Source: Clostridia bacterium (GTDB lineage Bacteria > Bacillota > Clostridia > Christensenellales > Aristaeellaceae). From it: 36,173 bases of DNA. Below, piece after piece: positions 1 to 36,173 of the stretch. The notes below the pieces were generated by a model. The model worked only from the letters and a program-made list of their open reading frames with translations. It was not told the DNA's origin and made no database searches. The position numbers were made by a program, and so were the translations under genes. The stretch's first letter is position 1. Each line of letters begins with the position of its first letter. The stretch spans positions 1 through 36,173 of the forward strand of contig JAGBAV010000051.1 in assembly GCA_017938795.1 (NCBI GenBank), given 5' to 3'.

Positions 1-619
1 CGACGGTGATGATGCCGATGGTGCCGGCGACGTACTTGACCATGTTCAGCGCGTAGGTGTCGTCGCTGTAGTCAGAGAGCGCCTTGGCCAGAGCGGTCAG
101 CTCCTCGATGGTCTTCGGCTCTTCGGTGATGCCCATCTGAGCGGCGATGTCCTTGCGGTAGTAGATGCCGCCGCGCGCCTGAGCGCGGGAGCGATAGATA
201 CCGTAGATGCGGCCATCGACGGAGATGTTGTTGTAGATGCCTTCGCTGCCGGCGGCGAGGTTCGGGTAATCCTTGATGTAATCAGTGATGTCCCAGAACG
301 CGCCCGCGCGGGCAGAGTTGACGATGATCGGATCACGCGCGCCGGTCGCGACCATGACCATGGGCATGTTGTCGGGATCAGCGAGGGTGAGGCTGGTCAT
401 GTCGCCGTAGGAAGAGTTGGCAACCCACTGGATGTCCAGCTTGACGCCGGTGGCCGCCTCGATGGCGGTGAGAACCGGGTTGTTCTCCGTCTGGAAGTCG
501 ACGTCCGTGTAGAAGTCGGGCAGCATGACGGTGAGGGTCAGGGGCTCCTCGGCGACGGCGAAGCTCATCATCGAGACGAGCATCATCACGGCCAGAGCCA
601 GGGTGAGCAGTTTGCGCAT
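1..619 (-). CDS. ABC transporter extracellular solute-binding protein, 3' end outside window
   Basis: Lipid- or wall-tethered sugar-binding component of the importer encoded by the next two genes upstream. I translated it by hand from the ATG at 617-619, which follows AAGGAGG with good spacing; about 206 codons are present and the frame runs off the window at base 1. Residues 1-23 form a signal peptide (positive start MRK, hydrophobic core, AVA before the cut). There is no lipobox cysteine, so attachment as a lipoprotein is not supported, unusual for a Gram-positive binding protein. The mature start and the following TGVKLDIQW, GIYNNISVDGRIYGI and YYRKDIAAQMG segments are typical of the family 1 binding proteins paired with LplB/LplC permeases. 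Rhamnogalacturonan oligosaccharides are the likely cargo, inferred from the neighbouring lyase genes only. Confidence 0.88.
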   Translation of the reverse strand, partial: MRKLLTLALAVMMLVSMMSFAVAEEPLTLTVMLPDFYTDVDFQTENNPVLTAIEAATGVKLDIQWVANSSYGDMTSLTLADPDNMPMVMVATGARDPIIVNSARAGAFWDITDYIKDYPNLAAGSEGIYNNISVDGRIYGIYRSRAQARGGIYYRKDIAAQMGITEEPKTIEELTALAKALSDYSDDTYALNMVKYVAGTIGIITV

Positions 620-641
620 GGTGGTACCTCCTTGTATAGTT

Positions 642-679
642 GTTATTTCAGGCAGCGCAAGCTCTGCGCCGCTGATAAC
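642..679 (-). other. Hairpin between permease and binding-protein genes
   Basis: GTTAT/ATAAC, CAG/CTG and GCGCA/TGCGC arms can pair across the gap between the second permease gene and the solute-binding protein gene. No T run follows, so it is not an obvious terminator. Such intercistronic stems often stabilise the mRNA of the more abundant binding protein; that role here is inference. Confidence 0.4.
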
Positions 680-681
680 CG

Positions 682-1617
682 TTAGCCCTTGAGCGCGCCG
701 GTCATGACGCCCTTGACAAAGTACTTCTGCAGGAAGGGGTAGACGCACAGGATCGGCACAGTGGAGACCATGATGACCGCCATCTTGATGGACTGCTCAG
801 GCGGCTCCACGAAGTTCGGATCCATCAGCGACATGTCGCCGGCGGAGGTGGAGGACATGATGATGATCTCGCGCAGGATGACCTGCAGCGGCCACTTGTC
901 GCGCGCATTGGTCAGGTAGATCATTGCGCCGAAGTAGCTGTTCCAGTGGCCGACGGCGTAGAACAGGCCGAAGGTCGCCAGCACGGGCAGGGAGAGCGGG
1001 AGGACGATCTTGATGAGAGTCTGCAGGTCGTTGCAGCCATCGATCAGCGCGCTCTCCTCAAGTTCCTGCGGGATGCTCTGGAAGAAGTTCTTGACGATCA
1101 TCAGGTTATATGCGCTGATGGCGCCGGGGAGGATGACGGACCAGTAGCTGTTCTTCAGCCCCAGCCAGTTGGAGACGAGGATATAGCCGGGGATCATGCC
1201 GCCGGAGAAGAACATGGAGAAGATGACCATGTTCAGCAGGAAATTGCGCCCGCGCAGGAACTTCTTGGAGAGCGGGTAGGCAAAGGTGACGGTGAAGGCG
1301 AGGTTGATCAGCGTGCCGCAAACGGTGATGAACACCGAGTTGCCGAACGCCTGAATCAGCTTGTTCGACGAGAAGATGTACTCATAGGCGTCGAAGGTGA
1401 TATCCTGCGGGATGATGAACATCGGGCGCACGGTCAGCTCATACTCGGAGGCGAAGGATGCGCCGATGATGTAGATGAAGGGCAGGATCGTCGTGAAAGC
1501 GACGGCGGTGATGATGACATAATTGAGGATGTCAAAGATACGGCTGCCGATGGAGGCATTGGCGCCGACCGGGCCGGTGGAGGCCTTCATCGGTTTCTTG
1601 ACTGCTTGCTGCGTCAT
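682..1617 (-). CDS. Carbohydrate ABC transporter permease, LplC/YtcP type
   Basis: One of the two inner-membrane subunits of a sugar importer (311 aa, normal family length). About six hydrophobic helices are visible, the first at residues 31-51. The cytoplasmic EAA loop that docks the ATPase is at about 187-210 (EESALIDGCND then IVLPLS). The C-terminus ending in YFVKGVMTGALKG is the hallmark of the LplC/YtcP branch. The ATG follows GGAGGTATCGCC. It lies 12 bp downstream of the partner permease gene and upstream of the binding-protein gene, so the three are one transcription unit. No ATPase gene is present; importers of this type usually share a housekeeping MsmX-like ATPase encoded elsewhere. 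Confidence 0.93.
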   Translation of the reverse strand: MTQQAVKKPMKASTGPVGANASIGSRIFDILNYVIITAVAFTTILPFIYIIGASFASEYELTVRPMFIIPQDITFDAYEYIFSSNKLIQAFGNSVFITVCGTLINLAFTVTFAYPLSKKFLRGRNFLLNMVIFSMFFSGGMIPGYILVSNWLGLKNSYWSVILPGAISAYNLMIVKNFFQSIPQELEESALIDGCNDLQTLIKIVLPLSLPVLATFGLFYAVGHWNSYFGAMIYLTNARDKWPLQVILREIIIMSSTSAGDMSLMDPNFVEPPEQSIKMAVIMVSTVPILCVYPFLQKYFVKGVMTGALKG

Positions 1618-1629
1618 GGCGATACCTCC

Positions 1630-2580
1630 TTAATACAGGCCGTCTTCGCCCAGCGCATGCGCGACCTTGTTGGACGAGACGACGAGGATCAGGCTGACGA
1701 CGCTCTTGAGCAGGCCGACGGCGGTCGCATAGCTGTACTGACCGGACTGCAGGCCCTGCTGATAGACGAAGACGTCCAGCGTCTGGGAGACGGAGCGGTT
1801 GAGCGAATTGGCCATGAGGATCAGATGATCGTGGCCGGTATCGAGCACGGAGCCCATGCGCAGCACCAGCATCAGCACGATGGTGGAGCGGATAGCGGGC
1901 AGCGTGATATGCCACAGGCGGCGGAAACGGTTTGCGCCGTCGACCATCGCGGCCTCATACAGCTGCACGTCGACGTTGGTCAGCGCGGCGAGGAAGATGA
2001 TCGTGCCCCAGCCGGTCTCCTTCCAGATGCTCTGGCCGATGATCATCCAGCGGAAGAGGCCGGGATCCGTCAGGTACTTGACCTGCGTGCCGAGGATCTG
2101 CTCCGTCAGCTTGTAGACGATGCCGGAAGTGCCGAAGACCACGTAGGTGATGGAAACGACGATGACGATGGAGATAAAGTGCGGGACATACAGAAGCGTC
2201 TGCATCAGCTTCTTATAGCGCGCGTGGGTCATCTCGTTGAGCAGGAGCGCAAGGATGATCGGCGCGGGGAAGTAGAACACAAGATTCATCACAGAGAGGA
2301 TGAGCGTATTGGAGAGATATCTTGTCCATGCAGGATTGGAGAAGAAGTACCTGAACCACTTCAGCCCGACCCACTGGCTGCCGAAGACGCCGGAGAAGGG
2401 TACGAAATTCTGGAATGAGATGACAACGCCCCACATGGGCAGATACTTGAAGACAATGAAGTAGATGAGCCCCGGCAGCATCATGAAATAGAGCCACTTG
2501 TGCCCGAGCAGATCCATTTTCAGCCTGTGCCAGTAGGTTTTGCCCGTGCCGTAGATTGCGGCCCGTTCAGCCTTTTTCAA
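1630..2580 (-). CDS. Carbohydrate ABC transporter permease, LplB type
   Basis: Second membrane subunit of the sugar importer (316 aa from the chosen start). I chose the TTG at 2578-2580 because GGAGGGGATC sits just upstream; the frame is open further upstream (to an ATG at 2781), but that would place the promoter inside the gene. Hydrophobic helices occur at about 30-60, 90-115, 125-150, 180-205 and beyond. The EAA loop is at about 209-230 (YEAAMVDGANRFRRLWHITLP split by the usual spacing). The C-terminal VAHALGEDGLY is typical of LplB. It is the first gene of the permease-permease-binding protein unit, with its own promoter at 2689-2717. Confidence 0.92.
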   Translation of the reverse strand: MKKAERAAIYGTGKTYWHRLKMDLLGHKWLYFMMLPGLIYFIVFKYLPMWGVVISFQNFVPFSGVFGSQWVGLKWFRYFFSNPAWTRYLSNTLILSVMNLVFYFPAPIILALLLNEMTHARYKKLMQTLLYVPHFISIVIVVSITYVVFGTSGIVYKLTEQILGTQVKYLTDPGLFRWMIIGQSIWKETGWGTIIFLAALTNVDVQLYEAAMVDGANRFRRLWHITLPAIRSTIVLMLVLRMGSVLDTGHDHLILMANSLNRSVSQTLDVFVYQQGLQSGQYSYATAVGLLKSVVSLILVVSSNKVAHALGEDGLY

Positions 2581-2688
2581 GTGTGATCCCCTCCGTTCAT
2601 TTCTGCCCAGGAGATTTGGCGGCATGATGCACAATGCATTAAACCGGCGCATGGTTCCTGTGCATAGATGGCAATTATTAACGATTTC

Positions 2689-2717
2689 ATTGTAATGGAT
2701 ATGACTGACCGGCACAA
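2689..2717 (-). promoter_or_regulatory. Promoter of the sugar-importer operon
   Basis: On the minus strand TTGTGC (2712-2717), 17 bp, TACAAT (2689-2694). It lies in the 255-bp gap between the deacetylase terminator and the first permease gene, which otherwise holds nothing recognisable. It makes the importer a transcription unit separate from the lyase operon. Confidence 0.5.
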
Positions 2718-2793
2718 GAGAAAAATGGATAAATGGGCGATTTTGCACAGCATTCGGTCGTATATTAATAAAACAAAACAATGAATAACAAAA

Positions 2794-2827
2794 CGGAGGA
2801 ACAGGCTGCCTGCGGCCTGTTCCTCCG
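2794..2827 (-). terminator. Intrinsic terminator after the deacetylase gene
   Basis: A 13-bp perfect stem (arms 2794-2806 and 2815-2827) with an 8-nt loop starts 9 bp after the deacetylase stop codon. In the minus direction it is followed by TTTTGTTATT. It ends the esterase-lyase-deacetylase operon. Confidence 0.85.
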
Positions 2828-2835
2828 GAGAATGA

Positions 2836-3663
2836 TCAGTCGAGGATGCGGACGGTCTGCCCGCCGGGGATCTCGAAGAAGCGCGCGGGCTCGCCGGACC
2901 AGGCGGCCTGAATCCACACGCTGCGCGCATTGGGATTGTAGACCATATCGCCTGCGGCGCTGTACTGCAGACGGGAGGCGTCGTCCATATAGTCCACGAT
3001 CTCAATATTGGTGGCGTACCAGATATCATCCCTGCCGCCGATGAACTCGCAGAACTCCTCCATGACCTCCCAGTTATTCCGGTCGGTGAATTCATAGCTG
3101 TGACCCCAGACATACATCATGTACAGATACTGGGACTTATGCAGATCGGCGAACTGGCGGGCCTTCTCCATGAGGCCGCCGTTGTGATGGCAGGTGCCCT
3201 TCCACTCGAGGAAGTTGTCAGGCATGGCGAAGGTGCCGGTGGTCGGCACGACGCGTGCATGGCGGATGCCCAGGGCGGGCAGCAGCCGGATGATCTCCTC
3301 GGAGTAGGAGCCGTTCGGGTAGGCGAGGCCGCGGACGGGGTAGCCCATCAGCTCCTCCAGACCGCGCCTGTCGGCGAGCACCTGCTGGGCAACCTGATCC
3401 AGCGGGCAGCGGGAGATCGTGGGGTGGGTATAGGTGTGGCAGGCGACCTCGTGCCCGGCGTAGACGGTGCGGTATTCGCTCGTCGGGATACGGCGCGGAT
3501 CCCAGTCGATGCCGGCGTTCAGGTTGAACGTGCCCTTGATGCCGTGCTTGTTGAACAGCTCGACCAGACGATAATCCTCCGTGCGGCCGTCGTCATAGCT
3601 CATGGTAAGCACCTTGTGCTTGCCGCCGGGGAAGCAGGTATAGATCACAGGGAGTCTGAACAT
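2836..3663 (-). CDS. NodB-type polysaccharide deacetylase
   Basis: Predicted metal-dependent carbohydrate esterase (275 aa) that removes N- or O-acetyl groups from a glycan. NodB motifs are visible: SYDDG at 22-26 (the two aspartates act as base and metal ligand), HTYTH at 76-80 (metal histidines) and AYPNGSY near 125 (motif 3). There is no signal peptide, so it is probably cytoplasmic. The ATG at 3661-3663 follows AAGGAGG by 10 nt and lies inside the end of the lyase gene (19-bp overlap), indicating translational coupling. Being in a rhamnogalacturonan operon, the likely substrate is an acetylated pectin oligosaccharide, although most characterised family members act on chitin, peptidoglycan or xylan. 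The C-terminal 60 residues form an extra beta-rich tail. Confidence 0.87.
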   Translation of the reverse strand: MFRLPVIYTCFPGGKHKVLTMSYDDGRTEDYRLVELFNKHGIKGTFNLNAGIDWDPRRIPTSEYRTVYAGHEVACHTYTHPTISRCPLDQVAQQVLADRRGLEELMGYPVRGLAYPNGSYSEEIIRLLPALGIRHARVVPTTGTFAMPDNFLEWKGTCHHNGGLMEKARQFADLHKSQYLYMMYVWGHSYEFTDRNNWEVMEEFCEFIGGRDDIWYATNIEIVDYMDDASRLQYSAAGDMVYNPNARSVWIQAAWSGEPARFFEIPGGQTVRILD

Positions 3664-6098
3664 ACGGATGAATCCTCCTTTTCTGAGAGCCACGGGTATA
3701 CCTGCCTGAAGTCCATATCGGACGCATAGTAGAAGGACGGATATACCGGCTGGTTGTAGCAGTTATTCTGCCATGCCACGCCGCAGCGATACTGCGGGTC
3801 GTGCATGAACGTGGGCAGCTTGTGCGCGGTGAGATCGGTTGTGGTGTAGATGCGGATGGCGCTTGAATCACGGGTGCGCAGCAGGATCTCCTCGCGGAAG
3901 TCGCCGAAGATGTCTGCGATCAGGCAGGGGTTGCCCTTGGTGCCGTTGTTGGTGAGGGTACCCTCGGGCTCGAGCACAACGCCGCGCGTCAGGTCGCAGA
4001 TGCGCCCGGTCTTCTCGCTGCGCAGGTAGTCTGCGCTGTCCGTCACCTGTGTGGTCAGGTCGCCCAGCCAGTACACGCGCGCATTGGTCGAGGGCTCCGG
4101 CAGGTCAAGACGATTGCCGCGGCAGTCGTACATGCCCTTGCTCCATACCTGCAGACCGCGCACGCCGGGCGCGACGTCGCCGATCATGCAGCGGCCGAGG
4201 TCGCCCTCATGGTATTCGCCGAAGCGCACCTCGCCCGTCTGCGCATCGCGCAGCGCATAGCCGTAGGGCGCGTGCCGTCCCTCCTCGAAGACATTGAAGA
4301 TCTCCAGCCCGGGGATGTCAGGGTCAATGTCCGCCACATGCATGGAGTCGCCGTGCCCCAGCTTGGCCGTGCGCCCGTCGGGCAGCAGGCCTGTGGAGGA
4401 ATAGAGCAGCGTGCCGTCGTGATCGATGCAGGCCGCGCCATAGATGATCTCCATGCAGCCGTCGCCGTCGATATCCGCGCAGGACAGGCTGTGGTTGCCC
4501 TGACGCGCAAGCGTACCATAGACGGGATCCGTGCCGTCCTGCGTATCGCCCGGGGTGCAGCGGAAGGGATTGGCCATCGGCAGGAAGCCGGTATCCACCG
4601 ACCAGCGCAGGCTGTGACGGCCGTTCACAAGGTCATAGGCGGCGATCGTCGTGCGCGTATAGTACCCGCGGCAGACGATCAGAGAGGGATGCACGCCGTC
4701 CAGATACGCGACGCCGGAGAGAAAGCGATCCACGCGGTTGCAGGGCTCGATCCTGTTCCATGCGTAGTCGCCCCAGAGCAGGCCGTCGTCCACGCGCGGG
4801 AAGGGGAAGGGGATGGTTTCCAGCTCCGTGCCGTCCCCGGCGAACATGGTCAGGTATTCCGGCCCTTCGTAGATGAAGCCTTCGAACTTCGTCAGCTCGT
4901 TGCGCGGAGAACGGGAAGGGGCGTAGACGTCGATGAAGTAATCTGCCAGCCCCAGCGCGTCCTCGCGGCTGAGCGGGCGGGCAGCCATTGCCTCCACACC
5001 GAAGCAGGCCTCCGGCGTTTCCGGCCACTGGCCGCGCACGACCTCCGGGTGCTGATGCCAGTGTATGAAGACGTCCGCCATATGCTGGCGGTAATCCTCT
5101 GCGGAGCAGACGTAGTTGTCCTCGTGCGTGACGCCGGCGTCGATGTCGTCCTGCGGCAGGGTGACGTAGCTGCGGCTGAGGACGGAGCCGTCCGCACGGT
5201 AGCGGGTCATGACGGTGCCCGGCGCGGTCTTGACGGACATCTCCGCCCTGCCGTCGCCGTCAAAGTCCATCACCATGAACTGCGTGTAATGCGCGCCGGC
5301 ACGGATGTTGGGCCCCATGTCAAGCCGCCAGAGGAGCGTGCCGTCGAGCTTATAGCAGTCGATCATGCAGCGGCCCGTATAGCCCTTGATGGAGACGTCC
5401 TGGCTGTTGGTCGGATCCCATTTGACGATGTATTCGTATTCGCCGTCGCCGTCGACGTCGCCCACGGACATGTCGTTGGCGGTGTATTCAAAGGGCTGCC
5501 CGGCGGGGGTGACGCCGCCCTCCGGCTTTTTGAGCGGGATATCCAGATAGCCGCGCTCCCAGACGCGGACGGCTTCGCAGCAGGGCTGCTCTTTGCCGCC
5601 GCAGACGGGCGCGACGGTGTAGATATCCTGCTCCGTGCCGGAGGCGTCCAGATAGTTCGTGCTGTCCGTGACCAGCGCGATGCGCTCGCCGTTTTTGTAC
5701 ACAGCAAAATCGCAGGCGATCAGTCGGGTCTTCTCTGCGCCGTGCACCTCGCCGCGCAGCAGACGCCACGAGAGGAAAACGCCGCGCTCCGTTTTGACGG
5801 CGGCGAGCCCGCGGCTGATTGCCTCCAGCTGCGGCTCGGGGATGACGGCGACGGGCGCGGTCACAACATCGGACTGCGCGATCACATCCCCGCCGGCGAT
5901 GGCCTGCACATAAAGCCTGTAGGGCAGGCATGGCACGCGGGGGAAGAAGAGGGCCGTTTCCTGCGCGGGGATGGGCTTATAGTATTGCGGGGACGTCTCC
6001 CTGTCCGACCAGCGGACGATGTACCCGTCTGCACCGGGGTCGGCATCCCATGAGAGGGCGATTCCGTCCGGGCGGACCTGATCGATGCGAAGGATCAT
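3645..6098 (-). CDS. Rhamnogalacturonan lyase, polysaccharide lyase family 11, no signal peptide
   Basis: Cleaves the rhamnose-galacturonic acid backbone of pectin by beta-elimination (817 aa). Residues 1-85 look like a fibronectin III-type domain. A beta-sandwich follows to about 190. The calcium-binding propeller starts near 203 with SVGDVDGDGEYEYIVKWDP, then NIRAGAHYTQFMVMDFDGDG at 264-283 and VDRFLSGVAYLDG near 456, all characteristic of PL11. About 105 residues (298-405) are inserted between two conserved blade motifs, and with the N-terminal domain this explains a length well over the usual 600 or so. The protein starts MILRIDQ without a signal peptide, so it probably works in the cytoplasm on imported oligomers. 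ATG and the upstream TGA overlap as ATGA, with AAGGAGG before it. Confidence 0.93.
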   Translation of the reverse strand: MILRIDQVRPDGIALSWDADPGADGYIVRWSDRETSPQYYKPIPAQETALFFPRVPCLPYRLYVQAIAGGDVIAQSDVVTAPVAVIPEPQLEAISRGLAAVKTERGVFLSWRLLRGEVHGAEKTRLIACDFAVYKNGERIALVTDSTNYLDASGTEQDIYTVAPVCGGKEQPCCEAVRVWERGYLDIPLKKPEGGVTPAGQPFEYTANDMSVGDVDGDGEYEYIVKWDPTNSQDVSIKGYTGRCMIDCYKLDGTLLWRLDMGPNIRAGAHYTQFMVMDFDGDGRAEMSVKTAPGTVMTRYRADGSVLSRSYVTLPQDDIDAGVTHEDNYVCSAEDYRQHMADVFIHWHQHPEVVRGQWPETPEACFGVEAMAARPLSREDALGLADYFIDVYAPSRSPRNELTKFEGFIYEGPEYLTMFAGDGTELETIPFPFPRVDDGLLWGDYAWNRIEPCNRVDRFLSGVAYLDGVHPSLIVCRGYYTRTTIAAYDLVNGRHSLRWSVDTGFLPMANPFRCTPGDTQDGTDPVYGTLARQGNHSLSCADIDGDGCMEIIYGAACIDHDGTLLYSSTGLLPDGRTAKLGHGDSMHVADIDPDIPGLEIFNVFEEGRHAPYGYALRDAQTGEVRFGEYHEGDLGRCMIGDVAPGVRGLQVWSKGMYDCRGNRLDLPEPSTNARVYWLGDLTTQVTDSADYLRSEKTGRICDLTRGVVLEPEGTLTNNGTKGNPCLIADIFGDFREEILLRTRDSSAIRIYTTTDLTAHKLPTFMHDPQYRCGVAWQNNCYNQPVYPSFYYASDMDFRQVYPWLSEKEDSSVCSDSL

Positions 6099-7180
6099 GG
6101 CTGGGCCTCCTTGTTGAGTATGTCTCTCAGAATCGGCGTAACGGCGTCGGCCATCCGCAGGAAGCCAAGATCCGTCGGATGGCAGCCGTCGACCGTGCAC
6201 AGCTCCCGGTCGCTGCTGCCGAAGAGCTCACGCCCCTCGATCATGTAGACGTTCCGGTCGCCCTGCGCCAGCGCGCGGGCATAGGTCCCGCGGATGACAA
6301 CCGCCCTTGCCTCCGACGCCTCCGGCGCTTTGTCGGTGTTGGGCTTGGAGAGGAGAAGGATCGGCAGCTGCGGCTGCGCCTCGCGGATGATGCGGAAGAA
6401 CGGCTCATGCGTGGCGCGAAGATGCGCTTCGTCCGGCGCGTTGTGATCATAGTCCATGACGAAGGCGCTCATTTCCAGCCCGGCGATATAGCGGGCCATG
6501 GCGGCCTCGCCCTTGGCGTTGCCGGAGAAGCCGAGGTTAATGTGTGCGGCGTCGAGCCTGCGGCAGACGATATGCGTATAGCAGGAGCCGGCCTTGGAGG
6601 CGCAGCCGCCCTGCGTGATGGAGGAGCCATAGAAGACGATGGGCTTCGTGATGCGCGGCGCCCGACCGGGCAGCACCTGCGCGCCGGGCGCAAAGCCAAG
6701 CAGGAGCCGGTCAAGCCCATTATACAGCGGCAGATAGAGCACATAGCTGCGCAGGCCGGGAAGCAGCGGGGTATAGCCGCTCTGCTGCAGGCGGCAGCCG
6801 CGCCCGTCCTCCGTCTGCGGGATGAAATTGCAGACCTGCGTACAGCCGCCGTCGTGCTCTTCATAGAGCTCCATGCCGCTCTGCCCGCAGGCGGTGAAGT
6901 GCGGCATGCAGGCCGCGATGGTCAGTGTGAAGGCAAGCGAGAGCCCGGGGGAATCCGTCGTGAAGCGGATGCACCCGCCGGCCAGATGCCGGGAGAGATT
7001 GCGCACGCCGTCGCTGCATTCCGGGAGGATGCTGTCGGGCAGGCGGCTGTATACGCCCTCGCCGCAGGGGGAGAGGCCGTAGACGGAGAAAGGCGCATCC
7101 AGCGCAGAGCGATAGAGATAGTCCTGCGGCGCAGCGCTGTGCGCGCGGAAGTTGGGATCAAGCTCTTCCAGTCGTTTCAT
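6095..7180 (-). CDS. SGNH/GDSL-type carbohydrate esterase
   Basis: First gene of the rhamnogalacturonan operon (361 aa). The C-terminal half is an SGNH hydrolase: the nucleophile block reads YGSSITQGG (candidate serine S187, with GSS in place of the usual GDS), the glycine block GFSGNAKGE at 217-225, an asparagine in YDHNAP (about 247) and the catalytic Asp/His pair in TVDGCHPTDLG (D331, H334). Residues 1-175 form a beta-rich N-terminal domain common in two-domain bacterial SGNH esterases. There is no signal peptide. Removal of acetyl groups from pectin fragments before lyase attack is inferred from the neighbouring PL11 gene; the exact ester is unknown. AAGGAGTCCGC precedes the ATG. Confidence 0.85.
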   Translation of the reverse strand: MKRLEELDPNFRAHSAAPQDYLYRSALDAPFSVYGLSPCGEGVYSRLPDSILPECSDGVRNLSRHLAGGCIRFTTDSPGLSLAFTLTIAACMPHFTACGQSGMELYEEHDGGCTQVCNFIPQTEDGRGCRLQQSGYTPLLPGLRSYVLYLPLYNGLDRLLLGFAPGAQVLPGRAPRITKPIVFYGSSITQGGCASKAGSCYTHIVCRRLDAAHINLGFSGNAKGEAAMARYIAGLEMSAFVMDYDHNAPDEAHLRATHEPFFRIIREAQPQLPILLLSKPNTDKAPEASEARAVVIRGTYARALAQGDRNVYMIEGRELFGSSDRELCTVDGCHPTDLGFLRMADAVTPILRDILNKEAQP

Positions 7181-7218
7181 GCGGACTCCTTCTGTCGGTA
7201 TTCCGGTGTGCTATCTGT

Positions 7219-7248
7219 ATTATAGGAGGACGTGAAGAGGCATGTCAA
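7219..7248 (-). promoter_or_regulatory. Promoter of the rhamnogalacturonan operon
   Basis: Perfect consensus boxes on the minus strand: TTGACA (7243-7248), 18 bp, TATAAT (7219-7224). The -35 box overlaps an inverted repeat TGTCA-N9-TGACA at 7243-7261, a plausible operator for a pectin-responsive regulator that is not encoded in the window. Confidence 0.75.
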
Positions 7249-7273
7249 TACAGGAATGACAGACGGATTGGAT

Positions 7274-7302
7274 TTGACTTGACGGCGGTCTGTTGCTAGA
7301 AT
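7274..7302 (+). promoter_or_regulatory. Promoter of the RNA methyltransferase gene
   Basis: TTGACT (7274-7279), 17 bp, TAGAAT (7297-7302). The -10 box covers the first in-frame ATG at 7301, which supports the downstream ATG at 7334 as the true start. Confidence 0.7.
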
Positions 7303-7333
7303 GAAGACATCACCCAAGAAGGAGGGCGTAAGA

Positions 7334-8173
7334 ATGCCCTGTATCACAGAGATTCATGATCTGTCCATGCCTGAGCTTCAGCCGTATGCCGGCCTGACGC
7401 AGGCGCAGCTGCGCAGCCGTCAGCGCCCGGAGCAGGGGCTGCTGATTGCGGAGAGCGTCAATGTGATCCTCGCTGCGCTGGAGGCCGGGTATGAGCCGGT
7501 GTCCCTGCTGATGGAGCGGCGCAAGCTGCCGTCGCTGCCGCAGGCGCTGCTTGAGCGCTGCGCGGGGATTCCGCTGTATGTCGGCGGGAGGGAGCTGCTC
7601 GCCGGGCTGACGGGCTATGAGCTCACGCGTGGTGTCCTCTGTGCGCTGCGAAGGAGGCCGCTGCCCGGCATGCGCGCGGTATGCGAAGGGGCGCGGCGCA
7701 TCGCCGTGCTGGAGAGCATGACGGACACGACCAATATGGGCGCGGTCTTCCGCTCCGCTGCCGCGCTGGGGATGGATGCTGTGCTGCTCACGCCGGACTG
7801 CTGCGATCCGCTCTCGCGCCGCGCGGCGCGGGTGAGCATGGGCGGTGTATTCCGTGTGCCGTGGACGTATATCACGCCGGAGGACGGTGCGTGGCCGGCG
7901 GGCGGGATCGCCTGCCTGCATGAGATGGGCTTTGCTTTGGCGGCGCTGGCGCTGCGGGAGAATGCGCTGCCGGTTGATTCACCCGCGCTGAAGCGGGAGG
8001 TAAAGCTCGCCGTCGTGCTGGGGACGGAAGGCAGCGGCCTGCGGGAGGAAACCATCGCGCAGTGCGACTATGCGGTGATCATCCCGATGAGCCATGGCGT
8101 GGATTCGCTCAATGTCGCGGCTGCGGGCGCGGTGGCCTTCTGGGAACTGGGCAGGATGAAGAACCGAGAGTGA
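7334..8173 (+). CDS. SpoU/TrmH-family RNA 2'-O-methyltransferase
   Basis: SAM-dependent ribose methyltransferase of the SPOUT knot superfamily (279 aa). The three SpoU motifs are present: motif 1 around 134-140 (NMGAVFR, with the asparagine and arginine), motif 2 at 229-236 (LGTEGSGL) and motif 3 at 249-263 (IIPMSHGVDSLNVAA). The first 110 residues resemble the L30e-like RNA-binding domain of rRNA/tRNA methyltransferases. I start it at 7334, eight bases after GGAGG, because the ATG at 7301 lies inside the promoter. Whether it targets 23S rRNA or tRNA cannot be read from the sequence. It is divergent from the pectin operon and appears monocistronic. Confidence 0.9.
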   Translation: MPCITEIHDLSMPELQPYAGLTQAQLRSRQRPEQGLLIAESVNVILAALEAGYEPVSLLMERRKLPSLPQALLERCAGIPLYVGGRELLAGLTGYELTRGVLCALRRRPLPGMRAVCEGARRIAVLESMTDTTNMGAVFRSAAALGMDAVLLTPDCCDPLSRRAARVSMGGVFRVPWTYITPEDGAWPAGGIACLHEMGFALAALALRENALPVDSPALKREVKLAVVLGTEGSGLREETIAQCDYAVIIPMSHGVDSLNVAAAGAVAFWELGRMKNRE

Positions 8174-8214
8174 GCGGTAGGAGAGACGCTGTATGGTCTT
8201 CGGCCGCACAAAGG

Positions 8215-8244
8215 TTTACATACAGTATTTGTTTGTGATATGAT
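8215..8244 (+). promoter_or_regulatory. Promoter of the SH3-domain protein gene
   Basis: TTTACA (8215-8220), 18 bp, TATGAT (8239-8244), about 40 bp upstream of the start codon. Confidence 0.6.
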
Positions 8245-8284
8245 ATATACAGCAAGAAAGACATACTGACGGAGGAGGATGCTT

Positions 8285-8956
8285 ATGCGTATACAAAGGA
8301 AAGGCGCTGCCGCGGTGATGATGGCTGTGCTGCTTTGCCTGTTTGCTGTGTCATGTCTGGCTGTTGAGTATCCGTGCGAGGGCGTGGCCAACACCAAGAG
8401 CGTGAGGATGCGGAAAAAGGCCAGCTCCTCTGGCGATCGGATTGGCGAGCTGAAAGAGGGCGAAACGGTCACCGTTCTTGAAGAGATCGTGCACAAGAAC
8501 GGCAATGTCTGGTATAAGGTGAAGACGGCCAAAGGGAAGCAGGGCTATGTCCTTTCGGACTATCTGAGCGTGCCGGAGGTCGAGCGCATCAAGGCGGCGG
8601 AGAACGGCGAAGGCGCACGGCTCATGAAGCTGAAGGTGCATGCCGGCTGCAGCGACAAGAATCAGGTCGGACACAACTGGACGCAGTACTATGAATGGAA
8701 TGGCGTGAAGGTCAAGGAGGGCGAGATGGAGGCATATGCTGCCCCGGGCGCAGAGCTCTCGCTGTACGTGCGCATCCGCGAGCAGGACGATAAGCCGGAC
8801 ACCACGATGGACACGCTGCTCCATACGCCGACCGCCGATGAGCTTGTAGGCGGCTTTGAGCTGACGCAGACGATCAAGGTGACAGAGAACGCTGGAAAGT
8901 ACAAGGGCAATACCGCAATATGGAAGGTCACCTATACATTCTCGCCGGCAGAGTGA
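8285..8956 (+). CDS. Secreted SH3b-domain protein of unknown function
   Basis: Exported 223-residue protein. Residues 1-25 are a signal peptide (MRIQRK, then a long hydrophobic run ending near SCLA). A cysteine sits near the end of the core (VSCLA), so a lipoprotein is conceivable, but the lipobox is poor. Residues 32-85 are a bacterial SH3 domain (SVRMRKKASSSGDRIGELKEG then GNVWYKV and GKQGYVLSDYL), which usually binds cell-wall peptides. The C-terminal 115 residues are a beta-rich domain I do not recognise. I prefer the ATG at 8285 over that at 8279 because GGAGGAGG ends six bases before it, while the earlier ATG overlaps the ribosome binding site. No enzyme domain is visible. Confidence 0.8.
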   Translation: MRIQRKGAAAVMMAVLLCLFAVSCLAVEYPCEGVANTKSVRMRKKASSSGDRIGELKEGETVTVLEEIVHKNGNVWYKVKTAKGKQGYVLSDYLSVPEVERIKAAENGEGARLMKLKVHAGCSDKNQVGHNWTQYYEWNGVKVKEGEMEAYAAPGAELSLYVRIREQDDKPDTTMDTLLHTPTADELVGGFELTQTIKVTENAGKYKGNTAIWKVTYTFSPAE

Positions 8957-8993
8957 TGCGCGGCAGATGAGAGAACAGATCGGAATACACAAT

Positions 8994-9022
8994 GAATCCC
9001 CGCCTGAAAAGGACGGGGATTC
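8994..9022. terminator. Stem-loop between convergent genes
   Basis: A 9-bp perfect stem (GAATCCCCG and its complement) with an 11-nt loop lies between the SH3 gene and the convergent leucine-rich-repeat gene. Neither side has a strong T run, so a bidirectional terminator is likely but not certain. Confidence 0.5.
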
Positions 9023-9040
9023 TCTGTATGGTATGGACGT

Positions 9041-10177
9041 TTACTGCCCGGCAATCGCAATCAGGAGGCGGGGGACAACAGTCCCGCCCAGCTGCCAGTC
9101 AAAGGCGTTCCAGGGAACCCTCACAAAACAGAGATCGCCCAGAACAGGATCATGCAGCATGCCGTATTCCGCATTCTTCAGGGATGTCTGCCTGCAGGCG
9201 TCCGCCAGAAGACTCCGGTACTCGGCGGGCACACGGAGCTCCCTGATGGAAGAATCCTTGAACTCGCGGACACAGTATGGATGATACAGGCTGCCGCGCA
9301 GGGAGGCGGGGATGGTCAGCGAACGGGCCTGAACGCTGCCGAAGGAGAAATTGCCGATGGAACGGAGGTTCTCCGGCAGGACGACGTCAGGCAGCACAGC
9401 CCTGACGAATGGCGCACCGCCGCGGTTGCTGGTATCAAAGCATACCAGCGAGCGGGGGAACGAGAGTGAATCCCGCACAGTAAGCTGATCAAAATGCCTG
9501 CCCCGGATCGCCGTGACGCCCTCCGGGATGACCAGATGATACAGCTCGTTGGTTTTGCCGCTGATGCAGTTGGCGGGATGAGGGGTGAAGTCCTGCAGGA
9601 AGCCGTCAGAATCCGTATAAAAGACGCCGGATGCATTCGTGATCGCAGTCAAGCTTTCGCGCGGCTCGCCGTCCCCGGCGAAGATATCCGCATATGCCTT
9701 CGGCCACTGCGCGGTCAGCTTGCCCATGAAGCCGGAGGAATCCCGGGTGAGGCGCAGAACATGCGCGGCGCGGCGCATGGCCTCGTCGCTCATCTGCGGC
9801 GGGAGGATGATCTCATCCAGAATGCTGCCGGCAAAGACGTCCGGTTCAAGAGCGGCTTGAACAGGCATGGTGACGCGGCTGATCCTGCAGCGGGTGAAAG
9901 CGCCTCTGCCCATTCGCTTTAGGGAATCGGGGAAGGCGACGTCCGCATGGACGGAGTACCCTGCAAAGGCGCCGGGAGGCAGGATGCGCACGCCCTCCGG
10001 GATATGGAGATGATGGAGCGAGCTCGTGTCCTCGCGCGGAGGCAGGCTCCAGCAGTTATCCGGGCTGCATGTATATCGCACGAGCATACCGGAGGCGTCG
10101 ACGAAGAACCTGCCGCAGTCGTTCTCGATCATATGCGTGTTATTGGCCTGATGCACAAGGGGATGAGGATCGTTCAT
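9041..10177 (-). CDS. BspA-type leucine-rich-repeat protein
   Basis: A 378-residue protein built from the bacterial leucine-rich repeats seen in BspA-like proteins: LHIPEGVRILPPGAF, VAFPDSLKRMGRGAF, LVIPEGVTAIRGRHF, VVLPENLRSIGNFSF and LTIPASLRG. An internal duplication is visible: residues in FFVDASGMLVRYTCSPDNC through IPEGV recur as FYTDSDGFLQDFTPHPANC through IPEGV in the second half. No signal peptide or wall anchor is seen, so it may act in the cytoplasm, unlike many BspA proteins. The ATG at 10175-10177 follows AGGAGG by six bases; in-frame codons further upstream lie in the leader. Its function is probably protein binding; no partner can be named. Confidence 0.8.
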   Translation of the reverse strand: MNDPHPLVHQANNTHMIENDCGRFFVDASGMLVRYTCSPDNCWSLPPREDTSSLHHLHIPEGVRILPPGAFAGYSVHADVAFPDSLKRMGRGAFTRCRISRVTMPVQAALEPDVFAGSILDEIILPPQMSDEAMRRAAHVLRLTRDSSGFMGKLTAQWPKAYADIFAGDGEPRESLTAITNASGVFYTDSDGFLQDFTPHPANCISGKTNELYHLVIPEGVTAIRGRHFDQLTVRDSLSFPRSLVCFDTSNRGGAPFVRAVLPDVVLPENLRSIGNFSFGSVQARSLTIPASLRGSLYHPYCVREFKDSSIRELRVPAEYRSLLADACRQTSLKNAEYGMLHDPVLGDLCFVRVPWNAFDWQLGGTVVPRLLIAIAGQ

Positions 10178-10247
10178 GGGAAGCCTCCTGAGTGCTGGAA
10201 GATGAAGCGGGGATAAAGCAATAGAAGAACAGAATAACCATGAATAC

Positions 10248-10277
10248 ATTATACAGACATGGCGCAGATGCTGTCAA
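10248..10277 (-). promoter_or_regulatory. Promoter of the leucine-rich-repeat gene
   Basis: TTGACA (10272-10277), 18 bp, TATAAT (10248-10253) on the minus strand, both perfect consensus, the same geometry as the pectin operon promoter. Confidence 0.7.
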
Positions 10278-10422
10278 TGAGTATGCGGCAGGCACGCGGG
10301 ATGGACAAGACCTCCGTGGGGAACAATCGGGCGCGAGGTATTCATAGCCGCGAAAAACCTGAAGGGAAACACAATTTCTGACGAGAAGAACACCGTATAC
10401 ATATGCAGCGCAGAAGGGCTGA

Positions 10423-10451
10423 TTGTCTGCTGGTCAAAAATCGGCTATAAT
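10423..10451 (+). promoter_or_regulatory. Promoter of the two-component/ABC cassette
   Basis: TTGTCT (10423-10428), 17 bp, TATAAT (10446-10451), about 40 bp before the response regulator start. Confidence 0.65.
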
Positions 10452-10491
10452 GGCATTGATCATATGTTTCATACATGATCGGAGGGGAAAC

Positions 10492-11154
10492 ATGAAGACG
10501 ATTGCCATTATTGATGATGATATCCACATTGGAAACCTGCTGGAAGAAGTCCTGCAAAAGGCAGGCTATCAGGTGATTCGTGCTTATTCGGGAACAGAAG
10601 CTCTTTATATGCTTTCACATCATCAGCCAGATCTGATTCTGCTTGATCTGATGCTCCCGGGCTTGTGCGGCGAGGGTATTCTGCCGAGGGTGGAGGGGAT
10701 TCCTGTGATTGTTGTCAGTGCAAAGGATGACGTACAGGATAAGGTTAAGCTGCTGCTTGGCGGCGCAGTGGATTATGTCACCAAACCGTTCAGCACGGAG
10801 GAATTGCTGGCGCGTATCTCTGTGAATCTGCGCAAGCTCAGCGCTTCGACAAAGGCAGAAGTGCTGCATGTCAACGATCTGGCCATGGATTCTGCGTCTC
10901 ATGAAGTGCGCGTAAAGGATATGCCTGTTCATTTGACGCGCACAGAATATGCGATTCTGAAACTGCTTATGGCCAATCCTGATCAGGTAATGACAAAGAC
11001 AGCAATGCTGGATCGCATCAGCAGTGATACGCCGGACTGCACAGACAGTTCTTTGCGCCAGCACATGAGCAACCTGCGAAAGAAGCTGCGTGAAGCAGGC
11101 GGGAAAGAGTATATTGAAGCGGTTTGGGGGATTGGCTTCAGGCTGGAATCTTGA
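10492..11154 (+). CDS. OmpR/PhoB-family response regulator
   Basis: Transcription factor (220 aa) phosphorylated by the histidine kinase three genes downstream. The receiver domain fills residues 1-118: acidic pocket D8-D9, phospho-acceptor D52 in LILLDLMLPG, and K98 in VTKPFS. The C-terminal winged helix (about 125-220) has the family LTRTEYAILKLL and the recognition-helix region SLRQHMSNLRKKL, ending YIEAVWGIGFRLES. The ATG at 10492 is preceded by GGAGGGG; earlier in-frame codons overlap the promoter. It probably controls the ABC genes just downstream through tandem TTTCTTGAT repeats at 11147-11190. Confidence 0.93.
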   Translation: MKTIAIIDDDIHIGNLLEEVLQKAGYQVIRAYSGTEALYMLSHHQPDLILLDLMLPGLCGEGILPRVEGIPVIVVSAKDDVQDKVKLLLGGAVDYVTKPFSTEELLARISVNLRKLSASTKAEVLHVNDLAMDSASHEVRVKDMPVHLTRTEYAILKLLMANPDQVMTKTAMLDRISSDTPDCTDSSLRQHMSNLRKKLREAGGKEYIEAVWGIGFRLES

Positions 11155-11190
11155 TTATTTCTTGATGGATTTCTTGATCGTTTCCTTGAC
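11147..11190 (+). promoter_or_regulatory. Tandem direct repeats, predicted response-regulator binding site
   Basis: Four copies of a TTTCTTGAT-like motif start at 11147 (AATCTTGAT), 11158 (exact), 11170 (exact) and 11182 (TTCCTTGAC), spaced 11, 12 and 12 bp. One-turn direct repeats are the usual target of OmpR-family regulators. The last copy overlaps a TTGACA box at 11186-11191. They lie just before the ABC ATPase gene. Confidence 0.6.
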
Positions 11191-11238
11191 AGATCTGCGC
11201 TATATTGTGACCATCAGATGCAGAAGGAGGTTTGAGCC

Positions 11239-12144
11239 TTGGACTATGTTTTACAGACCAATGGATTAACCAAGCGGTATGGTCGCTTTAAGGCGCTGGA
11301 TGAACTGACCATGCATGTTCCCAAGGGAGCTATTTACGGTTTCATTGGAAGAAACGGCGCAGGCAAAACGACGCTGATCCGCCTGATCTGCGGATTGCAG
11401 ATGCATACATCGGGCGACTACTCGCTTTATGGCGTTTCGGGCAGCAGTCCGGAAATCAACCGGATTCGCCGCAGAATGGGCGCCGTGGTGGAGACGCCTG
11501 CGATCTATCAGGACATGACAGCGATGGATAATCTCAAAACACAATACCGGATTCTTGGGCTTCCATCGGATGAGGGTATTGATGAACTGCTCAGGCTGGT
11601 TGGCCTTGAGAACACGGGAAAAAAGAAAGTGAAGAACTTCTCTCTGGGGATGAAACAGCGTCTTGGTATCGCCATTGCGCTGGCCGGCGATCCTGATTTT
11701 CTTGTGCTTGATGAGCCTGTGAACGGCCTTGATCCGCAGGGTATCATCGAAATGCGGGAACTGATTCTCAAGCTTAACCGGGAGCGCTGTATGACGGTGC
11801 TGATTTCCAGCCATATTCTGGATGAACTGAGCAGACTGGCCACACATTATGGCTTCATTGATCATGGACATATGGTCAGAGAAATGAGCGCAGAGGAATT
11901 GGATGCTGCCTGCCGGAAATGCATGCGCATCGAAACAGACAACACCAAAGCGCTTGCCCGTACGCTGGATAAGATGGGGGTGGAGTATCAGATCATCTCT
12001 GAAGCCGAAGCTGACGTCTATGCCAAGGTCAGCGTTTCTAAGCTGGTGAGAGCGCTTGATGAAGAAGGCGGCGAGATCCTTTCAGTTCAGGTTCGGGATG
12101 AAAGCCTGGAAAGCTACTTTATATCCCTTGTCGGAGGTGAATGA
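11239..12144 (+). CDS. ABC transporter ATP-binding protein, BcrA/lantibiotic-immunity type
   Basis: ATPase of a two-component exporter (301 aa). Walker A GRNGAGKTT at 37-45, signature SLGMKQ at 135-140, Walker B LVLDEP at 155-160 followed by VNGLDPQG, and the switch histidine in SSHIL. The C-terminal 80 residues form the extension typical of BcrA/NukF/GldA-like ATPases that pair with a membrane protein of about 270 residues. It starts at TTG (11239), eight bases after AAGGAGG. The gene ends one base before the permease gene. The set regulator-ATPase-permease-kinase matches modules giving resistance to bacitracin, lantibiotics or other peptides; the substrate here is unknown. Confidence 0.92.
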   Translation: MDYVLQTNGLTKRYGRFKALDELTMHVPKGAIYGFIGRNGAGKTTLIRLICGLQMHTSGDYSLYGVSGSSPEINRIRRRMGAVVETPAIYQDMTAMDNLKTQYRILGLPSDEGIDELLRLVGLENTGKKKVKNFSLGMKQRLGIAIALAGDPDFLVLDEPVNGLDPQGIIEMRELILKLNRERCMTVLISSHILDELSRLATHYGFIDHGHMVREMSAEELDAACRKCMRIETDNTKALARTLDKMGVEYQIISEAEADVYAKVSVSKLVRALDEEGGEILSVQVRDESLESYFISLVGGE

Positions 12145-12145
12145 T

Positions 12146-12955
12146 ATGAACAGGACAGTACCATCTCAGGATTCTCAGCTTGTTCGCTTGCTCAGAGCAG
12201 ATTTTTATCATCTCTTCCGGAGCAAATGGCTGTGGCTGAGTGTGCTTGCCATGCTCGGGTTATCATTTGGATTTGTGTCCATGCAGTACTCCGGTATGGA
12301 TTATGTTGTGATGCTTGATCGTGTCGTTTTCCTTCCGCTCAGTTTTTATGGCGTGGTTGCAGCGGCGATGATCAGTCTGTTTGTCGGTGAGGATTTCAGC
12401 GACGGCTGCATCCGAAATAAGATTGCGGCGGGCAGAAGTCGCAGCGCGGTCTTTCTTTCCCACCTGATTGTCTGCTGTTTTTCGTGTGTTCTGATCTATC
12501 TGGTGATGCTTGCCGTGACAATCGGCATGGGAGTGGCGCTGTTTGAAAACAACGTCACAACCGCGCAGCTGCTGAGCCTTGCTGCATTGGGCTTACTTAC
12601 CTGTCTGGCGTATGCGTGTATCTATTGCACGTTGACAGTTTTGATTGGAAGCAGAACAAACGGCGTAGTGATCTGTATGATCGTCTCGTTTGCTTTGCTG
12701 TTTGCTGCTTTGCACACCAATCAGATTGTTGTCCAGCAGCCCATGAAGAACGGTGCGCCCAATCCGCATTATGTTTCCGGCGTCACGCGGTATACGTATG
12801 AGTGGATGCATGATCTCAATCCTACGGGGCAGGCAGCGCAGCTTTCATCCATGGATTGCCGGAGTCCGCTGCGCTTGATTGTATCCAATGTGATGTGGAT
12901 GATCCTGTGTATCGGAATTGGCGGAACAGGTTTCGCGAAAAAGAATATCCGTTAA
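12146..12955 (+). CDS. ABC transporter permease of an antimicrobial-peptide-type exporter
   Basis: Membrane partner of the preceding ATPase (269 aa). About six hydrophobic helices are visible, the first at WLWLSVLAMLGLSFGFV (about 29-45) and the last at the C-terminus before FAKKNIR. The first cytoplasmic loop has the motif FSDGCIRNKIAAGRSRSAVFLS, which is typical of ABC-2 permeases of the lantibiotic-immunity kind. ATG at 12146 follows the ATPase stop by one base with GGAGGTG upstream, so translation is coupled. Confidence 0.87.
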   Translation: MNRTVPSQDSQLVRLLRADFYHLFRSKWLWLSVLAMLGLSFGFVSMQYSGMDYVVMLDRVVFLPLSFYGVVAAAMISLFVGEDFSDGCIRNKIAAGRSRSAVFLSHLIVCCFSCVLIYLVMLAVTIGMGVALFENNVTTAQLLSLAALGLLTCLAYACIYCTLTVLIGSRTNGVVICMIVSFALLFAALHTNQIVVQQPMKNGAPNPHYVSGVTRYTYEWMHDLNPTGQAAQLSSMDCRSPLRLIVSNVMWMILCIGIGGTGFAKKNIR

Positions 12956-12965
12956 GGAGACTTGT

Positions 12966-13874
12966 ATGGCTGCGTTGCTGTGTATTATTGGAGTCCTGAG
13001 TGGGATCATCGTAGCATTGACTGTGAAAATACACTTTATGCACAAGTCGGTGCAGGAAATATGCGCTTTTTTGCAGCGGTATATGGAGTGGGAAACGAAC
13101 ACCCTGATTGATATTCCCAGCAAGGATCGTTATATGCGCATGCTGGCTGACGCCATCAACAGGGAACTCCGGATGCTGCGCAGACAACGCAATCAATTCC
13201 TGAATGGCAATCGCGAACTCAAAGTAGCAGTTGCGGATATTTCCCATGATCTCCGTACGCCATTGACAGCGATCAGCGGATACTTGGAATTGCTGAATAA
13301 AGAAGACAAGCCTGAGAACATACGAAGATATTTGTCTGTCATTGCGGAGCGTACAGAAGCGATGAAGACACTGACAGAAGAATTGTTCCGTTATTCAGTC
13401 GCTGCATCAACAGGAGATTCATTGATGCTGGAGGCAGTCAATGTGAATGGCGTATTGGAAGAAGCTGTTGCCGCGCAATATGCAGAGCTGTGCAAGCGCG
13501 GTATTCAGCCAGATATTCGAATGACGGATAGAATTGTCATGCTCAGACTGAATCGTGAGGCGCTTACAAGGATATTCGGCAACCTCATTACGAATGCCGT
13601 ACGCTATTCTGACGGTGATTTGCTGATTGAATTATCCTGCAATGGAACGATTTCCTTCGCTAACACCGCATCGAAGCTCGATGAGGTGCAGGTCGGTAAA
13701 CTGTTTGACCGGTTTTATACGGTAGAAGCTGCGAATCATTCCACAGGTCTGGGTTTGTCGATTGCAAAGGCTTTAGCCGAGCAGATGGGCGGGCGGATCC
13801 GGGCGAGCTATACAGAGGGGAAGCTGATGATCACAGTTACCTTTGAGCGGCTGAATCTGAGAGAGAATACATGA
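12966..13874 (+). CDS. Sensor histidine kinase
   Basis: Membrane kinase (302 aa) that should phosphorylate the response regulator of this cassette. A single clear helix spans residues 2-24, so the sensor part is minimal and little is exposed outside; such kinases often sense through the membrane or through their transporter. Then come a linker (25-88), the phospho-acceptor H94 in DISHDLRTPL, N box N206-N210 (NLITNAVRYSD), and G box GLGLSIAKA from 261. AAGGAG lies 10 bp before the ATG at 12966, and only 10 bp separate it from the permease gene, so it closes the operon. Two terminators follow. Confidence 0.92.
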   Translation: MAALLCIIGVLSGIIVALTVKIHFMHKSVQEICAFLQRYMEWETNTLIDIPSKDRYMRMLADAINRELRMLRRQRNQFLNGNRELKVAVADISHDLRTPLTAISGYLELLNKEDKPENIRRYLSVIAERTEAMKTLTEELFRYSVAASTGDSLMLEAVNVNGVLEEAVAAQYAELCKRGIQPDIRMTDRIVMLRLNREALTRIFGNLITNAVRYSDGDLLIELSCNGTISFANTASKLDEVQVGKLFDRFYTVEAANHSTGLGLSIAKALAEQMGGRIRASYTEGKLMITVTFERLNLRENT

Positions 13875-13884
13875 CCGCAAGAAG

Positions 13885-13926
13885 AAAGAGCCGGGCGCTT
13901 CATTGAAGAAACGTCTGGCTCTTTTG
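13885..13926 (+). terminator. First terminator after the histidine kinase gene
   Basis: Arms AAAGAGCC (13885-13892) and GGCTCTTT (13917-13924), with inner pairing CTTC/GAAG, followed by TT. Confidence 0.65.
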
Positions 13927-13935
13927 GTATTATTA

Positions 13936-13979
13936 AAGCACAAACTCTATCAAACCAGATAGGGTTTGTGCTTGTTTTT
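13936..13979 (+). terminator. Second terminator after the histidine kinase gene
   Basis: A 16-bp stem with one G-U pair (arms 13936-13951 and 13958-13973), 6-nt loop, then GTTTTTA. A strong intrinsic terminator that isolates the cassette. Confidence 0.85.
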
Positions 13980-14223
13980 ATTATAATGAGATGGATACGG
14001 CCTGACGGCGGTTCTTTTGGGTTACGCACCCGGAAACAAAAGTGTCAGCCGCCCATCTTGTTATAATGATTCGCTTAAGCAGGTTGGAAATGCGGAAGCA
14101 TCTTCCGAGTAACGAAAGCCTCTCGATAATAAAGAGCGCTTGCTTCGGCTATGATCTGCACGAATTGGGTTTGGATTTTGATATTGATAAGAGGTATATG
14201 TGAATAGGGGATAGCACTGCATA
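13980..14223. other. Non-coding stretch
   Basis: No convincing gene. A 48-codon open frame at 14066-14212 has no ribosome binding site. A TATAAT-like sequence at 14061 has no good -35 partner. Confidence 0.4.
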
Positions 14224-14463
14224 CTAAACAATTTCGAATTCAATCAACTCGATGAGGTCCGCAATTGATTTACCACTGAAAAAGGTATCTTGCAGCATGA
14301 CGTCAACATTGGAGTATTGCTTTGAATCGGCACCGTGCCAGACGAAAAAGGTAGGCTGGTAATCTTGAACTTCTGATGATATACCAGAGCGCTTGCCGTT
14401 AAAGGTGAATACTACGTCGTTGCAGCAGTCCAGAATAAGCTGCCGTAGCTCTGTAATCTGCAT
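14224..14463 (-). CDS. Small hypothetical protein
   Basis: A 79-residue acidic protein that I do not recognise. Reasons to believe it is real: AGGAGG five bases before the ATG, a balanced amino-acid composition (MQITELRQLILDCCNDVVF at the start, then mixed alpha/beta-like sequence ending SIADLIELIEFEIV) and no better frame on the other strand. A weak promoter TTGAAA-18 bp-TATCAG lies upstream on the minus strand. It stands alone between the two-component cassette and the integrated element. The sequence resembles short orphan proteins of mobile DNA, which cannot be shown here. Confidence 0.6.
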   Translation of the reverse strand: MQITELRQLILDCCNDVVFTFNGKRSGISSEVQDYQPTFFVWHGADSKQYSNVDVMLQDTFFSGKSIADLIELIEFEIV

Positions 14464-14544
14464 GAATGCCTCCTATGCCAATGCTTTGCGCTGATAGTCG
14501 TGATTAAGTAAGGATTTCAATCTCTTGAATTTCCTTTTCTCTGA

Positions 14545-14676
14545 GTTCGATATGGACTCGATCGGGTGTACATGGTTCTTGATGATACGTTGGATATTGG
14601 AAAAGAACCTCTTCCGATCTTTACAGAATCAGCTAAAGAAATCCATAGAGAAATGCTTGTGCTGAAAAGGAAATAG
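14545..14676 (+). pseudogene. C-terminal gene remnant, family unknown
   Basis: The 43 codons read like genuine protein (YGLDRVYMVLDDTLDIGK, then PIFTESAKEIHREMLVLKRK, stop). They begin directly after a TGA in the same frame, with no start codon or ribosome binding site. I read it as the tail of a broken gene. A 28-codon frame starts immediately after its stop (14677) and ends in the terminator stem. I cannot name the family. Confidence 0.3.
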
Positions 14677-14730
14677 ATGAAGAATAAGGAAACGGATATT
14701 GATACTGAAAAGGAAAAGCAAAGAAAAAAG

Positions 14731-14776
14731 AAAGAGACCGTATTTATCAAGTATTCTTGGTAAATACGGTCTCTTT
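14731..14776. terminator. Terminator beside the left tRNA-derived repeat
   Basis: A 16-bp perfect stem (arms 14731-14746 and 14761-14776) with a 14-nt loop, T-rich on both strands. It lies 4 bp from the tRNA 3' end copy, so it was probably the original terminator of the tRNA-Pro gene before insertion. Confidence 0.85.
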
Positions 14777-14780
14777 TCTA

Positions 14781-14826
14781 TGGTCGGAGTGGCGAGATTC
14801 GAACTCGCGGCCTCTTGAACCCCATT
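14781..14826 (-). repeat. Left attachment site: partial tRNA-Pro copy
   Basis: Exact copy of bases 28391-28436: the CCA end, acceptor 3' strand, T arm, variable loop and anticodon loop of tRNA-Pro. The 5' half is absent in normal order. Just inside, tRNA-like blocks occur rearranged: CTGCGCT-N4-CCCGTGC at 14835-14852 and CAAGCACGCTAC at 14852-14863. Confidence 0.88.
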
Positions 14827-14922
14827 GGCCCCAGCTGCGCTGTGGCCCGTGCAAGCACGCTACAAATCGTCAAAAAAGCTGGTATTTCGCCTGAATTGCA
14901 GATTTTGATAGTCAGCATCAGC

Positions 14923-14957
14923 AAAAAGTGTACCCCAATTTGCGAAAAAGTGTACCC
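14923..14957 (+). repeat. Integrase arm-type repeats, left end
   Basis: AAAAAGTGTACCC occurs at 14923-14935 and again at 14945-14957, 22 bp (two helical turns) apart. The same motif and spacing recur at the right end. Confidence 0.72.
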
Positions 14958-15019
14958 TGACGCCTTGTATGTATTATGGGTGTTTGGTGACAGATGGTCA
15001 ATATTTCGCAATGTAAAAC

Positions 15020-16295
15020 TTATTTGGTGCGTTTAACTTTTACATCAGTCATGGCTTCGGCAAAAGGACGAGTATTGCCAAGAGCAAGATCATTAAGGCC
15101 TTCCTGAATAGCGTCATAGAGATCACCTTGCTGCTTTAACTGCTCTGCCAACTCCAATCCTTCCCACGGCATATCTACTGCATTTTCGCCAAAGTGACCA
15201 TATGCGGCAATGCCTTCATACAGCGGCCTTCTGAGATTAAGCTTTGCAATAATCGAAGACGGCGTGAGCCTCACAATATCCGTCAGGCGCTCTGCAATCA
15301 CATCGTCGCATACCCTGCCTGTGCCGAACGTATCCACGAGCACGCTGACCGGCTGCGCTACGCCGATGGCATAGCTGAGCTGGATTTCGCAGCGATCCGC
15401 AAGCCTTGCGGCAACCACGTTCTTCGCCAGATAGCGTGCCATGTACGCTGCGCTCCTGTCCACCTTCGTCGGATCCTTGCCAGAGAATGCGCCGCCGCCA
15501 TGACGGGCATATCCGCCGTAGGTATCCACAATGATCTTGCGGCCTGTGAGTCCGGTATCCGCAGCAGGGCCGCCAAGCACAAAGCGTCCCGTCGGATTGA
15601 TGTAGATCTTCGTCTGCTTATCCAGCAGGTTTGCAGGAATCACAGGCTTAATCACATGCGAGAGAATCCCCTGACGCAGGAGCTTCATGTCGATATCAGG
15701 GCCATGCTGCGCGCTGACCACAACCGTATCCACGCGCACAGGCTTGTCGCTGTCATATTCCACCGTCACCTGCGCCTTGCCGTCGGGACGAAGATACGGC
15801 AGGATTCTGTCCTTGCGCATCTGCGTCAGACGCTTGCAGAGCTTGTGCGAAAGCTCAATCGCCAGCGGCATATAGCTTTCGGTTTCGTTGCAGGCATAGC
15901 CGAACATCATGCCCTGATCGCCCGCGCCGAGTTCCTGCTCATCGCTGTCTCTGCTCTCGGCAGATGCATTCACGCCCATAGCAATATCGGGCGACTGCTC
16001 ATGCAGGGATACCGTGATGCGGACGGTATCCGCATTGAAGCCATATTCGCTCTTGGTGTAGCCGATTTTACGAATCACACCGCGCAATGCCGGCGTAATC
16101 CACCTTGGCCTTCGTCGTGATCTCGCCCATGATATGCACATGACCGGGTTCGCAGGTAGTTTCGCAGGCGCAGCGGGAGAATGGATCTTCACAAAGAAGC
16201 GCATCCAGAATCGCGTCGGAAATCTGGTCGCAAACCTTGTCGGGATGACCTTCTGTGACGGATTCCGACGTAAAGAAATGATGCAGAAGTCTCAT
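15020..16295 (-). pseudogene. metK: S-adenosylmethionine synthetase, frameshifted
   Basis: Makes SAM from methionine and ATP. Two frames join into one MetK of about 425 residues. The first (from ATG 16293-16295, after AAGGAT) covers [20 protein letters not shown] to VDYAGIAR and then stops at once. The second resumes at [21 protein letters not shown] and keeps [12 protein letters not shown], the phosphate-loop block [19 protein letters not shown] and the C-terminal AAYGHFGE. The junction at 16081-16085 reads GCGCG where GCGCGCG is expected, so a 2-bp loss in a GC repeat explains it. It may be a true mutation or a sequencing error. It is the last gene of the radical SAM operon, 30 bp after the DUF308 gene, and lies at the edge of the element. 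The last 28 residues extend past the usual end. Confidence 0.9.
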
Positions 16296-16325
16296 GGTAT
16301 GTATCCTTTCAGGTGATCTTTCAGG

Positions 16326-16871
16326 TTATGTATTCTTCTGGTTCATGGCAAAGGAGACGATATCGGCAATCGCCTCGACAATCAGCGAGATGCCGGTGAA
16401 CATCCACATGTACACCGTCGTGGTGAACGGATTGAACATGATGACCGCGCCGCAGACCACGGAGATCGCCGCAGAAATCGCGGGCATATACCACTTGCCT
16501 GCGCCAAGACGCTTCTGATCCACCGCCGTCTGCACCTTTTCAACGCCTAGCAGCACAAGCATGATGCCGTATACCATGCTCATGAACGGGAACGCGGCCA
16601 GCAGCCAATTGGTCATGAACGAGCAGACAAAGCCCAGCAGCAGGCAGATGACGCCCGATGCAAGGCCGCGCTGCTTCGCTGCTTCCGTCGGGCTGGCCTT
16701 GAAGTAGGAAACGATGTCCATCACGCCGCGCATCATGAGCGCAACGCCGATGGCAATGATGATGCCCGAAGTAAAGCCGACAGGCTTTACCAACAGCAGA
16801 ATACCGATGATCAATTCGCTAAGGCAGAGCACCAGCGCGTTGATCCTTTTGTTTTTTCTGATCTTATCCAT
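16326..16871 (-). CDS. DUF308/HdeD-family membrane protein
   Basis: A 181-residue integral membrane protein with six predicted helices in three pairs, the DUF308 repeat arrangement: IIGILLLVKPVGFTSGIIIAIG, then VICLLLGFVCSF, then AVIMFNPFTTTVYMWMFTG. Each pair carries the conserved P between the helices that marks HdeD-like proteins. In enterobacteria HdeD is linked to acid resistance; in Clostridia the role is unknown. The gene lies 16 bp after degV and 30 bp before metK, in the same operon. The ribosome binding site is modest (AGAGG). Confidence 0.85.
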   Translation of the reverse strand: MDKIRKNKRINALVLCLSELIIGILLLVKPVGFTSGIIIAIGVALMMRGVMDIVSYFKASPTEAAKQRGLASGVICLLLGFVCSFMTNWLLAAFPFMSMVYGIMLVLLGVEKVQTAVDQKRLGAGKWYMPAISAAISVVCGAVIMFNPFTTTVYMWMFTGISLIVEAIADIVSFAMNQKNT

Positions 16872-16887
16872 GACAAAACCTCTTGTC

Positions 16888-17775
16888 TTATCGGGTTGTT
16901 CCCCAGTAAATCAGCGCCAGCATGCCGGGGCCGACGTGCGCGCCGATGACCGCACCGATGTCCGCCGTGTGGATGTCCGCATCCGGGAACTGTTCCTGTA
17001 CCTGATCGCGCAGGGTGATCGCACCGATGGGATTGTCCGCATGGCCGATGACCACCAGTTTACCCAGATCCGGCGTCCATCCATGCTTCATCTGCTCAAG
17101 CTGAGCGCGCATGGCCTGCTTAGAACCACGCGGCTTCTTGGCGACGCTGAGCACGCCTTCCTGCGTCACATGCAGCAGAGGCTTGATGTTCAGCACGCCG
17201 CCGACAGCGGCAGATACCGCGCCGACGCGCCCGCCGTGTTTGAGATGCTCAAACGTGTCCACCGTAAACCAATGACAGACCTTGAGCTTGTTTTCTTCCA
17301 CCCAGTTGGCGAGTTCATCAAGGCTCATGCCGCCTGCCTGTCTGCGCGCGGCCTCCCGAACAAGAAATCCTTCGCCGACAGAGGCGCACAGCGTATCGAT
17401 GCATACGATCCTTCGAAGCGGATAGCGGTCGCGCACCTCGTCTGCTGCAAGCCGCGCTGCGTTCACCGTGCCGGAAATACCGGAGGAAAGACCGAGATAG
17501 AGCACGTCGTATCCGCCGGCAAGCGCCTTTTCAAACGCCTGTGCGCAATCTTCCGGGCTGGGCTGCGAGGTGCTGGCAAAACTGCCCGTCCTCTGAAGGG
17601 CATAAAACCTTGAAATACTCAGATCGCCGCTTGGGCCGAATGTATGTACTTCATCGCCGATATTCACGCCCATCGGTATGACCGTCACGGGCGGCAGGCC
17701 TTCCATCATAGAAACGCCCAGATCGGACGCGGCGTCGGTAAAGATCCGATAGTTCGGGAAAACCACAGCGCTCAT
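16888..17775 (-). CDS. DegV-family fatty-acid-binding protein
   Basis: FakB-like protein (295 aa) that holds a fatty acid in its pocket and presents it to the kinase FakA. Family signatures: RIFTDAASDLG near the N-terminus, TSQPSPEDC at about 60, SSGISGTVNAA around 105 and KHGGRVGAVSAAVGGVLNIKP around 170-190, with the LLHVTQEG stretch after it; the C-terminal IGAVIGAHVGPGM contains the conserved H-x-GPG. The ATG at 17773-17775 follows AAGGAGTG and lies 4 bp after the radical SAM stop, so translation is coupled. No fakA kinase is in the window. Its neighbours (patatin lipase, membrane proteins) fit a link to lipid turnover. Confidence 0.9.
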   Translation of the reverse strand: MSAVVFPNYRIFTDAASDLGVSMMEGLPPVTVIPMGVNIGDEVHTFGPSGDLSISRFYALQRTGSFASTSQPSPEDCAQAFEKALAGGYDVLYLGLSSGISGTVNAARLAADEVRDRYPLRRIVCIDTLCASVGEGFLVREAARRQAGGMSLDELANWVEENKLKVCHWFTVDTFEHLKHGGRVGAVSAAVGGVLNIKPLLHVTQEGVLSVAKKPRGSKQAMRAQLEQMKHGWTPDLGKLVVIGHADNPIGAITLRDQVQEQFPDADIHTADIGAVIGAHVGPGMLALIYWGTTR

Positions 17776-17779
17776 GGAA

Positions 17780-19126
17780 TCACTCCTTCGATTCAGGATG
17801 GGACGCCTGCCAGAGCTTGTCGGCTGTCGGAGTCCAGCAGTCGGCATAGCGCGCGCACTTGTCGCACAGGTGATCAACGCTCTCCGGATCCTGATAATCC
17901 GTGTTCACTGCGCCGGATTCCTTGACCATCCTGCGCAGGCATTCCGGGTTTTCGAGCATCGGGCAGGGGCGCAGCATGTTGTCGTTAAAGGGCTGGTTGT
18001 CATGGTAAGCCATGAACAGCGGACTCTGGAGCGCTTCAAGCAGCGTATGCTCGTGGATGTTCACATTGGAATAGTGGATGAACACGCACGGCTCGACGTC
18101 GCCCTTGGCGTTGATATGCAGATAATTTCTGCCGCCTGCGATACAGCCGCCGACGTACTCCGCGTCGTTCTGGAAGTCGATGGAGAAGATCGGCTTGGTA
18201 CCCCGGTGTTCGCGGATGCGGTTGTACATGACCGTTCTCTGCTCCGGCGTGGGCAGGAGTTCCACAGCGGCACTGTTGCCGACGGGCATATAGTGGAAGA
18301 ACCAGACAAACAGCGCGCCGGAATTCACCATCAGATCGAAGTATTCATCGCTGGAAACGTCCATGTAATTGCGGCTGGTGTAGCAGGTGGAAATGCCGAA
18401 GGGGAGCTTGTGGGCTTTCAGCAGCGCCATGGCGTTTTGCACCTTCTGATACACACCCTGACCGCGGCGGGAGTCGTTCGCGTCCTCAAAGCCCTCAAGG
18501 CTGATCGCCGGAACGAAATTCTTCACGCGCAGCATCTCCTGACAGAATTCCTCGTCGATCAGTGTGCCGTTGGTAAAGGAGAGGAACGTGCAGTCCGGAT
18601 GCATCTCGCAGATCTGAATCAGATCCTTCTTGCGCACCAGTGGTTCGCCGCCGGTGTAGATATACATGTGCGTACCGAGTTCCTTGCCCTGACGGATGAT
18701 GGAATCAATATCCTCATTGGTCAGGTTCAGCTGATGACCATACTCCGCCGCCCAGCAGCCGGTACAGCGCAGGTTGCAGGCAGACGTCGGATCCATCAAG
18801 ATGGCCCACGGCACGTTGCAGCCATATTTCGCTCGGTTCTCTTCCTGAATAGCACTTCCCTTAAGGCTGGCGTTGAAGAGGAAATTCTGGAAAAACGCCT
18901 TGCGTACGCCGGGATCCAGCTCATAGATCTTGAGGATCAGCTGATACCAGTTGTTCTTTTCGTCAATCGCGGTGCGGATGGCGCTGCGCTGGCTACCGTA
19001 CCAGCCCTGCGGCAGAAGCTTGTCGCCAAGCTCCATCAGCTTCGGAATGTTTTCTTCGGGATTGCCTTCAATGTACTTGAGGGCCTGATTGATGGCGATG
19101 CTTTGCATGGTTTCTTTGAGGCTCAT
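17780..19126 (-). CDS. Radical SAM protein with SPASM-like C-terminal cysteines
   Basis: Iron-sulfur enzyme (448 aa) using SAM to start radical chemistry. The cluster motif CNLRCTGC is at 117-124 (C117, C121, C124). GGEP for SAM binding follows (YIYTGGEPL). The C-terminal third is cysteine-rich: CIAGGRNYLHINAKGDVEPCVF, then CPMLENPEC and CDKCARYADC, as in SPASM/twitch domains that hold auxiliary clusters. The N-terminal 100 residues are a helical extension. The start at 19124-19126 follows GGGAG. It heads the operon radical SAM-degV-DUF308-metK and reads divergently from a gene encoding a cysteine-free relative. No substrate peptide is visible nearby, so the reaction is unknown. Confidence 0.9.
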   Translation of the reverse strand: MSLKETMQSIAINQALKYIEGNPEENIPKLMELGDKLLPQGWYGSQRSAIRTAIDEKNNWYQLILKIYELDPGVRKAFFQNFLFNASLKGSAIQEENRAKYGCNVPWAILMDPTSACNLRCTGCWAAEYGHQLNLTNEDIDSIIRQGKELGTHMYIYTGGEPLVRKKDLIQICEMHPDCTFLSFTNGTLIDEEFCQEMLRVKNFVPAISLEGFEDANDSRRGQGVYQKVQNAMALLKAHKLPFGISTCYTSRNYMDVSSDEYFDLMVNSGALFVWFFHYMPVGNSAAVELLPTPEQRTVMYNRIREHRGTKPIFSIDFQNDAEYVGGCIAGGRNYLHINAKGDVEPCVFIHYSNVNIHEHTLLEALQSPLFMAYHDNQPFNDNMLRPCPMLENPECLRRMVKESGAVNTDYQDPESVDHLCDKCARYADCWTPTADKLWQASHPESKE

Positions 19127-19175
19127 AGATGATACTCCCTTTCCCAATATGTAGTGTGAGGATTTCCATGGCCCG

Positions 19176-19210
19176 ATTATAGAAGAGCGCCGAGGCTGCG
19201 TCATTGGACA
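19176..19210 (-). promoter_or_regulatory. Radical SAM operon promoter with operator half-site
   Basis: Minus strand: TGTCC (19206-19210), A, ATGACG as -35 (19199-19204), 17 bp, TATAAT (19176-19181). TGTCC lies exactly 24 bp before the -10 box, as in the two related promoters. The opposite half-site GGACA is degenerate here (ACTCA). Confidence 0.6.
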
Positions 19211-19263
19211 GAAAATGCAGAGTGAGTAAATTCGGGACGCAGGCGAAAAACTGTTACCTTTTG

Positions 19264-19315
19264 GGACACTTTCAAGAATCTGTCCATTGTGGCAGTTTCC
19301 CGCGCGGTCTATCAT
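19264..19315 (+). promoter_or_regulatory. Operator and promoter of the pseudo-radical SAM gene
   Basis: Inverted repeat GGACA-N12-TGTCC at 19264-19285, then A, TTGTGG as -35 (19287-19292), 17 bp, TATCAT as -10 (19310-19315). The operator abuts the poor -35 box, the position expected of an activator or a -35-blocking repressor. Confidence 0.68.
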
Positions 19316-19351
19316 GGGATTACTTAGAGAAACGAGCATCGGAGTGACGGT

Positions 19352-20365
19352 ATGGAAAGCGTAGAGTATCAGTTGATTGAAGCAGTTGTCCGGCGTACGC
19401 TTGCGGATATTCAGGATTCTCCCGAGAGAACGATCCGAAATCTGATCGACATGGCGCTTCACTTTGCCGAAGAAGGCAAGTTCGAACGAGATTTCTTTTC
19501 CATCGCACAGCACATGCTTGAAGACTCCCACAGCGCTTATTACGATCTGGTCAAGGACGCGGCGATGAACGTGGATACGCAGAGGATTCTTCGCTTTGGC
19601 ATGAATCTGGGCTATAACGGATGCGTACTTGGCGCGAAGATCATTCGTCAGACGGAAGAAGCACACCGCTTCAATATTCCATGGAGTCTGACGCTGATGA
19701 TGGATACGCAGCGATTCTTCAAACTGGAAGACCGCTATCATGACCTTGTGCGTGAAGCAAAAGAATTGGGCATTTACACGTTCCTGATTTCAAAAAAGGG
19801 AAGCGCATTGAATGTCCTTCCTCTGATCAAGGCGCATGATGACTGTGCGTTTGTGCTGTTTTGCGAAGCGGAAGACGTCACGCCGGAACTGATAAAAGCC
19901 TGTGAGCCGCTGCATCACCTGATGATTGCTGTTTACTTGAGCAGTCATACGGATGAAGCATGCAGGCTGCTGCGCGAAAAGAAGTTCCTGTATTCCTTGA
20001 GTGTACCCTATGCGCAGGAAGAGGCCAAGGAGATCATCAGCGGCGAACTGTTTGAAACCGCACAGACGCTGCATCCTGCGTTTACGCTCCTGACGCCTCA
20101 GGAATCCTGTCCTGAAGCGCTCAGAAGAGATGTCTACGATGCGATCCGCAGTGCGCGCGAAAAGCAGCAATATCGCACCATTCCTCTGGATTCCATAGGA
20201 GACTTTGAGATCATCGACAGCATCATCTCTCAGGAAGCATGCAATGCCTGCGTTGACGAAAGCGGAACGCTGTGGGCAGCGCCGGATCGGCCGATGAGAA
20301 ATGTCGGAAGCGTATTTGAAACTTCTTTCTTTGATGTTCTTCGGGAAGCGTTTCCTAAGGCATAG
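19352..20365 (+). CDS. Radical SAM-like protein lacking the cluster cysteines
   Basis: A 337-residue protein that appears related to the divergent radical SAM enzyme. Both have a helical N-terminal region, then an NxPW motif (NIPWSLTLMMDT here at 108-119, NVPWAILMDPTSACNLRCTGC there), then an alternating beta/alpha pattern. Where the partner has CX3CX2C this protein reads DTQRFFKLED, so it cannot bind the 4Fe-4S cluster in the usual way. A few cysteines remain near the C-terminus (SQEACNACVDESG). It may be a pseudoenzyme partner or regulator; that is inference and the homology rests on by-eye comparison. GGAG precedes the ATG by seven bases. It shares the TGTCC-N24-TATAAT-type promoter with its neighbours. 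Confidence 0.72.
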   Translation: MESVEYQLIEAVVRRTLADIQDSPERTIRNLIDMALHFAEEGKFERDFFSIAQHMLEDSHSAYYDLVKDAAMNVDTQRILRFGMNLGYNGCVLGAKIIRQTEEAHRFNIPWSLTLMMDTQRFFKLEDRYHDLVREAKELGIYTFLISKKGSALNVLPLIKAHDDCAFVLFCEAEDVTPELIKACEPLHHLMIAVYLSSHTDEACRLLREKKFLYSLSVPYAQEEAKEIISGELFETAQTLHPAFTLLTPQESCPEALRRDVYDAIRSAREKQQYRTIPLDSIGDFEIIDSIISQEACNACVDESGTLWAAPDRPMRNVGSVFETSFFDVLREAFPKA

Positions 20366-20387
20366 AATCCTCTCTCTTTTTCCAAAT

Positions 20388-20425
20388 CAAACAGGAGACA
20401 GATATCGTGGTCTGTCTCCTGTTTG
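20388..20425. terminator. Bidirectional terminator between convergent genes
   Basis: A 15-bp perfect stem (20388-20402 and 20411-20425) with an 8-nt loop between the pseudo-radical SAM gene and the TetR gene. Confidence 0.75.
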
Positions 20426-20436
20426 CGTTTATACAG

Positions 20437-21000
20437 TTAAATCTGATCGCTGCTTTCAAAGATATGATAAACAACCTCTGCGCCGTTCCTTATCGTATCC
20501 ATCAGCTGATTCAGGAAGATATCCGGCGGCTTGCACTCCGGATCGAGAATCCATCGTTCAATGGTGCATTTAAGCGCGTCGCAGAAGAAATGGATTCTAA
20601 ATTCCTGATCTGCGCTGTCGCCAAAGATCTCCGTCATTCTGGCGCGGATGATCGGCATGAGCAATTCCTGAAAATGCTCAACAGGTGAATTCTGTCCCCT
20701 GATTTCCAATGCCTTTCGTACAAATGTGCGGTTAGTATAGAGGTAGGTGAACAGGTCATACAGACGATCAATGGATGTTTTGTCGGGTTCGCCGCTTTTC
20801 AGCGCCGTACCCAGAAACTCTGTATCCAGAATCCAGTTGAGCAGATCGTACTTGTCCTTAAAGTGATAGTAGAAGCTCTTGCGATTCATGTCACACTGTT
20901 CGCAGATATCCGCGACGCTGATTTTTGAGAAGGGAAGTTCTTCCATGAGCTGCTTGAGCGCTTCTGCCAGCGCACGTTTGGTGATGCCGGAGTCTGCCAT
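20437..21000 (-). CDS. TetR/AcrR-family transcriptional regulator
   Basis: DNA-binding regulator (187 aa). The N-terminal helix-turn-helix covers about 23-47 (FSKISVADICEQCDMNRKSFYYHF), a pattern with the FYYHFKDKYDLL tail typical of the DhaS-like branch, whose founding member is an activator. The C-terminal ligand domain carries CDALKCTIERWI, common in that group. The ATG at 20998-21000 follows AAAGGAGG. It is divergent from the patatin gene; two GGACA-N12-TGTCC repeats lie between them and a third lies by the pseudo-radical SAM gene. I therefore propose it controls both gene groups. Confidence 0.88.
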   Translation of the reverse strand: MADSGITKRALAEALKQLMEELPFSKISVADICEQCDMNRKSFYYHFKDKYDLLNWILDTEFLGTALKSGEPDKTSIDRLYDLFTYLYTNRTFVRKALEIRGQNSPVEHFQELLMPIIRARMTEIFGDSADQEFRIHFFCDALKCTIERWILDPECKPPDIFLNQLMDTIRNGAEVVYHIFESSDQI

Positions 21001-21045
21001 GCAGAACCTCCTTTCCATTTTGAACTTCAAGTCCTTGATGGAATC

Positions 21046-21074
21046 ATCTTAACACAAACATCGTTTTTCATCAA
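21046..21074 (-). promoter_or_regulatory. Promoter of the TetR gene
   Basis: Minus strand TTGATG (21069-21074), 17 bp, TAAGAT (21046-21051). The operator copy at 21098-21119 lies 24 bp upstream of the -35 box. Confidence 0.5.
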
Positions 21075-21097
21075 TTGACCGTCCTGCATTCGCTTTG

Positions 21098-21119
21098 GGA
21101 CAGATTTGCGGAAGTGTCC
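21098..21119. promoter_or_regulatory. TetR operator copy 2
   Basis: GGACA-N12-TGTCC. Read on the minus strand its spacer agrees with the spacer of the copy at 19264-19285 at 8 of 12 positions, more than the half-sites alone would require. It lies between the TetR and patatin genes without its own -10 box at 24 bp. Confidence 0.6.
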
Positions 21120-21155
21120 AAAAATGTAATCATTTTGCAAAAGTGGGAAAAAACC

Positions 21156-21207
21156 GGACAGTCCATTAGGTTTGTCCAATGCAGCATGACAGGCATTTTT
21201 CTATAAT
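21156..21207 (+). promoter_or_regulatory. Operator copy 3 and promoter of the patatin gene
   Basis: GGACA-N12-TGTCC at 21156-21177, then A, a poor -35 (ATGCAG), 17 bp and a perfect TATAAT at 21202-21207. Same TGTCC-to--10 distance of 24 bp as in the other two promoters. Confidence 0.68.
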
Positions 21208-21236
21208 GCTTGTATTGGTGCGAAAGGAGAATGAAC

Positions 21237-22103
21237 ATGGGCGAAAAGATTGGCGTTGTGGATGTGGGCGGCGGTTATCGCGGCATTTATGCAGCGGGTG
21301 TGCTGGATTACTGCCTTGATCACGGCATTCATTTTGATCTGGGCATTGGCGTATCGGCTGGCAGCGCAAATATCGCTTCTTACACAGCAGGACAGGCGAG
21401 GCGAAACAGACAGTTTTACAGTGAATTCGGTCTGCGAAAGGAATATGCCAGCGCAGGAAACTTCATCAGAAAGCGTTCTTATCTGGATCTGGATTATGTG
21501 TATGGTACGCTCAGCAATTCAGACGGCGAATCGCCGCTTGATTATGAGGCGATTATGTGTAATCCCGCTGAAATGATCACCGTCGCCACAGAAGCCGAAA
21601 CAGGCGAATCGAAATACTTCACCAAAGCAGATCTTGCACAGAATCGCTACGATATCTTCAAGGCATCCTCGGCAATCCCTGTCGTATGCACGCCGCAGGA
21701 AGTGGATGGCGTGCCGTATTACGATGGAGCACTGGCTGATCCCGTGCCGATTGTCAAGGCATTCCAGATGGGCTGCGATAAAGTGGTGCTGCTTCTGACG
21801 CTGCCGCAGGATCAGCTGCGCAGCCCCAAGAAAGACGCCGCGCTTGCCAGACGGCTGAAGCACATCTATCCCAAAGCAGCAAAAGCGCTTGAAAGCCGCG
21901 CAAGTACCTACAACGCAAGCGTCATGCTGGCGAAGGCGTTTGCGCAGCAGGGAAAGCTTTTGATCGTCGCGCCGGACGACACCTGCGGCGTCAGTACGCT
22001 GACAAAGGATCGGGAAAAGCTGCTTGCGTTTTACGAAAAGGGATACTGGGATGGCGTAAAGATCGCTGATTTCATAGGAGCTGATGTGCGTGTTTCCGTT
22101 TGA
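21237..22103 (+). CDS. Patatin-like phospholipase, YjjU type
   Basis: Serine lipid acyl hydrolase (288 aa). The oxyanion loop is VDVGGGYRGIYAAGVLDYCLD (positions 8-28), the nucleophile S40 lies in GVSAGS, and the catalytic aspartate is D163 in YYDGAL. This is the Ser-Asp dyad of the patatin fold. There is no signal peptide or membrane helix, so it should act on the inner membrane face. I chose the ATG at 21237, seven bases after AAGGAG, over one at 21231. It overlaps the next gene by 20 bp. Release of fatty acids that the DegV protein could bind is a plausible but unproven link. Confidence 0.92.
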   Translation: MGEKIGVVDVGGGYRGIYAAGVLDYCLDHGIHFDLGIGVSAGSANIASYTAGQARRNRQFYSEFGLRKEYASAGNFIRKRSYLDLDYVYGTLSNSDGESPLDYEAIMCNPAEMITVATEAETGESKYFTKADLAQNRYDIFKASSAIPVVCTPQEVDGVPYYDGALADPVPIVKAFQMGCDKVVLLLTLPQDQLRSPKKDAALARRLKHIYPKAAKALESRASTYNASVMLAKAFAQQGKLLIVAPDDTCGVSTLTKDREKLLAFYEKGYWDGVKIADFIGADVRVSV

Positions 22104-23244
22104 TGAAAAACAGAGAAGAATCCTGTCGCGATGGATTATTGGAATTGTATCGGTCTGTGTACTGGTCTATCTGGGCGTGCGCCATGTTTCGCAGATTGCG
22201 TCGGCAGTGCGCTATGTATTCTCCCTGATCGCACCACTATGCATCGGCTTATTCTTTGCGCTGATGCTCAATCTGCCAATGCGCTTCTTTGAACGGAAGC
22301 TCTTCTCATCATGCAGGAATATCCATTTGAAGCGCGCAGGACGCGGCTTATCCATTCTGTTGGCGTTGGCGACGATTCTTGGCATTCTGATTGGTCTTGC
22401 AGTGCTGGTTGTGCCGGAAGTGATCGACGCGGTTTCTGTGCTGGGCAGTCAGATCCTGAGTACCGTCGATCAGCTGGCTGAAATTGATGCGCATACGGAC
22501 TACGGATCACTTCCCTTTGGCGCATATCTGGAACGAATCGATGTGGACTGGGCAGGCGTCAAGCAAGCGATCAGCACATGGTTTGGTAAGCAGCGCGGAA
22601 CAATTGTATCCAGTGCGGTCATGACATTCAGTTCTGTGGCTGGTGTGGTGATTGATCTGATTGTCAGTCTTGCATTTGCCGTGTACATCCTTGCAGCAAA
22701 AGAAAAGCTGTCTGCACAGGTGAAACGGCTTATCCGCGTATGGGTTCCGAAGGATGCGGCACGGACGCTGCTTCATGTATCAGATGTTTGCATCAGCGTC
22801 TTCGAGCGTTTTGTTGTCGGGCAGACGATGGAAGCGCTCATCCTTGGTACGCTGTGTACCGTCGGCATGCTGATTCTAAGATTGCCCTATGCACCGATGG
22901 TTGGTGCACTGATTGGCGTCACGGCATTTATTCCGATTGTCGGTGCTTATCTGGGCGCATTTGTCGGCGCGTTCATGATCCTGACCATTGATCCTTTCAA
23001 AGCGTTGGTATTTCTCATTTTCTTGATCATACTTCAGCAGGTGGAAGGAAACCTGATTTATCACAGAGTGGTCGGCAGCAAGATTCATCTGCCTGCGATA
23101 TGGGTGTTGGCTGCAATCACCATTGGCGGAAGGTTCGCCGGGCCGATTGGTATGCTGCTTGCGGTTCCTGTGTTCTCTTCAGCGTATGAATTGATCAGGG
23201 AAGCAACACGAGAACGGGAAGCTAATATGAAATCATTCATTTAA
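22084..23244 (+). CDS. AI-2E-type (TqsA/YdiK family) membrane transporter
   Basis: Polytopic membrane protein (386 aa) with the usual eight or so helices: a pair near 17-65, one at 83-105, then a soluble region, then the C-terminal bundle with LGTLCTVGMLILRLPYAPMVGALIGVTAFIPIVGAYLGAF, split by the family hallmarks (P in FIPIVG, and QQVEGNLIYHRVVG further on). The family exports quorum signals or sodium/organic solutes in other bacteria; the cargo here is unknown. The ATG lies four bases after AGGAG, inside the end of the patatin gene, so the two are coupled. Confidence 0.88.
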   Translation: MCVFPFDEKQRRILSRWIIGIVSVCVLVYLGVRHVSQIASAVRYVFSLIAPLCIGLFFALMLNLPMRFFERKLFSSCRNIHLKRAGRGLSILLALATILGILIGLAVLVVPEVIDAVSVLGSQILSTVDQLAEIDAHTDYGSLPFGAYLERIDVDWAGVKQAISTWFGKQRGTIVSSAVMTFSSVAGVVIDLIVSLAFAVYILAAKEKLSAQVKRLIRVWVPKDAARTLLHVSDVCISVFERFVVGQTMEALILGTLCTVGMLILRLPYAPMVGALIGVTAFIPIVGAYLGAFVGAFMILTIDPFKALVFLIFLIILQQVEGNLIYHRVVGSKIHLPAIWVLAAITIGGRFAGPIGMLLAVPVFSSAYELIREATREREANMKSFI

Positions 23245-23257
23245 TCTGATGAACGAA

Positions 23258-23284
23258 AAACCAGACGCTCAAAACGTCTGGTTT
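23258..23284 (+). terminator. Terminator after the patatin-transporter operon
   Basis: A 10-bp perfect stem (AAACCAGACG and its complement) with a 7-nt loop, 14 bp after the stop codon. Confidence 0.78.
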
Positions 23285-23288
23285 ATCT

Positions 23289-23471
23289 TCATTTTCTCAC
23301 TGTATCCGGGAACGTATCCCGAACAACCTTTGGTGCATTTTTCATCATCACATTGTAGCGGACGCACGAAGCAGATCGGCCAATCTCCCGTGCGACTCTC
23401 GCATAGCTGTGATACTTGTTGTAAAGCTAGTGCATCAAAACCAGCTCTTCCGGCGTAACTCTTGCTGCCAT
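23289..23471 (-). pseudogene. Small helix-turn-helix protein with an in-frame TAG
   Basis: Translated by hand: MAARVTPEELVLMH, stop, LYNKYHSYARVAREIGRS, then SASCVRYNV to a final TGA. The part after the stop is a helix-turn-helix (YARVAREIGRSASCVR). The stop TAG at 23427-23429 sits where a glutamine codon CAG would differ by one transition. The 61-codon frame starts 3 bp after the 72-residue gene upstream and would form an operon with it. Most likely a nonsense-mutated regulator of a decayed mobile element. Confidence 0.6.
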
Positions 23472-23474
23472 GGC

Positions 23475-23693
23475 TTACTTAGTGGGCTTGGTGGGACGCG
23501 GCGCGGTTTTCAGCTGCGTATCGGAATGATCCATCGCTTCGCGCCAGCATTCGTCGATGTATCCGCTGAACGTCTTGATCTTTGCATCGGGGCCGCCGAA
23601 TTCCCTGACCATGCGATTGATTTCTTCCAGTTTTGCAGTGTAGTTCCACGGGACAGTGATGGTCTTCTTGTCGGTATCCAGAATGATTTTCAT
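23475..23693 (-). CDS. Small hypothetical protein of mobile-element type
   Basis: 72 residues: MKIILDTDKKTITVPWNYT, then AKLEEINRMVREFGGPDA, ending in a lysine/proline-rich tail. The ATG at 23691-23693 is preceded by a GGAAGGA-like ribosome binding site, and a promoter lies at 23746-23774. The first 20 residues look like a small beta hairpin, the middle is helical. I recall similar short proteins in clostridial phages and conjugative elements but cannot name a family. It is followed at once by a broken helix-turn-helix gene. Confidence 0.65.
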   Translation of the reverse strand: MKIILDTDKKTITVPWNYTAKLEEINRMVREFGGPDAKIKTFSGYIDECWREAMDHSDTQLKTAPRPTKPTK

Positions 23694-23745
23694 GCGAATC
23701 GTCCTTCCTTTCGTGTGTTTTGCGGAAACGCTTGTTGCTAATACC

Positions 23746-23774
23746 ATTGTAGGAGGATGATTGCATGAAGTCAC
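23746..23774 (-). promoter_or_regulatory. Promoter of the 72-residue protein gene
   Basis: Minus strand GTGACT (23769-23774), 17 bp, TACAAT (23746-23751). Its -35 box overlaps the first of two direct repeats at 23773-23823. Confidence 0.5.
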
Positions 23775-23823
23775 GCGCAGATCCATGACATTAACCCTGA
23801 ATGACGCGCAAGTTTCTGACATT
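23773..23823 (+). promoter_or_regulatory. Direct repeats between divergent small genes
   Basis: ACGCGCA-N6-TGACATT occurs at 23773-23792 and again at 23804-23823, a period of 31 bp (about three turns). It lies just upstream of the Cro/CI-type gene and over the divergent promoter, so it is a good operator candidate. Confidence 0.5.
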
Positions 23824-23837
23824 CGGAGGATGAATTC

Positions 23838-24236
23838 ATGAAAACACTTGGTAAAATGCTGTGCGAAGCGCGAATCGCACGGCAAATGACGCAGGAAACG
23901 CTTGCGAATCACCTGAACGTAGCGCGAACAACCGTCTCCAACTGAGAAAGAGACGAAGCACAGCCCGATCTTTACATGCTTCGCTGCATTTCTGATCTGA
24001 TTCACTACGATTTCTTTGCTGTTGATCGCAATATAGCAGCAAATCAAGAGCAAAAAGCAAGGAAATTGCGGCTGAACATGCCTGAAAAACCGTTGATTGA
24101 AGTGATTTCAGACGAAAATGCGGGTGAATTACGCGAAGGTACGCTTGATTTCCGCATTTTAGGCAGTGATCAACGCGGAAATGCTGTTGAATTCCACATT
24201 TCTGCTCCTTTTTCCGTCAAATCAGACGATGATTAA
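23838..24236 (+). pseudogene. Cro/CI-type (XRE) regulator with TGA at the conserved tryptophan
   Basis: Translated by hand: MKTLGKMLCEARIARQMTQE, then TLANHLNVARTTVSN, stop TGA (23943-23945), ERDEAQPDLYML and onward to TAA. The XRE consensus at this point is SNWER, so TGG has become TGA. The helix-turn-helix is otherwise intact and the frame continues for 97 more codons with a beta-rich C-terminal domain. GGAGG sits eight bases before the ATG. An internal ATG at 23976 could only make the C-terminal part. A nonsense mutation is the simplest explanation; the codon is not evidence of recoding because neighbouring genes use TGA as a stop. Confidence 0.72.
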
Positions 24237-24238
24237 GT

Positions 24239-24442
24239 GAATTCGCATACAGCAAGGAAGAACTGATTGCGGAGATCGGCGCAGCGGCGCTGGTCAATCA
24301 CGCAGGGCTTGAGACGGCGAACAGCTTCCGAAACAGCGCGGCATACGTCCAGAACTGGCTTAAGGTTCTGCGCGATGACAAGCGGTTCATCGTGAGCGCC
24401 GCAGGCAAGGCTGAGAAGGCCGTGAGCATGATCCTCGGATGA
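24239..24442 (+). pseudogene. C-terminal fragment of an ArdC-type antirestriction protein
   Basis: 67 codons reading EFAYSKEELIAEIGAAALVN, HAGLETANSFRNSAAYVQNWL, then KVLRDDKRFIVSAAGKAEKAV and SMILG, stop. This is the end of the zincin-like metallopeptidase domain of ArdC/DUF1738 proteins carried by plasmids and conjugative elements. The HExxH part and the ssDNA-binding N-terminal domain are missing, and there is no start codon. It shows that the element once carried transfer-associated genes. Confidence 0.72.
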
Positions 24443-24448
24443 TGCATA

Positions 24449-24479
24449 TGCCAGCCTCTTGGTGGTCAGGAGGCTGGCA
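24449..24479. terminator. Stem-loop after the ArdC fragment
   Basis: A 10-bp perfect stem (24449-24458 and 24470-24479) with an 11-nt loop. No T run follows, so termination is uncertain. Confidence 0.45.
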
Positions 24480-24518
24480 ACAAAAACAAATGGAAGCTTA
24501 TACAGTCAACATGAGGAT

Positions 24519-24585
24519 GGATCGCCGCAGAAAGCGCGGCAAAAGCGTAAAAGAAATCGGTAAACGAAACGATTTGCTGCGATCC
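24519..24585. repeat. Nested inverted repeats before the recombinase gene
   Basis: Outer arms GGATCGC (24519-24525) and GCGATCC (24579-24585), which extend to an 11-bp imperfect match, enclose inner arms AAATCG (24554-24559) and CGATTT (24570-24575). They lie 30 bp before the serine recombinase gene. They may be a recombination site or an mRNA structure. Confidence 0.4.
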
Positions 24586-24615
24586 ACCTTTTCTTTTACA
24601 TAGGAGGTCAGGACG

Positions 24616-25203
24616 ATGAAAAATTGGGGCTATGCACGTTGCTCTACAAACGAGGATAAGCAGGACATCAACAGGCAAATCCGCGAACTGAAAGCCGCAG
24701 GCGCGGACGAAGTGATTTTTGAATATGAGCATGGAGATGCCAAGGTGAAAAAGAATCTCCATATGCTCTTGGATGCGGCGACTGAGGGTGACACGATCAT
24801 CACTCTTGAGGTCAGCCGACTGAGCAGGAGCACACAGCAGCTGTGCGAGATAATAGACATCATCAGGGATAAGAAGTTGCGGCTTGTGATCGTGGGAAGC
24901 ATCACGATTGATTGCCGGAACGGTGAGATTGATCCTATGTCGGCGGCATTCATGAAGATGGCTGGCGTCTTCTCTGAGCTGGAATTGCAGATGATCCGGG
25001 CGCGGGTTCGCTCTGGCGTCAGGAATGCGCAGAGCAAGGGCGTCAAGGTAGGCCGCAAGGCTACGACGAAGGATGATATTCCCGCGATCTTCTACAAGCA
25101 TTATCCTGCTTTTGCTGCGAAGCAGATGAATGTGAGCGAGTTGGCGAGGATATGTGGGCTGAGTAGACCGACGGTGTATAAATACTTAAGGATTCTCGCG
25201 TAG
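24616..25203 (+). CDS. Serine recombinase, resolvase/invertase family
   Basis: Site-specific recombinase (195 aa, the normal small-resolvase size). The catalytic serine is S10 in YARCSTNEDKQ, followed by the conserved arginines in SRLSRS (about 68-73) and the long E helix FSELELQMIRARVRSG with its arginine pair. The C-terminal helix-turn-helix is at about 172-192 (NVSELARICGLSRPTVYKYL). AGGAGG precedes the ATG by eight bases. A strong terminator follows. It could resolve dimers or invert a segment; nested inverted repeats at 24519-24585 are a candidate target. Confidence 0.92.
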   Translation: MKNWGYARCSTNEDKQDINRQIRELKAAGADEVIFEYEHGDAKVKKNLHMLLDAATEGDTIITLEVSRLSRSTQQLCEIIDIIRDKKLRLVIVGSITIDCRNGEIDPMSAAFMKMAGVFSELELQMIRARVRSGVRNAQSKGVKVGRKATTKDDIPAIFYKHYPAFAAKQMNVSELARICGLSRPTVYKYLRILA

Positions 25204-25217
25204 CATTTCAAGTATAG

Positions 25218-25251
25218 AAGCACGTCATCTTTAATCAATGACGTGCTTTTT
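25218..25251 (+). terminator. Terminator after the serine recombinase gene
   Basis: An 11-bp perfect stem (25218-25228 and 25238-25248) with a 9-nt loop and a TTTTT tail. It also separates the convergent two-gene unit. Confidence 0.88.
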
Positions 25252-25257
25252 GGTGGA

Positions 25258-25776
25258 TTAAATCTGATCAAAGAGGTTTTCCTTAGATGCGTTTGCTTTT
25301 GCATTCAATTCATCATTACGAATCATTAGTTGCGTAAAAAAGAACAGAAGGAAAACCGTCCCCCAAACCATATACACAAACGCAACAAATAGCGCGTAAT
25401 TCATAAACAGCTTGAATGCACAGCTCCACGTCTCGATGCTGAGAATAAGCATTGAGAGAAGGATTACGCTGATTGAAGCAACTGTAACATAGAATACCTT
25501 CCAGTACATCTTCTGTGCAATATCCGGATAGCACTGGGTCATCTTCTTATGAATATACTCGGTTCTCATTCCCAGTAAAACTGAGAAAATGATGCCGATC
25601 ATCGCAAGATTGCATGATCCATAAGTAATGACGTGTGGAACAAGTTCCATGCGCTTCAAGGGAAGCATTCTGGCAAGGATACACAGTGGGATGCACAGAA
25701 GCAAACATGCGCTCAACAAATGATCTGTAATAAAGTTGATTATACTGTCGACCCTATCTTTAACCCAGTTGATCAC
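25258..25776 (-). CDS. Four-helix membrane protein, second gene of a two-gene unit
   Basis: A 172-residue protein with four strong transmembrane helices at about 15-38, 45-69, 90-117 and 120-151, and a charged C-terminal tail (NDELNAKANASKENLFDQI). There is no signal peptide and no recognisable domain. It starts with GTG at 25774-25776, which overlaps the TGA of the upstream gene as GTGA; AGGAGG lies inside the upstream gene six bases before it. Such tight coupling implies a fixed ratio with the 371-residue protein. Size and topology recall KwaA of the Kiwa defence system and other small membrane effectors, but I see no sequence match. A function in membrane damage or signal relay during phage attack is inference. 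Confidence 0.78.
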   Translation of the reverse strand: MINWVKDRVDSIINFITDHLLSACLLLCIPLCILARMLPLKRMELVPHVITYGSCNLAMIGIIFSVLLGMRTEYIHKKMTQCYPDIAQKMYWKVFYVTVASISVILLSMLILSIETWSCAFKLFMNYALFVAFVYMVWGTVFLLFFFTQLMIRNDELNAKANASKENLFDQI

Positions 25777-26888
25777 TGTAGTCCTCCTAATATTGCAAAC
25801 AACCGTGCATCAAGGCGGCTATATTGCTCCGCAGTGAGATCGTATAAGTATTCTGATCCAATGGGCTGGCGCTCCTCAACTTCGATAGGAACGAGGAAAT
25901 CAACCTTCGGAGTCAAGAGATCAATCGCTTCTAAAACATTTGTTTGTGGATTCAGAATCGTGACCTCAACACGTGCATCTTTTTTATCTTCATCAGTGGT
26001 TGTGGGTGCAGCCATGAATTCACGGTACTTTCGAGCTACAGAACGTACATCACGTGCTGTTAACGTTCCGGCAGCATCTTCACGCTTAACTGTGAGGCAC
26101 ACATCAAGCGTTACGCCAGTCTGTTCGCCGATGATTCTAGCCACAGATGACAGATGAACACTATCCTCAGGAATGATGCCATCTTTGTTTACATCCGAAC
26201 AGCGAATCCGAACTTTCTTATAGCAGTCAGCAGCCAAAGCGCGCTCGGTTAGACCTTCATCAAGAATGGGCTGTAATTCACCGACGAGATAGCGATTGAC
26301 GGGCTGACGATTGATTTCGAGATACTGTTTCTGAAGGAAATTCAGATACTTTTGTACCGCAGAAACACCGACGCCATACTTATTTGACTGAATTATAACG
26401 ACGCCGTATCGCGTGTCTAAAAGTATTTCGGTAAACTCACCGATATACTCATCTTCAGCCAGCGGAATATCTTCTCGCGCCTCATCAATCTTCTTTTTTG
26501 CGGGAAGACCTGTTGCACGAAGTTTGGCAATCTGGAAGGAATAGAGATGGGGAGAGGAATCCTTATGGAAGTATGCGTTCCGATCCATCTCGATTTTCTC
26601 TCCATTAACCTTGAGAACCATCTCAGGAATACGCCCATTTTGCGCTGCTTCAATCACCTGACTTAGCTGCCATGTAGTTTGACGCCTTGCCGCAGCTTCT
26701 GCCAATTCACGGCGATGATCTCTCCATTTATCGAGAGAAAGACCATGATGTGATTTGAAGTCTTGCGGAGCAATGGCTTCAAGTTCAGCAATCCGCTGAT
26801 CGGCCTTCAGGAGTTTATCTGCATGGTTATCGGTCAGGGAAAGGACTGCTTTGTACAAACTGAATCGGACGTATTTTTTCTTCGGCAT
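25773..26888 (-). CDS. Cytoplasmic protein of unknown function, possible DUF6731-like, first gene of a two-gene unit
   Basis: 371 residues, no signal peptide or membrane helix. The start KKKYVRFSLYKAVLSL, a SFQIAKLRATGLPAKKK segment (117-133) and the core EILLDTRYGVVIIQSNKYG (154-172) with VGVSAVQKYL after it resemble, from memory, the pattern of DUF6731 proteins and more distantly KwaB/DUF4868; this assignment is weak. The C-terminal third is alpha/beta without known motifs. The ATG follows AAGGAGG. A promoter with a 33-bp dyad lies directly upstream, so the unit is probably autoregulated or induced. It sits between a serine recombinase and the integrase, a usual place for defence cargo. It may be the sensor or nucleic-acid-binding partner of the membrane protein. 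Confidence 0.78.
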   Translation of the reverse strand: MPKKKYVRFSLYKAVLSLTDNHADKLLKADQRIAELEAIAPQDFKSHHGLSLDKWRDHRRELAEAAARRQTTWQLSQVIEAAQNGRIPEMVLKVNGEKIEMDRNAYFHKDSSPHLYSFQIAKLRATGLPAKKKIDEAREDIPLAEDEYIGEFTEILLDTRYGVVIIQSNKYGVGVSAVQKYLNFLQKQYLEINRQPVNRYLVGELQPILDEGLTERALAADCYKKVRIRCSDVNKDGIIPEDSVHLSSVARIIGEQTGVTLDVCLTVKREDAAGTLTARDVRSVARKYREFMAAPTTTDEDKKDARVEVTILNPQTNVLEAIDLLTPKVDFLVPIEVEERQPIGSEYLYDLTAEQYSRLDARLFAILGGLQ

Positions 26889-26907
26889 AGATATCCTCCT
26901 TAGTTTA

Positions 26908-26945
26908 TTGTGTATTATGATAGCACATAATCATACACAAAACAA
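26908..26945 (-). promoter_or_regulatory. Palindromic promoter of the two-gene unit
   Basis: Minus strand: TTGTTT (26940-26945), 17 bp, TATCAT (26917-26922). A dyad with 8-bp perfect arms TTGTGTAT/ATACACAA spans 26908-26940, with a second ATTATG/CATAAT dyad nested inside. It covers the spacer and the -10 box, so a bound protein would block transcription. Confidence 0.68.
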
Positions 26946-27001
26946 GCTGCGTAAAAACGCGCGGAATATATCATGCTGATAAAAGACTTGCCAAGTTTTG
27001 T

Positions 27002-28267
27002 TTACAGATCAAACGCCTCCGCATACTTCTGCGTTGCAACCTTCATCTGCCGCAGATCCGCCTTGACATAGAAGTTCAGCGTCGTGGACGCATCCGCATG
27101 GCCCAGTATTTCCTGCACGCTCTTGATGTCTGCGCCGTTTTCAAGGAGCAGCGTCGCGCATGTGTGCCGCAGATCGTGGGGCGAAATGCCCTGCAAGCCG
27201 ATTCGCCTCATGAAGTGCGTGATTTTGCGCGTCGCTGTGTTCGGATCGCGGGGTTGATAGGGACTCTCAAGCCCTTCAAAGAGGTACATGTTCTTGATGA
27301 TCTGGTTGGGATGGCGCTGGATCGCAGAGCGTCTGAGCAAAAGCAGTTCGTGTTTGACGCCTTCCATGATCGGAATGGTGCGGATGCTGCACGGCGTCTT
27401 TGGTTCCGCGACAAGGATACCGCTTTGCTTGGTGTACGTCACGTTGCGGGAGATGTGGAGCGTGTTTTCGTCGAAGTTGAAGTCCTGCCACTGCAAGCCA
27501 AGGCATTCTCCGCGCCGGATTCCCGTCGTCGCCATGAGCAGCATCATGCATCGGTATTCGGGCTTGCATTCGCGGATCGCGCTGAAGAAGATTCGCGCCT
27601 GATCCTGCGTGAGCGCATCCACTGGACGCTTGACCGTTCGCGGCGCGTCCACCTTCTTGATCGGATTCTTTTCGATGAACTCCTGCTTCTCCGCATAGTT
27701 GAAGATGATCCTCAGAATGTCGTAATGATGCTTGATGCTCTTCTCAGAAAGCGTCCTTCCGTCAGGCGCGTGGTACTCGTCACGGAGATATTGCAGGTAT
27801 CTCATGATGTCGATGGACGTTATGTCCCTGAGTCTTTTGTCTCCAAGCTGGGGCAGAGCCACGCGCATCATGAATCCGTACATGGCGACGGTAGATGGCT
27901 TCAAACCGCCTGCAATGACCTTCAGAGGTAACCAAACCTGTTCGGCAAAGTAGCGGAAGGTTTCTTCTTCAGGTACGATCTCAGGCTCTTCAGGCGCTTC
28001 ACAGGGAAGAGGAGTAGGCGTCGCGAACACGCCGTGCTCTGGCTGATTTCCTTTGATCTCTTGCTCCCAACGATAGGATTCAGCCTCTGCCAATTTGCGG
28101 GCTTTGGCATAACTCAGGCCGTTTGGCGGTTTCCATGTCGTCGTTTTGTACTTTTGTGTACCCGAATCGTCCCTTCCAATGCACAGCTGAAATTTGAACG
28201 CGACAACCTTTCCATCCTTCTTTTCGAAGGTATGGTTGACATTTTCACAGCTCGTTTTTGTGTGCAT
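27002..28267 (-). CDS. int: Tyrosine recombinase (integrase) of the element
   Basis: Site-specific integrase (421 aa). Residues 1-70 form an N-terminal arm-binding domain, 100-200 the SAM-like core-binding domain, and the catalytic domain follows with all active residues: R251 (TGIRRGE), H364 and R367 (HDLRHTC), H390 (LGHADAS) and the nucleophile Y400 (LNFYVK). The N-terminal KDGKVVAFKFQLCIGRD and KYKTTTW pattern is of the AP2-like domain found in Tn916-type and related integrases, which bind direct repeats at the ends. The start has a poor ribosome binding site. A -10-like TACACT at 28299-28304 lies inside an arm repeat, so the protein may repress its own gene. The gene lies 124 bp from the tRNA it uses as target. 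Confidence 0.95.
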   Translation of the reverse strand: MHTKTSCENVNHTFEKKDGKVVAFKFQLCIGRDDSGTQKYKTTTWKPPNGLSYAKARKLAEAESYRWEQEIKGNQPEHGVFATPTPLPCEAPEEPEIVPEEETFRYFAEQVWLPLKVIAGGLKPSTVAMYGFMMRVALPQLGDKRLRDITSIDIMRYLQYLRDEYHAPDGRTLSEKSIKHHYDILRIIFNYAEKQEFIEKNPIKKVDAPRTVKRPVDALTQDQARIFFSAIRECKPEYRCMMLLMATTGIRRGECLGLQWQDFNFDENTLHISRNVTYTKQSGILVAEPKTPCSIRTIPIMEGVKHELLLLRRSAIQRHPNQIIKNMYLFEGLESPYQPRDPNTATRKITHFMRRIGLQGISPHDLRHTCATLLLENGADIKSVQEILGHADASTTLNFYVKADLRQMKVATQKYAEAFDL

Positions 28268-28277
28268 TCAAGGCGCT

Positions 28278-28307
28278 GTGTACCCGCGTTTTTGAAAAAG
28301 TGTACCC
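28278..28307 (+). repeat. Integrase arm-type repeats, right end
   Basis: GTGTACCC at 28278-28285 and at 28300-28307 (the latter within AAAAAGTGTACCC), 22 bp apart, matching the left-end pair. A further GTGTACCC at 28156-28163 is inside the integrase gene and may be chance. Confidence 0.7.
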
Positions 28308-28349
28308 TGCCGTACAGTATTCCTAAACTTCTGGAACAGGGGATAAAAG

Positions 28350-28388
28350 AAAAAGTGCTTGATTTCGTAGTGAAATCAAGCACTTTTT
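28350..28388 (-). terminator. Terminator of the tRNA-Pro gene, carried by the element
   Basis: A 17-bp perfect stem (28350-28366 and 28372-28388) with a 5-nt loop, then T-rich on the minus strand, 2 bp from the tRNA 3' end. It replaces the original terminator left at 14731-14776. Confidence 0.85.
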
Positions 28389-28390
28389 AC

Positions 28391-28436
28391 TGGTCGGAGT
28401 GGCGAGATTCGAACTCGCGGCCTCTTGAACCCCATT
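28391..28436 (-). repeat. Right attachment site within tRNA-Pro
   Basis: Exact partner of the repeat at 14781-14826. It ends in the anticodon-loop region, the usual crossover position for tRNA-targeting tyrosine recombinases. Confidence 0.88.
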
Positions 28437-28467
28437 CAAGCACGCTACCAAACTGCGCTACACCCCG
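28391..28467 (-). tRNA. tRNA-Pro(GGG)
   Basis: 77 nt including an encoded CCA. The 7-bp acceptor stem CGGGGTG/CACTCCG has one G-T pair. D arm GTAGCGCAGTTTGGTAGCG, anticodon stem CTTGA/TCAAG around loop ATGGGGT (anticodon GGG at 34-36), and T arm GCGAGTTCGAATCTCGC fold normally. Its 3' 46 bases come from the integrated element; the gene was restored by integration. Confidence 0.95.
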
Positions 28468-28499
28468 TGCTAAGAGCCATGACGCTCTCAAACAAAGCT

Positions 28500-28527
28500 A
28501 TTATACCACAGGGAAGGGATTTGTCAA
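28500..28527 (-). promoter_or_regulatory. Promoter of tRNA-Pro
   Basis: Perfect TTGACA (28522-28527), 16 bp, TATAAT (28500-28505), about 33 bp before the tRNA. Confidence 0.85.
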
Positions 28528-28595
28528 GGGCTTTTTTGCGGCGATTGCAATGCGTGATTGACAACCTCCAGCGAGTTTCCTATAATATAGACGTG

Positions 28596-29192
28596 TTACT
28601 GGTCGATCCCCAGCACGATTTCAGAGATGGCCATGCTGTCCGGGTCGACGGTGTAGAGGCAGTAGACATGCTCGTAGCTGCCATAGCTGTCCTTGGTGCC
28701 TGCGGGGTATGCAGCCGTCGGGGCGAGCAGGGTGACGGTGATCGCGCCGTTGTCCACGGTCAGCAGGCCGCGAGGCGGCAGGGCGGTCATCAGGCCGTTC
28801 TGGTTCTCGAAGTAGCTGGCGCAGTAGAGGATCTGCATATCGTCGGGCTGTTCGCCGACGTAGTCGGTCGGGTAGCGCTCCAGCACCTTATCCAGCGAGT
28901 CGCCGATGCTGATACCGCGCGGGCCGTCGCTGACGTTCATGCGGCCCTGCTGGCGGATCTGGGTCAGCTGCGCTGTGGTCAGGTCGCTGATGGAGAAGGG
29001 CGCGCCCGCGTCATAGGGCAGCGGCGTCGAGGAGACAGCCGCGCTGGTTGTGGCGGCAGGGCGGATATCAAAGACGATCAGGCAGATGATCAGGCTGAGC
29101 AGGATGGCGCCGATGCCGCCTGCGGCGCACAGCGCAATGCTTCGCCTGTCTGCGGTTTTCTTTTGTTTGCTGCTTCTTCGCTTTTGAGCCAT
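28596..29192 (-). CDS. Membrane-anchored hypothetical protein
   Basis: 198 residues: a basic cytoplasmic start (MAQKRRSSKQKKTADRR), one transmembrane helix at about 18-44 and an extracellular domain of about 150 residues. That domain contains GRMNVSDGPRGISIGDSLDKVLERYP, a pattern seen in small outer-face domains where a sequence motif for a repeated beta-alpha unit begins, followed by a mostly beta region ending ISEIVLGID. No catalytic residues are evident and I do not recognise a family. AAGGAGG lies 10 bp before the ATG. It is divergent from rmuC, with 95 bp between them. Confidence 0.72.
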   Translation of the reverse strand: MAQKRRSSKQKKTADRRSIALCAAGGIGAILLSLIICLIVFDIRPAATTSAAVSSTPLPYDAGAPFSISDLTTAQLTQIRQQGRMNVSDGPRGISIGDSLDKVLERYPTDYVGEQPDDMQILYCASYFENQNGLMTALPPRGLLTVDNGAITVTLLAPTAAYPAGTKDSYGSYEHVYCLYTVDPDSMAISEIVLGIDQ

Positions 29193-29287
29193 GGATAGAG
29201 TACCTCCTTTGCCCGATGGGCAGGATTATTATAGCACATTTGCCTCCTGTGCGCTACTGCCGCGGGGGCGGAATGGGGTGTTGAATC

Positions 29288-30751
29288 ATGGAAATGATGA
29301 TGAACTGGCTGAATGCGCTGAGCGCGCAGCAGCTGCTTTTTGCGTTTGCTGCGCTGTGCCTGCTGCTCTTTGCGGTGATGCTTCTGGCGCTGGTCGCGGT
29401 CAATGGCCGGGCGAAGCGCGCGCAGAAGCAGGTGGAGGAGATGGCAGGCGGCGTTGCGCGCCAGCTGGAGGCCGCGCAGGAGGCGTCCCGCCAGAGCAGC
29501 GAGCATGCTACGCGTGAGATTGGCGAGGCGATGAAGAATGTCAACGACTCCATGATGCAAATGATGGGCGAGATGACGCGGACCCAGCAGGGCCAGATGG
29601 ACGCGCTGGGCGGTCAGCTCCGCGCCGCTGTGCATCAGGAGGAGGAGCGCATGGAGCGCATGCGCCAGACGATGGATACGCGCCTGAGCTCCTATGAGGA
29701 TCGCCTGAGCGGCGTGACCCGCACGATCGACGATAAGCTCGCCGGTAATGACGAGCGGATGGAGCGCATGCGCGAGACGATCGAGGGCGGCCTGACGCGC
29801 ATCACCGAAGATAACCGCATTCAGATGGAGCAGATGCGTCAGACCGTGGACGAGAAGCTCAATGCGACGGTCGACCAGCGGCTGGAGGCGTCCTTCGCTG
29901 CGGTGACGCGCCGTCTTGAGCAGGTGTCCAGCAGCCTTTCCGCCATGCAGTCGCTCGCCGGCAGCGTCGATGAGCTCAGCCGTACGCTGGGCGGCGCGCA
30001 GCCGATCGGGGCGTGGGGCGAGGTTCAGCTTGGGGCGCTTCTGGCGCAGATGCTCGCGCCGGATCAGTATGCGCAGCGGGCCTGTGTGCGCCCGGGCGGC
30101 GAGGCGGTTGCGGATTATGTCGTCGTGATGCCCGGCCAGGGGCATGGGCATACCGTCTATCTGCCGCTGGATGCGAGCCTGCCGATGCGCGAGTATACGG
30201 AGCTTCGCACGGCGCTGGAGAATGGTACGCGCGAGCAGGTGGATAATGCGCGCGGTCTGCTGGAGTCCGCGGTGCGCATGCATGCAAGGCGCATGTCCGA
30301 GAAGCTGATCGCTCCGCCATATACGACGGATTACGCGGTGCTTTTCCTGCAGAGCGAGGGGCTGTACTCCGAGGTGCTGCGCATCAGCGGCCTTGCAGAG
30401 CGCATCCAGCAGGAGAGCAGGATGGTCGTCGCCGGCCCGACGACGCTTTGTGCGCTGTTGTCCAGCCTGCAAATGGGCTTCCGCTCGCTGGCAATCGAGC
30501 AGCGGACGGAGGAGATCGCCGCGCTGCTTGGCGCGGTCCGCACGGAGATCGGCGGCTTTGCCGGGATCCTCAGCCGCACGCAGAAGAAGCTGCAGCAGGC
30601 GTCGGAGTCGCTGGAGAGCGCGCAGCGCCACAGCGAGACGATTGCCCGCCGCCTGTCCGATGTGAGCGAGCTGCCTCAGAGCGAGGCGGCGCGCCTGCTG
30701 AGCGACGGGCAGGAGGAGCGGGAGTGCTTCGACGACGACAGCTGGGATTGA
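29288..30751 (+). CDS. rmuC: RmuC-family DNA recombination protein
   Basis: Predicted nuclease-fold protein that limits DNA inversions or rearrangements (487 aa). An N-terminal membrane helix (about 16-38) is followed by a long coiled coil (40-230) with near-repeats ERMERMRQTMD and ERMERMRETIE. The RmuC core starts with GAWGEVQLGALLAQMLAPDQY near 240, then DYVVVMPG and the conserved DYAVLFLQSEGLYSEVLR near 345, and ends with a second coiled coil and an acidic tail (ECFDDDSWD). The start lacks a strong ribosome binding site; ATG at 29294 is an alternative. A terminator follows. Confidence 0.92.
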   Translation: MEMMMNWLNALSAQQLLFAFAALCLLLFAVMLLALVAVNGRAKRAQKQVEEMAGGVARQLEAAQEASRQSSEHATREIGEAMKNVNDSMMQMMGEMTRTQQGQMDALGGQLRAAVHQEEERMERMRQTMDTRLSSYEDRLSGVTRTIDDKLAGNDERMERMRETIEGGLTRITEDNRIQMEQMRQTVDEKLNATVDQRLEASFAAVTRRLEQVSSSLSAMQSLAGSVDELSRTLGGAQPIGAWGEVQLGALLAQMLAPDQYAQRACVRPGGEAVADYVVVMPGQGHGHTVYLPLDASLPMREYTELRTALENGTREQVDNARGLLESAVRMHARRMSEKLIAPPYTTDYAVLFLQSEGLYSEVLRISGLAERIQQESRMVVAGPTTLCALLSSLQMGFRSLAIEQRTEEIAALLGAVRTEIGGFAGILSRTQKKLQQASESLESAQRHSETIARRLSDVSELPQSEAARLLSDGQEERECFDDDSWD

Positions 30752-30764
30752 GCATAACAGACGA

Positions 30765-30799
30765 AGAAGCGCAGGTTTTGTCCTGCGCTTCTCTTTTTT
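30765..30799 (+). terminator. Terminator after rmuC
   Basis: An 11-bp perfect stem (30765-30775 and 30782-30792) with a 6-nt loop and a CTTTTTT tail. Confidence 0.9.
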
Positions 30800-30880
30800 C
30801 GCGCGCAGAAACGACAGGGGTTCCGGATGACACGCTATACAATGAGTCCATATATTGTGTGAATGGAGCGGAGGGATTGT

Positions 30881-32959
30881 ATGGCGGAACAGGATCGGGC
30901 GTCCGTATGCGTCGGTGATGGACGCGAAGTGGGGGCGCTGGGAGAGCGCGGTTTTCTCGCCGGGATTGCGGGTGCGCTCAGGCACCGGGGCACGAGAATG
31001 CAGCGCGTGCTGTGCTTCGTAATGATGGCGCTGATGACCTGCGCGCAATTGCCGGGCGGCGGTTATTGCTGTCAGGCGGCGATGTTCGCTGTGCTGCTGC
31101 GGCTGGGGTATCTGGCGGTGCCGGCGTTTGCCGGTATGGCGGCAGGATTTGTCCTCTGCTATGGATTGGGCGATATGGCGGGCTGCTGGCAGCTGCCCTG
31201 CGGCGTATTGCTCTGGCTGTCGTCCTGCCTGTGGGTACGCAGGGCGAGCCGTCTGCCGATGGCGGCCGCAGTATTTTTTGTCATTCTTGGCGGCGGTGTG
31301 GTGGGCGGCGTTCATGCGCCGCTGGAGGCGATCGTCCTCTTTCTGACGGCATGCGCGGGCGCTGGGCTTTCCATTCTGTATGACGGGGCGGCGCTGAGCA
31401 TATGTCATCGGGATGAGCTGGACGGGGAGACGCGTCCGCTGTGTCTGATGGCGGTGTGCGCGTCGCTGCTTGCGGGTCTGCTTGGGCTGCCTCACGGAGA
31501 TGTGTTGGCGATGAGTCTTGCGGCTTATCTGACCATCGAGCATGCTTTTGTCGGCGGAGGGGCGCAGGCTGTGCTTTGCGCGGGCGTGCTTGGCGGCGTG
31601 CTGTCCGTCGGGCTGCGCTGTGCAAATCCTGCGGCTATGCTGCTGTGCGGCGGGTTTCTTGCGGCGGAGCTGCGTGGTTCCGGTCGTCTTCTTGCGTCGT
31701 TCCTCATGACCGTCGGTATGATGGCGGCTGCGGCACTGCTGGGCGGCGAGGCGCAGGATGTCCGTCTGCTGGTCTTTGCCCTTCCGGGGCTGGCACCGTT
31801 TCTGATTCTGCCGCCTGCGCGGCGGGCATTTGTGACGGGAATGATCGAGCGGGCGGTCAAGGAGGAGATGACGCAGTCCGAGGCAGTGGCTGTGCGCTGT
31901 GCGTCGATGATTCACGCATGGGCCGGGCTGTATGAGAATACGGCGAGGATGATGGAGGGGCTCTGCGCCGTACAGGAGGAGAACCCGCAGACCGCGCAGT
32001 GCATCCGCCTGCTGCGCAAGACAAGCGCCGCGGCGCACCAAGTCTGTGAGCGGACGCTTGGAGAGATCCGCCCGGACGACGCCGCATATAAACGCCTGAG
32101 GTATGCGCTGGTGCGCGAGGGGCTGGAGGAAGTGCGCGTGGCCTATGCCCTGCGCATGGGCGAGAAAATGGAGGTGCTGCTGCTCAAGCCGGAGCATGTC
32201 GCGCCGGTATCGCTTCAGCCGCTGGTCAGCCGCGCCTGCGGTGTGATCATGCAGGCCTGCGTCCGGGATGGGCTGCTGACCACACAGGCGCTCTATGAGC
32301 AGGCGGCGCAGATGGATCTGGAGATCGGCGCGGCATGCCGGAGCCGGTCGGGCGAGGACGTCACAGGCGACTGCTATGTTTCCCGTGCGCTGCCCGGCGG
32401 ACGGCATGTGCTGGCGCTGTCCGACGGGATGGGCTGCGGCGCGCCTGCGCTGGAGGAAAGCCATGCCGCGCTGTCGCTGATGGTGGAGGCGCTGCGGGCC
32501 GGGTATACGCGGGCGCAGGCGCTGGACGTCGTCAATGCCCTGATGCTGATGTGCACAGGGCGCGAGATGTATGCGACCATGGATCTGTGCGTATGTGATC
32601 TGCACAGCGGGGAGGCGGCATTTGAGAAGCTGGGCGCATGCGCGTCCTATGTGGTGCGCGAGGGAGAGGTACGCTCTATCGGCGGCGGCGCGCTGCCTGT
32701 CGGCGTGCTGCCGGACGTCGAGTCCCAGTCGCTGAGGATGACGCTTCGTCCGGATGATGTGGTGATCCTGATGACGGACGGTGTCGCAGATGCATACCCT
32801 GGCGGTGAGGAGGCGCTGCGCGGGGCGATCGCGAAGCTGGCGTGGCTGCATCCCCGGGCGGTCGGGGAGAAGCTGATTGCACAGGCGATCGGGGAGGGCG
32901 CTGCGCGGGATGATATGACGGTGCTCTGCGCGCGGGTGCGCAAGCGGATGATTGAATGA
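30881..32959 (+). CDS. spoIIE: Stage II sporulation protein E, PP2C-type phosphatase
   Basis: Membrane serine phosphatase that activates sigma F in the forespore by dephosphorylating SpoIIAA (692 aa). The N-terminal 330 residues hold about ten hydrophobic helices. A helical linker follows. The PP2C domain (about 485-690) has the metal aspartates in VTGDCY and LALSDGMGCG and the late motif VVILMTDGVADAYPG, then ARDDMTVLCARV. I start at 30881, five bases after GGAGGG, instead of the ATG six codons earlier. Shorter than the 827 residues of Bacillus subtilis. It marks the organism as a spore former or a recent descendant of one. It stands alone upstream of tilS. Confidence 0.93.
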   Translation: MAEQDRASVCVGDGREVGALGERGFLAGIAGALRHRGTRMQRVLCFVMMALMTCAQLPGGGYCCQAAMFAVLLRLGYLAVPAFAGMAAGFVLCYGLGDMAGCWQLPCGVLLWLSSCLWVRRASRLPMAAAVFFVILGGGVVGGVHAPLEAIVLFLTACAGAGLSILYDGAALSICHRDELDGETRPLCLMAVCASLLAGLLGLPHGDVLAMSLAAYLTIEHAFVGGGAQAVLCAGVLGGVLSVGLRCANPAAMLLCGGFLAAELRGSGRLLASFLMTVGMMAAAALLGGEAQDVRLLVFALPGLAPFLILPPARRAFVTGMIERAVKEEMTQSEAVAVRCASMIHAWAGLYENTARMMEGLCAVQEENPQTAQCIRLLRKTSAAAHQVCERTLGEIRPDDAAYKRLRYALVREGLEEVRVAYALRMGEKMEVLLLKPEHVAPVSLQPLVSRACGVIMQACVRDGLLTTQALYEQAAQMDLEIGAACRSRSGEDVTGDCYVSRALPGGRHVLALSDGMGCGAPALEESHAALSLMVEALRAGYTRAQALDVVNALMLMCTGREMYATMDLCVCDLHSGEAAFEKLGACASYVVREGEVRSIGGGALPVGVLPDVESQSLRMTLRPDDVVILMTDGVADAYPGGEEALRGAIAKLAWLHPRAVGEKLIAQAIGEGAARDDMTVLCARVRKRMIE

Positions 32960-32967
32960 CTGCAGCT

Positions 32968-33003
32968 GACGGGGAAGGACAAAGGCGTCCGTCCCCGTCT
33001 TTT
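32968..33003 (+). terminator. Terminator after spoIIE
   Basis: Arms GACGGGGA (32968-32975) and TCCCCGTC (32992-32999) with inner GGAC/GTCC pairing, then TTTT. Confidence 0.85.
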
Positions 33004-33100
33004 GCATGCGGTTCAGGCGCTGCATGCAGGCTGCGGGATCCGGCGTACATATAAAGAAGGATGGAAGATTTGGCATTCCTGCATTTTTTGCGATAGCATC

Positions 33101-33129
33101 TTGCCATTTTGGCGGGCAAAGGGTACAAT
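33101..33129 (+). promoter_or_regulatory. Promoter of the tilS-hpt-ftsH operon
   Basis: TTGCCA (33101-33106), 17 bp, TACAAT (33124-33129), 30 bp before the tilS start. Confidence 0.72.
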
Positions 33130-33158
33130 AGAAGCTGTATGGACAGGAGTATGCGACG

Positions 33159-34532
33159 ATGACTGCTGATGAGTTTGCCCTGCGTCTGACGCAGGTGTGC
33201 GGCGTACAGCCGGGCGATCATGTGCTGGCGGCGGTGAGCGGCGGCGCGGATTCAATGGCGCTGCTGCATCTTTTGTGTGCCGTGCGCGGGCGGCTTTCGC
33301 TCAGGGTGTCCTGTGCGCATATGGAGCATGGGATCCGCGGCGGGGCTTCGCTTGAGGATATGGCGTTTGTGCAGACGGCCTGCAGTGCGCTTGGCGTTCC
33401 CTTTTATGGGGAGCGCACTGATGCGCCGGCTCTGGCTGCGCAGCTGCATACCGGAATAGAGGATGCGGCGCGCAGGCTGCGCTATGCCTTCCTGCGGGAG
33501 ACGGCGAAGCGGATCGGCGCGCAGCATATCGCCCTTGCCCATCACGCGCTGGATCAGGCGGAGACGGTGCTGATGCATGCCTGCAGGGGAAGCGATGTGC
33601 GCGGGCTGTGCGCGATGCGCGCGGCTGCGGACGGGCTGATCCGGCCGCTGCTTGCGGCGGAGCCGGGGGAGCTGCGCGGCTATCTCGTGTCGATCGGTGC
33701 ATCATGGCGCGAGGATGAGACCAATCATGATGCCGCATATACGCGCAACAGGCTGCGCCATCATGTGCTGCCTGCGCTGGAGCAGGCATACCCTGGCGCG
33801 GCTCGCGCGCTGGCGCGGCTTGCGGCTGCTGCGCAGCGGGACGAGGCTTACTTTTCAGATGAGATCCGTGCGCGGGAGATTGAGATGATCCCGCTGGCGG
33901 ACGGTACTGCGATCCTGCGCAGTGCGCTTGAGCCGCTGCCTGACGCGCTGCTTGGCCGCGTGATTGCGCGTGCGCTTGCGGCAGCCGGGGTTTCGCAGAA
34001 CGCCGGCGCCATTGAGGATATCATGTCCATGCTGCGCAGCGGCGGTGAGGCGGTCAGCCTCAGCGGCGGCGCGCAGGCGCGTCTTGGCAGGACGTATCTC
34101 TGCATCACGCGCGAAGAGGAGATTGCGCCGACGCCGCTTGCGCTGTCCGGCATGACGACGACGCCTTTTGGCGCGTTTACGGTCAGGGCGGCGCTACCCG
34201 ACGAGACGGGCGACGGTATACGTGCGCAGGTGATTCCGCGCCGTGTGCTGGAGGGCGCGTGCGTAACGCAGCGGCAGGATGGAGACGCCTTTGTTCCTTT
34301 CGGGCGTCATCATGCGAAGAAGCTCAAACGAATGATGATCGACGACGGGATTGAGCGTGCGCTGCGGGGCAGTATGCCTGTGCTGCGCGGCAGCTGCGGC
34401 GTGATCTGGGCGGTCGGGCTGCGGCCGTCGGAGGTCTGCCGCGCTTCAGAAACGGAAGAACAGATGATGGTTGCCTTCTCCGGGTTCCTCCCATATGGCG
34501 GGAGAATGGATGAGGCGGATAATAAATCATAA
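33159..34532 (+). CDS. tilS: tRNA(Ile)-lysidine synthetase
   Basis: Converts C34 of the tRNA-Ile CAU anticodon to lysidine, so that it reads AUA (457 aa). The PP-loop SGGADS is at 27-32. AHMEHGIRGGAS and LAHHALDQAETVLMHACRGS are characteristic blocks of the catalytic domain, followed by RPLL and the ETNHDAAYTRNRLRH block. The C-terminal domain ends with WAVGLRPSEVCR. It is followed by hpt 20 bp later, the order conserved in Firmicutes. Confidence 0.96.
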   Translation: MTADEFALRLTQVCGVQPGDHVLAAVSGGADSMALLHLLCAVRGRLSLRVSCAHMEHGIRGGASLEDMAFVQTACSALGVPFYGERTDAPALAAQLHTGIEDAARRLRYAFLRETAKRIGAQHIALAHHALDQAETVLMHACRGSDVRGLCAMRAAADGLIRPLLAAEPGELRGYLVSIGASWREDETNHDAAYTRNRLRHHVLPALEQAYPGAARALARLAAAAQRDEAYFSDEIRAREIEMIPLADGTAILRSALEPLPDALLGRVIARALAAAGVSQNAGAIEDIMSMLRSGGEAVSLSGGAQARLGRTYLCITREEEIAPTPLALSGMTTTPFGAFTVRAALPDETGDGIRAQVIPRRVLEGACVTQRQDGDAFVPFGRHHAKKLKRMMIDDGIERALRGSMPVLRGSCGVIWAVGLRPSEVCRASETEEQMMVAFSGFLPYGGRMDEADNKS

Positions 34533-34552
34533 ATAATCAGGGGGATACAGCG

Positions 34553-35122
34553 ATGAGCGAAAATACGATCAAGAGGCACATGTACGAGGATATCAAGGAT
34601 GAACTGCTGCTTACGAGGGAAGAAATTGCCGAGCGCGTGCGCGAAATGGGCCGCCAGATCACGGAGGATTTCCGCGGCAAGGATCTGACGGTGATCTGTA
34701 TTCTCAAGGGCGCAGTGGTGTTCTTTGTGGATCTGATCCGCGAGATTGATCTGCCGATCACGATGGACTTCATGGCGATCTCCAGCTATGGCAGCGCGAC
34801 GAAGTCCTCCGGCGTCGTGCGCATCCTCAAGGATCTGGACAAGCCGATCAACGGCAAGCATGTGCTGATCGTCGAGGATATCGTCGATTCCGGCATGACG
34901 CTCTCCTTCCTCAAGGAGAATCTGATCAGCCGCGGCGCTGCCTCTCTGCATATCGCGACCCTGCTGGATAAGCCGGAGCGCCGCCGTGTGCCGCTGAAGG
35001 CGGATTATTTCGGCTTCACGATTCCGGATGAGTTCGTCGTCGGCTATGGCCTTGACTATGACGAGAAGTATCGCAATCTTCCGGATATCGGCGTGCTCAG
35101 GCCGGAGGTTTACGAGAAGTAA
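34553..35122 (+). CDS. hpt: Hypoxanthine phosphoribosyltransferase
   Basis: Purine salvage enzyme making IMP or GMP from hypoxanthine or guanine with PRPP (189 aa). The PRPP-binding loop VLIVEDIVDSGMT is at 104-116, flanked by the flexible-loop SSYGSATKSSG and the late DKPERRRVPLKADYFGF and VGYGLDYDEKYRNLP motifs. GGGGG lies before the ATG. Located between tilS and ftsH as in Bacillus and Clostridia. Confidence 0.96.
   Translation: MSENTIKRHMYEDIKDELLLTREEIAERVREMGRQITEDFRGKDLTVICILKGAVVFFVDLIREIDLPITMDFMAISSYGSATKSSGVVRILKDLDKPINGKHVLIVEDIVDSGMTLSFLKENLISRGAASLHIATLLDKPERRRVPLKADYFGFTIPDEFVVGYGLDYDEKYRNLPDIGVLRPEVYEK

Positions 35123-36173
<1,051 letters not shown>

Follow-up and report, generated by a model that had tools for sequence, protein, structure and literature searches.

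A two-gene unit lying between a recombinase and an integrase on DNA from a Clostridia bacterium is probably a phage-exclusion (abortive-infection) module of a divergent RexAB type, which forms the exchangeable cargo of a mobile element integrated at a tRNA-Pro gene. The window, by which is meant the whole 36,173-nucleotide stretch analysed (contig JAGBAV010000051.1), encodes a soluble protein, A, followed by a small membrane protein, B. The alignments of the two families, the pairing of the genes and their mobile context, the transmembrane content of B, and the profile homology of the A family to RexA were all computed.

The gene pair

The features of the pair are as follows.

25773-26888, minus strand: gene A, DUF6731, predicted RexA-like sensor; ATG start, 371 aa; Pfam PF20505, E 4.4e-29
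25258-25776, minus strand: gene B, predicted RexB-like membrane effector; GTG start, 172 aa; four predicted transmembrane helices
25773-25776, minus strand: overlap of A and B, 4 nt, GTGA, read from the sequence; AGGAGG Shine-Dalgarno-like sequence before the B start
26965-26994, minus strand: putative promoter-like site 5' of A, from a sigma-70-like scan

The gene coordinates confirm the two-gene unit that the initial annotation had described, with its GTGA overlap and products of 371 and 172 residues. Shine-Dalgarno-like sequences are present ahead of the start of A (AAGGAGGATATCTATG) and, within the 3' end of A, ahead of that of B (TTAGGAGGACTACAGTG), and translational coupling of the two genes through the overlap is likely. 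The suggestion that the soluble protein belongs to DUF6731 is correct, since A matches the Pfam profile with 102.4 bits, where the curated cut-off is 27 bits, residues 63-356 lying on positions 20-288 of the 295 in the profile. A also matches PHROG 10865, the function of which is given as unknown in PHROGs. Residues 143-150 carry the motif L-x-[DE]-D-E-Y-[IL]-G of the DUF6731 family (family alignment A6), while residues ~25-70 form an N-terminal insertion that is missing from nearly all the other DUF6731 proteins in this alignment, a shorter version being seen in the A protein of one other locus (L049).

The second gene had been taken to encode a four-helix membrane protein and, consistent with this, four hydrophobic segments are found in B using a simple Kyte-Doolittle threshold. 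No family was found for B in Pfam or NCBIfam. Searches of PADLOC, NCBIfam and the PDB gave no family for either window protein, and against PHROGs both gave nothing beyond weak matches and families without a known function. A sigma-70-like site, TTGGCA-18-TATATT (26994-26965, 10/12 of the consensus), lies upstream of A, and it is plausible that one promoter is common to both genes as had been proposed, but the number of such sites in the scanned region (9, versus 6.3 ± 2.7 in shuffles) is not clearly above chance.

A cargo slot beside tRNA-Pro

The pair occupies a slot with the following borders and neighbouring features.

24616-25203, plus strand: serine recombinase of the resolvase/invertase family, bordering the slot on the left; Pfam Resolvase, E 4.3e-26
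27002-28267, minus strand: tyrosine integrase, right border of the slot; Pfam Phage_integrase, E 3.8e-28
28391-28467, minus strand: tRNA-Pro(GGG), probable attachment site; ARAGORN
28391-28436, no strand: 46-bp att-like direct repeat, right copy (3' half of the tRNA-Pro gene); exact repeat
14781-14826, no strand: 46-bp att-like direct repeat, left copy; exact repeat
24245-24442, plus strand: gene remnant beside the recombinase, longer (272 aa) in the related locus L120; blastn

These borders agree with the cargo position, between a recombinase and the integrase, in which the pair had originally been placed. At the same orf198/RmuC locus of a congeneric genome (G269, locus L120) are found the tRNA-Pro, the integrase (94% identical) and the recombinase (97% identical), and positions 24245-25190 of the window align with 8577-7632 of L120 at 91% identity by blastn. 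The 2.7 kb between the integrase and the recombinase of L120 contain neither A nor B. Three other proteins are encoded there (4997-7569): one of 231 aa, one of 384 aa that is HTH-plus-peptidase-like when read by eye, and one of 228 aa, the C-terminal half of which matches CAP12 chains in the PDB (E 1.7e-6) and, weakly, PycTIR (0.006). The finding of different cargo in G269 between this integrase and recombinase, again at tRNA-Pro, shows that the slot exchanges its cargo. The alternative cargo resembles a defence system (CAP12-like, TIR) in its sequence matches and is possibly an undescribed defence operon. With this pair in it in one species and CAP12-like cargo in a relative, the slot at tRNA-Pro is a place in which to seek further defence systems. 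Among the corresponding regions of eight relatives the integrase and recombinase were seen in only one, that of L120, several of the others ending soon at contig ends. The 272-aa counterpart in L120 of the gene remnant looks by eye to be an ArdC-like protein.

A 23-base stretch of the 46-bp repeat occurs at exactly two places in the assembly, which is 79% complete, and these are the two copies. The repeats bracket 13.6 kb that include genes for metK, DegV, an AI-2E transporter and a patatin, which is unusual for a small element; because these genes are ordinary-looking, the left repeat could be the scar of another event. Within this interval, the metK-like ORF at 15020-16204 matches its N-terminal Pfam domain only at positions 65-99 of 99, and it looks as though either its start has been altered or the assembly is faulty. 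Beside the tRNA-Pro, at 28500-28586, are two divergent promoters that match the sigma-70 consensus perfectly (12/12).

Conservation of the pair

A and B form a conserved module, the two genes being paired far beyond chance. The A proteins fall into 32 clusters at 90% identity, but two of these come from a single interrupted gene, so that there are 31 distinct loci. They were drawn from genome searches, from phage and plasmid records, from a pattern scan of genome contigs (6 relatives among 510 pattern stretches) and from viral contigs scanned for a motif (32 stretches, 19 of them encoding DUF6731 by profile). L027, where the sequence stops 226 bp beyond A, was left out of the count; in all of the 30 that could be checked the next gene, on the same strand, belongs to the B family (broken in L025). 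A search for the pair across genomes had been set beforehand as a check, with rare co-occurrence to be taken as refutation; the pairing at every testable locus, with which a reciprocal search of genomes agrees, is the opposite of this.

No interruption of the A frame is visible in 26 of the 30 loci, although the protein is short, at 226 aa, in L026. In 25 of these 26 the gap between A and B is -17 to +29 nt; the -95 nt of L040 is probably a start-codon artefact of the ORF caller. B is present in all four of the loci in which A is interrupted. In L016 A is split by an inserted gene that is transposase-like by eye, and in L017, L025 and L057 its frame breaks; B is nevertheless a full-length ORF in L016, L017 and L057, and is broken too in L025. 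Most uninterrupted A proteins are of 283-345 aa, that of the window being longer, and B ranges from 147 to 206 aa. With the simple threshold, four hydrophobic segments are seen in the B of 17 loci, three in 11 and two in 1, the remaining one being broken. The profile of B was built from 14 of the loci, which match it by construction; a further 15 viral clusters from outside the profile all match at E 2.5e-10 or better.

DUF6731 is rare in the genome collections searched. Among 300 genomes of the window's family it was found only in the window's own genome, among 391 of its class in 3, the own genome included, and among 398 genomes of one phylum in 5, the centre genome included. Searching 396 genomes of the same phylum with the B profile (alignment A7), a set that may not be identical to the 398 used for A, gave six: all five of the A genomes and G863. 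The hit in G863 (L078), containing 4 stops and lacking tblastn support, was dismissed as spurious. The distances among A and among B proteins correlate (r 0.80, 0/2000 permutations, 21 loci), as is expected of linked genes. Used singly, B of the window matches the partner of the DUF6731 gene of a Listeria phage (BLASTP E 4e-5, in a small set and at a nominal database size). Neither window protein as a single query had a match in the viral contigs, nor window A in the plasmids, and one other B used as a query had the Niallia plasmid as its single match in the plasmids and none in the phages. In the control genome, that of the archaeon Methanocaldococcus jannaschii, a match to the DUF6731 profile was obtained in each search, below the curated cut-off.

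Phage, viral-contig or plasmid collections supplied 20 of the 31 loci, a proportion that partly reflects where the searches were made. The pair is immediately 5' of the terminase small subunit in the phages Javan1 and AP45, and directly before a type I restriction-modification operon on the Niallia plasmid (L014). A cytosine-methylase-like gene lies upstream of it in L020, and in L015, L018 and L019 it adjoins amidase- and holin-like (lysis-gene-like) ORFs, the names of phage genes at some loci (amidase, holin, methylase) having been read by eye from the ORFs. Further carriers are Enterococcus avium, Streptococcus acidominimus and Diplocloster agilis, while Ornithinibacillus carries the pair in broken form. 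Chitinophaga sedimenti is the single carrier from the Bacteroidota, the other named hosts being Bacillota. A PADLOC scan of the neighbours (81 ORFs from 10 loci, with no background control) gave matches to 213 families at E up to 1e-5; among the 25 of the 213 listed, components of type I and II restriction-modification systems turn up, in single members, alongside many names that are generic matches.

Comparison with RexA and RexB

The soluble protein can be linked to RexA through its family. In a profile-profile comparison, 27 DUF6731 members aligned with RexA with a probability of 89.1% (E 2.3e-6 for one pairwise comparison) over 262 columns, the alignment being colinear and nearly end to end, with 10-307 of the former on 3-277 of the latter. 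With 23 members the probability was 64.6% against three RexA proteins (E 6.3e-5, one pairwise comparison) and 86.1% against nine, falling to 69.6% when query and template were swapped. Shuffling the columns of RexA 200 times gave at most 1.9%, none of the 200 reaching the real score. Lambda RexA as a single sequence scored 41.3% against the 23-member profile, versus at most 5.5% for 81 unrelated single proteins and 0.1% for KwaB. The LADDESLG of lambda RexA is aligned with the family motif, LxDDEYIG. The relation is seen only at the level of the family profile, A of the window alone giving 0.2% against RexA. With HMMER, lambda RexA matched the A6 profile weakly (7.6 bits; E 0.0014 in a set of 11), a search of the PDB with this profile missed the RexA crystal chain, and none of the A6 members matched a RexA or DUF4747 model among family models at E up to 1; DUF4747 is the family to which lambda RexA and Sbash gp30 are assigned (excerpts of PMC6426596). 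From these profile comparisons, the DUF6731 family would appear, at the family-profile level, to be a distant homologue of RexA.

For the membrane protein the similarity is no more than suggestive of homology to RexB. The profile-profile comparison gave a probability of 6.1% (E 0.006 for one pairwise comparison) over 48 columns, which is not significant, with the alignment falling in the corresponding helix-2 region of the two proteins. In controls, 18 real transmembrane proteins gave at most 2.8%, and 200 column shuffles, which destroy transmembrane patterns, at most 4.3%. RexB of P. putida has no HHpred homologue either (excerpts of PMC12894663).

Other models were also matched by members of the B family. 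The PADLOC model PDC-M18B was matched at E up to 1 by 7 of 23 members (best 5.5e-6), and over most of its length by four of the ten members listed singly; PDC-M53B was matched by 5 of 23 (best 7.2e-4), and PHROG 17119, for which no function is given, by 15 of 23. B of the window matched no PADLOC model, PDC-M18B and PDC-M53B included, nor PHROG 17119, and no A member matched the A component of PDC-M18 or PDC-M53. Identification of the pair as PDC-M18 was rejected, the A members being without a match to PDC-M18A and the window proteins matching neither component. A search for PDC-M18B (PDLC04500) in 249 genomes gave no match, but the controls were silent as well. Weak matches in the PDB to voltage-gated sodium channels (best E 0.002) are confined to the last third of the B profile and were put down to generic helix similarity.

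In its organisation the pair is similar to RexA/RexB of lambda, and to Sbash gp30/31, CarolAnn and P. putida RexAB. A soluble protein comes first and a small four-helix membrane protein second, so that lambda rexA (279 aa) then rexB (144 aa, four transmembrane helices) are in the same order as A then B; the genes are on the same strand with few or overlapping nucleotides between them, and both are carried by phages or mobile elements, as in the 20 of 31 loci above and the integrase-recombinase slot of the window. They differ in that A belongs to DUF6731 and is longer than RexA, that B has 147 residues or more where RexB has 144 and is not provably its homologue, and that the named hosts are Bacillota and one member of the Bacteroidota. 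The pair is found at terminase, lysis-gene-like, plasmid and island positions. In the window no CI-like repressor is adjacent, the neighbours being the recombinase and the integrase; such a neighbour is no defining feature, being present in lambda but not in Sbash, Butters or Rubeelu (excerpts of PMC11077077).

Proposed mechanism

In lambda, RexA binds DNA non-specifically as a dimer, and its fold is RdgC-like. The current view is that it detects a complex made by the phage and then opens the four-helix channel RexB, with depolarisation and loss of ATP as the result (excerpts of PMC12894663, PMC6426596 and PMC11077077). In P. putida over-expression of RexA triggers RexB-dependent growth arrest and membrane damage, and RexAB is presented as the first abortive-infection system to be tied to anti-phage defence, its activation still unknown after ~70 years (excerpts of PMC12894663).

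In the mechanism proposed here the steps in which A binds DNA, dimerises and activates B, as well as the pore and exclusion, are all carried over from the literature on RexAB. A would be a soluble protein that probably dimerises and binds DNA non-specifically, and it may recognise an intermediate or a protein-DNA complex made by the infecting phage. Triggered in this way A would activate B, a predicted small four-helix protein of the inner membrane, which may oligomerise to form a pore or channel. The infected cell, depolarised or leaking, would then stop growing, and the spread of the phage would be prevented. The role in defence for which the pair was first put forward is one that we infer rather than observe, and that we count as probable.

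If DUF6731 and its four-helix partner are indeed RexAB-like, a function would be given to a Pfam family of unknown function, Rex-type systems would be extended to the Bacillota and Bacteroidota, and ~30 diverged natural pairs would be available for the study of trigger specificity; the carrier of the pair might then be protected against other phages through damage to the membrane of the infected cell. More tentatively, and as an idea that we consider rather doubtful, DUF6731/B could be one branch of a large and mostly unrecognised Rex superfamily, including PDC-M18 and PDC-M53, of two-gene membrane-effector defences found in Bacillota and Bacteroidota on phages and mobile islands. A single type of four-helix effector would there be combined with several families of sensor, which might differ in the phage signal that they read. 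No mention of DUF6731 was found in a search of 5.39 million papers, the coverage of which leaves out bioRxiv and most subscription journals, nor of the candidates PDC-M18 and PDC-M53 in the papers searched. Among titles on Rex-type exclusion in Firmicutes/Listeria, considered as titles only, none points to the DUF6731/B pair.

Alternative explanations

The pair might instead be regulatory, serving a prophage or other element, with A modulating the lysogeny/lysis or integration switch by binding DNA, B tuning it, and exclusion only a side effect. RexA of lambda does modulate the switch between CI and Cro, and whether exclusion is a by-product is a question raised in PMC11077077 (excerpts); the positions just 5' of terminase in two phages and beside lysis-gene-like ORFs (by eye) at three loci would fit such a role. 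The plasmid copy directly before the type I restriction-modification operon, however, and the window copy in a slot taken up in a relative by a CAP12-like gene set argue against it, and we consider it unlikely.

An addiction pair resembling a toxin-antitoxin system, in which B is a holin-like membrane toxin neutralised by A so that the element is stabilised, would also account for two overlapping genes on mobile elements, one of them for a small membrane protein, and B of the window has a very weak match to a holin profile (phrog_1350, E 0.095). An antitoxin of the size of A would be large, however, and the A family is RexA-like; over-expressed RexA in P. putida triggers RexB and does not neutralise it (excerpts of PMC12894663). 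Moreover, the full-length B of L016, L017 and L057 beside an interrupted A is unexpected if A is the antidote. This explanation seems to us distinctly improbable.

Kiwa (KwaA/KwaB), the mechanism of which is treated in PMC12904381 and PMC11514479 (excerpts of both), was the comparison offered in the initial annotation, which noted that the gene order was reversed. Kiwa likewise consists of two genes of similar sizes, for one soluble protein and one with four transmembrane helices, is found on mobile elements and exists with kwaB first (L069, L070). In contrast, no sequence or profile homology of A to KwaB or of B to KwaA was detectable (hhalign profile-profile probabilities of 0.1% and 0.2%), and the A and B profiles miss the solved KwaB and KwaA chains, whereas in a positive control genuine KwaB and KwaA find the solved Kiwa chains at ~3e-13. 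At E up to 1, none of the 23 A members matched PF16162 (DUF4868, KwaB). That the pair is a defence complex of the Kiwa kind, anchored in the membrane and binding DNA but with the gene order reversed, is thus very hard to credit, and lambda RexAB appears, from sequence and with gene order included, to be the better comparison. In the two kwaB-first loci, at L069 1114-2611 and L070 1126-2627, a KwaB-like gene is followed by a KwaA-like gene, opposite to the usual order of Kiwa, and the pair in L069 is on a plasmid, downstream of a gene for an ArpU-family phage regulator.
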